DNA from: Methanosarcina sp. 2.H.T.1A.6
GTDB lineage: Archaea > Halobacteriota > Methanosarcinia > Methanosarcinales > Methanosarcinaceae
Direction: 5' to 3'
Length of the DNA stretch: 64,000 nucleotides
NCBI RefSeq assembly: GCF_000979455.1
Contig: NZ_JJOY01000044.1
Location: 1-64,000, forward strand
This document shows, piece by piece, positions 1 through 64,000 of the stretch; positions within the stretch are counted from its first letter, which is position 1; each line of letters opens with the position of its first letter. The notes beneath the pieces are model-generated. The model was not told the DNA's origin. It ran no database searches and saw only the letters and a list, made by a program, of their open reading frames with translations. A program made the position numbers and the translations under genes.

Positions 1-139
1 GTAAACAGAGAAAGGTTTAGAGAAGAATGGTTTTAATGAGAATGAGACATGAAAAACACTATTGGTAGATGGAAATAAGTTCTTAACCGATGACCAATGC
101 ATATAAATCTAATATCCTGCATTCGGCAGGTTAACGTAA

Positions 140-990
140 TTAGAGATATATATTTTCATATTTTTCTCCCATGAGACTCAATATCTTCCAGTGAATATCC
201 TCCATATTCAATATTTCTGACTCTATTTCTCCTTCATTCTGAGTATTAAGTTCTGTAATTCCCTGAAAAGTGAAAAATATCCATCTCGTTGTAGTTCTTT
301 TTGTTGGTTTCCCCTTTTGATCTGGAACCGTTTCATTTTCTTCTTCTAATTTTGTCCTTAATTTCCATTCTGCAATTGAATAAATCATTAAGTAGAGAAC
401 CATTATCATAGTCAGTGCTTCAATTCTTGTTTTATTCTTGAGGTAAACTTACGATATGCTAAAGGTATCACTTTTCAAGAACCTGAATCCTTTTTCCACG
501 TTATCTTGCCCTTTGTAATACTTCAGCATATCTTCAGGAGAAAGACTGATATCATTACTTGCAAGAATGAAAAATCCCATTTTCTCAATTTCTTTCAAAA
601 CAAAAGCATCATTAACCTTTATGCTGCCATCAATCCTGTAATAAGTCTTTAATTCCTCATATTTTGAAGGTTTACCTCTTTTACCCGATTCACGTTTCTT
701 AATGGCTTTCAAATCAACTTTTTCAAACACAATCGAAGGGAATTCTTTAATCCATTTCTCTGCAGCTTTTAATGCATCCTCTTCGCAGAAGAAGTCCTCT
801 CCGTTCAGCTTTTTAAAAGCCTTGTCTGCTTTTTCAACCTCTTTGTCAAGCTTTGTCCTGAGAGTTTGCTCTTTCTTCTCTTTCATCTTGTGAGAAAGCA
901 GCAAAACCCACTTTTGTTTGATTCCGCCATATTCCACAAAGGTTTGATAAAATGAGTATCTTTCGGACACAATTCCATAATCCAGTGATT
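140..990 (-). pseudogene. IS1634-like (IS4 group) transposase remnant with an in-frame stop
   Basis: Two minus-strand open stretches (970 to 449 and 409 to 140) lie in the same frame and are separated only by a TAA at 449-451 plus 14 sense codons, so they are one reading frame broken by a nonsense codon. The protein matches the C-terminal half of IS1634-type DDE transposases: a FVEYGGIKQ-type segment, a GQDNVEKGFRFLK motif carrying the catalytic Glu, and a hydrophobic stretch after it. The frame opens only after a stop near 995, so the N-terminal half with the first catalytic Asp residues is missing. It cannot encode an active enzyme. Family assignment is from motif memory. Confidence 0.75.
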
Positions 991-1149
991 TCTCTTATTG
1001 TTTTAGTTTGAGCAGAAGTTAACAACTCAAAAATGAAATTGATAAATCATATTATTAACGGTTACCGGGGAAGTTTTCCATCCCCGCAGCAAGCTAGCGG
1101 GGTATTCGACTGAAATAAATGTGAATTCAGCAGAAGTTGTACTAAAAGA

Positions 1150-1455
1150 ATGGATGGAATTAGACATTTAAAAATAGTTGAATTTTCAAAAGACAGAAAG
1201 CAATTAGCCGATAAAATGAAGACCGAAGAAGCTAAAAAAATATATGGGCAAAGAAAGATGGTCGTAGAACCTGCAATTGGAAATTATAAAGAGAATTTAG
1301 GGTTTAGAGAATTTTTAACTAGAGGATTGAAATCAGTCAGAAATGAATTTAATTTAGTGTGTACTGCAGTTAACTTAAGGAAAATATGGATTTACTCAAA
1401 TAAAAATAAGATCAGTGGAAGGAAAAATAGTAATAAATGGAACTTTTCACTTTAA
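1150..1455 (+). pseudogene. IS1182-like transposase C-terminal remnant
   Basis: This 101-residue frame resembles the last part of IS1182/DDE_Tnp_1_6 transposases: a VVEPAIGNYKENLGFREF segment holding the third catalytic acidic residue, then RGLKSVRNEFNLVCTAVNL, the usual C-terminal helix. A complete transposase would be several times longer, and the first two Asp residues are absent. The start codon is simply the first ATG in the surviving frame. It lies between two other broken transposases, which supports a decayed, possibly nested, insertion site. Confidence 0.65.
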
Positions 1456-1550
1456 GAGTTGAGTAATAAGGAATAGAAATCAAATCTCATAAAAAGTTCC
1501 AATCTGCCAAAAGTTCCAATTTACTAGCAGACGATTTTATTTCATTACTA

Positions 1551-1925
1551 TCAGTAATTGTCGGACAGCCTGTTTAGGGTGGGGTGGCCGCACGCAATTT
1601 GATTCAATGCAAGTTGTGCAATGACTTCAGAATCTATTTTATCTGTTTTTTTATGTGTAAATGCCTTCATATCTCTGGCATTTCCAACTATGACAGGCAA
1701 ATGATCTATCAATGCCTCATAAATCGGAACCCAGAAATCACTTGCTGATTCACATGCAACAACATCACATTTTTCTGATGTTACCCAATTTTTAAGGTTT
1801 AAAATTCCAACGTCGTCTCTGGAGAAACGTTGTTGCTGTTTTTCACCTGATCTGCTGAGGATAGTAGCAATAACAAAACGTTTGTGAATGTCTAAACCAC
1901 AAGATTTGTTTAATTCCCCTTCCAA
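1551..1925 (-). pseudogene. IS110-family transposase N-terminal fragment
   Basis: These 124 residues begin with GLDIHKRFVIATIL, contain ACESASDFWVPIYEAL, and have KKTDKIDSEVIAQLAL. Together they supply the D, E and D-x-x-D residues of the RuvC-like DEDD domain of IS110 transposases. IS110 enzymes are normally about 300-400 residues, and the C-terminal serine-containing domain is missing here, with the frame ending soon after the DEDD domain next to the IS1182 remnant. It is therefore a truncated fragment. The intact DNA upstream of its start is described separately. Confidence 0.75.
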
Positions 1926-1933
1926 TTTACATT

Positions 1934-2093
1934 ACTCCATCATTTCCAGGACAGTAGAATTGCCTCAAAGGCAATTTGGCATCCGTGATCTAAGTCACAT
2001 CTGAGCCTTCGATGGCAATTCAATGGTTAGTTTTTTGACGGTTTCTCAGAACCAAAGTAAAAACAACCTTCCTGTCCAAGGTAATGATGGAGT
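1934..2093 (-). repeat. 160-bp inverted-repeat-bounded region upstream of the IS110 fragment
   Basis: The 5' flank of the IS110 fragment is bounded by two arms, 1934-1954 and 2072-2093, that are inverted copies of each other with a few mismatches (ACTCCATCATT, then GGACAG). Inside, an AATTGCC/GGCAATT hairpin is at about 1961-1979. In the IS110 family the non-coding end upstream of the transposase can encode a structured bridge RNA, so this is a candidate relic of that RNA or of the element end. The identification is inference. Confidence 0.4.
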
Positions 2094-2474
2094 TAATATT
2101 CAAAAAAGGTAAGGAAAAAGGACTTTCATTATTTGGGCATGTTATTCGAAGAATATCATGTGCGTTTTTTGACTTATATCTTTTTTCTTTGTAAAACCGC
2201 TCTCCTATTCGTTTAATTTACCCCTAAGTTAGTCTGCTTGAGCGAAGCGAAACAGACTTCATGCTCCCGAAGCGAAACTCGGGAAGCGAAACTCGGGAAG
2301 CGAAACTCGGGTGGTGCATCCAAAAATTTTAAATAGATAGTATTCACAGTATGCTATGAATAAAAAACCATATAATTCAGTGACATGTTTAGTTTTTGAT
2401 TCTTGAACAGATAAATTCAAATTTGCCTGAATTTAGCAAAATCCAGGAAGGCTGTTCACAAAATAGGTGAGCCT
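2094..2474. other. Intergenic region upstream of the TetR gene
   Basis: AT-rich DNA with no convincing gene. It contains one copy of a dispersed GC-rich hairpin repeat (2180-2313, listed separately) and an ordinary TATA-like stretch near 2330-2345. Confidence 0.5.
2180..2313 (+). repeat. Dispersed hairpin repeat, copy 1
   Basis: A TTTGTAAAACCGCTCTCCT box is followed by a hairpin with stem arms GTCTG (2232-2236) and CAGAC (2253-2257) around CTTGAGCGAAGCGAAA. Then come three exact 14-bp units GAAGCGAAACTCGG (2269-2310). Related copies occur at 16085-16160 and 50205-50405. Function unknown. Confidence 0.65.
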
Positions 2475-3113
2475 GTGAGATCTTTTACAGATGAAGAAAG
2501 AGAAATCATAAAACGAAAAATAATTGACCGAGGGAAAGACTGTTTTGCCAGATACGGAATTAAGAAAACAGGCATTGAGGACCTTACCGAGGGTTTGGGA
2601 ATTGCAAAGAGTTCTTTTTATTCATTTTTTAACAGCAAAGAAGATCTCTTTCTGCAGATATTTAAAGAAGAGCAGGAAGCTTTAAAGGATAGTATACTTG
2701 AAAATTCCTTCCTGAAGTATAGGACGGAACCCGATAAAGCTATCAGGGCTTATCTCAGGCATGTGTTGCAGATAGTAGATAACCACCCGATCTGGAGAAA
2801 AATTTTCATTGAAAACGAGCACCTTGAACTGACAATTTCCCGGTTTTCCGAGGAAGAAATACAAAATATTCATAGAGATAACGTGGCAATAATTCTGCCT
2901 TTTTTTGAAGAGTGGGCGGAAAATGGGCTTCTTATCGATAAACCTGCCAGAATTCTTGCAGAAACTACTCAAGCGGTCCTTTTCCTTATACACTTCAAAA
3001 AAGAAATTATAGATAATGATTTCTCAGAAATTATGGACCTCTTAATAGACCTGCTGGCAAACAACATCGTAAAAAAAGGAGATCGAGCTCCAGGCAGGAG
3101 TTTGAGGGATTAA
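2475..3113 (+). CDS. TetR/AcrR family transcriptional regulator
   Basis: A 212-residue one-component repressor. Residues about 10-60 form the TetR helix-turn-helix DNA-binding domain: the GIKKTGIEDLTEGLGIAKSS helix-turn-helix is followed by the family signature FYSFFNSKEDLF. The rest is the helical ligand-binding and dimerisation domain, whose ligand cannot be read from sequence. The start is a GTG with GGTGA five bases upstream, and no better ATG exists. It stands alone between transposase debris and a repeat-rich gap, so its target is unknown; TetR proteins often regulate themselves or a neighbouring transporter. Confidence 0.85.
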   Translation: MRSFTDEEREIIKRKIIDRGKDCFARYGIKKTGIEDLTEGLGIAKSSFYSFFNSKEDLFLQIFKEEQEALKDSILENSFLKYRTEPDKAIRAYLRHVLQIVDNHPIWRKIFIENEHLELTISRFSEEEIQNIHRDNVAIILPFFEEWAENGLLIDKPARILAETTQAVLFLIHFKKEIIDNDFSEIMDLLIDLLANNIVKKGDRAPGRSLRD

Positions 3114-3136
3114 AAGCCTCCGATTAAAAAATAGAC

Positions 3137-3717
<581 letters not shown>

Positions 3718-3894
3718 GTGAGCATCAACATAAACAGATATAAATGTGGATACTGTGGGGCCTGTGTAGGAGTTTGCCCTAAGGGAGCACTCGAACTTGT
3801 AGAAACCTGGATTGAAGTAGATGAAAGTATCTGTATCGTATGCGGGATATGTGATCGTATCTGTCCTGTGGGAGCAATCGAGGTAAAGAAATGA
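3718..3894 (+). CDS. Small 2[4Fe-4S] ferredoxin, partner of geranylgeranyl reductase
   Basis: A 58-residue ferredoxin with two CxxCxxCxxxCP clusters: [12 protein letters not shown] near residues 10-21 and [12 protein letters not shown] near 40-51. Almost nothing else is present, so its job is electron transfer. The GTG start is preceded by AGGTGAGC, and in-frame alternatives are poor. Its stop overlaps the ATG of the next gene by ATGA, which implies translational coupling. In M. acetivorans the equivalent pair (MA1485 and MA1484, numbers from memory) together allow full reduction of archaeal lipid chains in a heterologous host, so this ferredoxin is very likely the reductase's electron donor. 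The gene is short and easy to miss. Confidence 0.92.
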
Positions 3895-5120
3895 AGGCCA
3901 CATATGATGTTCTGGTGATCGGAGCCGGTCCTGCAGGTTCCATTGCTGCAAAAACAGCAGCTGAAAAAGGGCTTGATGTACTGTTAATTGAAAAACGTCA
4001 GGAAATAGGTGATCCTGTACGCTGTGCCGAGGGTGTGAACAAAGAGTATCTTAAAAAACATGTGGAGATCGACAAGCAGTGGATATGCGCTGACCTTAAA
4101 GGCTCCTGCATTCACTCCCCTGACGGTACCAGGATAGAGATGGCTGAGGAAATCTCCGGAGGAGAAGTCGGCTACGTACTTGAGAGAAAGGTCTTTGACC
4201 GCGCCCTTGCGGACCTGGCTACAAAAGCCGGGGCTGAAGTCAGGGTAAAGACAAGAGCTACAGGGCTTATCATTGAAGACAACTTCGTAAAAGGAGCCAG
4301 ACTCATGCATCTCGGGAAAGAGTATGAGGTGCGTGCCAAAATAGTAATAGGAGCTGACGGAGTCGAATCGAAGGTAGGCAGGTGGGCAGGGATCGACACA
4401 GCCCTGAAACCTGTAGATATCGAGACCTGTGCCCAGTACCTGATAGCAGGTGCAGACATAGACCAGGAATACTGCGAATTTTATGTAGGAAACGACATTG
4501 CACCCGGCGGCTATGTCTGGATCTTCCCTAAAGGGGAAGGCAAAGCCAACGTGGGAGTCGGACTTCTCGGGAGCAAGACAGGAAAATTCAAGCCCAGACC
4601 TGTCGATTACCTCAATAATTTTGTGGAGAAAAAGTTCCCCAATGCCAGTATCGTAGAAATGGTCTTCGGAGGAGTCCCGGTATCCGGCAGCATCGAGAAG
4701 ACTTCAACTAACGGGTTGATGATTATAGGAGACGCCGCACGCCAGTCAGACCCGATCACAGGTGGAGGGATCCTCAACGCCATGGACGCAGGTAAGATGG
4801 CTGGAGAAGCTGCTTACACAGCCATATCCGCAGGAGATGTCTCACTGGGAAAGCTTGAAGAGGTCTATGAGAAAAGGTGGAGAGCCACGATAGGGCACGA
4901 TATCGATATGAGCCTCATCGTAAAGAACTGCTTTATCAACCTTAACGACGAGGACCTTGACTCTCTTGCCCATTCGTTAAAAGACGTAAAATTCGAGAGA
5001 ATGAGCCTCCTTGACCTGCTGCAGGCTCTCTTCAAAGCCAATAAAAAACTGCTCTGGGACCTTCGCGTGCTTTTCAAGGATGCAGCAAAAGAAGTGATAA
5101 AGAATAAAAATAATGCCTGA
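3891..5120 (+). CDS. Digeranylgeranylglycerophospholipid reductase (geranylgeranyl reductase)
   Basis: A 409-residue flavoprotein that saturates the double bonds of the geranylgeranyl chains of archaeal phospholipids, the last stage of membrane-lipid synthesis. The N-terminus has the FAD-binding Rossmann motif [20 protein letters not shown] (residues about 5-24). It is followed by the family segment [11 protein letters not shown] with a conserved Cys, and near residue 280 by the second FAD motif [17 protein letters not shown]. Length fits the GGR family. The gene overlaps the ferredoxin by four bases, and a hairpin with a T-run starts inside its last codons, so the two genes form a closed bicistron. 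Confidence 0.95.
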
Positions 5121-5136
5121 AAATCAGGCATTTTTT
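5114..5136 (+). terminator. Intrinsic-type terminator at the end of the GGR gene
   Basis: TGCCTGA, a three-base loop and TCAGGCA form a perfect 7-bp stem followed by TTTTTT. The 5' arm includes the stop codon of the reductase. Confidence 0.8.
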
Positions 5137-5243
5137 ATTCTGCATTTTTTATTCTATTTTAGACTTTTTTCAGTGGATTTTTTCTACAAACATCGTTTTT
5201 TTAAAACTTTGCTTTTTCTAGGTTTATTAGATTTTTTTAAAAA

Positions 5244-6674
5244 TCACTTGTTCCAGAACTCCGGCGTAAAGAGCACGATTACGGTGTATACTTCAAGCCT
5301 TCCAATCCACATGTTTGCTATCAGGATTAATTTCCCGAGAGGGGGGATCGGATCAAAAGTGCCCATCGGCCCTACCACATTCAGGCCCGGACCGATGTTC
5401 CCGAGAGTGGCTATGGAAGCAGTAACTGAAGTTATGATATCCATACCCAGGACCGAGAGGATAAGGGCGCTTGAGATAAAAATCAGGAGATAGATCACTA
5501 CAAAGGAGAAAATAGAGTTTATAACCTCATCTGGTACGTTTTTATTGTTGAATTTTAAACTTCTTATGGCTCTCGGATGAAGGGACTTGAAAAGTTCCAC
5601 TCTCCCATGCCTGAGGAGCATGAGGATACGCACAACCTTTATACCACCGCCTGTAGAGCCAGCACAACCGCCAATGAACATAACAAGGAGAAGAACCATC
5701 TTTCCCGATTCGGACCAGAGGTTAAAGTCCGTTGTGGCAAACCCGGTAGTTGTCATGATGGAAACTACCTGAAAGATCGAAAGCCTGAAAGAGTCAAAAA
5801 GACCTGTACCAAGGTCGCGATATAGAAGAAGAGTCAAAAGCCCGGTTGCTGCAAGGGTGAGGGCTGTATAGAAGCGGAATTCATCGTCTTTAAGAAGGAA
5901 GTCCTTGTCAACATAAATTGCCCTGTAATGAAGAGCAAAGTTTGCACCTGCGACGAACATGAAGAAAGTTATTATGAATTCGACCAGAGGGCTTCCAAAA
6001 GCTTCAACGCTCATCCCATAAGGCGAGAAACCTCCGCAAGCCATTGTGGTAAACGTATGAGTAACTGCATCGTATAGTGAAAGACCTGCAAGCAGGAGAG
6101 CAACAACCTGCACGAATGAAATTACAAAGTAGACCATCCACAGGATCTTTGCAGTTTCCCTTATTCTTGGTTTTAGCTTATCTTCCGTTGGACCCGGGGC
6201 TTCAGCCCGGAAAAGCTGGCGACCGGCAACTCCGAGTTTTGGCAGGATAGCAATGAAGAGCACAATAATGCCCATACCGCCCAGCCACTGCATCATACAC
6301 CGCCAGAAGAGAATGCCTTTAGGATGGCTTTCTATATCAGTAAGGATTGTCGAACCTGTGGTGGTAAAGGCCGACATGGATTCAAAAAGGGAATTAAGGG
6401 GAGAAATCCCGTCCAGCATGAAAGGAATTGCCCCGAAAACTGCAGCAGCAAGCCAGCCCAGAGCAACAATTGCAAAGCCTTCTTTGCGCATCCAGTCTTC
6501 ATCGGTTTTGTAGGAAAGCAGGATTAAGCCGGTAAGGACGGTTATCACTATAGAAACAAGAAAAGGCGTCAGGCTTTCCCCGTAATAGTATGCTACTCCG
6601 AGAGGAACAACCATTAGCATCCCGAGAAGCCGAAGTAAACCGCCAAGCACATAAAAAACAATCTTAAAATTCAT
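5244..6674 (-). CDS. trkH: Trk-type potassium uptake protein TrkH
   Basis: A 476-residue membrane protein of the SKT superfamily, the ion-conducting subunit of a Trk K+ transporter, with about ten hydrophobic helices and four pore-loop repeats. Filter-like stretches are visible at TTTGSTIL, TTMACGGFS, TTTGFATTDF and ATLGNIGPGLN. The C-terminus ends with a typical NMWIGRLEVYTVIVLFTPEFW. It works with a cytoplasmic TrkA gate; the matching trkA1 is upstream on the same strand but about 440 bases away, because a small IS605-like element sits in the gap. The gene converges on the GGR gene. Length and helices look intact. Confidence 0.93.
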   Translation of the reverse strand: MNFKIVFYVLGGLLRLLGMLMVVPLGVAYYYGESLTPFLVSIVITVLTGLILLSYKTDEDWMRKEGFAIVALGWLAAAVFGAIPFMLDGISPLNSLFESMSAFTTTGSTILTDIESHPKGILFWRCMMQWLGGMGIIVLFIAILPKLGVAGRQLFRAEAPGPTEDKLKPRIRETAKILWMVYFVISFVQVVALLLAGLSLYDAVTHTFTTMACGGFSPYGMSVEAFGSPLVEFIITFFMFVAGANFALHYRAIYVDKDFLLKDDEFRFYTALTLAATGLLTLLLYRDLGTGLFDSFRLSIFQVVSIMTTTGFATTDFNLWSESGKMVLLLVMFIGGCAGSTGGGIKVVRILMLLRHGRVELFKSLHPRAIRSLKFNNKNVPDEVINSIFSFVVIYLLIFISSALILSVLGMDIITSVTASIATLGNIGPGLNVVGPMGTFDPIPPLGKLILIANMWIGRLEVYTVIVLFTPEFWNK

Positions 6675-6730
6675 GCATATCCTCTGTTTTTGCAGCTTAT
6701 GACTCTTTTAATGTATTCATATTTATTGAA

Positions 6731-7066
6731 CGAAGCGTAAAAACCCCAGGTTTAGCCTGTGGAATATAAGCAATAACTTCTACAATACTCGTTTCGTTAT
6801 CTTTTTACTTGATATACATCGAAACCAATATAATACTAAGCAATGGTTACGAGAACCGGGTAGCCAATGCAATCTCTGTTCACCTTCAGGCTCACCAGGT
6901 CATGGGAAATACACCATTTCTAGCTTGAAACTATATAAAGCCGAAACAAGCGACGGAGCGGGACATAGTAGGGCAGGAACTGCCTGAATTAACGCCTTTG
7001 GAGACTTCGGAAGGTAGTCTATGAATTAGGAAACCCGTTAAATCTTTGATTTAGTGGGAAGTTCAC
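6731..7066 (+). mobile_element. Non-autonomous IS200/IS605-type element (end pair without tnpA/tnpB)
   Basis: The left side has a hairpin CCCCAGG-TTTAG-CCTGTGG (6744-6762, one mismatch) followed by AATATAAGC. The right side has an 11-bp hairpin, CCCGTTAAATC (7034-7044) and GATTTAGTGGG (7048-7058), followed by AAGTTCAC. Subterminal hairpins with a TTCAC right boundary are the hallmark of IS200/IS605 ends. The roughly 270 bases between contain no transposase frame, so this resembles the palindrome-associated derivatives known in archaea. It separates trkA1 from trkH1. Exact boundaries are estimates. Confidence 0.6.
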
Positions 7067-7116
7067 TGCTTACGAGAATGAAGGGAGAAAGCTCCTATGC
7101 TTTAGCCAGGAGTAGT

Positions 7117-8463
7117 TCACCTAAACAACTTCTCAACATGCGGGACAGCGGAAGAAAGAGCAAAAACGATGACTCTATCCCCTTCCCGGACGATAAACTC
7201 CCCTTTGGGGATAACGACATCATCATTGTGGACCACCATGGTGATGATCGCACCTTTTGGAAACTTGACCTTGTTGAGCGGTTTTCCGACGATTTTTGAC
7301 TGCCCTGATGCCGTATATTCGATAATTTCGGCTTTTTCTCCCTCAAGAGTTGCAAGAGCTTCTATGCCTTTTCCCATAGTAAGTTTGAGGACTTCGTTTA
7401 CGGTTGCTGCTCTTGGGCTTACTGCAATGTCGATTCCCACCATCTCGAAAAGAGGCACATAGTCTGAGCGGTCAGCTCTTGCAATCACTTTTTTGGCACC
7501 CATTTGCTTTGCAAGAAGGGCACATAGAAGGTTCTTTTCGTCGCTGTCCGTAACTGCAATAACAACATCCATGTCCTCGATACTTTCTTCCCTGAGGAGG
7601 CTGACATCAGTGCCGTCCCCATTGAGTATAAGAGCATTTTCCAGCACCTCGGCCACTTCTATGCAGCGGCTTTTCCGGTACTCAATAACCTTGAGATCCG
7701 CGTTTTCATCCTTATCGATAATCTTGGCAAGGTAGAAACCCACAATTCCGCAGCCAATCAGGAGAATTCTGTTTCTGTGGGGCACTTCGTTCCCGAAAAC
7801 GCTCTCGAGATCTTCCATGGCTCTGGGCTTGCCAATGATCACCATGTGATCATTTTTTTTGATTATATCGTCCCCACGAGGGATGATTATTTCGTTTTCC
7901 CGGAAAATCGCACTGACAATGCAGCAGTCTTCAAGCTTGAGGTCCTGCATATACTTCCCTACATACCTGTTGTCAGGACGGATAGCAAATTCCATCATCT
8001 GAACTTTACCTCCGGCAAACATTTCCGCATCTATTGCAGAAGGGTTTGAAAGCACCTCGGCAACCTCTGAGGCGAGTGCGAGTTCAGGACAGATCATAAC
8101 GTCCACACCCACCTGAGCTCTGGAAGTAACAGGTACATCTATGTAGTCAGGGTTGCTAACTCTGGCAATAGTCTTTGTTTCTCTCCAGCCGATATGGGAT
8201 TTTAGGATCAGCTTTGCGGTCATACAGGCGACGATATTAACTTCATCGACCCCGGTAACAGCAACGAGAATATCCGCATCAGGAAGAATACTTGCAAGAA
8301 CATCTGCGTTTGCGCCGTTCCCTTCCACGACCTGAACATCCAGCTCATCCGCCCGTCTCAGGGCGTCCTCATCGTTCTCGATAACAACCACATCGTGTGT
8401 GAGGGAAAGAAACTTTGCGATATGATATCCAACTTCACCTGCGCCGATTACCACTGCTTTCAT
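7117..8463 (-). CDS. trkA: Trk potassium transport regulator TrkA (copy 1)
   Basis: A 448-residue peripheral protein that binds nucleotide and gates TrkH. It has the duplicated RCK layout: TrkA_N with GAGEVGYHIAKFL at residues about 7-19, TrkA_C around 140-220, a second TrkA_N with GCGIVGFYLAKII near 235, and a second TrkA_C to the end. Acidic ends to the second beta strands (VVIENDED, LKVIEYRKS) fit NAD(H) binding. It is about three-quarters identical by eye to the trkA2 product, so the locus was duplicated. The ATG start is at the natural N-terminal MKAVVIGAGEVG. Confidence 0.93.
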   Translation of the reverse strand: MKAVVIGAGEVGYHIAKFLSLTHDVVVIENDEDALRRADELDVQVVEGNGANADVLASILPDADILVAVTGVDEVNIVACMTAKLILKSHIGWRETKTIARVSNPDYIDVPVTSRAQVGVDVMICPELALASEVAEVLSNPSAIDAEMFAGGKVQMMEFAIRPDNRYVGKYMQDLKLEDCCIVSAIFRENEIIIPRGDDIIKKNDHMVIIGKPRAMEDLESVFGNEVPHRNRILLIGCGIVGFYLAKIIDKDENADLKVIEYRKSRCIEVAEVLENALILNGDGTDVSLLREESIEDMDVVIAVTDSDEKNLLCALLAKQMGAKKVIARADRSDYVPLFEMVGIDIAVSPRAATVNEVLKLTMGKGIEALATLEGEKAEIIEYTASGQSKIVGKPLNKVKFPKGAIITMVVHNDDVVIPKGEFIVREGDRVIVFALSSAVPHVEKLFR

Positions 8464-8728
8464 AAGATTCCCTCGAAGAAAAGACTGTTTCCAAATAGAT
8501 TATCCTGCTTGCTTAAGTAGTCTTTGGAAAAAAGAAAACGTAAATGGGCGGATTTCTGAGAAATAGTTAGTATAATGAACGTCCTCTCCCTAACCCCCTC
8601 GCCTGAAGGCTCAAAGATTTGAGGAAGGGAACTTCCCGCTTTAGAGTAAAAACTTATGATACATGGGAAAAAACAGAAGCCAGAAAAAATATAGAGGCAA
8701 CTGTTTTTGAGCCTGTGAAAACCTCAGC
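8464..8728. other. Gap between trkA1 and the trkH remnant
   Basis: About 265 bases without a supportable gene. It presumably carries the promoter of trkA1, reading leftward; no strong TATA element was identified. Confidence 0.4.
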
Positions 8729-9399
8729 TCAGGAGTGCCAGAAATCACTTGTAAAGAGTACCAGTATGGTGTATAGTTCAAGCCTGTAGACCCACATATT
8801 GTTTATCAGGATAATAAAGGGACATTCCTGCAAGCAGTAGAGCCACAACCACCATAGCAGAGATAAGGACGTAAAGTGCCCACAGGATCTTTGCCGTATT
8901 TTTTTCTCGGTTTCAGCTTATCTTCGGTAGGGCCCGGAAAAGCTGGCGCCCGGCAACCCCTGGTTTTGGCAGGATAGCAATGAAGAGCACGATAATTCCC
9001 ATGCCTCCAGGCCACTGAGTAAAAGACCGCCAGAAAAGAAGACTCATTGAATAACTCTCTATATCGACAAGAATTGTTGAACCCGTTGAAGTAAAACCTG
9101 ACATTGTTTCAAACACGGCATCAAGAAAAGAGACTCCCTCGAAAAGAAAGGGAATCCCTCCAAAAATAGCTGCTGTAAACCAGCTCAGGGCCACAATGGC
9201 AAGAGCTTCTTTCTGCTACCAATCAGCGTTTTCTCTAATGCGCGTCAGAAGCAAGCCCACAAGAAAGGTTACGAGAATAGAGCTAAGAAATGGCTCCAGG
9301 GGTTCCCTAATAAAGAGCCACAAAAAAGGGAACAAACGTCGTTAAAGCCAGAAGTACCAGAATTTTTCCCAGTGCGTTAAAAACAGCTTTATAATTCAT
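8729..9399 (-). pseudogene. Degenerate second trkH
   Basis: Read on the minus strand from the ATG at 9399, this begins MNYKAVFNALGKILVLLALTTF and aligns with the start of TrkH, but stops and frame changes follow quickly (a TAG near 9310, a TAG in place of a codon near 9218, a frameshift near 8945). A good central stretch covers ETMSGFTSTGSTIL and QWPGGMGIIVLFIAILPK. After the residue-215 region it jumps straight to the TrkH C-terminus (NNMWVYRLELYTILVLFTSDFW), so over 200 codons were deleted. It sits 24 bases downstream of intact trkA2, the expected place for its operon partner. Confidence 0.88.
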
Positions 9400-9423
9400 G
9401 GAAAAACTCCGATCTCGTAAAAC

Positions 9424-10770
9424 TTACCGAAATATTTTTTCCACTTCAGAAACAGCAGAAGCCATGGAAAAAATAACTACACGGTCTCCGTTGTTGATAA
9501 CGAAATCCCCTCTTGGAATGATGGTCTCTTTTCCGCGTACTACCATGTTGATAAGAGCTCCTTTAGGGAACTTTACTTTGCTTAAAGGCTTGCCGACAAT
9601 TCTGCACTTCTCGGAAGCCGTATATTCTATGATTTCGGCTTTTTCGCCTTCGATAGTTGTGAGCGTCTGTATGCCTTTGCCCATGGTAAGTTTGAGGACC
9701 TCATTTACGGTTGCTTCCCTGGGACTTACGGCCATGTCTATGCCGACCATTTCAAAAAGAGGCAGGTAGTCCGAGCGATCAGCCCTTGCAATTACCTTCT
9801 TTGCCCCGAGCTGCTTTGCGAGCAGGGCACAGAGAAGGTTCTTCTCATCACTGTCCGTAACCGCAACAACAACATCCATATCCTCAATATTCTCTTCCCT
9901 GAGAAGGCTGACGTCAGTCCCGTCTCCGTTGAGCACAAGGGCGTTTTCAAGCATCTCAGCCACTTCTATGCAGCGGCTCTTCCTGTGCTCAATAATCCTC
10001 AGATCAATATTTTCTTCTTTGTCGATCAGTTTTGCCAGATAGATGCCCACAATTCCGCAGCCAATAAGGAGAATTCGGGTTCTGTGAGGCACCTGGCTCC
10101 CGAAAACATTTTCAAGGTCATCCATGGCTTCTGGCTTGCCCACAACTACCATGTGGTCGTTTGCCTTGATTAAATCGTCTCCATGAGGAATTATTATTTC
10201 ACTATCCCGGAAAACCGCACTGACGATGCAGCAGTCAGCAAGCTGAAGGTCCTGCATATGCTTTCCCACAAGTTTGCTTTCCGGATTTATTGCAAACTCA
10301 GTCATCTTTACTTTTCCCTCGGCAAACATTTCCGCGTCTATGGCAGAGGGGCTTGAGAGCACATCAGCAATTTCCGATGCGAGTGAAAGTTCAGGGCAGA
10401 TCATAAGGTCAACGCCAACCTGAGACCTTGACGTAACTGGTGAATCTATGTAATCAGGATTGCTAACCCTTGCTATGGTCTTTACATCCTTCCAGCCGGA
10501 TTTGCTCTTTGTAATCAACTTGGTGGTCATGCAGGCAACGATGTTGACCTCATCAACGCCTGTAACAGCCACGAGAAGGTCAGCATTCTGCAGGACTTTT
10601 GAAAGAATGTCAGCGTTTGCGCCGTTTCCTTCAATTACGAGCACGTCAAGTTCATCTACTCTTCTTGACGCGTCCTCATCTTTCTCTATAATTACCACAT
10701 CATTTTTAGGAGAGAGGGCTTTTGCAATATGATAGCCTACTTCCCCTGCACCAATAATTACAGCCTTCAT
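9424..10770 (-). CDS. trkA: Trk potassium transport regulator TrkA (copy 2)
   Basis: A 448-residue paralogue of the adjacent TrkA with the same double TrkA_N/TrkA_C architecture (GAGEVGYHIAKAL near residue 7, GCGIVGIYLAKLI near 235). The reading frame is intact, although its downstream trkH partner is a wreck. It may therefore gate TrkH1 or another SKT channel, or be on the way to loss; the sequence cannot decide. The start codon overlaps the stop of an upstream 108-codon frame by ATGA, so translation could be coupled. Confidence 0.92.
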   Translation of the reverse strand: MKAVIIGAGEVGYHIAKALSPKNDVVIIEKDEDASRRVDELDVLVIEGNGANADILSKVLQNADLLVAVTGVDEVNIVACMTTKLITKSKSGWKDVKTIARVSNPDYIDSPVTSRSQVGVDLMICPELSLASEIADVLSSPSAIDAEMFAEGKVKMTEFAINPESKLVGKHMQDLQLADCCIVSAVFRDSEIIIPHGDDLIKANDHMVVVGKPEAMDDLENVFGSQVPHRTRILLIGCGIVGIYLAKLIDKEENIDLRIIEHRKSRCIEVAEMLENALVLNGDGTDVSLLREENIEDMDVVVAVTDSDEKNLLCALLAKQLGAKKVIARADRSDYLPLFEMVGIDMAVSPREATVNEVLKLTMGKGIQTLTTIEGEKAEIIEYTASEKCRIVGKPLSKVKFPKGALINMVVRGKETIIPRGDFVINNGDRVVIFSMASAVSEVEKIFR

Positions 10771-11093
10771 AGAACACCTTCAAAAAAAACTGTTTTTAAT
10801 GAATCTACCACTGAAGAAATTATGGAACCCGAAGCAATGAGCATAGGGCGGATTAAAATAAAAGTAATTAAGGCGAAAGTAGTCAAAGTAAAAATAACCG
10901 AAGTGAAGGTAGTCGAAGTGACGGTAGTCGAAGTGACGGTAGTCGAAGTGACGGTAATCGAAGTGACGGTAGTCAAAGTAAAAGTGATCAAAGCTAAAAT
11001 AATCATAAAAAAGATACCAGGCATAATATTGAAGTGTAAAATGCTGCCCGATACATGATCAGTTGTAGAAAAATTAATCAGCGTGTTTATCAT
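10767..11093 (-). CDS. Possible small membrane protein with Thr/Val repeats
   Basis: This 108-codon frame ends in ATGA overlapping the trkA2 start. The product is strongly hydrophobic: FFMIILALITFTL, then repeats of the type TVTST, then TFALITFILIRPMLIASGSI, followed by a short soluble tail. The repeats come from nine 15-bp tandem units in the DNA. The four-base overlap and the hydrophobic core argue for a real protein, while the repeat-driven composition and lack of a recognised family argue against it. Several in-frame ATGs exist, so the start is uncertain. No function is assigned. Confidence 0.4.
   Translation of the reverse strand: MINTLINFSTTDHVSGSILHFNIMPGIFFMIILALITFTLTTVTSITVTSTTVTSTTVTSTTFTSVIFTLTTFALITFILIRPMLIASGSIISSVVDSLKTVFFEGVL
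10876..11010. repeat. Nine 15-bp tandem units
   Basis: Units of the type ACGGTAGTCGAAGTG. The central five are nearly identical and the outer ones degenerate. The period is a multiple of three, so both strands stay open across the array. Confidence 0.9.
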
Positions 11094-11344
11094 CTCTGGA
11101 AATTAAAAGTTTTGCAAACCAGAATTTCTCAAACCAATGCTTTTGCGAATGAAATATGATTCCTAGCCATAGAATTAAACGGGTATATATAAATGTTTTT
11201 AAGCTGCCGATATAGAAAAGAATCTAAACAAAAACGAATTATATAAAGAAAATTATTGATCGAAACAGAGATTTTAAAAGAAAAAGAAAAAGAGATAATT
11301 AAAAATACCTGAAAAAATTGAAAATTGAGCCAGAAGCTTAATTC
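11094..11344. other. Gap downstream of dnaJ
   Basis: AT-rich, no gene seen. It lies between the end of dnaJ and the leftward 108-codon frame, so it should hold the promoter of the trkA2 unit; a GGGTATATATAAAT stretch at about 11180 is TATA-like. Confidence 0.4.
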
Positions 11345-12514
11345 TCAACCCTCTAAGACATCTTTTACCTTGTCAAAAAATCCCTTATTCTTGCTGGACT
11401 TCTCGCCTTTTTGCTTCTCAGCTTTACTCTTTTCCCCTCCTTCGGGCTTCTTTCCATTGCTCAGATATTCGAACTGGCGAAGAAGCTCTTTTTGTTCCTG
11501 AGTAAGTTTTGTGGGAGTCTTGATTATTACTCTTACGAGCTGATCTCCTTTACCGTGCCCTTGCAGGTGCTGTATGCCCTTGTCCTTGAGCCTGAAGACC
11601 GAATGGGTCTGAGTTCCGGCCGGGATGTTCATTTTGACCTTGCCGTAGAGGGTATCAACCATGACGTCCGCTCCGAGTGCAGCCTGGGTGAATGGTATTG
11701 ACAGTTCGGAGATTACATCGTAATCGACCCGCTTGAAATACCTGTGTTCCATCACATGGAGGATAACATAAAGGTCTCCGGAAGGCGCCCCTGGTTCTCC
11801 TGCATCCCCTTCTCCGCTGAGCCTGAGGGTCATGCCGGAGTCTGCTCCTGCAGGTACGTTAACTGTTATTGTTCTCCTGCTCCGGACTCTGCCTGCACCG
11901 CTGCAGACGGAACATGGCGACTCAATAATCTGGCCTCTGCCGTGACAGGTACTGCAGGTGGTTGTGCTCACGAACTGCATCCCTAAAGTTGAACGGGTAG
12001 TACGAACCTGCCCTGTGCCGCCGCAGGTAGGGCAGCGCTTTGCGCTTGTGCCCTCTTTTGCACCTGTTCCTGAGCAGGTAGAACACCTTTCTGTCCTTGG
12101 AATATCAATGTCTTTACGGACCCCAAAAGCAGCTTCCTCGAAGGTTATATAGAGGTCGTACTGAAGATCTGAACCTCTCCTTGGCCCCATAGGACCTCCT
12201 CTTCTGCCGCCTCCGAAAAACATTTCAAAAATGTCTCCGAACCCGCTAAAGTCAGCGCCCCGGAAAATATCCTCTGCACTATATTGGCCATCAATTCCAG
12301 CATGCCCAAAGCGGTCATACTGAGCCCGTTTTTCAGTGTCTGAAAGAATGGCGTAAGCCTCGGATATTTCCTTGAATTTTTCCTCAGCCCCTGCTTCCTT
12401 GTTCCTGTCAGGATGATATTGCAGTGCAAGCTTTCGATACGTCTTCTTTATATCTTCGACTGGGGCGTCTTTAGATACTCCGAGAATTTCATAATAATCA
12501 CGTGTTGTAGCCAT
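11345..12514 (-). CDS. dnaJ: Chaperone protein DnaJ (Hsp40)
   Basis: A 389-residue class I J-protein that delivers unfolded clients to DnaK and stimulates its ATPase. It has a J domain at residues 1-70 with HPD (LQYHPDRN), a Gly/Phe linker around 75-120, and four zinc repeats CxxCxGxG (CSTCSGTG, CPTCGGTG, CSTCHGRG, CSVCSGAG) at about 140-220. Substrate-binding beta domains follow, then a Lys/Glu-rich tail. Bacterial-type Hsp70 systems in Methanosarcina are regarded as acquired from bacteria. It is the last gene of a leftward grpE-dnaK-dnaJ set, with a double hairpin between it and dnaK. Confidence 0.97.
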   Translation of the reverse strand: MATTRDYYEILGVSKDAPVEDIKKTYRKLALQYHPDRNKEAGAEEKFKEISEAYAILSDTEKRAQYDRFGHAGIDGQYSAEDIFRGADFSGFGDIFEMFFGGGRRGGPMGPRRGSDLQYDLYITFEEAAFGVRKDIDIPRTERCSTCSGTGAKEGTSAKRCPTCGGTGQVRTTRSTLGMQFVSTTTCSTCHGRGQIIESPCSVCSGAGRVRSRRTITVNVPAGADSGMTLRLSGEGDAGEPGAPSGDLYVILHVMEHRYFKRVDYDVISELSIPFTQAALGADVMVDTLYGKVKMNIPAGTQTHSVFRLKDKGIQHLQGHGKGDQLVRVIIKTPTKLTQEQKELLRQFEYLSNGKKPEGGEKSKAEKQKGEKSSKNKGFFDKVKDVLEG

Positions 12515-12549
12515 CAGGATTCCCTGTTGTTTTAAAAAAGGATAAAAGT

Positions 12550-12596
12550 CCGGAACCTGCAGGCAGGTTTCCGGTCATGCCTGAGAATAATCAGGC
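12550..12596 (-). terminator. Two consecutive hairpins between dnaK and dnaJ
   Basis: In the transcribed direction, GCCTGA/TCAGGC (12579-12596) is followed by a long hairpin CCGGAAACCTG/CAGGTTCCGG (12550-12574), then a T-rich stretch. This could end or attenuate dnaK transcription, or be an RNA-processing site that sets the dnaK:dnaJ ratio. Confidence 0.6.
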
Positions 12597-12625
12597 GCTT
12601 TTTGTTAGTGATAATTCTTCTTTAA

Positions 12626-14476
12626 TTACTTACGCTTTTCGTCGTCAACGACCTCATAGTCGGCATCAACGACTGTCTCATCAGGGCCCCTTGCGTCCGT
12701 GCTTCCTGCTTCGCCTGCAGCCTGCTGGGCCTCCTGAGCTTTCTGATACATGGCTGTCGAAATCGGATATACGGCTTCCTGAAGAGCCTCTGTCTTTGCC
12801 TTGATATCTTCAATATCCGTGCCTTCAAGGGATTTTTTCAGGTCTTCGATTGCAGCATTGACCTTTGACTTCTGGTCTTCGGTAGCTGCATCTCCGGCTT
12901 CCTTGATAGTTTTTTCTGCGGCATTGATAAAGGCTTCGGCATTATTTCTTGTCTCGACTTCTTCCTTGCGCTTCTTGTCCTCTTCGGCATGCAGTTCCGC
13001 ATCCTTGACCATGCGCTCGATTTCGTCATCAGAAAGTCCGCCGGGCTTCTGGATGGAAATGGACTGCTCCTTGCCTGTGCCCAGGTCCTTTGCACTCACG
13101 TGCAGAATCCCGTTTGCATCAATGTCAAAGGTAACCTCAATCTGAGGAATACCTCTTGGAGCAGGAGGTATGCCGTCAAGGGTGAACCTTCCAAGGGTCT
13201 TGTTTTCGGAAGCTATCCCGCGCTCTCCCTGCAGGACATGGATCTCGACTGAGGGCTGGTTGTTAGCAGCAGTTGAGAAGATCTGGCTCTTTTTAGTAGG
13301 AATGGTGGTGTTCCTCTGGATGAGCGGAGTTGCTATGCCTCCAAGGGTCTCGATACCCAGAGTAAGGGGATTAACGTCGAGCAGAAGGACATCTTTTACC
13401 TCCCCGCCCAGGACTCCTGCCTGAATTGCTGCACCGATTGCAACTGCCTCATCAGGGTTGATGTTCTTATAGGGCTTCTTGCCTGTGAAATTCTCTACAA
13501 GTTCAACCACTGCAGGCATCCTTGTTGCGCCCCCGACAAGGATCACTTTTTCAAGGTCATTTGGTGTAAGCTTTGCATCGCTGAGTGCGCGGCGCATGGA
13601 TACAAGAGTCTTTTCCAGGAGATCTTCAGTCATCTTCTGGAACTGGGCTCTGGTCAGGTCAATATCCATGTGCTTTGGTTCCCCATCAGAACCGACTGTC
13701 AGGAAGGGAAGGTTGACGTTGGTGCTGGCAACTCCGGAAAGCTCTATCTTGGCTTTTTCAGCAGCATCTTTCAAGCGCTGGAGTACAGCTTTGTCTTTGG
13801 AGAGGTCAATTCCTTCTGTTTTCTTAAATTCGGCGAGCAGGTAATCAATGATGCGCTGGTCGAAGTCGTCGCCTCCAAGGTGAGTGTCTCCGCTTGTGGA
13901 CTTTACCTCAAAGATTCCGCCTCCGAGTTCCAGAATGGATACATCAAAGGTTCCGCCTCCGAGGTCGTAGACAAGGATTTTGTGGTCCAGATCACCCTTG
14001 TCAAGCCCGTAAGCAAGGGCTGCAGCTGTCGGCTCGTTGATAATCCTGAGGACTTCAAGCCCTGCAACTGAACCTGCATCTTTTGTAGCCTGCCTCTGTG
14101 AATCGTTGAAATAAGCGGGAACTGTGATCACAGCCTGCTGTATTGACTCTCCAATATAAGCCTCTGCATCGGATTTGAGCTTCTGGAGGATCATTGCAGA
14201 GATTTCCTGCGGGGCATATGCCTTCCCATTAAGTGTGACTTTGTAGCTGGCTTCTCCCATGTGCCTTTTAATGGAATAAACGGTGTTCTCAGGGTTTGAA
14301 ATAGCCTGCCGCTTTGCGACCTGACCCACAAGTTTCTCCCCTTTCTTAGAGAATCCGACGATTGAAGGAGTTGTTCTGTTGCCTTCGGCATTCGGGATCA
14401 CAACAGCTTCTCCGCCTTCCATCACTGCCATACATGAGTTAGTAGTACCAAGGTCAATACCCAGTATTTTTGCCAT
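12626..14476 (-). CDS. dnaK: Chaperone protein DnaK (Hsp70)
   Basis: A 616-residue ATP-dependent foldase. The N-terminal ATPase domain starts at [12 protein letters not shown] and includes [14 protein letters not shown] and [10 protein letters not shown]. The substrate domain begins after the linker [15 protein letters not shown], and a helical lid runs to an acidic tail ([15 protein letters not shown]). Length is normal for DnaK. The start is supported by GAGGAT a few bases upstream. It lies between grpE and dnaJ, the canonical partners. I saw no CIRCE-type inverted repeat or hrcA nearby, so regulation is presumably by archaeal heat-shock factors acting elsewhere. Confidence 0.98.
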
Positions 14477-14754
14477 GTTATATCCTCATAGTAAATTATC
14501 AATTAATTATTTATTTTATCAATTAAATTCTTTAGTTAGGTTACTGGTTAAGCGGTTTGTTAGATTAGTCAGTTAAATTCCTGGTAAAGTTACTCGGAAA
14601 AAATACTTAACAAACTTACTTGATCTGATCAATAGGTTCTATTATTTGGTTAAATTGTTTAGTCAAAGGGGTCAGTCAAGTTACTTCTCAGTTAAGCTAC
14701 TTAGTTAAGTTATTTAATAAAGTTGTTCTGTTACTAACAGGATTAATTCAGTCT
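14477..14754. other. grpE-dnaK intergenic region with degenerate repeats
   Basis: About 280 bases of imperfect TTAGTTAAGTT-like repeats. No gene is seen. The length suggests a separate promoter for dnaK. Confidence 0.5.
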
Positions 14755-15363
14755 TTAGTTCTCTGTCTCTTCAGGGCTTTTAGCCACTGAAACCATGGCG
14801 GGTCGGACAATCTTTTCGTTCAGTGCATATCCCTGTTTGTAAACGTCAACTATAGTATTGTCCGGAACTTCGGAGGTTTCTATGTGCTGGACAGCCTCAT
14901 GCTTGTGAGGATCAAACTCGCCTGCCTTTTCGCAGATTATTTTCTCAAGCCCGTATTTTTCCAGGATAGAGAAAAACTGCTTTGAAAGCTGCTCGATTCC
15001 ACTTACAATCGAGCCCATATCTTCTGCAGTCCGTGCAGATTTCAGGGCACGTTCGAAGTTATCGGTCACTTCGACAAAGTCCAGAAGCACCTGCTCAAGC
15101 ACAGCTGTTCGGTTTTCTTCCATCTGACGAACGGTTCGTTTTCTGAAGTTATCAAAATCAGCTGCAAGCCGGAAAAGCTGATCCTTGAGAAGTTCGTTCT
15201 CCTCTTTACAGACAGCTTCAGGACTCTTTTCAGTTCCGGAACTTACTGTTGTTTCATCGGCTTTTTTAGCCGAAGATCCAGAGTTCCGAGCTCCGGAATT
15301 TCCAGCCTGTTTCTGGTTATCTTCATTAGAGTGCATGGTTTCCTTTTTACTGGACTTCTTCAT
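14755..15363 (-). CDS. grpE: Nucleotide exchange factor GrpE
   Basis: A 202-residue protein that releases ADP from DnaK. The first 60 residues are polar and low-complexity. A long coiled coil follows (ENELLKDQLFRLAADFDNFRKRTVRQ), then the C-terminal beta domain with GLEKI, GEFDPHKHEAV and YKQGYALNEKIVRPAMVSVAK, the GrpE signature. It is the first gene of the leftward chaperone set, upstream of dnaK by about 280 bases. Confidence 0.96.
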   Translation of the reverse strand: MKKSSKKETMHSNEDNQKQAGNSGARNSGSSAKKADETTVSSGTEKSPEAVCKEENELLKDQLFRLAADFDNFRKRTVRQMEENRTAVLEQVLLDFVEVTDNFERALKSARTAEDMGSIVSGIEQLSKQFFSILEKYGLEKIICEKAGEFDPHKHEAVQHIETSEVPDNTIVDVYKQGYALNEKIVRPAMVSVAKSPEETEN

Positions 15364-15489
15364 TTATCGATACCCCTAATATTATTGCAACTGTTACACT
15401 CGTCTTGATCTGTGATTGTTTGTAATTCTATAAATACTTTGTGGAGCCGCCAGTGGCAGATCTCCCTGAGAAAACAAAAAAAAGAAAAA

Positions 15490-15939
15490 TCAGTAAAAGT
15501 GGTTCTGAAGTTTATAAGATAGTGCTTTGAGCATTATGACGCTTGCAATCATGCAAGCCGCAACTGCTGAAATTACCTGTTCCCATCCAAGAACGGAAAT
15601 TCCTCCTCCTAACGCAAACTGCACGCCTCCTACAAGGGAGACAAACACGAATGAAAGACCAAAACCTACAAGTGCTCCGCCTATAAGGGAACTAAGAGTG
15701 TCCAGGCCCTGTTTCTCATAGAAAACCATTCCCCCTATAAACACCACGGCAAAGATCATAAGTACAAATGCAGACGGCAGGGGACTTGATTTAGTAGAAA
15801 ATATATCAAATAGCCCGAGCCCCATGTCAACCAGGAATATGCCCATGAGAACCGCAATAGAGAGGGTTTTGACAAAAGGATTATCAAACAAAGACTGAGA
15901 ATATGGGTTTCTGCTGTTGATTTTACCAGCCACCATCAA
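15490..15939 (-). CDS. Hypothetical 4-helix membrane protein
   Basis: A 149-residue protein with a short polar N-terminus (to about residue 22) and four hydrophobic segments, around 25-45, 57-75, 85-107 and 119-140. Small Gly-rich stretches are present (SLIGGALVGFGLSF, FALGGGISVLG). I recognise no family. It lies about 125 bases upstream of grpE on the same strand; a link to the chaperone genes is only positional. Confidence 0.7.
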   Translation of the reverse strand: MMVAGKINSRNPYSQSLFDNPFVKTLSIAVLMGIFLVDMGLGLFDIFSTKSSPLPSAFVLMIFAVVFIGGMVFYEKQGLDTLSSLIGGALVGFGLSFVFVSLVGGVQFALGGGISVLGWEQVISAVAACMIASVIMLKALSYKLQNHFY

Positions 15940-16084
15940 GTATTACAATGTTTATCATAATGTTTACCTTTTAAGCTATAAACTATATAAATTATATAAA
16001 CCTTTACTTGCGTAATCGGTTTAATTTCCTCTGCTCCACTTTATAATTCAGATTCCCCTATTAATTTTATTTACCTACATTTTT

Positions 16085-16160
16085 ATAGCCCGAGTTGCGC
16101 CGCCCGAATTGCGCCTCGGGAGTACGCGGTCCTTTTCGCTACGCTCAAGAGGACTAATTT
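16085..16160 (-). repeat. Dispersed hairpin repeat, copy 2
   Basis: On the minus strand the stem arms GTCCT/AGGAC (16150-16154 and 16129-16133) enclose CTTGAGCGTAGCGAA. CGCAATTCGGGCGGCGCAACTC follows in two overlapping pieces. It is nearly identical to the core of the copy at 50290-50400. Confidence 0.7.
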
Positions 16161-16189
16161 TCGGTTTTGTTTGACTTCCGTATATTTCT

Positions 16190-16285
16190 GTTGCTTTTGT
16201 TTGTTTGTTTGTTGGTTGGTTGGTTGGTTGGTTTGCTTGTTGGTTGGTTGGTTTCTTGTTTGTTTGTTGGCTTCTTGTTAGTTTC
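16190..16285. repeat. TTGG/TTGT tetranucleotide tract
   Basis: Tandem GTTT and GTTG units with small interruptions; a low-complexity microsatellite upstream of mfnD. Confidence 0.85.
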
Positions 16286-16461
16286 TTGCTGACTTCCTCG
16301 GTCTTTTTTACTTATTGCTTTTATCTCTTTTTTGTGGAAAAGGCATCTTGAAGGTGAGAGTGGCCGAAGCGGTGTGAGATAAGAAGGGATCTTTTTCAGG
16401 GGTATTTTTCCTTCCATGCAGGACAAAAAGTAATATAAAATGACCGGGTGTTTCTTCTCCG

Positions 16462-17424
16462 ATGAAAATCCTGGTTGCGGAATTCGCTGTCGGCACGGAT
16501 ATCGATAAGTCCCTGATTCCGGAAGGGGCAGCTATGCTAAAAACACTTGCCGAAAGTTTTGTTCGTGTGGGGCATGAGGTGTACTACCCATCTGCAGGTA
16601 CAGAAATAGGTACAGGTACATCATTGAAATCCACGGCTGAAAGCTTCAGGCAGGTAGTTGAAAGAGAGGCAAAGAAGTGTGATGCCGGACTGCTTATTGC
16701 TCCTGACGGAATGCTTCCAGAACTGAACAGGGTCCTTGAAGAAAACACCGTAAACCTGGGGTGCTCGCCGGAATCGGCAGCCTGCTGTGCAGATAAAGTC
16801 CTGTGCACAAAAGCCCTGAAAAAAGCCGGAATTAATGCTCCCGGTATTGCGGAAAAAGCTGAAAAGGGCAAAAAGTATGTCATAAAACCGAGATTCGGAT
16901 GCGGGGCAGAGGCAACAGATCTTGTTACGGAATTCGAGAAGACAGAAGAATTCATTGCAAGTGAATATATTGAAGGAAAACATTTGAGCGTAAGCCTTAT
17001 TGCAGGAAAAAAGCCGCTGCCACTTACGGTAAACCGCCAGTTCATCGAGTTTGAAGAGAAAAAGGACAGGGAAGGAAAAAATCCCGAGAAAAATAGAGTT
17101 TCGGGCATAAAATACAACGGCAGCCTGACTCCTTATAAGACTTCCAGAAAAGATGAACTCTATGAAACTGCAATCTCGACAGTAAAATGTCTGGATTGTT
17201 TTGGGTATATGGGTGTGGATATCGTACTTTCGGATCGTCCTTATGTCGTGGATGTAAATCCAAGGCCTACAGCTTCATTATTCGGGATTAGCAGAGTCAT
17301 GAAGGAGGAGATAGGCGAACTTCTTCTTAAGAATAGATTCGGAGAACTCCCTGATTCAGTGCAAATCGAAGGGGAATATCACTTTTCAAAAGATATGCTT
17401 GGCGAGCTTTTCGGAAGGAATTGA
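16462..17424 (+). CDS. mfnD: Tyramine--L-glutamate ligase (methanofuran biosynthesis), ATP-grasp
   Basis: A 320-residue ATP-grasp ligase that joins glutamate to tyramine in methanofuran side-chain synthesis. The C-terminal catalytic region has KYVIKPRFGCGAEATDLV (ATP binding), EYIEGKHLSVSLIAG, and GYMGVDIVLSDRPYVVDVNPRPTAS, where the metal-binding Asp and Asn are visible. Two further mfn genes follow on the same strand, which strongly supports this specificity over other ATP-grasp roles. The ATG start is the natural N-terminal MKILVAEFAVG. Confidence 0.88.
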   Translation: MKILVAEFAVGTDIDKSLIPEGAAMLKTLAESFVRVGHEVYYPSAGTEIGTGTSLKSTAESFRQVVEREAKKCDAGLLIAPDGMLPELNRVLEENTVNLGCSPESAACCADKVLCTKALKKAGINAPGIAEKAEKGKKYVIKPRFGCGAEATDLVTEFEKTEEFIASEYIEGKHLSVSLIAGKKPLPLTVNRQFIEFEEKKDREGKNPEKNRVSGIKYNGSLTPYKTSRKDELYETAISTVKCLDCFGYMGVDIVLSDRPYVVDVNPRPTASLFGISRVMKEEIGELLLKNRFGELPDSVQIEGEYHFSKDMLGELFGRN

Positions 17425-17479
17425 AAACAAAGAAAATGTTAATAATTACATACCTGGAAAAACACGGAAAGGAATCAAA

Positions 17480-18469
17480 ATGCATTCAAAAATTATAGGG
17501 CTTGACATTGGAGGAGCGAACACAAAGCTTGCTTCCTCGGACGGGACTCTTGTGGAACTTCACTACCTGCCTCTCTGGAAAAATACCAGGCTTCCGGAAG
17601 TCTTAAAAGAGATTGCGCAAAGGCTAAGGCCTGAAAGAGTTGCTGTTGTGATGACAGGAGAGCTCGCGGACTGTTTTGAAGACAAAGAGCAGGGCATCCG
17701 CTTCATAAAAGAAACAGTTGATTCGGCTTTCGGCTCCGAAAAGGTCTCGTATATAAACAGCCAGGGAAGGTTCCAGAATGAAGCTGAGAACTTGAGGGAG
17801 CTTGCTGCCGCGAACTGGGCAGCCTCAGCCAGGCTGATAGGGGAAGAGGTAGGAGACTGCATTTTTGTTGATGTTGGCAGTACCACAAGCGATATTATTC
17901 CGATCATATCAGGGGAACACAGGGCAGGGCTTACAGACTTTGAACGCCTGCTCAGGAGCGAACTTGTATACGCAGGCACCCTCAGAACAAACCTTGCCGC
18001 ACTTCTTGAGAAGGTAAAGCTTGAGAAAGGCATTTGCAGGACATCCTCGGAACTCTTTGCAACGACCGCAGATGCTTATCTCATACTCGGGAAAATCGAT
18101 GAAGATACATACACATGTGAGACTGCCGATGGGGCAGGCAGGAGCAAAACAGATGCCATGCGCAGAATTGCAAGGCTGGTCTGTGCAGACCTTTCAGAGG
18201 TAGGGGAGAGGGAATTATACGAGATCGCAGAGCAGGTAAAAGATAAACAGATCTCTACCCTGGCTGAAGCTATCTTAGAAGTTGCGGAAAGAAATGGACT
18301 TAAGAAGATTGCATCAGCGGGCCTGGGGGAATTTATGATAAAGGAAGCTGCAGAACGACTTGGATTTGAATGCATATCTGTTTCCGGGCGATGGGGAGAA
18401 GAGATCTCAAAGGTATTTCCGGCATATGCTGCCGCCCGCTTACTGGATGCCGAAAAACCAGGAAACTGA
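17480..18469 (+). CDS. mfnF: Methanofuran biosynthesis protein MfnF (H4MPT-linked C1-transfer family)
   Basis: A 329-residue member of the ASKHA/hydantoinase-like family once annotated as an H4MPT-linked C1-transfer protein. MfnF couples the aminomethylfuran phosphate to gamma-glutamyl-tyramine. Motifs include GLDIGGANTKLA near residue 7, VDVGSTTSDIIPI near 135, and GLGEFMIKEAAERLG near the C-terminus. The open frame extends 27 codons upstream into mfnD, but the ATG at 17480 has GGAAAGGA ahead of it and gives the family's normal N-terminus. It lies between mfnD and mfnE. Confidence 0.86.
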   Translation: MHSKIIGLDIGGANTKLASSDGTLVELHYLPLWKNTRLPEVLKEIAQRLRPERVAVVMTGELADCFEDKEQGIRFIKETVDSAFGSEKVSYINSQGRFQNEAENLRELAAANWAASARLIGEEVGDCIFVDVGSTTSDIIPIISGEHRAGLTDFERLLRSELVYAGTLRTNLAALLEKVKLEKGICRTSSELFATTADAYLILGKIDEDTYTCETADGAGRSKTDAMRRIARLVCADLSEVGERELYEIAEQVKDKQISTLAEAILEVAERNGLKKIASAGLGEFMIKEAAERLGFECISVSGRWGEEISKVFPAYAAARLLDAEKPGN

Positions 18470-18555
18470 AGCTTCAGGACATCTATTTCCCTGAAGAAAT
18501 TAACAGTAACTGAAAGCTATAAATGGAGAAAAACCTTAACGAATGAGAAATCTCA

Positions 18556-19233
18556 ATGAAAGCTATGAGGGTAGTTATCAAAGTAGGAGGAAGCCTGATC
18601 AGCGAAGCTCCAGAACTTATTAACAGGCTCGTAAAAGAATTTGGTTCCGGACATTCAGGGACTGCTCCTGACAAGCAGGTTTCCGAAAAGATTAATTATT
18701 CCATCCTTATCGTACCCGGAGGAGGGGTATTTGCAGATGCCGTAAGGAGAGCTGACGGGAAGTTTGGACTTGGAGACGACGCAGCTCACTGGATGGCTGT
18801 GCTTGGCATGGAGCAATACGCTTGCTACCTGCAGGACAAAAGCGGTGCAATGGATACGGATTCAATAACGGAATTGCCTCCCGGCGTTTCGATTCTTTTT
18901 CCCTACAGGCTGCTGAAGGCAGAAGACCCTCTGCCCCATTCCTGGAGCGTAACTTCGGACACAATCGCTGCCTGGGTTGCGAAGCAGACAGGAGCCCTGT
19001 TCATTAAGGCTACGGATGTTGACGGGATTTTCAGGGAAGGAAAACTGGTCAGGGAAATTTCCACCTCTGACTTTTCAGAAAACTTTGAAAGTTGTATAGA
19101 CCCTTTCCTGCCCGGATTCCTTCAGAAAAACAGGATGGGGTGCAGAATTATAAACGGTAAATTTCCGGAAAGGGTAATTCAGGCAGTGTACGGGAAGCCT
19201 GTGCCCTGTACGGCGGTAAAGGGGAATATTTAA
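18556..19233 (+). CDS. mfnE: [5-(aminomethyl)furan-3-yl]methyl phosphate kinase
   Basis: A 225-residue amino-acid-kinase-fold protein. It begins VVIKVGGSLISE, the glycine-rich phosphate loop, has IVPGGGVFAD near residue 53, and an ATKQ/KATDVDGIF segment near 150. MfnE phosphorylates the aminomethylfuran precursor, making the substrate for MfnF. The order mfnD-mfnF-mfnE on one strand puts three methanofuran steps together. A short insertion (about residues 30-45, polar) is unusual but in frame. M1 and M4 are both possible starts. Confidence 0.85.
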   Translation: MKAMRVVIKVGGSLISEAPELINRLVKEFGSGHSGTAPDKQVSEKINYSILIVPGGGVFADAVRRADGKFGLGDDAAHWMAVLGMEQYACYLQDKSGAMDTDSITELPPGVSILFPYRLLKAEDPLPHSWSVTSDTIAAWVAKQTGALFIKATDVDGIFREGKLVREISTSDFSENFESCIDPFLPGFLQKNRMGCRIINGKFPERVIQAVYGKPVPCTAVKGNI

Positions 19234-19270
19234 ATTGTATATCGTATATGACTAGGGAGAGAAGCAAGCC

Positions 19271-19369
19271 GTGTCCAAAAAGCATCATTACATTCAGTTC
19301 ATCAAACTTGTTGATGTTAATACAGGTGCCGATAAAAGCAGGATACTGAAGCTTTTGAAAAGTGCCTGA
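19271..19369 (+). CDS. Possible 32-residue small protein
   Basis: A GTG-started frame encoding VSKKHHYIQFIKLVDVNTGA plus a basic tail, with GGGAGAG about ten bases upstream. It sits in the gap between mfnE and the zinc-ribbon gene and has the basic look of small archaeal proteins, but nothing else supports it. Confidence 0.25.
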   Translation: MSKKHHYIQFIKLVDVNTGADKSRILKLLKSA

Positions 19370-19409
19370 TTCACCGGTTAATTCATTTTAGTTCACTATA
19401 AAAGAATAA

Positions 19410-19601
<192 letters not shown>

Positions 19602-19698
19602 TTTTGGGAAGAGTGCCAAAAGATCCAGAAGAGCATTGTGAAAACAGCTTGAAACTGGTCAATAGAATCATCAAAATTAACATATAAGAGGGATTGAA

Positions 19699-19968
19699 AT
19701 GGGCGAAGTTGCAGCAAAAATGAAAATCATGCCAGAAAGCATTGACACCGACCTTGTAGAGCTGAAAGAGAAGCTCAAAGCCGCAATTCCGGCAGGAGCC
19801 GATCTTCACGGGGACATAGCTGAAGAGCCAATAGCCTTTGGATTAAAGGCTCTGATTCTTACGCTGATCGTTAACGACGAAGAAGGCGGAACCGAAGCCG
19901 TAGAAGAAGCCTTTGTAAAAGTTTCTGGTGTCGAAAACGTCCAGATTCTGGAACTCTACCGTATCTGA
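19699..19968 (+). CDS. ef1b: Elongation factor 1-beta (aEF-1beta)
   Basis: An 89-residue guanine-nucleotide exchange factor that recharges aEF-1alpha with GTP during translation. The sequence starts GEVAAKMKIMPESID, includes IAFGLKALILTLIVNDEEGGTE in pieces typical of the EF1B C-terminal exchange domain, and ends VENVQILELYRI. Archaeal EF-1beta consists of just this domain, so the length is right. GAGGGA precedes the start. A tRNA-Ala gene lies about 65 bases downstream. Confidence 0.95.
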   Translation: MGEVAAKMKIMPESIDTDLVELKEKLKAAIPAGADLHGDIAEEPIAFGLKALILTLIVNDEEGGTEAVEEAFVKVSGVENVQILELYRI

Positions 19969-20034
19969 GAAGGAAAAAAGAACCGGACACCTGTGTTCGG
20001 AAAATCTTTTTTCACTATTCTCTTTTTCGTAAAA

Positions 20035-20106
20035 GGGCTCGTAGATCAGGGGTAGATCGTTACGTTCGCAACGTAAAGGCCGCGGGTTCAAATCCCGCCG
20101 AGTCCA
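20035..20106 (+). tRNA. tRNA-Ala (anticodon CGC)
   Basis: A 72-nt cloverleaf. Acceptor arms GGGCTCG and CGAGTCC pair with one G-U. The anticodon stem is TTACG/CGTAA with loop TTCGCAA, giving anticodon CGC. The T arm is GCGGG-TTCAAAT-CCCGC, and the discriminator base is A at 20106. CCA is not encoded (the gene is followed by CTAA), and no intron is seen. Confidence 0.95.
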
Positions 20107-21254
20107 CTAAGAAAGTAAATCTAAAGCCCGGGGTCCTCCCGAGGATAGAAAAAACCTGTAAGAAAATTAGCCAGAAAAAGTAAATTGGCCAGAAAAAACT
20201 TAAGGATGAACAGGGCAGAATTACTCTACCTCAAAAACTCTACCTTAAAAATAGCCTTTTTCAAGTATATTCGTCACTCCGTCTACTTTTTTTCTTCGTT
20301 TTCTACAAACTGCCAGGCAAGTTAGCGGTGGCTTCCCGGAACCCGTATATTAAAAAGAGGTTTCCGCTGTAAGAGAAGTATTTTTCATCCTATGTTGGGT
20401 ATTTCTTCATAGTCGTGGATCTCCCTAAATAGCAGCAGCGGTTTACGTGTTGTTTTTTTATCTGGCTGGCAGGCTGCAGCCATGTGCAGCGATTACTTCT
20501 ATTGTCTTCAGCAGGCAGAATCTCAGACTATTTGATACTGGCTGCTGAGCTCAAATAGATAAAAATGATAATTAATATGACCATAATACATCATTAATTT
20601 TTTTAATCGGTTATTTAAATAGTTATTAGAGATTGAAGAAAAATTGACCCTTTATGATACCGAAAATGGGAGAGATTCAATGCAACACAGTATAAAAAAT
20701 GCAAAGAATTAAATACAAATAACTCTTTAGAAATATTTGTTGGGAAATCCCACGCTAGAATAACCCCCTCAGTTGGCCAGGGAAAATTGAAGCTCCCCTG
20801 GCCGACTATAAAATACAAGATTAATTTTAAAGGGGGAGGTTTTCAGTTAAACGCCTCTATTTATATGGTATTTTACGCCCCTATTTCTCTTCATCCTATT
20901 TTCTGTGCTTTTGCTTTCTTGATGCTCATCCTCCGGCAGAAGAAGTAATATACGGAAAATTAATCACTCTCAGAAAAGCTCATTGAAGTTTTTTCCGGGA
21001 AAACGATATCTGAAGAACATCCGGTTTAATAATATCCGGATCTAAACTGTACAAAATCCGGGGACACATCATATACTTTTTAAATAATGGATACCTAACA
21101 GACCAGCGTATATTTTTTTACAATAAAACCCCGATACGTCGGATTGAAGGGTGCAAATAGCGGAAAAATGGGAAGATCCGCAAAAGGCTATTTTTAACCC
21201 TGTTTTTAAGCAAAAATATGATTCTCGCTCTGAGATCTAAGACTAAGGCAAAAA
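20107..21254. other. 1.15-kb region without recognised genes
   Basis: All frames are short. Notable items are an 11-bp stem at 20772-20806 (listed separately) and repeated TTGGCCAG/TAGCCAG words. A stretch at about 21115-21200 before the sensor kinase (GATACGTCGG, then GCGGAAAAATG) could be its leader. This is long enough to hold an unannotated RNA. Confidence 0.4.
20772..20806 (+). other. 11-bp hairpin
   Basis: GTTGGCCAGGG (20772-20782) pairs fully with CCCTGGCCGAC (20796-20806), with one G-T and a 13-base loop. There is no T-run directly after it, so it is not a plain terminator; role unknown. Confidence 0.55.
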
Positions 21255-24200
21255 GTGAAAAATGGGGGACTGGAAGTTATTAAAAGTAACAGCTTTCCTG
21301 TAAAAAAAGAAGAAGCTGGGGAATTAGAACATAAAAACTCAATAGAGCTGCACGAAAAAATAATAGAGTATTTTCCTTCGGAGAACCCTAACCCTATCCT
21401 CAGGATAAAAAAGAATGGAAAGGTTCTTTATGCCAATAGAGCAGCCTGTTTTCTTCTTGAACATTGGGGTATAAAAGAAGGAGAAGAGCTCCCTCAATCA
21501 CTGAGGCACGGTATAAGAAGGATTCTCGCACAAAAAAAGCCTGAGAACCTTGAAATCAATATAGAGAATGCTACATATGCTCTAAAGCTTTATCCTCATT
21601 CAGAAGATGAATACATAGACATCTATGGGTTTGACATAAGTTACAGGGTACTGGCTGAAGAGAAATTCAGGTCCCAGCATGAGAGACTGGAAAAACTTGT
21701 TGAGCTAAGGACCCTTGAGTATATAGAAGCAAACGAAAAACTTGCACAGGAAGTAACCGAGAGAAAGAAGATTGAAAAAATCCTTCGGAACAATCTCCAG
21801 TTTCTTGAGACACTTCTTGACAGCATTCCAAGCCCTGTATTTAAGAGGGATCTGAATGAGAATTATGTAAACTGTAACGAGAGTTTTGCCAGGCAAATCA
21901 TGGGGCTTTCAAAGGAGATGGTCATAGGGGGATCATACTCCGAGTTTCAGAAGAGGGTTCCAAAAGAGCTGGCTGAGATCTATTACAAACATGACAGGGA
22001 ACTTATCGAGAAAGGGGGAAGCCATTACTATGAGACCAGAGTTATCTGCGCTGACGGTGTGAGCAGAGATTTCCTGTTCCATAAAGCTACTTACGAGGAC
22101 ATTTCCGGAGAAGTTGCCGGAATTGTGGGCGTAATGCTGGATATTACCCCGCGCAAAGAAGCTGAAAAATATTTCAGGAAAGGTGAGGAGAGATACAGGA
22201 TTGCTGCTGAACAGACAGGGCAGCTAGTTTATGATTATGAGGTGGAATCAAAACAAATTGACTGGGCGGGAGCAATCCCACAACTTACAGGCTACAGCCC
22301 TGAAGAGTTCAGACAGGTAGATCTGGAAAGCTGGATAGAACACGTCCATCCGGAAGACCGAGAAAAAGCATGGAAAATACATGAAAAGTGTATGAAACAT
22401 GGGGGGAAATACCTTGGAGAATACAGGTTCAGAAGGAAAGACGGGAGCTACTTCCATGTAGAAGATAGCGGCGTGTACATTCAGATAGACCTTTCCCAGG
22501 TTTACCGGATTGTCGGAGTGATAAAGGATATTACAGAAAGAAAACTTGCCCAGGAAATCCTTGAAAGAAGCGAAGAGAGATTCCGCATAACAGCCGAACA
22601 GACCGGGCAACTCTTTTATGATTATAACATTAAAAATAATCACAGTTCCTGGGCAGGAGCAATTGAAGAACTTACAGGATATAGCTGTGAAGAGTTTCAG
22701 GGCTTCACTCCAAAAGTATGGGCTCAACACGTCCATCCTGAAGACCGGGAAAAAGCAGTAAAAGCCCACGAAGAATGCATAAAAAATGGGGGAAAGTACT
22801 CTGAAGAGTACAGATTCAGAAGAAAAGATGGAAGTTACATATGCGTTGAAGACGGCGGCGTTTACCTGCAAGCCGATAACAGAGATATATGCAGGGTTCT
22901 TGGGGTAATAAAAGATATCACTGATAGAAAACTTGCCCATGCGGAACTGGTTAAGAGTGAGAGCCGCTACCGTTTGATCGCAGAAAAAACTAAAATGCTT
23001 TTATATTACGAAAATTTCACGGACGGCAAAATTGACTGGGCAGGAGCAATTCCGCAGATTACAGGATATAGTTATGAGGAGTTTCAGAAAGTTAGGGTTA
23101 ATGAGTGGATGAACCTGATCCACCCGGAAGACCTCCAGAGGATAAGGTCTGCCCACGAATATTGCCTGCAGCGTGGGGGAGATTTCCATCAGAACTACAG
23201 GCTCAGGAGAAAGGATGGAAGTTACTTCTATGTAGAGGATGAGGGAGTTTGCCTGAAAGATGAAAAAGGCCGTGTGTATCTGGCAGCCGGAGTGATAAAA
23301 GACATCACAGAAAAGAGATCTGCCCAGGAAAAACTCCTTGAAAGTGAAGAGAGGTTCAGAATAGCTGCCGAACAGACCGGACAGATAGTGTTTGAACATG
23401 ACCACGGGGGGAATATTATCAAGTGGGCAGGAGCCATCCGGGATGTCACGGGGTATACGGCAGAAGAATTTAACAAATTTGACAATGTTTCGTGGGCAAA
23501 CCATATTCATCCTGAAGATAGGGAAAAAGCACTTGGTGAACTCAGGACATTTCAAGAAAAAGAAAATAAGTTCCGTATTGAGTACAGGTTCAGGAAGAAG
23601 GATGGGAGTTATATCCATGTAGAAGACAGCGGGGTTTACCAGAGAAACGAAGACGGAAGCATTCGAAAGTCTTTCGGTGTAATGAAAGATATTACAGGCA
23701 TAAAACTGGCTTCAGAAAAACTGAAAGAAAGCGAAGCGCGCTACAGGTCCTTCATGAAAAACTTCAGAGGAATTGCTTTCCAGATGGGACTTGACTTCAC
23801 CCCGATTCTCGTAGACGGCAATATAGAAGAAACTACAGGATACAGAAGAGGGGACTTCATCTTTGGAAAAGCTGACTGGTACCAGATTGTTCATCCCAAA
23901 GACCGAGAACAGCTTTTTGAAAATAGGGAAAGATTGGTAAACGACCCCTTACTCCTTATAGAACACGAGTACCGGATAAGGCACAGGGATGGAAAACTAA
24001 GGTGGGTCCGTGAGATTATCCAGAATGTTTCCGATCCCACGGGCAAAAAGAGAATTTTGCAGGGGACAGCCTATGATATTAGCAAACAAAAAGAAGCTGA
24101 AGAATCTCTTGCAAAAGTGGAAGAAATCCGTAAAAAGGAAATACATCACAGGATAAAGAACAACCTGCAGGTAATCTCAAGCCTCCTTGAACTTCAGGCA

Positions 24201-24836
24201 GAGAAGTTTAACGACATAGAAGTTCTCGAAGCTTTCCGTGAGAGTCAGAACCGTGTTGCTACAATGGCAATAATTCATGAGGAACTGTACAGGTCAAAAA
24301 ATAACGAAACCCTGGATTTTTCAGCTTACCTACAGAAACTGACAGCGGACCTGTTCCACTCATACACAGTCAGAAAAGGGGATGTCAATATGCAGCTCGA
24401 CATCGAAGAGACTTTTCTGGGAATGGATACTGCAATTCCTCTCGGGATAATTATCAATGAACTTATATCCAATTCTCTGAAACACGCTTTTCCATCAGGC
24501 AGGAAAGGTGAAGTTTGCATCAAACTCTGCAGAACAGAAGAAAATAGTGAGAATAAAAGTATAAGTAAGATCATTAATAATATTGATGATAAGAGTTCAG
24601 TGGATAAAAATATCCAGTACACACTGGTAGTTTCGGACAATGGGTTGGGTTTTCCGGAAAATATTGATTTCAGGAACACGAGCTCTCTGGGTCTCCAACT
24701 GGTAAATATACTTGTCGAGCAACTGGAGGGCACGATTGAACTTGAAATATGTTCGGGGACTAAGTTCAAAATCTGGTTTAAGGAGACCTGCCAGTCATCT
24801 GAAAAAGTATCCAGTATCAAAGGGGAGATACAATGA
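21255..24836 (+). CDS. Multi-PAS sensor histidine kinase (HisKA_2/HATPase_c)
   Basis: A 1193-residue soluble kinase with no membrane segment. After an N-terminal PAS-like region (about 25-130) and a short coiled coil come six more PAS modules at roughly 175-305, 312-435, 441-560, 569-690, 698-820 and 827-945. Four of them repeat nearly the same text (EQTGQ, WAGAI, TGYS, EEF, HPEDREKA, YRFRRKDGSY), showing internal tandem duplication with a period near 128 residues. The dimerisation helix has EIHHRIKNNLQVISSLLELQ with the likely phospho-His at 965, and the ATPase N box is NELISNSLKHAF. The GTG start is the only reasonable one. The stop overlaps the next gene by ATGA. Confidence 0.92.
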   Translation: MKNGGLEVIKSNSFPVKKEEAGELEHKNSIELHEKIIEYFPSENPNPILRIKKNGKVLYANRAACFLLEHWGIKEGEELPQSLRHGIRRILAQKKPENLEINIENATYALKLYPHSEDEYIDIYGFDISYRVLAEEKFRSQHERLEKLVELRTLEYIEANEKLAQEVTERKKIEKILRNNLQFLETLLDSIPSPVFKRDLNENYVNCNESFARQIMGLSKEMVIGGSYSEFQKRVPKELAEIYYKHDRELIEKGGSHYYETRVICADGVSRDFLFHKATYEDISGEVAGIVGVMLDITPRKEAEKYFRKGEERYRIAAEQTGQLVYDYEVESKQIDWAGAIPQLTGYSPEEFRQVDLESWIEHVHPEDREKAWKIHEKCMKHGGKYLGEYRFRRKDGSYFHVEDSGVYIQIDLSQVYRIVGVIKDITERKLAQEILERSEERFRITAEQTGQLFYDYNIKNNHSSWAGAIEELTGYSCEEFQGFTPKVWAQHVHPEDREKAVKAHEECIKNGGKYSEEYRFRRKDGSYICVEDGGVYLQADNRDICRVLGVIKDITDRKLAHAELVKSESRYRLIAEKTKMLLYYENFTDGKIDWAGAIPQITGYSYEEFQKVRVNEWMNLIHPEDLQRIRSAHEYCLQRGGDFHQNYRLRRKDGSYFYVEDEGVCLKDEKGRVYLAAGVIKDITEKRSAQEKLLESEERFRIAAEQTGQIVFEHDHGGNIIKWAGAIRDVTGYTAEEFNKFDNVSWANHIHPEDREKALGELRTFQEKENKFRIEYRFRKKDGSYIHVEDSGVYQRNEDGSIRKSFGVMKDITGIKLASEKLKESEARYRSFMKNFRGIAFQMGLDFTPILVDGNIEETTGYRRGDFIFGKADWYQIVHPKDREQLFENRERLVNDPLLLIEHEYRIRHRDGKLRWVREIIQNVSDPTGKKRILQGTAYDISKQKEAEESLAKVEEIRKKEIHHRIKNNLQVISSLLELQAEKFNDIEVLEAFRESQNRVATMAIIHEELYRSKNNETLDFSAYLQKLTADLFHSYTVRKGDVNMQLDIEETFLGMDTAIPLGIIINELISNSLKHAFPSGRKGEVCIKLCRTEENSENKSISKIINNIDDKSSVDKNIQYTLVVSDNGLGFPENIDFRNTSSLGLQLVNILVEQLEGTIELEICSGTKFKIWFKETCQSSEKVSSIKGEIQ

Positions 24837-25246
24837 AAAAGGCAAAAATTCTGGTTGTTGAAGACCAGAACATCGTCGCTCTAAACATCAGAAATAAACT
24901 CAAAAATCTGGGTTATACGGTACCCGGCACTGCATCCACAGGAGAGGAAGCAATAAGAAAAGCAGAGCTGACGAGTGCGGATCTTGTTTTGATGGATATC
25001 ATGTTGAAAGGAGACATGGATGGAATTGAAGCTGCCCGTGAAATAAAAACCCGCCTTAGAATTCCTGTACTATATTTGACAGCTTATACTGACGATGAAA
25101 CCCTTGAAAGGGCTAAAATGACAGAACCGGCAGGATATATTTCTAAGCCTTTCAAAGAAGAGGACCTGCATAGCAATATTGAGATGGCGCTCCATAAACA
25201 CAGAGCCGAAAAAAAAGAGATTGAGAGTTCCAGTAATGACGAATAA
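24833..25246 (+). CDS. CheY-like response regulator, partner of the upstream kinase
   Basis: A 137-residue single-domain receiver. The acidic pair is E10/D11, the phospho-acceptor D55 lies in LVLMDIML, the Thr is in YLTAYTD, and the Lys is in ISKPFKEEDL. There is no output domain, so it acts by protein interaction or as part of a phosphorelay. Overlap of its ATG with the kinase stop indicates translational coupling and a cognate pair. Confidence 0.92.
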   Translation: MKKAKILVVEDQNIVALNIRNKLKNLGYTVPGTASTGEEAIRKAELTSADLVLMDIMLKGDMDGIEAAREIKTRLRIPVLYLTAYTDDETLERAKMTEPAGYISKPFKEEDLHSNIEMALHKHRAEKKEIESSSNDE

Positions 25247-25589
25247 AACTCTTCAATACACCTTAAATAAAGCCTGTATCCGGTTAAAACGGATACATGT
25301 TTCTCAAAAATAGAATAAACTTTCTTAAATGGTATGCGACCGTTCTTAAAAGGTATGCCACGCAGATTTTATCTGAGTTTTGCTGCTCCAACGCTGCATG
25401 GGATGAAAATTTTTCGCGGATATTTGTTCCGGAAATACAGGTCGTATGTATTTAGTAGGCGAGAAAAAGAATAAGCCTGAGATAATTCGCGACGGGGATA
25501 AATATCAAACTCGATAAAAACGTGGGGTCAACTGGTTAATAAATCAGAACATATCCCGGAAGATGAAAAAATAAAAACGGGGGGAAATA
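25247..25589. other. Gap between the two response-regulator genes
   Basis: About 340 bases with no gene seen. Two imperfect copies of TTCTTAAATGGTATGC-like text lie at about 25320-25360. Confidence 0.4.
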
Positions 25590-25988
25590 ATGTACAAAGC
25601 AAAGATTCTGGTCGTTGAAGATCAGAATATAGTGGCTCTGAACATTAGAAATAGGTTAAAAAACATGGGGTATACCGTTCCTACGACTGCTATTTCGGGG
25701 GAAGAGGCAATAAGAAAAACAGAGCTTACGAATCCTGATCTTGTTTTGATGGATATTATGTTGAAGGGAGACATGGATGGGATTGAGGCAACCAGGATTA
25801 TCAAATCACGCTTTTCAATACCTGTTATCTACCTTACCGCCTATACTGACATTGAAACTCTTGAGAGGGCAAAACTAACAGAGCCTTCAGGATATATTTC
25901 AAAACCCTTCAAAGAAGAGGACCTTTTCAGCAATATAGAAATAGCTCTCCATAAACACAGGTCGAGAAGGGCAAATGAAGAAAAGTAA
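25590..25988 (+). CDS. CheY-like response regulator (paralogue)
   Basis: A 132-residue receiver domain, roughly 80% identical by eye to the preceding regulator, with the same D55 site (LVLMDIML), Thr (YLTAYTD) and Lys (ISKPFKEEDL). The two genes probably arose by local duplication. It has no adjacent kinase of its own; the kinase at 30580 or the upstream one could drive it. Its 3' end, including the stop codon, lies in the first unit of a 25-bp tandem array. Confidence 0.9.
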   Translation: MYKAKILVVEDQNIVALNIRNRLKNMGYTVPTTAISGEEAIRKTELTNPDLVLMDIMLKGDMDGIEATRIIKSRFSIPVIYLTAYTDIETLERAKLTEPSGYISKPFKEEDLFSNIEIALHKHRSRRANEEK

Positions 25989-26039
25989 GAGAAGGGTAAA
26001 TGAAGAAAAGTAAGAGAAGGGTAAATGAAGAAAAGTAAG
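25965..26039. repeat. Three 25-bp tandem units spanning a stop codon
   Basis: Unit AGAAGGGTAAATGAAGAAAA plus GTAAG; the first copy contains the last codons and TAA of the response regulator, and the next two lie downstream. Confidence 0.9.
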
Positions 26040-26206
26040 AGAAATCTATTTAACTTTGGGGAAAGATAAAAGGAGGAAGGAAGGGGAAGCAGTCCACTTT
26101 ATATTTAAGAGCAAAAACCTCACTGGTAGACCCTTATAAGTCGGTTGATATATTCAACATAGTAAAAATAATTGAGAATGGCATTTTTCGGTTTTTTGCT
26201 TTGTAT
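26040..26206. other. Intergenic sequence upstream of the inverted-repeat element
   Basis: AT-rich; no gene or clear signal seen. Confidence 0.4.
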
Positions 26207-26458
26207 CTGTCTTTCCGCAGATGTCTTCAAAAAAATAACATTTTTCCTGCCATCGTTTTTGGAGATTTATTTTAAAATTTGCAGTTATAATCTCAACTGA
26301 AGCTTAGGAAAATGGATGCTGGAAGTTTTCAATGAAGGCAAAAAGCCACAAATTTTGGAAAATATCAAAAACATATGTTTAGTTAAACATGAAGTTTTTC
26401 AGAAAAAACGATAGCAGAAAAAATTGTGAAAATTGAAAGGACATCTGCGGAAAGCCGG
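26207..26458. mobile_element. Candidate 252-bp MITE-like element
   Basis: Long imperfect terminal inverted repeats: the left arm CTTTCCGCAGATGTC (26211-26225) has an exact inverted copy at 26440-26454. Pairing continues inward past ATCGTTTTT for about 55 bases with mismatches. TTGTAT occurs directly on both sides (26201-26206 and 26459-26464), like a target-site duplication. No coding frame lies inside. Confidence 0.6.
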
Positions 26459-26464
26459 TTGTAT

Positions 26465-26595
26465 TTTAGATAAATCCTGCACCTGACCTAAGAAACATTT
26501 ATCCTGCTCTGGAAATCGCTTTTCAACCAAACCATTATAATGTACCCCCTCCAGCTTGCCTGGAGCAGCCTGCTAAAAAAATTCTAATAGGGATT
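26465..26595. other. Short gap
   Basis: No feature recognised. Confidence 0.4.
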
Positions 26596-26829
26596 CTAGC
26601 GTCTGGAGTTCAGGATAGTGACTACATTAAAAAAGAGCCAGATGCCACAGAAGATCCAGAATACAGGACCTGCGGTGTTTACAAGAAATTCGCCTGGTCC
26701 GGGATTATCAGGGTACATATCGATATACAGTGAACCGGCGGTCATCAACAGGAAACTTGTAATAGTGAATAAAAGTAAAACTGTTCGTACTCGGGAAGTT
26801 TTTGGGTCTGAGCGAGAAAAGCCATTCAT
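26596..26829 (-). CDS. Small 2-helix membrane protein, unknown
   Basis: A 77-residue protein: a basic N-terminus, a hydrophobic helix (VRTVLLLFTITSFLLMTAGS), an extracellular-type loop with YIDMYPDNPGPGE, a second helix (PVFWIFCGIWLFFNVVTIL) and a short basic end. Charge distribution fits a two-span protein with both ends inside. I recognise no family and see no strong ribosome-binding site, but the composition is unlike a chance frame. Confidence 0.55.
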   Translation of the reverse strand: MNGFSRSDPKTSRVRTVLLLFTITSFLLMTAGSLYIDMYPDNPGPGEFLVNTAGPVFWIFCGIWLFFNVVTILNSRR

Positions 26830-27294
26830 AGAATAGATTAGCAGGAGTAGAAATAAATAATTTTTTAAATCACTTCGTTTTAAAGAAAGTTATACATCTT
26901 TAGATAAAAAATGGATGTGTGTGGTTTGAATAGTGGCTTGATAAAGAGAAGGGCTTTAACTGCATTATAAAAGTTGTGATTGTGGATTGGGGACTTTAAC
27001 TGCATTATAAAAGTTGTGATTGTGGATTGGGGGCGTTAACTGCATTATAAAAGTTGTGATTGTGGATTGAACCTGTGGATTGAACTGGAGGTTGGATTAT
27101 GAACTCCATTAGAAGTATAACGCCCAGAATATTAAATGTAAGAGATCTTATATAAACCATTACAGATTTATATAATTTTATATGTATAAAATGAAAATAT
27201 ATATAAATTATAAGCCGACGGAATTAAAAATGTGAGGGAGAATTAAAGCTATGCTCAATGCTAAAATTCTCTATTCAAAAGCTCGTGGCTCTAA
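26830..27294. other. Gap downstream of thiI
   Basis: Contains the 40-bp tandem array below and an AT-rich stretch at 27140-27220 with TATA-like words. No gene seen. Confidence 0.5.
26952..27071. repeat. Three 40-bp tandem units
   Basis: Each unit has TTAACTGCATTATAAAAGTT followed by GTGATTGTGGATTGGG. Copies differ at one or two positions. Units abut with no spacers, so it is not a CRISPR array. Confidence 0.92.
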
Positions 27295-28611
27295 TTAGAG
27301 CTTGAGGACCTTTGCAGCTTTCAAAGCATCGCCAACCATAGTCTCAATATCAAGCTTTTTTTCCTCGAGAACTATGAGGTCATAGTTTGCCTTGACTTCG
27401 GGATGCTCCGGAACCGCAGCACAACTTCCGGCTGACCTTGTAGATATATCATAAGTTCCAATTCTACGGGCAATATCCACGATCTCGCTTTTGTCAAAGG
27501 CAATTAAAGGGTGATAAATCGGGATAGCAAGCTGGTAAATTTCGGCATGCATGTTGGCAGCAGTCTGGGAGGCTACCTGTCCGAGGGAAGAGCCAGTAAT
27601 AATCCCACTTGCGCCTTCTTTTTTCATAACTTCGTAGGCTTCTCTGTACATCATACGTTTGCAGAGGAGGCATGTGTTTTTTCGGTCGCATGTTTCGATA
27701 AAAGCCCCTAGATTTGGACCGTGGAGGAGCTCATAAGTTGTGAACTGGTGCCCTGGAGCCCAGGCCTGTAGCTGGCGGATGCAGTCAAAAGCACGTTCCT
27801 TTGCCGCATCCTCTGCATAAGGAGAGTTATTGCAGTAAACAGGGATAATCATTACACCGCGCTTCATCATCAGCCATGCAGCGACAGGGGAATCGATACC
27901 TCCGGACATCAGCACTACCATACTGCCCTGTGTGCCGAGGGGAAGTCCTCCAACTCCTTTAACCGTCTCCAGGTAAATATAAGCCAGATTCTGCCGCATC
28001 TCTACAAAAATTTCCTTATCAGGAGAACTCAGGTCAACCCTGGGATGTTTTCCTTCTTTTTCAAGTGCGTTCCAGACAGCGTCTCCGCAGTTTCTCCCTA
28101 AATCCGCTGAAGTGAAAGAATGGTTTCCGCTTCTTCTAGCCCGGATAGCAAAAGACTCTCCTTCCCGAATGAGGCATGTTCCAAGAAGAGCACAGGTCCT
28201 GGCTGCGCTCTCAAGGTCTGGTTCTGTGATTAATGCAGAAGAAGTTGAGACAACCCCAAAAACGTCTGCTGCCGCTCCAGCTGCCCGCGGATCTGTCGTC
28301 TCAATAAATATCCTGCCCCATTCTCTCCGTATCAGGGAATATGGAATGCTTCTTGAATCCAGCATTGCGGCAATGTTCTTCATGAGAATTTTCTCATACC
28401 AGTTCCGAACGCCTGTGCTTTTAAGAGCAAGCTCCCCATATCTAACTATAACAACATTTGCCTGGCTTTCGAAGCCCTGGTGAGAAGGACCGGAGTCCTG
28501 GTTATCCATACTATTAATAAAAGTATCTGGCATGTTCTCGCTGTCTCTTTTAGTCTTTATATCAATATCAGATGTATTTTTTGCTTTGATCTCATCAGAA
28601 TTGCCTGTCAT
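27295..28611 (-). CDS. thiI: tRNA 4-thiouridine synthase ThiI
   Basis: A 438-residue protein. After a variable N-terminus (about 50 residues, possibly with a later true start) comes the NFLD/THUMP region (VIVRYGELALKSTGVR, then IRREWGRIFIET), then the PP-loop ATP pyrophosphatase domain with VVLMSGGIDSPVAAWLMMKR. The enzyme adenylates and thiolates U8 of tRNA. A downstream CLLCKRMMYREAYEV segment carries conserved cysteines. No rhodanese domain is fused, as in other archaeal forms. It is transcribed leftward, alone. Confidence 0.93.
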   Translation of the reverse strand: MTGNSDEIKAKNTSDIDIKTKRDSENMPDTFINSMDNQDSGPSHQGFESQANVVIVRYGELALKSTGVRNWYEKILMKNIAAMLDSRSIPYSLIRREWGRIFIETTDPRAAGAAADVFGVVSTSSALITEPDLESAARTCALLGTCLIREGESFAIRARRSGNHSFTSADLGRNCGDAVWNALEKEGKHPRVDLSSPDKEIFVEMRQNLAYIYLETVKGVGGLPLGTQGSMVVLMSGGIDSPVAAWLMMKRGVMIIPVYCNNSPYAEDAAKERAFDCIRQLQAWAPGHQFTTYELLHGPNLGAFIETCDRKNTCLLCKRMMYREAYEVMKKEGASGIITGSSLGQVASQTAANMHAEIYQLAIPIYHPLIAFDKSEIVDIARRIGTYDISTRSAGSCAAVPEHPEVKANYDLIVLEEKKLDIETMVGDALKAAKVLKL

Positions 28612-29012
28612 GTGTACTTAACGGTTAGGGCGACATGGCGTTTAAAGTTTTCAGGAAAAAGAATTTTTTTCAGGGAAAATGAACCTATGGCGGCAACTTA
28701 GGGGAGACCGACGGAAAACTTTAAATCTAGTATTTTTTTGGGGGTAATAACAATTGCATGAAGAGATATGAAAGAATATTATAAAACATGAAAAATTGCC
28801 CCGGTGATCTATCATTGTTAATCAGTACAAAAAATATACATACAGTAATATTATTTTTGGAAAATCTATATAAGTCAAGACTCGTATAGTATTGTATGCT
28901 ATTGTGTACTACGCACAATATCGAAGACATTGGGTAAGACTGGGTAAAAATTACCCACCTATCGAAACGACAAAAACAATAAAAAGACAACCACGCCAGG
29001 GGTGGAGTACCA
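28612..29012. other. Divergent gap between thiI and a small membrane ORF
   Basis: About 400 bases. A TATA-like ATCTATATAAG at about 28863-28873 would fire rightward. GGGTAAGACTGGGTAAAAATTACCC-type self-complementary text at about 28932-28958 could fold in its leader. Confidence 0.4.
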
Positions 29013-29192
29013 ATGGATACTCTGAAAAAGCTTGCCGGAAAATCGATAGTGACAGCGATTGCCGCTTATAGCCTTCTGCTGATACTATTTCCTGTAGGCT
29101 GGATCGTTTTGCTCGGAACCGCTATCGGAAGGCCGAGCGCTGAAGAAGGATCTGTCGAAGCGAGAATCCTTGGGGCAGACCTCGAAGTCTGA
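29013..29192 (+). CDS. Possible 59-residue membrane protein
   Basis: This frame begins MDTLKKLAGKSIVTAIAAYS and contains one strong hydrophobic helix (IAAYSLLLILFPVGWIVLLG), then a polar tail. GGGTGGAG lies seven bases before the ATG, and a TATA box lies about 140 bases upstream. It may be a complete single-span protein or the surviving N-terminus of a larger gene. The 350 bases after it carry degenerate repeats rather than a clear continuation. Confidence 0.4.
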   Translation: MDTLKKLAGKSIVTAIAAYSLLLILFPVGWIVLLGTAIGRPSAEEGSVEARILGADLEV

Positions 29193-29679
29193 AACCCCGA
29201 GAAAGAAGGCATGGGTGTCAGAAACCAACAAGGAAGTCCACCAGGGGTTTCTGGTTAACATTCTAGCCGCCCAGCACCGGTGTCGAAACAAACAAGGGAG
29301 CTCGCAAGGCTTCTGGCCAACATTCACACCACCCTCTTGCAATCTGAGAACTGGTTTCAAGCGGGTGTCGGAAACAAACAAGGAAACAGCAGTTTCAGGA
29401 CAGCAATCCGGCTACCTGCCATATCAAGAGGCGGATCTGGAAGGAACCGGAGGAAAAAGAGAGAACGGCCGTTTCTGGCAACATTCAGGCAACCCACTTT
29501 TTTTTATTGCAATTTTATTTTGTTCTGTTTTTAGTAGTTTTTACTAGTTTTTACAATTATCATATAAACCAAATGCATTAATATCGAGGTAAATATATAT
29601 TTAGGGTTATGGGATACTCTGGAGTTTTTAAGAAATTATTTGCAAGTATAAATTGAAGAGGGGGGATAATGTCGTTTCT
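29193..29679. other. Region with degenerate internal repeats
   Basis: Three imperfect copies of GTGTCGGAAACAAACAAGGA-like text lie near 29214, 29279 and 29366, with related downstream sequence (TTCTGG, AACATTC). Overlapping frames on both strands here look like by-products of the repeats. Confidence 0.5.
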
Positions 29680-30126
29680 TTATGCCTTTATCCCGAACTC
29701 AAGTGTTCTTCCTGCTCCATCAATGATTGTCTTTTTACCATCCGTGTAGATATATCTTATTGAGATATTTCCGTCCTCGCCGTACTTTGTCCAGATCGTG
29801 GTATTTTTGTCCTGTGACCACATGTACTCGTATCTGGTGGTGTTATCTTCGCTGCCGGTTTCGATCATGGCTCTGCAAAGGGTTTTGTTTTCGAACTCTT
29901 CGGTGCCGGTAATTTTCATATTAAGGGCTTTTCCGGTGGTGGGATTTTTAACCTGGACCTGAGAACCTACAGGGCACCAGTTGCCTTCGGATTGCTCGGG
30001 AAGGCTGACATTTATTTCGGTATCATTGCCCGAAATTGATAGTTTTGTTCCGTCTTCCCCCATACAGCCTGAAGCGAGAAGGGAAACTGTAAGAAGTAAT
30101 ATACAAATTACCTGTTTTTTTGACAA
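29680..30126 (-). CDS. Putative exported lipoprotein
   Basis: A 148-residue protein with a signal peptide (basic start, ICILLLTVSLLA) and lipobox LLASGC, so Cys21 is the likely lipidated residue. The rest is polar and predicted extracellular: a VSLPEQSEGNWCPVGSQVQV segment, then beta-type repeats ending in YTDGKKTIIDGAGRTLEF. I recognise no domain; surface lipoproteins of this size are common in Methanosarcina. It is a single leftward gene. Confidence 0.8.
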   Translation of the reverse strand: MSKKQVICILLLTVSLLASGCMGEDGTKLSISGNDTEINVSLPEQSEGNWCPVGSQVQVKNPTTGKALNMKITGTEEFENKTLCRAMIETGSEDNTTRYEYMWSQDKNTTIWTKYGEDGNISIRYIYTDGKKTIIDGAGRTLEFGIKA

Positions 30127-30579
30127 GAATTATCACCTGAGTTTATCAAAACCTTATTTTCGATCAAAACTTTCCTAAGAATTCTAAAAGATAAAAAACT
30201 CTAAACGATAAGAATTTTGAATATGATGAAACTTTAAATTCAAATCGAATTTTTGTTTTTTATCAGAGTTTTATCTCCTGCAAGTTTTCATTTCCATTTA
30301 ATAGTAGATGCAGCCCATAAAAATTATTCCATTATGCCATTTATTCCATTATGCCATTTAAAAGTAGGTAATTTGCAGGGAAAATAGAAATTCTCAGCAT
30401 CTAACCTGTTTTTTCATCATGAAATTAAACATTTTGTCCATTTTCAGGGAATTGAATTATCACATTATTAATAAATATCTCTTACCTGAGATCATTTTTA
30501 TGCAGATCTATCAATATATACGCATAATAAGATATAATTTGGTAGCAAACGGGGGGCGTTTGGCATAGTTATTACTGTA
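30127..30579. other. Divergent gap upstream of the second sensor kinase
   Basis: No gene seen. A duplicated ATTCCATTATGCCATTTA lies at about 30326-30361. A TATA-like ATCAATATATACGC at about 30508-30521 is a candidate kinase promoter. Confidence 0.45.
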
Positions 30580-32670
30580 ATGAAAAGTGGAGGGAATGAG
30601 CTTCAATGGATGCATAATCTCCTCTCTACAAACCCTTATCCCATAATGAGAACTGGAAAAGATGGAATTGTACTTTACGCAAACGAAGCATCAGTTCCTT
30701 TACTGGAAATATGGAGAATCGAACCTGGACAAAAACTTCCGTTGGAAATTCTCCCTTTCGTCCGGAAAACGATCAGAAAGAAAGAAGCTTTAAACATTGA
30801 AGTAAAAGAGAATAACAAAGAATACTTACTCACTTTTAATCCGGCGGAAAACGAATGTGTACATATCCACGGAATGGATCTTGCCTCCATGACAGCAAGA
30901 AAGAAAACACTATTTACGCAGGAAAAGCAGCAAGACGCATTTTCTGAAAACCTGGCGGACCGGGCTGCAGAGATGATAGTTTCTGCTCTCAAAGCCGAAT
31001 TCTGCAGAATTATCACGTTTTCTCACGACGGCGTTGACCTTCCGGAAAATCAGCCTTCGATTCAGGAAATCGGATGTATTGGACAGCCTGAGAAGTTAGA
31101 TGAGCTTGCCGGCGGGATCAGTGTCTTTATAAGAATCCAGGGAAAACCCGGTATAGTTGTAACGCTTTACAGAACCAGGCCGGATGAGTTTGCCCCTGAA
31201 GAAGTACGTTTTTTAAGGTATGTCCTGTCTCTGGTTCGTAAAGTCCAGAAGTGTAAAAGGATTGATGCAGAACTACAGGACAGGATACATTTTTTAGAAT
31301 CATTACTCGAGGAAGTTCCGAACCCTGCTTATTTTAGAGATGTAAGCCAGACTTTTCAGGACCGCAGTGAGCTTTTCTCCGGGAAAGCTGCCCACTCTCA
31401 AGATCAAAAAACTTCAGGGTATTCGATGCATGAACTTGAAGAAGTAATTCCAAAGGAGCTTGCCGCGATCTACAAAAGGAAAAAAGGAGAGGCTTCAGAA
31501 GTATCAGAGGAGTTCGGGATGATGCCGGGTATCTGCAGTATGTTCAGGGAAAGTGAGGAGGCATTGAAAATAGCCCTCCAGGTGCAGAAAGTGTTCTGGA
31601 CAGTCATCAATAACAGTCCTGCAGTCGTTTTTTTATGGCGAAACGAGGAAAAATGGCCTGCGGATTTCGTGTCTGAAAATGTATCACAGTTTGGGTATGA
31701 GGTTGAAGACTTCACCTCCGGAAAAATCCTTTACGGCGATATTGTCCATAAGGAGGATCTAAATAATGTCCAGGAACAGCTTGACAGCTGCGTAGAAGAC
31801 AACTGCGAAGGTTTCAAGATGGAATACCGGATCTGCACAAAAGAAGGGGAATTGCGCTGGGTCGATGAGAGGACATTCATCCAGAGGGATGCAGAAGGTC
31901 GCGCCACTCATTTTCAGGGGGTGGTCATTGACATTACCGAAAGGAAGGTTGCAGAAGAAGCCCTTGAAAGAGCCGAGCAGCTCCGGAAAAAAGAGATAAA
32001 CCACAGGATCAAGAATAACCTGCAAATAGTTTCTTCTCTGCTGGACCTGCAGGCCGAGAAATTCAGTGATAGAAAGGTAATTGAGGCTTTCAGGGAAAGT
32101 AAAAGCCGAATTGTTTCAATGTCGCTTATACACGAAGAACTTTATGAATCAGGAAACCTTGACATTCTTGATTTCTCGTCTTATATCCGCAAGTTAATAG
32201 CTGATCTCCTCCGTTCATACAGTACAGAGAGTTCAGCTATCAGGGTAAACCTCAATGTAGGAAAAGTTTTTCTCGGTGTTGACACAGCAGTTTCTCTGGG
32301 CATTATAATCAACGAACTTTTCACTAACGCCATCAAATATGCTTTTCCCCAGGGCAAAGGAGGGGAAATAAATGTTGAATTTTTCGGGGAAGGAACCGGA
32401 GAAGCAGTAAACGAAAAGGAAATCTCAGGTAAAACCCCTATTCCGAAGATTCCTGATAAAGGTAAGGATATGCATAAACAATTTACTCTTATCTTTGCAG
32501 ACAACGGGAAGGGCTTTCCCGAAGATGTCGATTTCAGAAACACGGAAACCCTTGGTTTGCAGCTTGTAAATGCTCTTGTGAACCAGATAGAGGGGAGAAT
32601 AGACCTTGAAAGGGAAAAAGGTACGAAATTTACGCTTAAATTTAGGGAAAGAATCAGGGAAACGGCCTGA
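30580..32670 (+). CDS. PAS sensor histidine kinase (HisKA_2/HATPase_c)
   Basis: A 696-residue soluble kinase. The first 95 residues resemble the N-terminal PAS of the 7-PAS kinase upstream (NPYPIMRTGKDGIVLYANEA). Residues about 130-235 look GAF-like, about 245-330 are a degenerate PAS remnant, and about 345-465 are a good PAS/PAC (VDERTFIQRDAEGR, DITERK). The H box is KEINHRIKNNLQIVSSLLDLQ with likely phospho-His at 475. The ATPase domain has NELFTNAIKYAFPQG and DNGKGFP. It is a relative of the 21255 kinase with fewer PAS units and no adjacent regulator. Confidence 0.9.
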   Translation: MKSGGNELQWMHNLLSTNPYPIMRTGKDGIVLYANEASVPLLEIWRIEPGQKLPLEILPFVRKTIRKKEALNIEVKENNKEYLLTFNPAENECVHIHGMDLASMTARKKTLFTQEKQQDAFSENLADRAAEMIVSALKAEFCRIITFSHDGVDLPENQPSIQEIGCIGQPEKLDELAGGISVFIRIQGKPGIVVTLYRTRPDEFAPEEVRFLRYVLSLVRKVQKCKRIDAELQDRIHFLESLLEEVPNPAYFRDVSQTFQDRSELFSGKAAHSQDQKTSGYSMHELEEVIPKELAAIYKRKKGEASEVSEEFGMMPGICSMFRESEEALKIALQVQKVFWTVINNSPAVVFLWRNEEKWPADFVSENVSQFGYEVEDFTSGKILYGDIVHKEDLNNVQEQLDSCVEDNCEGFKMEYRICTKEGELRWVDERTFIQRDAEGRATHFQGVVIDITERKVAEEALERAEQLRKKEINHRIKNNLQIVSSLLDLQAEKFSDRKVIEAFRESKSRIVSMSLIHEELYESGNLDILDFSSYIRKLIADLLRSYSTESSAIRVNLNVGKVFLGVDTAVSLGIIINELFTNAIKYAFPQGKGGEINVEFFGEGTGEAVNEKEISGKTPIPKIPDKGKDMHKQFTLIFADNGKGFPEDVDFRNTETLGLQLVNALVNQIEGRIDLEREKGTKFTLKFRERIRETA

Positions 32671-32755
32671 AACTTCAGGACTATTCCATTCAGGATGGAA
32701 TTCTAATAGTAATACCTGTATATTTTTAATTAGAATATTAAAGGGGGTAGCTTAA

Positions 32756-33196
32756 ATGAGTGGAAATCTTTTCAAAAAAATCCTGATTGCAACGGATGGT
32801 TCAGAAAACGCCAAAAAAGCAGCTTCTTATGGAATAGACATTGCGCGGGCAACAGGGGCTGAAGTATATGCTCTGTATGTTGTTTCTACCGAGCACGCCG
32901 GAACTGCACGGACAGTTATGGGCTGGACTGAGGCATTTGAAGAATATCTTGCAAATCAGGGAGGGGTTGCAACTGGCTATGTAGAAAACCTTGGAAAAGA
33001 AGCCGGAGTTAAAGTGGAGCCAATGTATCTGAAAGGTGTTCCGGCTGAAAAAATCCTTGAATATGCAGAGGAGAGTAATATTGACCTGATAGTAATGGGC
33101 ACACAGGGCCTGACAGGAGTCCAGAGATTCCTTATCGGCAGTGTGGCAGAGAATGTCCTCAGGCACTCAAAAGTCCCTGTAATGATTGTCAGGTGA
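32756..33196 (+). CDS. Universal stress protein (UspA family)
   Basis: A 146-residue Usp domain. It begins FKKILIATDGSENAKKAASY with the conserved Asp, and ends with the ATP-binding motif GTQGLTGVQRFLIGSVAENVLRHS (the G-2x-G-9x-G-S pattern), so it likely binds ATP. AAGGGGG lies before the ATG. Its last codons, including the stop, are the seed of a tandem repeat that continues for about 90 bases downstream. Confidence 0.93.
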   Translation: MSGNLFKKILIATDGSENAKKAASYGIDIARATGAEVYALYVVSTEHAGTARTVMGWTEAFEEYLANQGGVATGYVENLGKEAGVKVEPMYLKGVPAEKILEYAEESNIDLIVMGTQGLTGVQRFLIGSVAENVLRHSKVPVMIVR

Positions 33197-33290
33197 TTGT
33201 CTGTCAGGTGATTGTCAGGTGATTGTCACGGTGATTGTCAGGTGATTGTCACGGTGATTGTCAGGTGATTGTCACGGTGATTGTCAGTTA
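33184..33290. repeat. GTGATTGTCAG/ACG tandem array spanning the usp stop codon
   Basis: About nine copies of GGTGATTGTC with CA or CACG linkers, alternating as an 11- and 13-base pair. The first copy encodes the end of the Usp protein (IVR then TGA). Confidence 0.9.
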
Positions 33291-33468
33291 ATAGTCAAGT
33301 AATACAGCCTGAAAAAAGGCCAGTTACTTTTTGCCGTTCGGATTACCAATTTTCCAGAGCAGCATCCAGCATAATCTGGAAACTGCTCATGGTACCCAGT
33401 CAACTACTTTTTAGAAGTTTCTGATTGAACAGAGACTCCTGATCCATTTTTAGGGGAATCACAGCTCC
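33291..33468. other. Convergent gap between usp and pspAA
   Basis: No gene seen. Confidence 0.4.
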
Positions 33469-33753
33469 TTAATTTTCAAAAATCCCTTCCCCTGTAAATA
33501 TGGCTTTTGCTTCCTCAAAGCTAAGGTCTTCCGGAGGTACAATGATGTCGGATTCCAAGATTTCTTCCGCGCCAAGTGCTTCCCCTTTCTCCTTAATCTC
33601 AGAAATCATCTTCGCAAGTTCTGTTCTGAATTTCTCAGCATTTCCTTCCGCAACAAGGGCTACAATTCTGTTATCGATCTGGTTTAATTCATCGCAGAGG
33701 GCTTCAGGCGCCCGGTACTGGCCTTCTCCCATGATCCTGATTATCATTTTCAC
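33469..33753 (-). CDS. PspA-associated protein PspAA
   Basis: A 94-residue protein starting MKMIIRIMGEGQYRAPEALC and containing IDNRIVALVAEG, matching the small PspAA domain that accompanies PspA/IM30 in archaea and some bacteria. Its start codon overlaps the stop of the upstream pspA by ATGA, so the two are translated together. PspAA is thought to act with PspA at stressed membranes; its biochemistry is not visible from sequence. Confidence 0.8.
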   Translation of the reverse strand: MKMIIRIMGEGQYRAPEALCDELNQIDNRIVALVAEGNAEKFRTELAKMISEIKEKGEALGAEEILESDIIVPPEDLSFEEAKAIFTGEGIFEN

Positions 33754-34508
33754 ACCTCCTTTCCTTCTTCCGGACCTTTGCTTTCTCCCCCTGTGTTCGC
33801 TTTTTCAGGTCCCTTTCCAGCTTCGGCTTTAAGCTTTGCAAGTTCGGATTCGACACTGCTCTGGGTGCTGATTTTTGCAAGTTCGCGCTCGATGTCGTCC
33901 CTGCCACCTGTAAGGTCTTCGAGTGCGCCGGCTTCCATAAGCTCGTCAATTGCCTCGGCGCGGGCTTTCATTTCGTCAGTCTTATTTTCGGCCCTCTCAA
34001 GTGCAAGTCCCACATCTGCCATCTCTTCGCTGATCCCGGTGACAGACTCGTTTATCTTTACCTGGGCTTCAGCTGCTGAGTACTGAGCTTTAATGGATTC
34101 CTTTTTTGTCCTGAAGATCTCGACCTTTGTAGAAAGTCGCTTTTCCGAGGCAATGAGCTTTTCTTCCTGTTTTTCGAGCTCCGCAATTTCCCTGTCAATC
34201 CCATCGACCTGCTGCTGGAGGGCTGCTTTTCTCTCAAGAGCCATCCTTGCAAGGTCTTCACGGTCAGCAGCAACCGCCTCCCGGGCCTGCTTCTCAAGCT
34301 TCTCATTACTCTGAATCAGTTTTGCCCGCTGGAGCTGAAGGCGTTTTTTTGAGGTTGTCACTTCTGCAACGCCTCTCTTTACGTTCTGCAGCAGTTCCAG
34401 CTGCTTTTCATAGGAATAATCAAGCGTTTCTCTAGGGTCTTCCATTCTGTTAAGCACTTTGTTCATCTTTGACTTGAATACTGTTTCCATCCTTGCGAAT
34501 AATCCCAT
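33750..34508 (-). CDS. pspA: Phage shock protein A / IM30 family protein
   Basis: A 252-residue, almost wholly helical coiled-coil protein. The N-terminus (MGLFARMETVFKSKMNKVLN) is the amphipathic membrane-binding helix, and EDPRETLDYSYEKQLELL is the family core signature. Members assemble on membranes and protect them when damaged. I start it at the ATG at 34508 rather than 34532, because this gives the conserved MGLF end and CGGGG precedes it. An acidic, Gly-rich tail is at the C-terminus. It is coupled to pspAA by four overlapping bases. Confidence 0.9.
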   Translation of the reverse strand: MGLFARMETVFKSKMNKVLNRMEDPRETLDYSYEKQLELLQNVKRGVAEVTTSKKRLQLQRAKLIQSNEKLEKQAREAVAADREDLARMALERKAALQQQVDGIDREIAELEKQEEKLIASEKRLSTKVEIFRTKKESIKAQYSAAEAQVKINESVTGISEEMADVGLALERAENKTDEMKARAEAIDELMEAGALEDLTGGRDDIERELAKISTQSSVESELAKLKAEAGKGPEKANTGGESKGPEEGKEV

Positions 34509-34696
34509 GTGGTTTCCCCGTTGCTTTATCAAAAATTGTTCTGTAAACAGGCTGGCATTTTTTGCCTTATTTTTATGGAGTATGGTTTTTTGAAAAATTC
34601 TGGCACTTTTTTCGCAGTACCCTTTTCTTCCTATGTCTTTTGGCTGGAGTTATATTTTTAGTTTATCTGTACTTTACTTTATTTCACTTTACTTTA

Positions 34697-34870
34697 GCAC
34701 GTTACTTTATAACTTTACTTTAGCGCGTTACTTTATTTCACTTTACTTTAGCACGTTACTTTATTTCACTTTACTTTAGCGCGTTACTTTATTTCACTTT
34801 ACTTTAGCACGTTACTTTATTTCACTTTACTTTAGCACGTTACTTTATAACTTTACTTTAGCATTTTGCT
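34697..34870. repeat. Minisatellite with 26/28-bp units
   Basis: Six units of the type GCACGTTACTTTATTTCACT plus TTACTTTA. GCAC alternates with GCGC at the unit start, at 34697, 34723, 34751, 34779, 34807 and 34835. Confidence 0.9.
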
Positions 34871-34964
34871 TTAGCATTTTACTTTGCCTTCCTCTTCCCG
34901 TTCTTCATGGTCTTTTTTCGGCGGGTTCTTTTATACAGGCATTTTTATATATACTGATTGATTA

Positions 34965-34994
34965 TTCGTAGTCGCGCGAACGTTTTATATATTC
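34965..34994 (+). promoter_or_regulatory. Candidate MsvR operator and TATA box
   Basis: TTCGTA-GTCG-CGCGAA (34965-34980) fits the TTCGTA-N4-TACGAA inverted motif described for MsvR proteins, with two mismatches in the right half. A TTTTATATATT TATA box follows at 34984-34994. The operator lies immediately upstream of TATA, where bound protein would block or help TBP/TFB, consistent with autoregulation. Confidence 0.65.
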
Positions 34995-35019
34995 AAAATA
35001 CAACTTATCTAAAGATATT

Positions 35020-35760
35020 ATGGCAAAACCTGAGACCAAAACTGAATTCTTTTATACCGAACGAGGGCTCATAGCCGTAGACAGCCCTGTTAAACTCCAG
35101 ATCTTGAATTTACTCAGGGAAGAGCCAAAATCGTTTGACGAAATCGTAAAATATACGGCAAAAGCCAAATCAACCATTTCAGTTCATCTTAATAATCTCA
35201 GATCATGCGAGCTTGTTGAAGAAAATTCTGACCCTGAAGACCGACGCAAGAAGATTTATTCCCTGACCTCTCATTACATGGGCTGCTCCCAGGAACCATT
35301 TATCGGGCATTACAGCAGCCTGCTGGAAACAGTTGCTGCAAACGGAAACGACAGGTTCCGCTTTATGGAAGCCCTTATTCATGTAATGCGATTTGGTTTT
35401 GAAGCATACGGGCTTGATAATGCCCCTGTTGTCAGGATGATTGGAATAGACATTGGCAAGCATCTCTCTACTAATTTTAAATCCAGTACTCCTGAAGACC
35501 TGTTTAATGAGATTGCAGGTTTTATGGAATTTCATGGAGACTGTCGGGTCTCGGTGCTCATGGGGAGCTCTCCTGTGCTTCAGGTCGAAGATGACTTCAA
35601 AGCCAGGTCCATGCCAGCAATAGGAAAACCCTTCTGTGCCCTCAGAGAAGGCATCATTGAAGGAATCCTTAAAGAAAAACTGGGAAAAGAGTGCGGCGTC
35701 CTGGAAACCGAGTGTTATGGAACCGGACACGCGCGCTGTCTGTTTGAGATTACAATATGA
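35020..35760 (+). CDS. msvR: Redox-responsive V4R regulator MsvR
   Basis: A 246-residue regulator. Residues 20-90 form an ArsR-like winged helix (SPVKLQILNLLREEPKSFDE, then AKSTISVHLNNLRSCELVEE). Residues 100-246 form a V4R domain with cysteines at 175, 206, 225, 232 and 240, the last three in CGVLETECYGTGHARC. In MsvR proteins of methanogens the redox state of these cysteines controls DNA binding and repression of the regulator's own and oxidative-stress genes. From memory, the M. acetivorans protein (MA1458) has the same cysteine positions. A matching operator is upstream of TATA. Confidence 0.9.
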   Translation: MAKPETKTEFFYTERGLIAVDSPVKLQILNLLREEPKSFDEIVKYTAKAKSTISVHLNNLRSCELVEENSDPEDRRKKIYSLTSHYMGCSQEPFIGHYSSLLETVAANGNDRFRFMEALIHVMRFGFEAYGLDNAPVVRMIGIDIGKHLSTNFKSSTPEDLFNEIAGFMEFHGDCRVSVLMGSSPVLQVEDDFKARSMPAIGKPFCALREGIIEGILKEKLGKECGVLETECYGTGHARCLFEITI

Positions 35761-35926
35761 ATTATTTTATTATACTTACAGTTTTACAGAATAATTTTTA
35801 TCCGGAAATCTGCCTTTTAAGAAACAAGTCTTTTAACGCAAAATGTCTCACAAAAATTATACTGGAAAACCTAATTTTCGGACTCAGGTTGGGTTTTCCT
35901 TTCAGGTGAATGCGTGGTAATGAAAG

Positions 35927-36622
35927 TTAACTGGAATCTCCTATTACGACTCCAATTTCGGATTTAAGGCGAGGTCCTATTGCTGCCACGATTCCGGGCC
36001 CGTCCGTTTTTTCGCGGCACACAACTGCGTGTTCAAGCAGCCCCAGGCGCTCGATTTCGTAAATGTCCCTGCCGTGCCCTGTCCTTTTTATTGCGTTTTT
36101 TATCTCCGAACGGGTAGCACCATTAATGACAACTCTGTCGGTGCTTGCTTTTTTCCATCCCCACCAGATGTCAAGCTGTTTTTTGGTGAGGCGAGCTTTT
36201 AATTTTTTGTTCCCCTCAAAGACCTCAACTTCAACCGGCAGGTGAGAAACCAAACCGAATCTCGATGCAAGCTGTTTAGGTTTTCCGCTACCCAGTGCTT
36301 TGAGCTCCTCAGCTTCAATGCGCAGAGGGACACCGATGTTAACTACAAAAGCATCTTCCGGAAAAGCCTGAAGGAAACCCAGGTACACCTTTCCAATTTC
36401 GGCTTTTTTTACAGGACTTCCGTACCTGGATGTCAGGATATTTGCTGACACCACGTCATCTTCGCCCTCAAGGGAAAACTCTGCCCAGTTTTCCGGGGTA
36501 ATAGAAACCTCAACCTTTACCTCGAGGTCTTTCAATTCATTCTCAACCAGGCTTTTCAGGAGTTCAGCCATTCTGTCCCGGTTTTTTCCATAAATATGCT
36601 GGAGGGTTACAACTTTTTTCAT
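35927..36622 (-). CDS. DUF2110 family protein
   Basis: A 231-residue archaeal protein with no assigned function. The C-terminal half carries IDIWWGWKKAS-like text (LDIWWGWKKASTDRVVING), then a small domain with EIERLGLLEHAVVCREKTDG, which looks like a nucleic-acid-binding beta fold. I recognise it as the DUF2110 family from its overall pattern. It is followed upstream by a MarR-like regulator on the same strand with a 44-base gap, and converges with msvR. Confidence 0.7.
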   Translation of the reverse strand: MKKVVTLQHIYGKNRDRMAELLKSLVENELKDLEVKVEVSITPENWAEFSLEGEDDVVSANILTSRYGSPVKKAEIGKVYLGFLQAFPEDAFVVNIGVPLRIEAEELKALGSGKPKQLASRFGLVSHLPVEVEVFEGNKKLKARLTKKQLDIWWGWKKASTDRVVINGATRSEIKNAIKRTGHGRDIYEIERLGLLEHAVVCREKTDGPGIVAAIGPRLKSEIGVVIGDSS

Positions 36623-36666
36623 TTTCTTCCTGCCGCTTTATTCTTTCTCTACCTGTGCCTGCCGTA

Positions 36667-37338
36667 TTAAGTATTTTCCGGTATTGAGCTCTTCAGGTAA
36701 GATTCTAGGAGCCTTTCTGTCTCTTCTAGGGCTGAATCTACTGTTTCGTCAACAGGTGTTTCCGCCTTCTCAATCTGGCTATGCAGTTTTTTGATATCCC
36801 GGCTGTAAGGACCAAGTTTTCTGGAAACCATCTCCTTACTTTGCCCATTCTCAACTGCTTCCCTGTGGATGCTCTCTATTTTATTTTTAAGGTTCCTGAC
36901 CTTTTCAAGGATTTCAATACTTAGAGGATCAAGGTCTTTTGCATTCTCACTTTCGGGTTTTTCTCCCCATTCTTCGATTTCTTTGCCTTCCGTTTCTTCG
37001 CCTTGTCTGCTTTTTTCCTCTTGCCCCTCTTCTCCCGATTTCAGGCATTCTTCTCTTGAAGGAGATCCCTCTGCAATTATATTCCGGAACTCTTTAAGGG
37101 CAGTTTCTACTTCCTTTCCGTACTCCGTAAGTTCGACAAACTTTATCCGTCCTTCAAATGTGAATCTTATAAGTCCGGAATGTTCCATCTTCGAAAGGAT
37201 TCTCGTAGTATGGGCAAATGTCGAGTCTATCTCCTTTGAAATAACCGAGGCATAGGTTTTTCCCATCGAACCTATAAATAGCAGTGCAAGCGTGGGTTTT
37301 TCCTGCAAAAACAACTTTTCTGCGTCTTCGTCGGACAT
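36667..37338 (-). CDS. Winged-helix (MarR-like) regulator with coiled-coil tail
   Basis: A 223-residue protein. Residues about 10-85 form a winged helix: KPTLALLFIGSMGKTYASVI, KEIDSTFAHTTRILSKMEHSG with the recognition helix, and a wing RFTFEGRIKFVELTEYG. A Glu/Lys-rich linker (about 100-140) is followed by a helical C-terminus, possibly a dimerising coiled coil. Archaeal members of this type act as local repressors; the target here is unknown. It precedes the DUF2110 gene and probably shares its transcript. Confidence 0.75.
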   Translation of the reverse strand: MSDEDAEKLFLQEKPTLALLFIGSMGKTYASVISKEIDSTFAHTTRILSKMEHSGLIRFTFEGRIKFVELTEYGKEVETALKEFRNIIAEGSPSREECLKSGEEGQEEKSRQGEETEGKEIEEWGEKPESENAKDLDPLSIEILEKVRNLKNKIESIHREAVENGQSKEMVSRKLGPYSRDIKKLHSQIEKAETPVDETVDSALEETERLLESYLKSSIPENT

Positions 37339-37461
37339 GATATCACATTGAGTTTTTTAGCGGATTATTTCCGGGTCTGAGCTCAGGCTTTTATTATTCT
37401 TTAATAGTTTATATAATGATGGAACAGTTTTCTACATCTGGTTTTCAAAGGAATATTCTCT

Positions 37462-38628
37462 TCATCTTGAAAGCTCCAGGATTATTTTCTTTATTTCAGC
37501 TACGGGAGCATCTGTTCTGAAAGAGGTCCCGCTGAAATGAGTCCTTGAGGCTTCAAACCCGCTGGCTTTAAGGGCCTCTATCAGAATCTCGATACCTGTT
37601 GCAGAAGCCCCAAGTCCCTTGCAGATAACGTGCTGGTCATAGAACATGGGAATGTCGAGTTCATCCCTGCAGAATGTAATTATTTTTTTTGCTTTATCTT
37701 TCGTGTTCAGAGGGCGCGTTTCAAGCTCAGAAAGCACTTCGTTGCAGAACTCCGGCTCTTTGAAGGGCCCAAGCCACAAAGGTCCTGCAATCTTTGTCAG
37801 TGCTCCGCAGGAAGGGCATTCCCGGTCAATATGGACGGCAAGCCCATGGACAGAACCTCTGAACCCGCATTTAGGGCAATGAATACTGAATCCCATAAAC
37901 TTCAGGGTCCTGTCAGCCTGTTTAGTCCCGGGGAGCACTTCAATGTAACTACGAACATAATGGCGCGTGACATGGGAAAGCAGAGGCAACATCCCTTTTT
38001 CGTGTTTTGCAAGTTCTCTGGCACAGGCTCCGAGCAGGACCCTTAAGCCCATTTCGCTGTGATATTCCGTATTCAGGGGTACGGCTGCATACTTTCTGAT
38101 TCCCGAGTTCAGGTGGGCGCCACAGAGAGGAGCAGTATCTGTTGCAGTAACCGAGAGCATGCTCTGCGCCGAAGTTGCGGATGCATCAAGGTAAGGCGCA
38201 GGAGTTCCGAAAGGATCGACATCCACGATATGGAATTTCTGCTCATGAAGCAGAACATTTGCGTTCTTGCGTGTAGCCTGAACTTTTTCCTCAAGCCCGT
38301 TAATTGTTATATTTTCCTTTATCAGTTCAAAGGCTTCAGGGCTCCAGTCATTCATGGTCGCATGTATTCCGACTTCCCTTGCGATCCTTAGCCCCCTGAT
38401 TCCTGATGCTGAAAAGGCATCAACGTAGCGGATTTCCTCTCTCGGTATGTCTTTTCTCGAAAGAAGCCTCTCCACAAATGCTGCAGTTGCTGCAACATTG
38501 ATATCACGGTTCAATTCCATCTCCGGGTTATAGAACACCGGCGCTGCCGAGGGAGGGAAATTTGCGTCCGGAGGCGGGACCGGAACCGAAATTTTTGTTG
38601 TCCCTTCCACTATAGTTCTACATATCAT
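37462..38628 (-). CDS. trm1: tRNA (guanine(26)-N2)-dimethyltransferase Trm1
   Basis: A 388-residue SAM-dependent enzyme that makes m2,2G at position 26 of tRNA. The family N-terminus [16 protein letters not shown] is present. The methyltransferase core has [15 protein letters not shown] (SAM binding) and [19 protein letters not shown], the catalytic DPFG motif. The C-terminal domain has two zinc pairs, CPKCG and CPSCG. Length is normal. It starts with ATG at 38628, about 25 bases beyond the stop of the cupredoxin gene on the same strand. Confidence 0.95.
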
Positions 38629-38652
38629 CTAAAGCTGCTATACTTTGGGATA

Positions 38653-39282
38653 TTATTTTACAGTGATGGTCATCTGCATGTTCGGATATTCACGTGCGTT
38701 GAAATTGTAGCTTCCGGTTTCATTGAATGTGTATTTCAGGGTGTTTCCGTATCCAAGCCTTTGATCCGCGAAAAGCCCTTCCTTGCTGCTCAGGGTAAAG
38801 ACAATGGATTCTTCAAAATTTCTCCACACAACTATATCCCCTGTATTGACCTCCAGCTCGGAGGGAATAAATAGATAATTCTTGAGCCTTACAAGGTATG
38901 TTTCTGGCTCGGTTCCAGCAGGTTGCACAATCCCGGCTTCTTTGTCATCGGTCACGTTTTCGGTTTGCTCGTCTTGAATTTCATCCCCCATACCCGGAGT
39001 TAACGTTTCTAGAGGTGTTCCTCCCTCTCCGGCTGTTTCAGTTTCTTGCGGCGTCCCCGCTTCCTCTAATGTTTCCGTTTCCACCGGCGTTTCCATTTCT
39101 TCTGACGTTATTGCCTCTTCCGGTGTCTGCACTTCTTCAAGAATCTGCGTCCCGCCTGAACCGCCTGAACCGCCGGAATCCTCCAGGCCGTCCTCTTCTT
39201 GCCCCTGATTTCCTCCCCAATTCAGGTAGACAAACACTAACACTGACAGGACTATAAGGAGCAGAATGAGCTTTTTTATCAC
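38653..39282 (-). CDS. Membrane-anchored cupredoxin-like protein
   Basis: A 209-residue protein: an N-terminal membrane anchor (LILLLIVLSVLVFVYLNWGG), an extracellular Glu/Thr/Pro-rich linker (about 30-120), and a cupredoxin-fold domain (about 130-209). Segments YLFIPSELEVNTGDIVVWRN and FNETGSYNFNAREYPNMQMTITV are typical of plastocyanin-type proteins. The copper ligand positions are doubtful: I see no Cys or His near the end where a type 1 site would lie, so it may not bind copper. It has a paralogue at 39679. Confidence 0.75.
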   Translation of the reverse strand: MIKKLILLLIVLSVLVFVYLNWGGNQGQEEDGLEDSGGSGGSGGTQILEEVQTPEEAITSEEMETPVETETLEEAGTPQETETAGEGGTPLETLTPGMGDEIQDEQTENVTDDKEAGIVQPAGTEPETYLVRLKNYLFIPSELEVNTGDIVVWRNFEESIVFTLSSKEGLFADQRLGYGNTLKYTFNETGSYNFNAREYPNMQMTITVK

Positions 39283-39678
39283 TATTACTTCCCCCTGCGT
39301 AAGCTTTACTTTTTTACTCCCAATTCAATATAAGCCCTATTAAATAATAACACCTTCTTATAATAAGCTTTATTTTAAAAAATAGTTTGTCTGTACTCGA
39401 TTTTACGGTTTTTACCCTGAAAAACTAATTTCCGGAAATACGGTTAATTGGCATATTAGCTAATTGGCATATTAGCTGGCTTTTTACCTCTAAGCCTTGT
39501 TTATTCAGGATGAGGAAGGGGAAAGTTATCAGAAATGGAAATAAGCGGCAAAGAGTTAAAATCTGAAAAAAAATAAGTTTACTGGAAAGTTTTGCCACCT
39601 TTCCAGATGAAGCCTGTATAAGCTTTACGAGATATTTTATCCATTAGTTCCTTCAGAAAACTTATTCTGAAGACTTAT
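39283..39678. other. Gap between the two cupredoxin-like genes
   Basis: AT-rich, with a doubled GGCATATTAGCTAATT-type word at about 39448-39478. No gene seen. Confidence 0.4.
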
Positions 39679-40227
39679 TCAGAGCTCGTTCACAGTTATA
39701 TTGACATCCATTCTGGGCTGCCCGATAATGGTGAAGGTATAAGTCCCGGTTTCATTGAAGGTATACGCAAAGGAACGCCTGTACACAAGGCTCGCGTCTT
39801 CAAAGAGGTCTTCTTCACTGGTAAGGGTAAAGACTCTCCTCGGGCTGTCCTGATAGTTTATCCAGGCAACTGTTTCTCCTTCTTTGATATCAAGGCTTGA
39901 GGGATATGCCCTGAAATTGTCCAACCTTATAGTATAGGGAGTTTTTCTTATATCCGGTGTGGTAACTGTCGGTCCTTCTTCAGTCTCATTTTCTACCGGA
40001 GTTACTTCTTCCTCTGTTTCCGTTACTACCGGGGTTTCAACTTCATCCGGAGTTTCAGTTTCAGTCTCTGTCGGTGTTTCCGTCTCTTCCGGAGTTGCAA
40101 TTTCATCCGGGGTTACTGTTTCTTCAGGTGTCGCGTTTTCTTCAGGGGAGGGTTGTTCATCCCCGACACATCCTGAGAACAAAACTGCGCTTAAAACTAG
40201 AAGCAGAACAATGATTTTCATTTTCAT
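39679..40227 (-). CDS. Cupredoxin-like lipoprotein
   Basis: A 182-residue protein. The signal peptide and lipobox LFSGC make it a lipid-anchored surface protein. A long TPEE/TETET linker (about 25-95) leads to a cupredoxin-like domain (FRAYPSSLDIKEGETVAWIN, then FNETGTYTFTIIGQPRMDVN). The same final motif as in the neighbour shows a shared origin, and copper ligands again seem absent. I start it at the ATG at 40227, which has GTGGGGA upstream and gives a proper signal peptide; the longer frame adds 22 unlikely residues. Confidence 0.78.
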   Translation of the reverse strand: MKMKIIVLLLVLSAVLFSGCVGDEQPSPEENATPEETVTPDEIATPEETETPTETETETPDEVETPVVTETEEEVTPVENETEEGPTVTTPDIRKTPYTIRLDNFRAYPSSLDIKEGETVAWINYQDSPRRVFTLTSEEDLFEDASLVYRRSFAYTFNETGTYTFTIIGQPRMDVNITVNEL

Positions 40228-41018
40228 TTTATTCCCCACGTATTTTTTATCATGAAACTGCGGAAATTTATTCACAATCCGGAGTCTCATCAATTAAGGG
40301 TTACAGTTCTAAGTACTTGTTAATATAACCTATGTATATTTTTGGTTTGTAAAGTTGTTTGTTAATAGTTTGTTGAACATTTAATAATGATTTGTGTAAG
40401 GATTATGGTAATGGTTTATGGTAATGGTTTATGGTAATGGTTTATGGTAATGGTTTATGGTAATGGTTTATGGTAATGGTTTATGTGTTCAATTGAAGAT
40501 TTACCAGAGGTACTTTTTCATTCAATACTATGTTTAACCTTCGACACATATAAATATATTTTATGTACAGTTAAGTAAATATTATATTATTTTAGATGTC
40601 CATTATGCTTTTTAAACTACTTATGTACTGTTTTAAGTAGCTTTTGTACCTTATCAAGTATATTTCATACATTTTATGATAACTCAGTGATCAAACTGAA
40701 CTTCTATATATAATGTAGTACTCCGATACAATAGAAATATATTCAAGGTGAACTTGTTTTTTCGCACCACATTTTCAAGTTGTCTTTCTGTCATTCAGAA
40801 CCAACATATGAAATTGTATCGGTTTTGATTGCAAATTCCAGTCAGGTGCCTGAATCCCTTAACCATTCTCAAATGAGGAGATGAAGAAAAGGTAGGGAAA
40901 AAAGCAAAGCCCCAAAAGATCAACAAGGAGACAAAACGCACAAGGCAAGGAAAAAAATACGGAAGAAAGACTGAAATTAAGCGTTTAAGTCTCAACTTCT
41001 GAATATTTGCGCTTCACT
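40228..41018. other. 790-bp region without recognised genes
   Basis: Holds a 13-bp minisatellite (40405-40482) and AT-rich DNA with many TATA-like words (40545-40720). A hydrophobic minus-strand frame at 40795-40995 lacks support. Confidence 0.45.
40405..40482. repeat. Six 13-bp tandem units
   Basis: Exact units ATGGTAATGGTTT. Confidence 0.95.
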
Positions 41019-42260
41019 TCATAGGATGTTCCATAAAAGCAAAGCCGCGGTCCCGGTGACTGCAATGATCCCGAATGCGTTTTTAGCAAGGGAGAAAAGG
41101 CTCGCAGAACCTGAAATCTTTGAAAGCAGAATTTTATTTACAGTACTTACAAGGCTTGCAAGCACTGCAGTATTTGCTGCGACTTCGTAGGAGAGATTTC
41201 CGCTTACGGCAAGGAGGGTTACGGAGACTATCACTCCAGAACTGCTGAAAAGAGCTCCAAGGGCAGTTATGTATATTCCGACGGTCCCTGCAAAGTCATA
41301 AGCAAAGTTTCCTACGATGAGAATAAGGGTAAAAGCAATACCGAATTTAAATGCCTGACCAAGTGAAAAAGGCGACTGAATCTTAAGTTCCCCCCCGCCC
41401 ATCGGGCAGAATTTCTTACTATGCCTTAGAGTTATTGCTATGGAAACAGTGATAAGTACAAGCTGGGAAGGAAGCATAAACAGGGTTGTCTGGCCTGTCG
41501 GATCAACTATAAAGGCTAATACAAGGTTTCGAATGAGCATGGAAATATTGCAGAGTAGAATTCCTGTAAGTACGGGATCAGTCATCCCCTCTGTTCTTTT
41601 GGAGAGCCCTGCAAGTGCTCCTGTGGTAGCTTCGCTGTTAATAAACCCCCCGAGAAAGCCCGAATAGCATAGGCCGCGTTTTGCCCCGAACTTTCTCAGG
41701 AGAACATAGCTTGAAAAACTGATCAGGGAAACAAGAATCACAATAAGAATTGCAGACCTGAGGTTTACAAGCCCGAAGAACTGTTTTTCCGGCATCACCG
41801 GATAAAGTATGAAAGCGACAGCCAGAAACTGTATGGCATTGTAAAGCTCTTCTTTTGTCAGGTTTCCTGCAAACTGGTGAAGGGGCTGCTTCTGGATCAG
41901 GAGGAAAGATACAACTATTGAAGAGACAATCGCAAACAGGCCATAGTCATAGCCAACAAGGACTCCCATCACGAAAATAAAGAAAAGAGTGATAGGACTT
42001 GTAACCCCTATCCGCTTATAGAGAAATATCTTGGAATAGGCAATTATGGAACAGATAGCTGCAAAGAAAAGCGTGGCTACGTAAACGAAACCCGGACCTG
42101 CCGATTCGCTTGCAAGAGCAACGAGCATGCCTGTTATAGAGGTTATGCTGTAACTCCTGACGCCCGCAAAAATCTCGTGCTCAAGGCCTCTGTGTTCCCT
42201 TTCCACACCTACCATGATCCCTATCAAAAATGCAACGGCAAGTTTTGTCAGGAAATCCAC
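41019..42260 (-). CDS. MgtC/SapB and DUF4010 family membrane protein
   Basis: A 413-residue protein with about twelve hydrophobic helices. The N-terminal third has the MgtC/SapB signature AVAFLIGIMVGVEREHRG followed by RSYSITSITGML. The rest is the DUF4010 domain (LVNLRSAILIVILVSLISFS, GLCYSGFLGGFINSEATTGAL). Such fusions are widespread in archaea and bacteria; the transported or sensed substrate is unknown, and a link to Mg2+ homeostasis is only suggested by the MgtC name. It is a lone leftward gene. Confidence 0.85.
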   Translation of the reverse strand: MDFLTKLAVAFLIGIMVGVEREHRGLEHEIFAGVRSYSITSITGMLVALASESAGPGFVYVATLFFAAICSIIAYSKIFLYKRIGVTSPITLFFIFVMGVLVGYDYGLFAIVSSIVVSFLLIQKQPLHQFAGNLTKEELYNAIQFLAVAFILYPVMPEKQFFGLVNLRSAILIVILVSLISFSSYVLLRKFGAKRGLCYSGFLGGFINSEATTGALAGLSKRTEGMTDPVLTGILLCNISMLIRNLVLAFIVDPTGQTTLFMLPSQLVLITVSIAITLRHSKKFCPMGGGELKIQSPFSLGQAFKFGIAFTLILIVGNFAYDFAGTVGIYITALGALFSSSGVIVSVTLLAVSGNLSYEVAANTAVLASLVSTVNKILLSKISGSASLFSLAKNAFGIIAVTGTAALLLWNIL

Positions 42261-42696
42261 AAAAACCGGATCGAAACCGAACTCGCTAATTACGTCCGTA
42301 GCTCAACCTCTCAGATTTTTCTGGCTGTAATTCCATACGCAAGTAAATAATGTAATTAAAGTGAATTCTATATATCGTTAAAGTGAGTTCTATATATCGT
42401 TAAAGTGAGTTCTATAATATCCTGTACACTCCATTATATGGGAAGACATTATCTAAAGTGATGTGAAACAAAATATAATTAGATAGTAAGGATGTTCTTG
42501 CTAATGAATATACTCCTGAAAGGAGAAAAAGGTTCAGAGTACTAAAAGGTTCAGAGTACTCGGAAATCGCTATTATTTATACCGATGACTCCGAAAACCT
42601 GGTCGAACCTGAATAATTGAGATCCAGCCGATTGGGATCCGGTTGATTAAATCTGGTTGATTAAATATGGCTGATTAAATCCGACTAAAACTTGTT
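42261..42696. other. Gap with 22-bp repeat
   Basis: Almost three copies of TAAAGTGAGTTCTATATATC plus GT from 42357 to 42420, and three GATTAAAT words with a 17-base spacing near 42640-42685. No gene seen. Confidence 0.5.
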
Positions 42697-43353
42697 TTAT
42701 ACTTCCACGAATTCAACCTCAATGGATTTGTTTTCGGTTTCTTCAATAGTTATGAGGGCACAGGAACCTTTGCAGGCTTCTCCGGGGTTTACAACAATTG
42801 TTTTTCCGACCTGTTCAATGCCTTTTGCTTCATGGATGTGCCCGCAGACCATCAGGTCAACCCTGTCCAGAAACTTCTGGATGGCTTTACTGCCCACATG
42901 TCCGAAAGGCAGCTCGTCTCTTGCACCGTGAGGTGGAGCATGAGTCAGGAGCACTATTGTCCCACATTCACCTGAGTTTTCGGCTGAGCAGACCATTCCT
43001 TCAAGGGCATTTTCGATTTCTTCTTCGGAAAGCTCAAAAGGGGTGTTAAAAGGGGTGGGGTTTGAGCCTCCAAGCCCGATAAACCGGATATTTCCAATCT
43101 GCTCAGCTTTTCCGTGCAGGTTTACGGCTTTTGAATTCTCAAGGGCTTTAAGGATGCTCCTCTGGTCGCAGTTCCCGGGAATTGCAAGCACAGGCTTATC
43201 AAACATTTCAGCCAGCTCGTCTACCTTCTCATCGGGCCCGAAATTGGTAATGTCTCCGACTACCACAGCAAGGTCGAAGGCCCCAGCTCGTTCTATGATC
43301 TTTTTTATCTTCGAATAATCCCCATGGGGGTCGGAAATAGCGAGTATCTTCAT
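42697..43353 (-). CDS. Metallophosphoesterase (YfcE/MJ0936-like)
   Basis: A 218-residue calcineurin-type phosphoesterase. Motifs run in order: ISDPHGDYSKI (the family's D-x-H with a preceding Asp), VVVGDITNFGP (GD-x-x), IPGNCD (GNHD-type with Cys in place of His), LLTHAPPHGARD, and VCGHIHEAKGIEQVG (GH-x-H). These supply the two-metal site. Cyclic or other small phosphodiesters are typical substrates, but the true one is unknown. It is transcribed leftward, away from trmY. Confidence 0.9.
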   Translation of the reverse strand: MKILAISDPHGDYSKIKKIIERAGAFDLAVVVGDITNFGPDEKVDELAEMFDKPVLAIPGNCDQRSILKALENSKAVNLHGKAEQIGNIRFIGLGGSNPTPFNTPFELSEEEIENALEGMVCSAENSGECGTIVLLTHAPPHGARDELPFGHVGSKAIQKFLDRVDLMVCGHIHEAKGIEQVGKTIVVNPGEACKGSCALITIEETENKSIEVEFVEV

Positions 43354-43656
43354 CCTTATCCCGTCCTTATCATGATCTTTTAATTCTATGATCTGTTAAT
43401 TCTATGTTTAATTCTATGATCTGTTAATTCTATGTTTAATTCTATGTTTAATTCTATGATCTGTTAATTCTATGTTTAATTCTATGATCTGTTAATTTTA
43501 CGTTTAATCCTATGATCTGTTAATTCTATGATCTGTTAATTATGATTTTTAATTTTAGTTTGAATTATTATATACAATCTCTGTTACACTTTACGTTATG
43601 TGTTATTCTGTGGACATGCACACATCTTTTATATCCCTTACGTAATATACTGCCCC
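43354..43656. repeat. TTAATTCTATGATCTG/TTTAATTCTATG tandem tract
   Basis: Most of 43378-43545 consists of interleaved 16- and 12-base units. The remaining sequence before trmY holds its promoter (TTTTATAT at about 43627-43634, 23-30 bases before the ATG), pointing to a leaderless or nearly leaderless mRNA. Confidence 0.8.
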
Positions 43657-44292
43657 ATGCGTGACATCATTATCATAGGGCATAAAGCAATGACAAGCGG
43701 CGATTTTTCTTTAAATGACCTCCCCGGATCTGCAGGAAGAATGGATATACTCTGCCGCTGCGTAAGCTCTGCCCTTTTTCTCTCTTTTGGAATGCGCAGG
43801 GATGTAAACGTGCACCTGCTTCTTCTGGGGGAGCCTGAGCCCGGAAAAATTATCAGGTTTGAAGGGCTCCACCTGAGATACCTGAACCCGGACGAAAGAA
43901 GCAGTGGTTCGCTTATCAGTAAAGCCCTTCTGAAAAATACAACTGAACTGGATACCCGGTCCACGCCTGGCGTCTGGATCCGTAAAGGAGACTTAAAGTC
44001 CCTGCTGGCTTCTTTTGAAGGGAGGACCTTGCTCTATCTTAGAGAAGACGGAAAGGATATCAGAGAAATTGCCGGGGAAATCCGAAACCCTGTTTTTATT
44101 CTGGGAGACCACACAGGTGTTACCGAAGAAGAGGAAAAACAGCTTCTTGAAGCAGGAGCACAGATTATCTCGGTTGGTCCCATTTCCCTTCACTCCAACC
44201 ACTGCATAACCCTTATCCACAACGAACTGGACAGAGTTGAGGCGGAAAGAGGGGAAATTCCAGGAGGAGAAAACTCCGGAACTGAGGAGTGA
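43657..44292 (+). CDS. trmY: tRNA (pseudouridine(54)-N1)-methyltransferase TrmY
   Basis: A 211-residue SPOUT methyltransferase that converts pseudouridine 54 of tRNA to m1-psi, the archaeal replacement for ribothymidine. The start MRDIIIIGHKAMTSGDFSLN is the family N-terminus; the open frame runs 19 codons further, but those would lie over the TATA box. The C-terminal knot includes PVFILGDHTGV, and the segment after it contains VGPISLHSNHCITLIHNELD. It is followed 286 bases downstream by pus10, which makes the substrate base. Confidence 0.93.
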   Translation: MRDIIIIGHKAMTSGDFSLNDLPGSAGRMDILCRCVSSALFLSFGMRRDVNVHLLLLGEPEPGKIIRFEGLHLRYLNPDERSSGSLISKALLKNTTELDTRSTPGVWIRKGDLKSLLASFEGRTLLYLREDGKDIREIAGEIRNPVFILGDHTGVTEEEEKQLLEAGAQIISVGPISLHSNHCITLIHNELDRVEAERGEIPGGENSGTEE

Positions 44293-44578
44293 GCTGCGAT
44301 TTTTGAATCAGGTTTTTATCCAAAAAGTTATATCCCATTTCCCTGTATCAGGATAGAAACTTATCCGGATGTGCCTTTTCAGGCACATGCCTTAAATTTG
44401 CGCATCATCTCTACTACACTCAATATAATCTGTCAATACCATCTTTCAATATAATCTGTCAATAATATCTTTCAATATTATCCTTCAATATAATCTGTCA
44501 ATACTTTCAATATTATCTTTCATTCTCCACTCCCCATATATATTTCCCGAACAAAGAGCTTAGAGAACGTGAAACCAA
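44293..44578. repeat. CTTTCAATATAATCTGTCAATA repeat tract in the trmY-pus10 gap
   Basis: Four imperfect units of the type CAATATAATCTGTCAATA with CTTT linkers at about 44418-44522. Confidence 0.8.
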
Positions 44579-45874
44579 ATGGATGTACTTGAAATTTCAA
44601 AAAAGATTCTGCACGAAGGCCCTATCTGTGACCACTGCATGGGCCGTCAGTTTGCAAAATTGTCCACAGGCCTCAGCAACAAAGAGCGCGGGCAGGCAAT
44701 GAAACTCGCCCTCGTCCTTGAAGGGGACCGCATTTACAAAAGTGAAAATGACGATTCTCTCTTAAAGGAACTTGTTTCCTGCAGTGCCCGTGCAAGGAAA
44801 ACTCTCAGAATAGAGGGAGAAGATGAGCAGTGCTGGGTCTGCCTTGACCAGTTCAAAAAACTGGATGGGTGGGCAGAAAAAGCTGCAAAGGCTCTCGAAG
44901 GTCTTGAGTACTCCACCTTCCTCGTGGGGACAAAGGTCAGCGGGCTTCTCAGTGAAAACGAAGAGATCCTATGGGCTGAGGCAGGGACTGCCTATGCCGA
45001 GCAGTTGAAATCCGAGCTTAACCGGGAAGTGGGCAAGCGGATTGCAGAAACGGTTGGAAAAGAAGTGGATTTTGAAAACCCGGATATTGTAATCACCCTT
45101 GACCTTGCAACAAACAAATTCGAGCTTCAGGTCCGTTCAGTATATGTTTACGGGCGCTACCTCAAAAAAGTCCGCGGAATCCCACAGACTCGCTGGCCCT
45201 GCAGGGCATGTAAGGGCAGAGGCTGCGAAAGGTGCGGATTTACAGGCAAACAATATCCAGAATCCGTAGACGAGCTTATCAAAGGTCCTGTCATCGAAGC
45301 ATTTGAGGCTGTTGATACGGCTTTTCATGGTTCTGGCAGGGAAGATATAGATGCCCTGATGCTTGGAAGCGGCAGGCCCTTTGTGGTAGAAGCAAAGTCT
45401 CCTGTAAGGCGCGTGGCTGACCTTGAAGCACTTACTGCCAGAATTAATGAGAATGCTGCAGGAAAAGTTGAGGTAAGGGAGCTTCGTTTTGTCGAAAAAA
45501 GTATGATTGAGACCCTGAAGAGCTCAAAGGCGGATAAAACTTATAAGCTTAAAGTTACATTTAAAGAGCCTGTTTCAGAGGAAAAGCTTAAATCATGCCT
45601 TGAGTCATTGAGTGGCACAGAGATTGCACAGCAGACTCCAAAGCGTGTGGTTCACAGGCGGGCAGATCTTGTCCGGAAAAGATACGTGCACAGCATTACG
45701 CTTGACGAGCTGACAGATGATGGTCATGCCTACATAACCGTAAACTGTGAAGGTGGGCTATACGTCAAAGAGCTGATTTCCGGAGACGATGGCAGGACAA
45801 ACCCGAGCCTGACAGGTCTTATAGGAGTCCCGGCGCTTGTGGAAGATCTTGATGTGGTTAACGTCGAAATTTAA
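44579..45874 (+). CDS. pus10: tRNA pseudouridine synthase Pus10
   Basis: A 431-residue enzyme that makes pseudouridine 54 and 55 in archaeal tRNA. The N-terminal THUMP-containing domain has two zinc pairs (CDHCMGRQF and CWVC). The catalytic domain shows GRYLKKVRGIPQTRWPC, CKGRGCERCGFTGKQYPESV, and GREDIDALMLGSGRPFVVE with the expected catalytic Asp. The end LYVKELISGDDGRTNPSLT is typical. Together with TrmY upstream it covers psi54/m1-psi54 formation. Confidence 0.95.
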   Translation: MDVLEISKKILHEGPICDHCMGRQFAKLSTGLSNKERGQAMKLALVLEGDRIYKSENDDSLLKELVSCSARARKTLRIEGEDEQCWVCLDQFKKLDGWAEKAAKALEGLEYSTFLVGTKVSGLLSENEEILWAEAGTAYAEQLKSELNREVGKRIAETVGKEVDFENPDIVITLDLATNKFELQVRSVYVYGRYLKKVRGIPQTRWPCRACKGRGCERCGFTGKQYPESVDELIKGPVIEAFEAVDTAFHGSGREDIDALMLGSGRPFVVEAKSPVRRVADLEALTARINENAAGKVEVRELRFVEKSMIETLKSSKADKTYKLKVTFKEPVSEEKLKSCLESLSGTEIAQQTPKRVVHRRADLVRKRYVHSITLDELTDDGHAYITVNCEGGLYVKELISGDDGRTNPSLTGLIGVPALVEDLDVVNVEI

Positions 45875-46413
<539 letters not shown>

Positions 46414-46428
46414 TTCCGAGCAAGGTAG

Positions 46429-46458
46429 TTAGGTTTTTTCAACCTAATTTTCCCTTTT
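46429..46458 (+). terminator. Terminator downstream of rpl21e
   Basis: TTAGGTT (46429-46435) and AACCTAA (46441-46447) form a 7-bp stem, followed by TTTTCCCTTTT. Confidence 0.65.
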
Positions 46459-46875
46459 ATTTCGGAATTTAAGGTATCCAGACCTCCAACCGGAGGTTTG
46501 AAATCCTGCCAGAAATTCCGGTAAATACAGCCTGAGTAACGGCCCGCTAAAGGATTGAATGTAACAGAACTAATGTTCCCTTAAAAACCTGTAAAAGGGC
46601 ACGTTTAAAGGGGATATGGAATAACTGCTTTTTAAAAATTAGTTTTTTATCCTGGTAAAGGAACATCTATAATTATATATCATTTGTAAAACATATAGCT
46701 GAAATAGTTCAGGATAACATCATTCAAAACAGTTCCGGCTTATCGGGCGCATGCTGGGTATTGAAAGGCAGAAAATACTGGCAGCAGGAATCAGAGCTCA
46801 CATAAAGCAGTAAAACATATTGCTCTGTAAGGAAGTACAACTACCTGAAATTTTAATTCAAAAGAGTGTATTCCA
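46459..46875. other. Leader/promoter region of rpoF
   Basis: Contains ACCTCC/GGAGGT hairpin text (46480-46497) and a TATA-like TATAATTATATATC at about 46669-46682. No gene seen. Confidence 0.45.
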
Positions 46876-47229
46876 ATGATAGTTAAGGAAGTCATCAACG
46901 AAGAGTTATTGACATTGGCCGAGGTCAAGGATATACTTTCCGGGATCGCTGACGAGCGCAGAGAACAGGGGTTAGAGGTTGCATACAGTTTCAGAAAAGC
47001 CCTGCATCATGCGGAACAGTTCTCAAAAATCAGCGGAGAGAAGTCAAGGGAACTTGTTAATAAGTTACTTGAGCTTGAAAAAATGAAGCCCGTTATCGCA
47101 ATCAGGATCGCGGACATCCTGCCTCAATCCAGAGATGAACTCAGGTCAATCTATGCGAAAGAAAAGTACACCCTGAGCAATGAAGAGCTGGATCAAATTC
47201 TGGAATATGTATTCGCGGCTATGGAATAA
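46876..47229 (+). CDS. rpoF: DNA-directed RNA polymerase subunit F (Rpo4)
   Basis: A 117-residue Rpb4 homologue that, with subunit E (Rpo7), forms the stalk of archaeal RNA polymerase. MIVKEVINEELLTLAEVKDI at the start and the helical C-terminus with VIAIRIADILPQSRDELRSI are characteristic. It lies between rpl21e and the DUF655 gene, the usual archaeal neighbourhood. Confidence 0.95.
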   Translation: MIVKEVINEELLTLAEVKDILSGIADERREQGLEVAYSFRKALHHAEQFSKISGEKSRELVNKLLELEKMKPVIAIRIADILPQSRDELRSIYAKEKYTLSNEELDQILEYVFAAME

Positions 47230-47563
47230 TTAAGAAGTAAAAAGAATAATCTATATAGCAGTTTATCTTGTAATTCATGAGGGAAGTATCCTAAATCTGG
47301 TTAGAGTACTTTAAAGTATCATGGAGTACCTTGACCTGAAGAATTTAGCAGCAGAGGATTCTCTGGACCTCTAAGTCCCCGAACCTGAGAATGCCGAGAT
47401 AAAGGTTAGTTTCAGGAAGCTGGTTTCGGGGAATAGTTCAACAGGTCTGGTAGCTGGGGAAGATCCTGAACCAGATAGAAGAGCTAAAAGAAGCTGGGCA
47501 TATCCAGGTGAGCATACCCTGACATTTAATGGGGTTTCATATTTATCGATAGGATGGGTGCTG
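47230..47563. other. rpoF-DUF655 gap
   Basis: A frame is open for about 60 codons directly upstream of the DUF655 start, in the same frame and entered after a TAA near 47372. It has no start signal, and the DUF655 family does not need it. No other feature seen. Confidence 0.45.
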
Positions 47564-48301
47564 ATGAAAGTAGAGAAGTCGCAATCAGGTAGACCGTACA
47601 CTGGCAGATCATCTGCCGAAAGACCTTCTTCTGACGGCAGGCGGCCGGCAGGTAAACCACAATCTGAAAGGCAGTCAGAAAGAGCTCCGCGCTCATCCGG
47701 AAAAGCCACGGAGAGTCCACAGGACAGAGAGGAATATGTATGGGTCCTCGATTATCTTCCCTATGGAAAATCCGTTGACGGTACGTCAATGTACCAGAAA
47801 AAACCTCTTGTGCAGGCTGTAGGGGATAAAAAGTTCACTCTTATGGAACTGGTCCCCAAAGCCGGAGTAGTTCCTGAAATCCAGTCAAGAGTTTATATAG
47901 GGCCTGGAGACAGGAATGAAATAGACCACGTAAAGCAGAGGATAGGGCATTCTGACCTTACTACCGGAGCAAACCTCGAATTGCCCTTCATCCTTGAAGC
48001 AAGCATCAGGCACAAAGAAGAAAGGTTCGTAAAATTCTTCAACGATGCTCATTCCATCACAACCCGCCTGCATATGCTTGAACTCCTTCCCGGAATAGGG
48101 AAAAAACTCATGTGGTCTATCATTGATGAACGCAAGAAAGGGGAGTTTAAGAGCTTTCAGGACATCCGCGAGAGAATCCCGAGCCTTCATGACCCTGCTA
48201 AAGTCATTTCCCACAGGATCGAAGAAGAACTCAAGGATGATTTCATCAAGTACAGGCTGTTCACCATCCCTCCTCGCCATCAGGGCCCGAATGATAGGTG
48301 A
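47564..48301 (+). CDS. DUF655 family helix-hairpin-helix protein
   Basis: A 245-residue protein. About 60 residues of polar, Arg/Ser/Pro-rich, disordered N-terminus are followed by the DUF655 core (YVWVLDYLPYGKSVDG, FTLMELVPKAGV, ERVYIGPGDR-like) and a helix-hairpin-helix near the end (LELLPGIGKKLMWSIIDERK). Nucleic-acid binding is therefore likely, and its place between RNA polymerase and rRNA-methyltransferase genes suggests a ribosome or RNA role. I choose the ATG at 47564 because GGATGG sits six bases before it; a GTG six bases earlier is possible. Confidence 0.83.
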   Translation: MKVEKSQSGRPYTGRSSAERPSSDGRRPAGKPQSERQSERAPRSSGKATESPQDREEYVWVLDYLPYGKSVDGTSMYQKKPLVQAVGDKKFTLMELVPKAGVVPEIQSRVYIGPGDRNEIDHVKQRIGHSDLTTGANLELPFILEASIRHKEERFVKFFNDAHSITTRLHMLELLPGIGKKLMWSIIDERKKGEFKSFQDIRERIPSLHDPAKVISHRIEEELKDDFIKYRLFTIPPRHQGPNDR

Positions 48302-48644
48302 ACCTTTCATTCTATTTTTTTTCAATACGGTTTCTGCCTATCTGGCTTCTGCACGTCCGGTTTTTGAGGATTTATCTACAGGGTTTATCTATTGATGGTT
48401 TACTAACTTTAACTAAATCGATTTATTTACTTAAACTCGTCTGCTTTAATTTACTTCAAACAAAATACTTACAAAATACATCCGAAATATTTATATAATT
48501 TTTAAAAATTTTCAATGAAATATTTACAAATTTTCAATGAAATATTTACAAATTTTCAATGAAATATTTACAAATTTTCAATGAAATATTTACAAACGAT
48601 ACAAAAAGCTTACAAATACTTACTTTATTAAGGAGGTTTCAGCC
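48302..48644. repeat. Gap with four 22-bp tandem units upstream of ksgA
   Basis: Units ATTTTCAATGAAATATTTAC plus AA at 48508-48595; the rest is AT-rich. An AAGGAGGT ribosome-binding site at 48630-48637 serves ksgA. Confidence 0.9.
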
Positions 48645-49454
48645 CTGGTTCGTTCTATTCTTAAAAAGTACAATATAAAAGGAGGCACCTTTGATCAGCA
48701 CTTTCTCATTGATACTGGCTACCTGGACCGGATAGTTGCTGCTGCTGAGCTAAGTCCGCAGGATACGGTTCTTGAGATCGGTGCAGGAATCGGAAACCTA
48801 ACCGAACGGCTTGCAAGGAGAGCAAGAAAAGTAATCGCGGTCGAGCTTGACCCTGCCCTTGTTTCAGTCCTGCACAACCGCTTCGATAATGTTGAAAATG
48901 TGGAGATTATCGCAGGCGACGCCCTGAAAATCGAGTTTCCTGAGTTTGACAAGGTTGTTTCAAACCTTCCCTATTCCATCTCCTCGGAAATCACCTTCAA
49001 ACTCCTGCGCTACAAATTCGAGCTCGGAATTCTGATGTACCAGTACGAGTTTGCAGTCCGCATGGTCTCTTCTCCAGGCTGCAAGGACTACTCCCGCCTT
49101 ACGGTCGATACATATTACTTTGCCGATGCTTCCATCCTCATGAAGGTTCCAAAAGGCGTCTTCCAGCCAGCACCTGAAGTTGAATCTGCAGTGATCAAAC
49201 TGATCCCCCGTCCTGCTCCATTCGAGGTTCGCGACGAAGCCTTCTTTCTCGAATTTGTTACTGCAGTCTTCAGCCAGCGCCGAAAAAAGTTGAGAAATTC
49301 GATCCTGAACACAAATCATGTGCTCAAGATCCCGGAAGTCAAAGAGGTTGTAAACCAGCTCCCTGAAGATTTCATGAACAAAAGAGCGGAAAACCTGACT
49401 CCTGAAGAGCTTGCCCTCGTTGCAAATATGATTTTTGACCTCAAATCCAGATAA
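48645..49454 (+). CDS. ksgA: rRNA adenine N6,N6-dimethyltransferase KsgA/Dim1 (CTG start)
   Basis: A 269-residue enzyme that dimethylates two adjacent adenines near the 3' end of 16S rRNA. FDQHFLIDTGYLDRIV (SAM site start), VLEIGAGIGNLTERLA, and the NLPY catalytic motif (VVSNLPYSISSE) are all present, and the C-terminal helical domain ends in LALVANMIFDL. Homologues begin M-V-R-x-I-L-K-K-Y; here that first position is CTG at 48645, seven bases after a strong AGGAGGT, and no ATG, GTG or TTG fits. A start at the GTG at 48900 would delete the SAM site. So CTG initiation (or a mutated start) is inferred. Confidence 0.92.
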   Translation: MVRSILKKYNIKGGTFDQHFLIDTGYLDRIVAAAELSPQDTVLEIGAGIGNLTERLARRARKVIAVELDPALVSVLHNRFDNVENVEIIAGDALKIEFPEFDKVVSNLPYSISSEITFKLLRYKFELGILMYQYEFAVRMVSSPGCKDYSRLTVDTYYFADASILMKVPKGVFQPAPEVESAVIKLIPRPAPFEVRDEAFFLEFVTAVFSQRRKKLRNSILNTNHVLKIPEVKEVVNQLPEDFMNKRAENLTPEELALVANMIFDLKSR

Positions 49455-49457
49455 TCC

Positions 49458-50066
49458 ATGGTTGAGATAGAATACAAAAACACCCGGGTCAAACTCGGAG
49501 CCACAGACCTTGTCTACGAGCCTGCAGAAGACTCCTTTTTGCTTGCTGACGCAACCCTTGAAGAGGCAGAGCCAGGCATGCACATTCTTGAAATCGGGGC
49601 AGGCTCGGGTTTTGTATCTGCCGTGCTCAGGGCAAATATTAAGGGCATCCGCGTGCTTGCAACAGAAATCAACCCCCATGCTGCCCGCTGTGCAAAAGCA
49701 AACGGTGTTGAGGTAATCCGCACAGACCTTTTCAAAGGCCTGAAGCCGGAAAACCGGAAAACCTCTTTTGACCTCATCCTCTTCAACCCGCCCTACCTTC
49801 CCACTTCCGAAGAAGAAAAAGTTCCCGGCTGGTTAAATTATGCTTTTGACGGCGGAGCCAGCGGGCGGGAAACCCTTGACCGGTTTTTAGATGAGGTCAG
49901 GAACTACCTGAGCCCCGGAGGAAAAATTCTGGTTCTGATCTCTTCGATTACGGGGCTTGAAGCTGTGAAGGAGAAAATGGAGAAACTGGGGTTCGAGGTA
50001 GATATTGTGGGAAGAAAAAAGATTTCATTTGAAGAATTGATGGTGGTAAGGGGAAAAATCCTGTAA
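49458..50066 (+). CDS. HemK/Mtq2-like glutamine N5-methyltransferase
   Basis: A 202-residue SAM-dependent enzyme: YEPAEDSFLLADATLE at the start, ILEIGAGSGFVSAVL for SAM, and the catalytic LILFNPPYLPTSEEE motif (NPPY). Relatives methylate the GGQ glutamine of translation termination factors; in archaea this would be aRF1. It starts three bases after the ksgA stop, so it is co-transcribed and probably coupled. Substrate is inferred from family. Confidence 0.88.
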   Translation: MVEIEYKNTRVKLGATDLVYEPAEDSFLLADATLEEAEPGMHILEIGAGSGFVSAVLRANIKGIRVLATEINPHAARCAKANGVEVIRTDLFKGLKPENRKTSFDLILFNPPYLPTSEEEKVPGWLNYAFDGGASGRETLDRFLDEVRNYLSPGGKILVLISSITGLEAVKEKMEKLGFEVDIVGRKKISFEELMVVRGKIL

Positions 50067-50468
50067 GCCTCTTTCTTACCCCGTAAACTATTATTTATCC
50101 TCATACTATTTTTATCCTCATATTATCGGAGTGCCCACAGACTGGCGGGCGACCCATCGAAAGAAAGAATAAGAAAAGGGGGATCCGTTTTTACTTGTTG
50201 TTTTGTCTTCTTTTTATCTCGTTTTCTTTGTAAGACCACTCTCCTGCATCGAGCGTGGCAAAAAAAATAGTGTTACTGTCCATAAGATAGTCCTCTTGAG
50301 CGCAGCGAAAAGGACCGCGTACTGTTGCGATTACATCGCAACTCCCAGGAAATCTTCGATTTCCTGTGATCCCAAAGCGCAATTCGGGCGGCGCAACTCC
50401 TGTCTCTTATACATCGGGAAACAGATATCCAAGAGTAAAAATAAAATACTATTGAAATAAAAATAGCC
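50067..50468. other. Gap containing a dispersed repeat
   Basis: Mostly occupied by the hairpin repeat at 50205-50405. No gene is seen; overlapping frames on both strands here follow the repeat. Confidence 0.6.
50205..50405 (+). repeat. Dispersed hairpin repeat, copy 3
   Basis: TTTGTAAGACCACTCTCCT is followed, after about 60 bases, by a hairpin with arms GTCCT (50290-50294) and AGGAC (50311-50315). Two further self-complementary segments follow (GTTGCGAT/ATCGCAAC and AGGAAATC/GATTTCCT), then GCGCAATTCGGGCGGCGCAA. This is the longest copy. Confidence 0.7.
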
Positions 50469-51368
50469 ATGCAATCATATATAGAACAAAACCCAAAGAG
50501 TATGAGTACCATGACCCCCACAGACAGGGAAAATCCCAGTTACCCGAAATTTATCGTAGGCATAGAACCGCCAGCCGGAAGGACCGAAAAGGCTCTCTGG
50601 TTTATATTCCGGGGCCGTGATGTTCTTCTCAAAATTAAGAAAAATCCCGGAGCTATTCCGAAGCTGCTGGACCCTGGGGAGCTGGGGCTGCCTTCAGTCC
50701 GGGAACAGTACCTTGGTATGCTTGAGGGGAAGCACTGTTTTTCTGTGGAGCTTCCTGAGGATACTCCGGCTCCCGAGGGGATGGAATTTGTTGACCTCAA
50801 GCAGGCACATTCGGAGATCAGTGAAGGGTGCTTTGAGCTTGTAAATAAAGCCGTGCAGATAATGGAGTGGGACAGGACAAACCAGTTCTGCAGCAGGTGC
50901 GGAACAAAGACCTACCGGAAGCCGGGAGAAAGGGGAAAGGAATGCCCTGCCTGCGGAGAGCTTTTCTATCCCCGAATCTCGCCTGCTGTCATTGTGCTTA
51001 TCAGGAAAGGGCATGAGGTTTTACTTGCAAGGTCCCCTGGTTTTCCCAAAGACCTGTACAGCCTGATAGCCGGCTTTGTCGAGCCGGGAGAATCGGCTGA
51101 GGCAGCGGTTGCCAGAGAAGTCTGGGAAGAAGTCGGCATTAGAGTAAAAAACATTACTTACTTCGGGACGCAGGCGTGGCCTTTTCCGAACTCCCTCATG
51201 ATCGGCTTTACTGCAGAATATGATTCAGGGGACATTCGGCCCGACGGGTTTGAAATCGAGGACGCAAAGTGGTTTTCAGCAGATTATCTGCCTGTCCTGC
51301 CCGGAAAGATCAGCATTTCAAGAAAACTGATTGACCACTACCTCAAAGAAGAATGTCTGGAAATTTAA
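50469..51368 (+). CDS. nudC: NAD(H) pyrophosphatase / RNA decapping-type Nudix hydrolase NudC
   Basis: A 299-residue protein. After a variable N-terminal half comes a zinc ribbon (CSRCGTKTYRK, then CPACGELFYP) and the Nudix domain: GFVEPGESAEAAVAREVWEE with the G-x5-E-x7-RE-x-x-EE-x-G box, then the NudC-specific TQAWPFPNSLMIGF (SQPWPFP motif with two changes). The family hydrolyses NADH to NMNH and AMP, and in bacteria removes NAD caps from RNA. The start is uncertain: M1 has no ribosome-binding site, and M12 or M15 are alternatives. Confidence 0.92.
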   Translation: MQSYIEQNPKSMSTMTPTDRENPSYPKFIVGIEPPAGRTEKALWFIFRGRDVLLKIKKNPGAIPKLLDPGELGLPSVREQYLGMLEGKHCFSVELPEDTPAPEGMEFVDLKQAHSEISEGCFELVNKAVQIMEWDRTNQFCSRCGTKTYRKPGERGKECPACGELFYPRISPAVIVLIRKGHEVLLARSPGFPKDLYSLIAGFVEPGESAEAAVAREVWEEVGIRVKNITYFGTQAWPFPNSLMIGFTAEYDSGDIRPDGFEIEDAKWFSADYLPVLPGKISISRKLIDHYLKEECLEI

Positions 51369-51543
51369 GAGCCTATTAAGAGCTTTTGTATTGTTTGATA
51401 AGAAAGTCTCTAATAAGGAAAGTTTCCTAATAAGGAAAGTTTCTGATTCGTTGTGAGTCTGGTTTGAGAAGTTTTTTACTTGAATCCGATTCATTCGACT
51501 GAAACTTTTCGACTGCAACCTTTTTTAGGACTCAGTGGTCCGT
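51369..51543. other. Convergent gap after nudC
   Basis: A doubled TCTAATAAGGAAAGTTTC word at about 51408-51443. No gene. Confidence 0.4.
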
Positions 51544-51855
51544 CTAACGTGTCATCTCCTCGTTTTCCCCTAATACAGCTCCCAGGGCCATCCCCAGGGC
51601 AGGTCCAAGAGCAACTCCCAGGGCTATATTATCCGTCATAATGCCTATTATCAAACCCAATGACATGCCAAGGGCAAGTCCAGACCCCATTGCATTCTCT
51701 TTTCCATTCTCCTTTCCGTCCTCTTTCCCGTAGTTTTTTGTGTATTTTCCGGTCTTATTTACTTTTTTTCCCAGCCGGTAGGAGATAATGAAAAGAGCTA
51801 CAAATGTGATGGCTAAAATTACAATTATTGAGAAAGCAGCTGGATTACTCATCAT
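51544..51855 (-). CDS. Gly-zipper-type small membrane protein
   Basis: A 103-residue protein: one hydrophobic helix near the N-terminus (FSIIVILAITFVALFIISYRLG), a polar Lys/Gly/Glu segment with KEDGKENGKEN repeats, then a Gly/Ala/Leu-rich double helix (GSGLALGMSLGLIIGIM, then ALGVALGPALGMALGAVLGE) with regular small-residue spacing. This looks like a glycine-zipper membrane protein. Function is unknown. Confidence 0.7.
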   Translation of the reverse strand: MMSNPAAFSIIVILAITFVALFIISYRLGKKVNKTGKYTKNYGKEDGKENGKENAMGSGLALGMSLGLIIGIMTDNIALGVALGPALGMALGAVLGENEEMTR

Positions 51856-52126
51856 TCTAAATTTATCACTTTAATATAAAAAGAGTTTGAAGCGGGGGTA
51901 ACTGTCTGGCTGGAAATTATCCCAAATCTCATTTTTTGTATTTTTGCAGTCTTTACATTTTTGCAGTTCCGGCGTATCGCATGAGCTCAATCGAAATCAC
52001 GGAACTTTCTTTCCAAAAACAATATGAAATTAGATCTCATACTCTCTGATTCAGAAGTTTCAGGAAAAAAACCGATAGTACACAGAAGCTTCTGTAAATT
52101 ATGAATCATTCTGTCTCTTTATTATG
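51856..52126. other. Gap before the accessory region
   Basis: No gene seen; ordinary AT-rich sequence. Confidence 0.4.
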
Positions 52127-52440
52127 TTATAAAGAAAAGCCCCATGCAATTAACTGTTTTTTAACATCCCTTAATTCATCATCTGAGAAAGCAAGGCTCT
52201 GATAATGACGCATAGAAGTTAAGGAATCGTGACCCTGCCGCAAACATACAGTAGACTCAACAACTCCGGAAGCAATTACCCAGGACTCCAACGTTTTTCT
52301 ACTTGACTTTACAGAAAGACCATAAGGGTTTATGCCTGCAGATATAGCCCATCTCTGAAGGTTTTTATTCCAGGTACTTTCTAAGGGAGGTCTACGGGCC
52401 TACCAGAAGTCTTCAAGCAAATAACTGAACATGGAAGGCA
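52127..52440 (-). pseudogene. Archaeal tyrosine-integrase 3'-end remnant A
   Basis: Translated on the minus strand, with one frameshift near 52390, this gives SGRPVD, NLQRWAISAGINP, RKTLESWVIASGV, CLRQGHDSLTSMRHYQSLAF and ends DELRDVKKQLIAWGFSL before a TAA at 52129-52127. The Arg (RKTLESW), the H in RQGHD and the Tyr of RHYQ are the end of a tyrosine-recombinase active site. The N-terminal half is missing. It marks one edge of the accessory region. Confidence 0.78.
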
Positions 52441-52528
52441 GAGGATGAATAGTTATTTCAAGCTGTCTCCTTTTGTGCTTCTTCTGTGCTTCTTCCGGCA
52501 GGTGGATTATGTTTCTTTTCTCATTATA

Positions 52529-53137
52529 TCAGTACACAATTTTGATTCCCAGAACCCGCGCAGCAAGTTCTATTGCCTGCCCGGCATTGACTGTAGCCCC
52601 TCTGAGTTCATTGCGTGTATCGGATATTGTGATCCCATCAATGGTACAATCCGATAAGTCGATGTCTTTGAGTAAGGCTTTAAAGAAATCCGCTCCTGCG
52701 AAATTAACCGCCTTCAGCGTGGGCTTCTTTAACCGAATCTCGGATAAGAAAGCTTCCGTAAAATTACAGTCAAGAATGGTGCAGTTTTCCAATACGGAAC
52801 TTGAAAAATCTGCATATCGAAAGGAACCGTCCGCTAAAGAGGTTTCTTTCATGTGGCTCTTGCTGAAGTTGCTGCCATCGCCCTTGCAAGTCAATATTTT
52901 GGAGCCTTTCCAGTAGCTTTCCATAAAACTGCAGTTTGCAAAATTGCAGTTATCAACCACCGAATTGTAAAAGCTGGTTTTTGAAAAATCACATTTGCTG
53001 AACTGGCATTGTATAAACTGTACCGATTCAAATTCAATCCTTGCGATATCGACGTCCGAAAGCACCTCGCCTTCAAAGCGCATCCTTTCTATAAAATTGT
53101 CATCAGATTGTGCGGCTATAATTCTGCTTTCCAACAT
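52529..53137 (-). CDS. Pentapeptide-repeat protein
   Basis: A 202-residue protein with imperfect A(D/N)LxF repeats over about residues 30-180 (CQFSKCDFSKTSFYNSVVDN, CNFANCSFMESYW, FRYADFSSSVLENCTIL, VNFAGADFFKALLKDIDLSD). It should form a right-handed beta-helix. Some such folds mimic DNA and protect gyrase, but this cannot be claimed here. I start it at the ATG at 53137, which has GGAGAT six bases upstream; the upstream ATG at 53167 has none. It is a lone gene just inside the accessory region. Confidence 0.78.
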   Translation of the reverse strand: MLESRIIAAQSDDNFIERMRFEGEVLSDVDIARIEFESVQFIQCQFSKCDFSKTSFYNSVVDNCNFANCSFMESYWKGSKILTCKGDGSNFSKSHMKETSLADGSFRYADFSSSVLENCTILDCNFTEAFLSEIRLKKPTLKAVNFAGADFFKALLKDIDLSDCTIDGITISDTRNELRGATVNAGQAIELAARVLGIKIVY

Positions 53138-53446
53138 ACTTCTATCTCCAGATATTGATGTTTCCAAATGATTAGACTATATAGGATTTACACACTGGTA
53201 GGCTACACCTATAGTTTTTCCGGTTCTGTTGCAAAGATCAACAAACATGGAATAAAAATTTATTATTTTATATTTACGAACTCGAACTTGAAAATTTTCT
53301 GAGTATGGATATCTTTTAATAATCCTATAATAATCCTATTATATACCTAAAAATGACTTAATTATGAAAAAATATACTTTGTATTACCAAAATATTTCCT
53401 ATAATGGGGCACTTTAGTTAATAATGAGATATTCGATGGAGTGCAA
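53138..53446. other. Divergent gap
   Basis: AT-rich; should hold promoters for both flanking genes. TATA-like TATTATATACC at about 53337-53347, about 100 bases before the AbrB-like gene. Confidence 0.4.
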
Positions 53447-53665
53447 ATGGTAAAAATACAATCAGCAAAAAAAGGACAGTATCGCATAGGGATTCCTAAG
53501 GAGATAATCGAGCTCACGGGATGGGATGAAAATACAGAATTACATTTCATCCCATTCTTGGTAAATCCGCTTGATCCTATTACACCAGATACCCCCATAT
53601 TAATTAAGAAAATTTCAAAAGTAGGCATAAGTGGAGATGAACAGCATGAAAATAATAGCACGTAA
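53447..53665 (+). CDS. AbrB/MazE-type small DNA-binding protein
   Basis: A 72-residue protein whose first 40 residues, MVKIQSAKKGQYRIGIPKEI plus IELTGWDENTELHFIP, follow the swapped-hairpin AbrB/MazE/SpoVT pattern (basic K-x-G-x-x-R-I-x-I-P-K, then an acidic loop). The family includes toxin-antitoxin antitoxins and local regulators. Start at 53447 (GGAG four bases before) rather than the GTG at 53441. It overlaps the next gene by about 20 bases, indicating one transcript. Confidence 0.7.
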   Translation: MVKIQSAKKGQYRIGIPKEIIELTGWDENTELHFIPFLVNPLDPITPDTPILIKKISKVGISGDEQHENNST

Positions 53666-53978
53666 CCGCAACGATCAAAATTATTCTCTTAAGGTACAAA
53701 TAATCAAAAGAAAAGTAAATCCTGAGCTTTTGACAGGATTATACTACTCTCAAGTAAAAAATAGCATTAAAAGAAAAATCAAAGATGATACTGAACTATT
53801 ATTAATTAAAATAATCCCTAAGAAATCAATTTCAGAAAAATGGATACTTGAATCCTTTCTTCATCTCCAAAGAGAACTCACATCTGTTATAACTGTTCCC
53901 GAAAACATAGTTAACATGAAAAAAGAAGAATTTGAAGAGTTTGAGCAGGTTTTTGATTGTAATATTTTATTGGATTAA
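53646..53978 (+). CDS. Unknown basic protein downstream of the AbrB-like gene
   Basis: About 110 residues, basic in the first half (KRKVNPELLTGLYYSQVKNS, KRKIKDD), with alternating beta/alpha pattern and a Glu-rich end (KKEEFEEFEQVFDCNILLD). I recognise no family. Its overlap with the AbrB-like gene suggests a bicistron of toxin-antitoxin form, in which this would be the toxin or effector, but no toxin motif is visible. The start is uncertain (53631 GTG, 53637 or 53646). It overlaps the end of the convergent TGT-like gene by four bases. Confidence 0.6.
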   Translation: MKIIARNRNDQNYSLKVQIIKRKVNPELLTGLYYSQVKNSIKRKIKDDTELLLIKIIPKKSISEKWILESFLHLQRELTSVITVPENIVNMKKEEFEEFEQVFDCNILLD

Positions 53979-55078
53979 ACTCTAAATCGAACCGCGATCT
54001 CTTTTGCATACTTCTTTGAGTTAAAATAGCCATCAGATGCATTTTGTTTGATTTTGTCTTGATAGTTATGTGATTCACTCTTATAAGCAAATAATTCATG
54101 TGAGCGAATATTCGCATTTGCCGTGTCAAAATCTTGTACTACTGTACTAACAGTATTATTCCGACAGACAGGACAATTACAGAATTTAGACAATTCCAAA
54201 TCGGTGTTCATATTCTTACATTTCAATGTACTATAATCAATTGGATTGAAGTATTTTGAATCCTGTGACTGCTCAGATTTCTCTTCTTCAGTCTTGCTTT
54301 CGATCTGGAACATGTAATTTCTAGAACTCTTTGGATGTGCTGTTTTTGCGCTTATAGTATCGATACCATAATAATTCAGTAATACACCTAGTGTACCTTT
54401 CCACTTTACAGCCCTATATGATCGTGGAACTGAAAAAGCATGTACCCAAATATCTTCCTGTTTCAGATAATTTTTGATTGCGAATAACAAAGGAGAGTTT
54501 TCTCTTTTTAAATTTACTCCTATACAACTAATTGTATTGTTCTTGTCTTTTAATATCTTAACATCAGATCCCTCATTTGCTATGCCCATTAACTCTTTTT
54601 CGATTCCCTTGAAGCGGCGCCATTCACTAGCTCTATCTAAAACCTTTTTATATTCATCAGTAGAAAATAAATTAGGTATTTCAATAACATCTGCACCGAC
54701 ATCGTCTTGCAGTTGAAACAAGACATCAAGTTTCTGTCCCGAAAGTGTTGGAACACTTTTGTCAAACTCAAAATGAAGTAATTTTCTTTTAACTCCGGAA
54801 TCTGTCATCAGTTTAAGTCGAGACTTCAAATAATTTTTAGTGTCGTTATACTTTTTAGAACTTCCAGAAATCGATGTTAGCGTTTGTAGATTTAACCAGT
54901 GTATATATGTTCCCACATCTACGTTTGGGAAATTAGTACTACTAACAAACGGTGAATTCTTGAGAACATTGATATCTTTTTGATTCGGTAAGTAATCAGG
55001 AGTTTTTATTTTCATACCTTCTATATCTAAAACTCCTTCTCGACCCCCAATATCTGCATTCTTAATTTCGATAACCAT
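53975..55078 (-). CDS. Divergent TGT-superfamily (tRNA-guanine transglycosylase-like) protein
   Basis: A 367-residue protein. LKLMTDSGVKRKLL (residues about 88-101, with D93) and SGQKLDVLFQLQDDVGADVI (113-131) line up with the DSGG and Q-x-x-LGAD parts of TGT. YYGIDTISAKTAH (236-248) lines up with the G-x-D-x-F-D nucleophile loop, but with Ser243 where the nucleophile Asp is expected. FCNCPVC (C300, C302, C305) with H327 or H337 forms the TGT zinc site. So it has the TGT fold, with doubtful or altered catalysis. It is shorter than archaeal TGT, which has extra C-terminal domains. It converges on the AbrB-like operon. DpdA-type DNA-modifying TGT paralogues are the nearest known concept; the role here is unknown. 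Confidence 0.7.
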   Translation of the reverse strand: MVIEIKNADIGGREGVLDIEGMKIKTPDYLPNQKDINVLKNSPFVSSTNFPNVDVGTYIHWLNLQTLTSISGSSKKYNDTKNYLKSRLKLMTDSGVKRKLLHFEFDKSVPTLSGQKLDVLFQLQDDVGADVIEIPNLFSTDEYKKVLDRASEWRRFKGIEKELMGIANEGSDVKILKDKNNTISCIGVNLKRENSPLLFAIKNYLKQEDIWVHAFSVPRSYRAVKWKGTLGVLLNYYGIDTISAKTAHPKSSRNYMFQIESKTEEEKSEQSQDSKYFNPIDYSTLKCKNMNTDLELSKFCNCPVCRNNTVSTVVQDFDTANANIRSHELFAYKSESHNYQDKIKQNASDGYFNSKKYAKEIAVRFRV

Positions 55079-55197
55079 ATTTAACCCTCGTTGATTAATT
55101 GCTGATACTTTACGATCGTCTCTAATTAGAAAACAGTCAAATATTATTTCGTATGATTCCCTATAAAAATGTTCTCATGGACTAGTTTAAAATACAA
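55079..55197. other. Short gap upstream of the TGT-like gene
   Basis: No feature recognised; presumably its promoter. Confidence 0.4.
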
Positions 55198-55485
55198 ATG
55201 CTAATACCGAGAGTCTTCCCTTCCTTCCTGGAAGCTGCTGAATCTTTCCAGATCCGTACCCGTACAGCTTGCAGGCATGAAGGAGTTAATGGCAGGGATG
55301 AATCAGACTCTCAGTATTTCAAGAGGATCCGGAGAGAACAAAAAGCCCACAATGTGACAGCTTCAGAACTTCGTGAAGCTGCAGCCGAATACATAAAATT
55401 TGTACCTGTAACAAGCAATCCTTTATTACTTTTTTATTCCAAATGCTCTGAAAAAACTGAGGTGATTTTATCTATAATACGATAA
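55198..55485 (+). CDS. Weakly supported 95-codon frame
   Basis: A 95-residue frame with a basic centre (RDESDSQYFKRIRREQKAHN) and a helix-like SELREAAAEYIKFV. No recognised family, no clear ribosome-binding site. It may be a remnant within the accessory region. Confidence 0.25.
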   Translation: MLIPRVFPSFLEAAESFQIRTRTACRHEGVNGRDESDSQYFKRIRREQKAHNVTASELREAAAEYIKFVPVTSNPLLLFYSKCSEKTEVILSIIR

Positions 55486-55579
55486 ACAAACAACTACAGG
55501 TACAAGTACATCTTATTAAACAGCCGATATACAAGCTTGATTAACAAACACAAAGATTGAATGAATTATTTACGTACAT

Positions 55580-57499
55580 TTACCTGGTATTATTTTGTCG
55601 CTTCAGCATCCCGGATATGCCAGCAATTCCTATCGGGACAAAAATCCACCCGGCAAGCTCAAGCAAAGTGGCAACTGTTGTAACCTTTATACCTGTCCTT
55701 ATACCCAAGACCCTTATAATGTTTGAGGAGGGGATCCAATTTGTCCCAGATGAGATTTCTATAGGAAGAAAAGTGTTTAAACTTACCCAAAAAGCTTCCA
55801 TATAGGAAAGATGAAGTGGCATTTGCATTTCCAGAATCTGTTCAACCGGTTTAACTGCTCCCTCAAGATTGAAGACAATGGTTCCAAACAAAAGTATGAG
55901 AGCAATTAATAGACCGAGACGATAGAGCTTAACTCCATATCCGGTAACCAACCAGAGGAAACGATCTAATAACCAAGCACCAGGAGTAGTACATAGTGTT
56001 TTTTGAGCCGATTCTAGACGCCTCTGTTCATAGTATACATCATCTGCAAGTTTATCCATTCCAGCCCGACGGAAGGTTACTTCAAGTTGAGTAAAGGGTT
56101 GTCGATCATAAGGATCTAGATGTTTTGTTAATTGTTCCCAAAAGGACACAGGGAAAATTCGATTGTAAATACATCCTCGCAAGTCAATCTTTGCATTGAA
56201 TTGGGTCTCTGGCTCCCCAAAATAGATTGTCTCAAAAGATGTGTTTTCAAAAATGACATCATTGGCAAAGATTGTTTTCTCAAAATGGCTTTCTCTTTGA
56301 ATCAGAGTGCTATTGAAGGTGACTTTTTCTTTAAAATCGGCTCCAATAAACATTGCATTACCTCCGATTCGAGTATTTCCAAATTTAGCCTCACCCTTAA
56401 ATTTTGCCCCAGCAAAATTGGCATCACTTCCGATTCGAGTGCTTCCAAAGTTTGCCTCGCCCTCAAAGGTAGCTGGGAAAAAGGCAGCTGATCCCCCAAT
56501 TTGAATAGCATTGAAGATAGCCTTTCCCTTAAAATAGGCTTCAGTAAATTCGGCATTAATTCCAATTCGAGCTCTTACAAAGTTGACTTCATCCTCAAAG
56601 GTTGTAGATTTAAAGAAAGCAGAGCCTACAATATTGGAACTGTTAAAAATAACCAACCCCTTGAAGTATGATTTTAAAAAATCGGCATTCCTTCCAATTT
56701 GAGTGCTTCCAAAGTTAATCTCATCCTCAAAGATAGCTGATTTAAAGGAAGCGGACTTTTTTATATGGGAATTGTTGAAGATGAGTTTTTCCTTAAAATT
56801 TACTTCATCAAACTCGGCATTCCTTCCAATTTGAGTGCTTCCAAAGTTGGCCTCACCCTCAAAGATAGCTGATTTAAAGAAAGCAGAGCCTTCAATATTG
56901 GAACTGTTAAAAATAACCCCTTTCTTAAAATTGGCTCCAATAAACTCAGCATTATTTCCAATTCGAGCACTTCTAAAATTGACCTCACCCTCAAATTTAC
57001 TCTTATCAAGTTCTATTCTATTTTTGAAATCCCCCATAACAAATATAGTTTGTTTTTTGTAGGTTGCAGATCTACTGTAAAAAATTCCTGTTACATTAAT
57101 GTCAGAAAAGTTTGCAACCCCTGAAAACGTTACATTATTCAGAACTATATCTTTGTTCACTAAGACTGAAATGAAGGTAGCATCAGTTTCAAATATCGAG
57201 TTCTCAAAGCTCAAGACTTTTTTGAAAGTAGAATATGAACAATCCAAAGGACCTCTGATTTTTGTCTGCTGAATAGAAACCTTGCTTTCGACATTAACAG
57301 ACTTAAGGATGAAAGGTCCTTCAATCACTGCATTAATGATCTCGACCTCTTTTCCATTCTTGATGGCTTCTACAATCTCTTCTGCATCAATTGGATTTTC
57401 TTCCTTTTTTTTATAGTCCCAATCATCTGGGTAAATATACCTTAAAAGAGAAGGAGTTACTTCCTTATTTGCTGTTTCATTCATGGTGTTGTTCTTCAT
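55580..57499 (-). CDS. Pentapeptide-repeat protein with C-terminal channel-like membrane domain
   Basis: A 639-residue protein. Residues about 60-430 are pentapeptide-like repeats in a clear higher-order period of roughly 40 residues (NFGSTQIGRNAEF, VIFNSSNIEGSAFFKS, AIFEGEANF). A linker follows (WEQLTKHLDPYDRQPFTQLE, RRAGMDKLADDVYYEQRR). The last 150 residues have three to four hydrophobic helices (LYRLGLLIALILLFGTIVFN, a WVSLNTFLPIEI segment resembling a pore loop, and a C-terminal pair). Such fusions of a beta-helix to a two-span channel-like module are known but uncharacterised. Confidence 0.75.
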   Translation of the reverse strand: MKNNTMNETANKEVTPSLLRYIYPDDWDYKKKEENPIDAEEIVEAIKNGKEVEIINAVIEGPFILKSVNVESKVSIQQTKIRGPLDCSYSTFKKVLSFENSIFETDATFISVLVNKDIVLNNVTFSGVANFSDINVTGIFYSRSATYKKQTIFVMGDFKNRIELDKSKFEGEVNFRSARIGNNAEFIGANFKKGVIFNSSNIEGSAFFKSAIFEGEANFGSTQIGRNAEFDEVNFKEKLIFNNSHIKKSASFKSAIFEDEINFGSTQIGRNADFLKSYFKGLVIFNSSNIVGSAFFKSTTFEDEVNFVRARIGINAEFTEAYFKGKAIFNAIQIGGSAAFFPATFEGEANFGSTRIGSDANFAGAKFKGEAKFGNTRIGGNAMFIGADFKEKVTFNSTLIQRESHFEKTIFANDVIFENTSFETIYFGEPETQFNAKIDLRGCIYNRIFPVSFWEQLTKHLDPYDRQPFTQLEVTFRRAGMDKLADDVYYEQRRLESAQKTLCTTPGAWLLDRFLWLVTGYGVKLYRLGLLIALILLFGTIVFNLEGAVKPVEQILEMQMPLHLSYMEAFWVSLNTFLPIEISSGTNWIPSSNIIRVLGIRTGIKVTTVATLLELAGWIFVPIGIAGISGMLKRQNNTR

Positions 57500-58052
57500 T
57501 TTATTGGGTAGAAGTTTTATAAAAATGTAATAAACTTGTATTCATTTATACCTTTATTAATTTATTTATAATCATCTTAATAGGTGAATTATACTGTAAA
57601 ATTTAAAAGAGTGGTATTTTTAGACATTACCTATATCCCATAAATTTAGTGCAATGAGTGAAATTCGAACCCATGAAATATTTCAATGACAGTTCTAGGA
57701 AATTAGCATGCTACCAGAATTTTTAATTTTTTCAAAAAACTCACCTCTGCATGAATAGCTCAGAAGCCCGTCTAAAGTCCACAGAGAGCTGTTCTTTTTC
57801 CTTCGGCTTATCCCGGTTTATGGTCTGATTTCTTAAAGGTCATCTGGAGAGCTCCAGAAAAACCGCTTAAGGAAACGGTAATGTATGAGACCTACAGCGA
57901 AAATAGGTAGTGAAACTAAAAAAAGGAAATATATCGTACTGTAGATTGTATTGAATAGAGGTGTAAATTTGGGAAACAGATATCAGATAACAGATTTTGA
58001 AACATAGAAAAGAAAAGAGTATTGTCAAATATACAGGAGTGTGGTGCAGCTC
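57500..58052. other. Region without recognised genes
   Basis: AT-rich. No frame is convincing. A fragment at 57665-57685 resembles a tRNA T-arm but fails on pairing (see rejected list). Confidence 0.45.
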
Positions 58053-58598
58053 CAATATTGTGTGAGTTTTGAACTTGATGTGACAAATTTTAAAAAGCAT
58101 GTTAAATAAAATAACTGGCCATTTACGATGGCGTTTATATTTGCTGTTACAAAATGTGCAAATGAAATCAAGGAGTCTCGATATCGTTTTCTTGATGGTG
58201 AAGTTGTGTTATATGAATCCATTGACACGTCATTTACATATCTGGATAAAGAAACAAAATTATTTAAGGTAGTAAATGTACTCATGTAGGATACGATTGA
58301 GAAGTTTGTACAACTGGCAATCGTAACGGCAGAAAATCAAAAAGAACCTTTTACAGAGCCTGTAGAAAACGATGTATATCAATTCTCTGCCTTGCCGTGG
58401 ATAACATTTACGCATATTTCGCACACGGATTTCGGAAACAGGGAAAAAGCGCAGCCCATATTTGATTGGGGAAAATATCATGAAAGAGAAGACAAATTAA
58501 TGATGCCATTTGCAGTCCAGGTTCATCATGCATTTGTTGGCGGTATTCATATTGGCAAACTTGCGGATAAGCTTCAGAGATACCTGGATGAAGTGTAG
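58053..58598 (+). pseudogene. Chloramphenicol acetyltransferase (CatA-type) pseudogene
   Basis: Translation from about 58053 gives QYCVSFELDVTNFKKHVK, a stop, then NNWPFTMAFIFAVTKCANEI, YRFLDGEVVLYESIDTSFTY, a TAG at 58287, then LPWITFTHISHTDFGNREKA and VQVHHAFVGGIHIGKLADKL. The order and spacing match type A CAT, including the catalytic HHAF motif. The usual Asp two residues after it is Gly (HHAFVGG), the N-terminus is lost, and there are two in-frame stops. It is clearly dead. Its origin is bacterial, supporting gene transfer into this region. Confidence 0.85.
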
Positions 58599-59018
58599 AT
58601 AATACGCATGATGGAAGGATCAGTAGTTCACTAATCATTCTTTTTCTTAAAGTTGTGTCTTCAGAATACATAGGTTTTACCTTAAAACCTGTGTATTCTT
58701 ACTCCATAAAAATTAATTCTCCGAACCCACAAAGGAAATTTAAAAAAATTCTTATTTTCATGCCAACCAGATAATGTCGTACGAAAAATTTCAATCAAAA
58801 CTTACATTTTTGAGTTTTGTATAGAAAGTCGGAATGATTAATAAGAGTGCAAGTTATGGGATATTATATAGAGAATTTTTCTATTAAATATTTTAAATGT
58901 TGTTGAGAAATTAATTGCTGAACAATATTCAAAAACGAGATATTTAGGGGTTGCAAACATGCCTGGACTTGAGTCCGGGGTATAGTGAATACAAACTTAT
59001 AGTGAATACAAATTAGAA
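58599..59018. other. Gap upstream of the hydrolase
   Basis: Holds the hairpin below and a TATA-like ATATTATATAGAG at about 58860-58872. A doubled ATAGTGAATACAAA word lies just before the hydrolase start. Confidence 0.5.
58664..58698 (+). terminator. 16-bp hairpin after the catA remnant
   Basis: GAATACATAGGTTTTA (58664-58679) pairs with TAAAACCTGTGTATTC (58683-58698), with one G-T and a three-base loop. There is no T-run after it. It may be the old catA terminator or a symmetric bidirectional one. Confidence 0.5.
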
Positions 59019-59999
59019 GTGGTATTCTTGAAAGAAGTTAAGAAAATAATTAGGAATATTTCACTAATTATATTGGCATTTTTAATTTGTTCAACTTTTA
59101 TGCTAATTGCTCTAACTTATCCGAATTACCACGAGACGATGACGGAAGCACAAAAGCAATTGCTTGCGAACAGTAATATTTTAAAAACAGAATATGGGGA
59201 TATTGAGTATTCTGTAGAGGGAGAAGGGACGCCTGTATTATTGCTACATGGCGCGGGAGGCGGCTATGATCAGGGACTCTGGGCGGGCAAAGTATTTTTC
59301 GGGGACGGGTATAAATTCGTCTCGGTTTCACGATATGGTTATCTTCGATCATCCATTCCGGATAATGCTTCAATTGAATCGCAAGCTGCTGCGTATGAAG
59401 CTCTTCTGGATAATTTAAGCATAGATAAAATAACTGTTGTTGGCGTATCCGCTGGAGGTCCGTCAGCCACTCAGTTTGCAAACGACTATCCTGACAGATG
59501 CTCAGCATTGATATTGATTTCTGCTGTAAGTATGGGCCCGGCACCAGGTGACCAGGATCCTTTTTATGTTAGTATTATTCACACTATCCAGCAATCTGAT
59601 TATGCATACTGGCTCGTCACAAGATTTTTTCAATCTACAATTCTGGACCTTATGGGAATTCCAACACAGGTGTACGAAGCATTTAATCCGGAACAGAAAG
59701 AACTGGCACAGGAAATGCTTGATATAATGCATCCGATGTCTCAAAGGTATAAAGGCACCATAAACGATGAAAAAATGATTGAATTTTATACCGTACCTGC
59801 AAGCAATCTTCGTGCACCAACATTAATTATCCACGCTAAAGATGATGCGCTGGTAAGTTACAAACATGCGGAAAATGCTCACAGTAAGATAAACCAGTCG
59901 CAACTGGTCTTATATGATACCGGAGGTCATGGAATGTTATCTCAAATGAACGGGACGAGAGTGCTTATGAAAGAATTTCTAAATGAATCCACCTATTAA
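59019..59999 (+). CDS. Membrane-anchored alpha/beta hydrolase
   Basis: A 326-residue protein with an N-terminal hydrophobic anchor (ISLIILAFLICSTFMLIALT), then an alpha/beta-hydrolase fold. The oxyanion-hole HG is in LLLHGAGGGYDQGLW, the nucleophile elbow is GVSAGG (Ser about 146), an acid likely lies in IIHAKDDALVS, and the catalytic His is in DTGGHGMLSQ. The substrate is unknown. Start is GTG at 59019, with an alternative TTG nine bases later. Composition and domain style resemble Gram-positive bacterial hydrolases, and a second hydrolase fragment lies 1.5 kb downstream. Confidence 0.85.
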   Translation: MVFLKEVKKIIRNISLIILAFLICSTFMLIALTYPNYHETMTEAQKQLLANSNILKTEYGDIEYSVEGEGTPVLLLHGAGGGYDQGLWAGKVFFGDGYKFVSVSRYGYLRSSIPDNASIESQAAAYEALLDNLSIDKITVVGVSAGGPSATQFANDYPDRCSALILISAVSMGPAPGDQDPFYVSIIHTIQQSDYAYWLVTRFFQSTILDLMGIPTQVYEAFNPEQKELAQEMLDIMHPMSQRYKGTINDEKMIEFYTVPASNLRAPTLIIHAKDDALVSYKHAENAHSKINQSQLVLYDTGGHGMLSQMNGTRVLMKEFLNESTY

Positions 60000-60223
60000 A
60001 CCGTGTGGAATTGAACATTCAACTAACCTATTTCCAAAGGCTGTTGGGGCTTGACAGGCTGAGATATGGGAGGATCTCCTTAAGTTGCACTATGGGATTA
60101 TCTCAGAAAGCCAGATGTAAACAAATATAGCTAAAGATTTTAATTTTGATGTGAAAGTGGAGTAATTTATATTATCAGTCATTGCAGAGACGGATTTATT
60201 TTGGAAGGGAGGAGAAAACGACA
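60000..60223. other. Hydrolase-GNAT gap
   Basis: No gene seen; GGGAGGAG before the next ATG. Confidence 0.4.
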
Positions 60224-60835
60224 ATGGACATTTCTATCAGATTAGAAGAAGAAAAGGACTTCAAAAGTGTAGAATACATGACAAGAGAAGCATTCTGGGA
60301 TTTATACAAACCAGGATGTGATGAACATCTTGTACTGCATAAAATAAGAAAAGTACCTGCCTTTGTAAAAGAATTGGGTTTTGTTGCATGTGATAAGGAT
60401 ACGATCGTCGGCAATATTATCTATTCAAGAGCTAAGGTCCTGAATGAGGAAAATAAAGAATTCGAAGTTTTATGTATGGGCCCATTAACAGTATTACCAT
60501 CATATCAAAAGCAGGGGATCGGTTCTTTATTAATGAATCATTCTATCGAAAAGGCAAGGCAGCTGGGATATAAGGGTATAATTATTTTTGGAAATCCCGA
60601 CTATTATCATCGTTTTGGTTTTGTCAATGCTAAAGAATATAATATCCGGACATCCTGGGGCGATAATTTAGATCCATTTATGGCATTAGAACTCTACGAT
60701 GGCAGCTTGAGGGGCATTTCAGGAAAATTTTATGAGGATGAGGTTTTTAAAATAGAAAATGAGGAGCTGGAGGATTTTGAAAAGCAATTTCCCTACAAAG
60801 AGAAGCATGTTACAGACACTCAATTAAAACTATAA
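60224..60835 (+). CDS. GNAT-family N-acetyltransferase
   Basis: A 203-residue acetyl-CoA-dependent acetyltransferase. MGPLTVLPSYQKQGIGSLLM contains the V-x-P-x-(Y)-Q-x-x-G-x-G/A CoA-binding motif, followed by GYKGIIIFGNPDYYHRFGF, a common feature of YhbS-like acetyltransferases. The start at 60224 has a good purine-rich site upstream, and the extra 14 residues of the longer frame are unlikely. It has bacterial-like neighbours; the substrate is unknown. Confidence 0.88.
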   Translation: MDISIRLEEEKDFKSVEYMTREAFWDLYKPGCDEHLVLHKIRKVPAFVKELGFVACDKDTIVGNIIYSRAKVLNEENKEFEVLCMGPLTVLPSYQKQGIGSLLMNHSIEKARQLGYKGIIIFGNPDYYHRFGFVNAKEYNIRTSWGDNLDPFMALELYDGSLRGISGKFYEDEVFKIENEELEDFEKQFPYKEKHVTDTQLKL

Positions 60836-60951
60836 ATAAAGAAGGAACGCCATGAATTAATTTTATGAGAAACTTATGGCAGGCCCGGAGCAGGCCCAGC
60901 GGCAAAAAAGTAGAGAAAATTCTTTGCTAAATATTATGGAGTAAAAATCAA

Positions 60952-61380
60952 ATGATCAAAAAGGTTGCAAATTTTATAATATCATTTGTTATTACAACTA
61001 TTATTTTATTAGTATATTTTTATCTTGCACATGGTTTGCCTGTCGCTCAAGAACTGGAAAAAACGAATATCGTATCTGTGCAAATTGTGCAAGGAAACGA
61101 AACCATTAATCTTACTGGCGATGAAGATCTTGAGAAAGCTGTCAATGTTGTAAAAGTATTAAATTTTCGATTTGGAGAAGCTAATGGCGGACCTGCAGAT
61201 ACGACATGTACATTTTATCAGAGAGATGGTTCCAAAATAGAAATCGGAGCAAACAATGATACCATTTTTAAGAATGGCAAGCAGTATGTTGGTGTGAATG
61301 ATTCATGTCGATTTTTTGGGAACTTAATTCAAGGTTTTTTTTTCTCGGAAACACTGCAGGATGGAAAACTGTATAATTAA
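60952..61380 (+). CDS. Membrane-anchored orphan protein
   Basis: A 142-residue protein. A basic N-terminus and a hydrophobic helix (IISFVITTIILLVYFYLAHG) suggest a single-pass anchor, or signal peptide without a clear cleavage site. The extracellular part has NIVSVQIVQGNETINLTGDE, a central Cys (TTCTFYQRDGSKIEIG) and another Cys near the end (SCRFFGN). It resembles small secreted proteins of Firmicutes, but I cannot name a family. Confidence 0.65.
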   Translation: MIKKVANFIISFVITTIILLVYFYLAHGLPVAQELEKTNIVSVQIVQGNETINLTGDEDLEKAVNVVKVLNFRFGEANGGPADTTCTFYQRDGSKIEIGANNDTIFKNGKQYVGVNDSCRFFGNLIQGFFFSETLQDGKLYN

Positions 61381-61435
61381 CGAATAAGCTTATCCCAAAA
61401 CTTGATTTAACCGCATTACTTTTGGAGTGGGTTCA

Positions 61436-61536
61436 TTATAACGAAAATCCCCATGCCATCAACCGTTTTTTAATTTCCCTTAATTCATCATCCTGAAAGG
61501 TGAGGCCCTGATAATGACGCAGAGAATTAAGGAAAA
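61436..61536 (-). pseudogene. Tyrosine-integrase 3'-end remnant B
   Basis: The minus strand reads LRHYQGLTFQDDELREIKKR plus LMAWGFSL and a TAA at 61438-61436. About 100 bases are similar to remnant A (52127-52231) in the same orientation. The similarity stops near 61536 inside GAATTAAGGA, where hydrolase-like sequence begins. Confidence 0.75.
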
Positions 61537-61540
61537 CGGA

Positions 61541-61735
61541 ATGAATTTTGAATGGAAAGTACCTACTGCCATTTTGTACGGTTCGGACGATAATCTATCT
61601 GAATGGGAAGAAATTTCAGCATTTGCAGCAAGATATCAAGCAACAGTTAAAGTTCTCGAGCATGGAGAGCATTACTTCCATACGGAAGAACAATTGCAGA
61701 TGTTTGATATATGGACGGATGAAAATCTGCTGTGA
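61541..61735 (+). pseudogene. Alpha/beta-hydrolase C-terminal fragment
   Basis: The frame WKVPTAILYGSDDNLSEWEE then VKVLEHGEHYFHTEEQLQMF is the end of an alpha/beta hydrolase: the acid is in YGSDDNL and the His in EHGEHYFHTEEQ. All upstream parts are missing, and the open frame is joined to integrase debris on its left. It is a truncated gene at the island's right edge. Confidence 0.7.
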
Positions 61736-61805
61736 AGTACGTAGAAAATGAGCAAATCCTCCATTAAGGAGATAGTAGAAGGAAACAAGACTTCCGGACC
61801 TACAA

Positions 61806-61814
61806 TTATTATAT
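61806..61814 (+). promoter_or_regulatory. TATA box of the TPR gene
   Basis: TTATTATAT, 22-30 bases before the ATG at 61836, which would give a leaderless transcript. Confidence 0.45.
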
Positions 61815-61835
61815 GAAAAAACCTATGCTATTTCT

Positions 61836-64000
61836 ATGTCAAGGAAGCTACAAGATTCTGCTTTTCGCTTATTGAAGAAAGCATCCGACGAAATCGATAA
61901 AGAACGATATAAAAAAGCCTTTGAAAACCTTGATGAGGTCGAAAAGATTGCAGAAGAGGTAAAGGACCCTGAGATTTCATACCATCTCCTGTTTTTTAAA
62001 GGTTTTGCAAAATACAAAATTGACGAACTCGAAGAGTCGCTTGCACTTTTCGGAAAGGCGCTGGAAATTAGCTGGGAGTTCTTTTCAAAAGAACCGGAAA
62101 AAGAAGATTACCAGTCCTTTATAGGAGACACGATTGGAAGTATTGGAGATATACTTTCGAAGTTTGAAGATCCCGAAAAAGCAAAAGAATACATCTATCA
62201 GATGAAAGGAATATTTGAAAAAGCGGTCCTGGGCTTTGAGAAATTATTGAAATCAGATCCCGAAAATCCAGATTACCTGGAAGAGTTCCTGAAAACGATC
62301 GAAAACATAGGGCTCTGTTTTGAAGCCGGAGAATTAATCGAAGACTCAGTCCCACTTTTCGATAAAAGATATGATGTCATTGAGAAATTGCTCAAAAGTG
62401 AAACGGAAATGTCCGAACACCTCAGCAGCCTTGATGATTCGCTTATGAACTTTGGAAGGATCTGCGATGAAGAGGGATATTTAAAAGAGGCAAAGCACGT
62501 TTATGACCGGGCAATAGAGATTTACGGAAAAGTCCTCGATAAAGACCCTGAAAATTCCGAAACCAAAGTTTACCTGAGCTACACATACCGTTACCTTGCC
62601 GCTCTGTATTCGGACCTGGAAAATCTCGAAAAGGCAGAGGAATGCTATAAAGAAGCATTGTGCCTGCTGGAAAGTGAGATAGAAGAGGAGCCTGAAATCA
62701 TTGAAATTTCTGAAAATATTCCAGTTTCCAAAAATATTCCGTTTTCTATGGCCCTTGCAGATATGTACAAAGACACAGGTTTAATATTTTCAGATACGGA
62801 AGATGCCACAAAAGCCAGGGACTACTATACGAAAGCAAGGGAAACTTTCCGGGGGCTGATGGATAAATACCCGGACCTGCTTGGAGACGATGAAAACCTT
62901 GCCAGGGCTTTAGATGAACTTGCAGAGCTGTTTTCGGAGATCGGAGACCTCGAAAATGCAGAAACCTGCTATAAGGATGAACTGCAGGTCTATGAAAACC
63001 TGCTGCAAAAAGAACCTGAAAACTCTGAATACTCCCTGAAGCTTTCCGATGTATACAGGGAACTTGGAGACATTTTTGCGGAAGAGGACGGGATTGAAAA
63101 GGCAAGAGCTTATTATGAGAAGGAAATCGAAATATACGAAACCCTTCACCCCACGGACGCCGATAAGCTCATGTTAGAAGCTAATAAGGCTGATACCTGG
63201 AATCAGATCGGGAATCTCTATGCAGAAGAGGAGCCTGAAATTGCAATGCATTACCACGAAAGGGCTCTCCCCGTATTTGAAGAAGCCTTCGAATCCGATC
63301 CCGAGAACGAGTTTTTCCATGAGGGGCTTCTTGAAACCCTGACCGGTCTGGGACTGCTGTTCAAAAACAGTCGAGAATTCGGAAAAGCAATCCTTGAGTA
63401 TGAAAGGGTCCTGGAAGTCCAGAAACAGCTCCTTGAACTGATGCCTTCGGAAAGCTGCCATATGGGCCATGAACATGAACATGAACATGAACATGAACAT
63501 GAACATGAACATGAACATGACCTGGATATGGAAACTACATACTTTGAACTTGGAGTTCTGCATTCCGAAATTGGAGACGAGGAAAAAGCCAGCGGCTACC
63601 ACAGGCAGGCTCTTGAAAGATTTGATCAGATAATTGCCGAACAGTTTGAGGACCCGGAACTCATAATCCTTACATCAAGTAAGGCATTCTTTTTAGGAAT
63701 GACCCTCCTTGAAAAACTGGAGTCCGAAAATAAAGACTCAAGCATTGCCAGAAAATACTATGAACTTGCCCTCAGAACCATTGAAAAATTATATGAAGCC
63801 TACCCGATGAACCTGAAGCTTCAGGAAATGCTTGCCAGTTTTGCCGAACAAATCGGGGACATATACAGGGATGCCGATAAACTGGAAGAAACAATCCCGG
63901 AATATGAATATGCATACAGAAGCCTCGAAATCCTGTCAGAAAAAGACCCTGAAAACCCCCTGCACCTCCATCATATGCTTGGAGCTCTGAATAATATCGG
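61836..64000 (+). CDS. Large tetratricopeptide-repeat (TPR) protein, partial at window end
   Basis: The frame opens at ATG 61836 (MSRKLQDSAFRLLKKASDEI) and runs without a stop to the window end, giving at least 721 residues. It is wholly helical, with many TPR-like units of the type EKAEECYKEALCLLE and LENAETCYKDELQVYENLL, spaced 35-55 residues, separated by DPENPDYLEEFL-type phrases. No signal peptide or catalytic domain is visible in the part seen. Near residues 545-562 is a run of His-Glu pairs made by a GAACAT repeat. Proteins like this act as scaffolds; the partner is unknown. Confidence 0.88.
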   Translation, partial: MSRKLQDSAFRLLKKASDEIDKERYKKAFENLDEVEKIAEEVKDPEISYHLLFFKGFAKYKIDELEESLALFGKALEISWEFFSKEPEKEDYQSFIGDTIGSIGDILSKFEDPEKAKEYIYQMKGIFEKAVLGFEKLLKSDPENPDYLEEFLKTIENIGLCFEAGELIEDSVPLFDKRYDVIEKLLKSETEMSEHLSSLDDSLMNFGRICDEEGYLKEAKHVYDRAIEIYGKVLDKDPENSETKVYLSYTYRYLAALYSDLENLEKAEECYKEALCLLESEIEEEPEIIEISENIPVSKNIPFSMALADMYKDTGLIFSDTEDATKARDYYTKARETFRGLMDKYPDLLGDDENLARALDELAELFSEIGDLENAETCYKDELQVYENLLQKEPENSEYSLKLSDVYRELGDIFAEEDGIEKARAYYEKEIEIYETLHPTDADKLMLEANKADTWNQIGNLYAEEEPEIAMHYHERALPVFEEAFESDPENEFFHEGLLETLTGLGLLFKNSREFGKAILEYERVLEVQKQLLELMPSESCHMGHEHEHEHEHEHEHEHEHDLDMETTYFELGVLHSEIGDEEKASGYHRQALERFDQIIAEQFEDPELIILTSSKAFFLGMTLLEKLESENKDSSIARKYYELALRTIEKLYEAYPMNLKLQEMLASFAEQIGDIYRDADKLEETIPEYEYAYRSLEILSEKDPENPLHLHHMLGALNNI
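63468..63521. repeat. (GAACAT)n hexanucleotide tract coding His-Glu repeats
   Basis: Eight CAT-GAA pairs in frame inside the TPR gene, ending CATGAC. Confidence 0.9.

Follow-up and report, generated by a model that had tools for sequence, protein, structure and literature searches.

The window (the whole 64,000-nucleotide stretch of Methanosarcina sp. 2.H.T.1A.6 DNA that was analysed) contains a gene for a TGT-like protein that is present in a single copy in the genome and, converging on it, a gene for a small partner protein, together with an AbrB-like small ORF and two fragments of a tyrosine recombinase (Table 1). The resemblance to TGT noticed in a first-pass annotation of the sequence is borne out by matches to TIGR00432 (TgtA; E 4.6e-6, 25 bits, below the cut-off of 350) and PF01702 (E 0.0014, 18 bits, below the cut-off of 26), and the C-terminal domains of archaeal TgtA are, as that annotation stated, missing from the 367-aa protein. 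Searches of PADLOC and PHROGs gave no match to the protein, searches of PDB (phmmer and profile searches) gave nothing beyond a weak match to TgtA and irrelevant proteins, searches of phages, plasmids, and viral contigs gave no relatives, and no Rfam RNA was found within positions 50000-60000.

Table 1. Features of the TGT-like locus and codons of interest in the window
Feature	Position	Strand	Basis or comment
TGT-like protein, 367 aa, nucleophile predicted lost	53975..55078	-	ORF; TIGR00432 E 4.6e-6; A+B+C profile vs TgtA 96.5%, 294 columns
Convergent partner, 115 aa; start probably ATG 53646 (orthologue alignment)	53631..53978	+	tail-to-tail at three unlinked loci
Shared TTAA with both stop codons, 4-bp 3' overlap	53975..53978		direct sequence reading
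AbrB-like small ORF, 74 aa	53441..53665	+	phrog_661 E 2.6e-5, TIGR01439 E 0.03; weak
Tyrosine recombinase remnant, C-terminal 131 aa	52136..52528	-	82% identity to G086:C5 element integrase
Second, shorter fragment of same recombinase	61445..61531	-	72% over 29 aa; 85% nt repeat
Ser243 codon at TGT nucleophilic Asp position	54350..54352	-	11/12 alignments
Asp240 codon, GxD Asp	54359..54361	-	conserved in TgtA and 12/12 aligned members
Glu133 codon at LDIP base-binding Asp position of TgtA	54680..54682	-	alignment
Asp93 codon (TDSG)	54800..54802	-	unconserved: D/D/K/S across window, L002, L003, L015
Zinc ligands C300-x-C302-xx-C305	54164..54181	-	invariant in families A and B; absent in C
His327, fourth zinc ligand	54098..54100	-	aligned with TgtA His in 12/12 members

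Two further genomes of the genus, G082 and G086 (Methanosarcina sp. UBA289), encode orthologues with 63% identity to the TGT-like protein, so that the gene is present in 3 of the 112 genomes of the host family. Comparison of the gene with these orthologues yields dN of about 0.23-0.27 and dS of 1.25-1.6; dN is far smaller than dS, indicating strong purifying selection, and we conclude that the TGT-like gene is a working gene. The convergent partner gene, which encodes 110-115 aa across the three Methanosarcina genomes and is itself under purifying selection, occurs, among 238 genomes, in the same three genomes as the TGT-like gene, with one further, solo paralogue. The convergent, overlapping arrangement recurs at the sister loci (the same arrangement at L002; a 10-bp overlap at L003), and the surroundings of the pair at the three loci are unrelated. 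A match to the partner in another genome (G112, E 0.006, 27 residues) and matches of the partner to Rep_N and Specificity_I were taken as chance and rejected. The AbrB-like ORF has no equivalent among ORFs of at least 60 aa at L002 and L003, and we conclude that it lies outside the TGT-like/partner unit. The AbrB-type bicistron described in the first-pass annotation thus does not stand as a unit, its AbrB-like member being weak and unmatched among those sister-locus ORFs, but its second gene, at 53631-53978, is a conserved neighbour of the TGT-like gene.

The TGT-like/partner pair has moved horizontally. Its GC content is low (34% and 29% for the pair vs. 51% for TgtA), and for the TGT-like gene the comparison with TgtA of the same genome (GC 34% and GC3 28% vs. 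51% and 54%) substantiates the earlier description of the DNA as accessory. Between the window genome and G082, dS is 0.285 for TgtA vs. 1.25 for the TGT-like gene, indicating that the TGT-like copies were not vertically inherited. A recombinase remnant lies 1.1 kb from the partner gene in the window; the intact copy of this recombinase matches PF00589 with E 7e-10. In G086:C16, the pair is flanked by fragments of the Rep and peptidase genes of an element that is present in G086:C5. The G086:C5 element (L070:3178-11446) encodes an ORF2/G2P-type Rep, an A24 peptidase, a tyrosine recombinase, and the solo partner paralogue, and has no TGT-like gene. Two genes with pentapeptide repeats lie near the pair in the window. 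One, at 52533-53262, belongs to the Methanosarcina core and is shared at about 86-93% nucleotide identity by most genomes of that genus; in several other genomes it lies between segments matching about 57.9-58.7 kb and about 58.7-60.8 kb of the window, and in the window it is displaced by about 5.4 kb and adjoins the recombinase remnant. The other, at 55583-57499 in the accessory stretch adjoining the TGT-like gene, encodes a protein of 639 aa that contains many pentapeptide repeats and is hydrophobic in its C-terminal region, and over most of its length it has no close DNA match in 30 other Methanosarcina genomes.

Profile comparisons place the window protein in a previously unnamed archaeal family of TGT-related proteins, a placement that we draw from sequence. 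We define family A as the Methanosarcina trio (window, L002, and L003) and a relative in G487 with 33-34% identity, and, by recruitment through profile searches, family B (L009, L010, L011, and L014), family C (L016-L019), and a probable family D (L080-L082). Families A and B are linked at 99.4% over 332 columns, and families B and C at 99.8%. Membership of family D is probable, resting on its Panacea-like neighbour, the sequence link to the other TGT-like families being weak (23%). In hhalign, the combined A+B+C profile matches archaeal TgtA at 96.5% (E 7.6e-10, 294 columns) and bacterial-type Tgt at 80%; family A by itself gives only a weak match to TgtA in local mode (14%). The chain of homology to TgtA therefore appears good for families A-C, although weak in local mode for family A by itself. 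The results support the first-pass view of a divergent TGT relative in accessory DNA with its nucleophile lost, and extend it to a whole archaeal family. Weak matches in G246, G371, and G462 (frames of 488-616 aa) were left out as probably TgtA or ArcS. In G487 (L026:6390-8867), two TGT-like genes stand in tandem, the second being C-terminally truncated and without the zinc site.

The nucleophilic Asp of TGT is Asp280 in Z. mobilis and Asp279 in QTRT1. We assessed residue equivalence in 12 alignments (three MAFFT modes with each of four sequence sets), and in 11 of these Ser243 of the window protein occupies the position of the nucleophilic Asp, confirming what had been read by eye. In the same 11 alignments, no family member has Asp at this position: the residues are Ser, Asn, Ser, and Asn in family A, Ser, Ser, Ser, and Ala in family B, and Ala, Ser, and Ser in family C, with a gap or Leu in L018. 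The one remaining alignment is global and puts the nucleophile region in the wrong place; the AlphaFold model of the TGT-like protein, obtained from two input sequences, has a pLDDT of 36 and is unusable (that of the 115-aa partner has a pLDDT of 42). The matching of residues is therefore based on sequence. The position of the LDIP Asp has Glu in family A and Ser, Ala, Thr, or Cys in the other families, and most placements put Asn, Arg, Pro, or Asp at the position of the VQG Gln. The TDSG motif with Asp93, counted in the first-pass annotation as a kept landmark, is not one: the orthologues have KDAG and DKAG, the next relative has SP, and outside family A the motif has no stable alignment, its placement differing among alignments. 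The Q-x-x-VGAD motif is kept in the closest orthologues (LQ..VGAD) and becomes looser farther out. The zinc site holds up better, with C300, C302, C305, and H327 invariant in the near family; in family C the His is kept and the Cys residues are gone. We conclude that the TGT-like protein is, as predicted from these alignments, catalytically disarmed, with the nucleophile lost throughout the family. Because none of the three Asp residues (nucleophile, base-binding, and acid/base) is conserved, the base-exchange system suggested earlier is disfavoured.

The TGT-like protein is not the housekeeping enzyme. TIGR00432 has a match above cut-off in 11 of 12 host genomes searched, most of which also have an ArcS-like second match (the twelfth, G374, has only lower-scoring TGT matches), indicating that the housekeeping role is already filled. 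The protein shares with TgtA (TIGR00432, PF01702) a colinear catalytic domain, the N-terminal GR.G.L...TP box, the CxCxxC and His zinc site, and the GxD motif; it differs from TgtA in having Ser or Asn for the nucleophilic Asp and Glu for the LDIP Asp, in lacking conserved TDSG and VQG motifs and the C-terminal domains, and in coexisting with a normal TgtA encoded elsewhere in the genome. The retention of zinc with loss of catalytic Asp in families A and B is reminiscent of QTRT2, the noncatalytic subunit of eukaryotic TGT, which has kept its zinc site and lost both catalytic Asp residues (PMC6165067). However, QTRT2 acts on tRNA as a dimer with a catalytic TGT, whereas the TGT-like gene is not linked to a catalytic TGT and differs in genomic setting and in sequence. 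With DpdA, the protein shares a TGT-like character and a location in accessory or mobile DNA. The relation to DpdA raised in the first-pass annotation is nevertheless unsupported: DSGAFSA and DSSSW, with both Asp residues, are retained in the DpdA proteins of 9g, CAjan, and other phages, and neither motif is present in the TGT-like family. Profile comparison, which relates the family to TgtA, gives no similarity to DpdA; DpdA itself reaches just 4% against the TgtA profile, making the motif test the informative one. No preQ0, dpd, or queC gene lies near the window gene, in agreement with the earlier statement that 7-deazaguanine genes are not adjacent.

The distant relatives point to toxin-antitoxin (TA) and restriction-like settings, at about 20% identity to the window protein. 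Families B, C, and D are represented by 11 loci, and in each of these a Panacea/DarG-C-terminal-like protein is encoded upstream (PF13274 0.004-0.07, below Pfam cut-offs; DarG model 6.5e-6; PADLOC candidate PDC-M19A 1.3e-9), the versions in families B/C and in family D being linked to each other at 98.8%. In families B and C the TGT-like gene comes immediately after the Panacea-like gene or overlaps it. Each family has an additional gene: DUF4258-like in family B (fused in L011; PF14076 1e-6), a Zn-ribbon gene in family C, and, in family D, a gene read as PIN-like from acidic motifs (PF11848 DUF3368, E 0.06 in one member and no match in the others); in L080 and L082 of family D, the Panacea-like protein carries a UPF0175 segment at its C-terminus. 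In G374 (L028:5548-13113), the TGT-like gene is part of a type I restriction operon with the order hsdR-hsdM-Zn-Panacea-TGT-like-hsdS, and in G441 (L030:4889-9971) the order is hsdM-Zn-Panacea-TGT-like-hsdS, with hsdM and hsdS verified. In G317, the cassette is followed by genes for UvrD, an N6/N4 methylase, and a ResIII protein. The genes of the hsd-embedded three-gene cassettes (L028 and L030) have short overlaps. In G138 (L033:6089-8925), queC overlaps by 4 bp a gene for a DUF4258-Zn-Panacea fusion that precedes the TGT-like gene. The relatives' loci thus resemble Panacea (SocA/DUF4065) TA systems and DarTG in that the TGT-like gene follows a Panacea/DarG-C-terminal-like gene, often with a PIN-like or DUF4258-like gene. 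Unlike those TA systems, the window locus has no Panacea-domain gene; this gene is also absent at L002 and L003, a nuclease neighbour is absent at the window locus as well, and the 115-aa partner has no match to Panacea-like proteins or DUF4258. In two papers on Panacea systems the main text makes no mention of TGT or transglycosylase, and in the open-licence literature we found no description of TGT combined with toxin-antitoxin, Panacea, and DUF4258.

According to the reading that we prefer, and that we believe about as strongly as we doubt, the protein is related to TGT but can no longer carry out normal base exchange, and small mobile TA/restriction-related modules have taken it up as a component that binds or senses. 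Loss of the key reactive residue, together with the presence of distant relatives in TA-like and restriction operons, suggests that it is probably a binder, not a base swapper. The remodelled pocket would still bind a ligand (a protein terminus, a nucleobase, or a modified base in tRNA or DNA), ligand binding would control the partner protein, the 115-aa convergent gene would in Methanosarcina take the place of the Panacea-type partner, and the module would serve defence or addiction. The suggestion in the first-pass annotation of a recognition system new to its setting survives in this form as the best reading, with the setting shifted by the relatives towards TA/restriction-like operons. In a narrower form, which we advance tentatively, the archaeal loci would be defence/TA modules in which a dead TGT-fold protein senses a nucleic-acid base (for example, 7-deazaguanine in viral DNA, or a tRNA state) and, in doing so, frees a nuclease under Panacea control or assists a restriction complex, and the Methanosarcina pair would be a stripped-down, mobile version.

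The same operons could be read with the TGT-like protein as the toxic or effector enzyme of a TA pair, of non-transglycosylation chemistry, that is neutralised by the Panacea-like protein in the relatives or by the 115-aa protein in Methanosarcina. Toxin domains of many unrelated kinds are neutralised by Panacea antitoxins (PMC8832971), families B and C have the TGT-like gene directly after, or overlapping, the Panacea-like gene, and the Methanosarcina pair is strictly paired, mobile, and low in GC; but the operons of families B and D already have another toxin-like gene (DUF4258-like or PIN-like), a convergent orientation is unusual for a type II pair, and no conserved new set of catalytic residues was found. 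We regard this reading as unlikely. It is improbable that the protein instead performs active base exchange on tRNA or DNA through a shifted nucleophile such as Asp240 or Asp93. Asp240 is indeed present in 12 of 12 aligned members, but it corresponds to an Asp that TgtA carries besides its nucleophile; Asp93 gives way to Lys or Ser in relatives, and neither the LDIP Asp nor the VQG Gln is retained. The one family member in an operon directly downstream of QueC, in G138, would suit an active enzyme, but this QueC is the sole canonical copy in its genome and may simply be a housekeeping gene.

We give similarly little credence to the proposal that the pair is cargo of an integrative element, with a part in the biology of the element itself (for example, in its protection or regulation) and unrelated to defence: remnants of elements near the pair in the window and in G086, and the partner paralogue within an element, are as this proposal would have it, but families B and C reside in restriction or TA-like operons and not in recognisable elements. 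Still less probable, in our estimation, is a reader of 7-deazaguanine-conjugated proteins like Cap10 of type IV CBASS, a member of the TGT family that has been reshaped to bind the deazaguanylated N-terminus of a protein (PMC11996544). Cap10 offers a precedent for reuse of a TGT-family protein as a binder in a defence setting. However, the TGT-like loci are without a CD-NTase and Cap9: the window genome gives no match to the SMODS CD-NTase, and a few relatives give weak SMODS matches off the contig of the TGT-like gene, except in the single-contig G388, in which the match is far away. A QueC/Cap9-like neighbour is absent, including at the window locus, except in G138, and the partners lack the N-terminal Met-Gly that NDG conjugation requires (PMC13279940).

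TGT has already been recruited as a tRNA-positioning subunit (QTRT2), as a DNA modifier (DpdA), and as a protein-binding immune factor (Cap10). If the preferred reading, of a binding or sensing component of mobile modules, is correct, the family would represent a further, independent recruitment of the TGT fold, in the form of a widespread archaeal branch without the nucleophile, linked with Panacea-like proteins, restriction operons, and genes of DUF4258-like or PIN-like type, and would provide a testable candidate for the sensing of a nucleobase or tRNA by archaeal modules.
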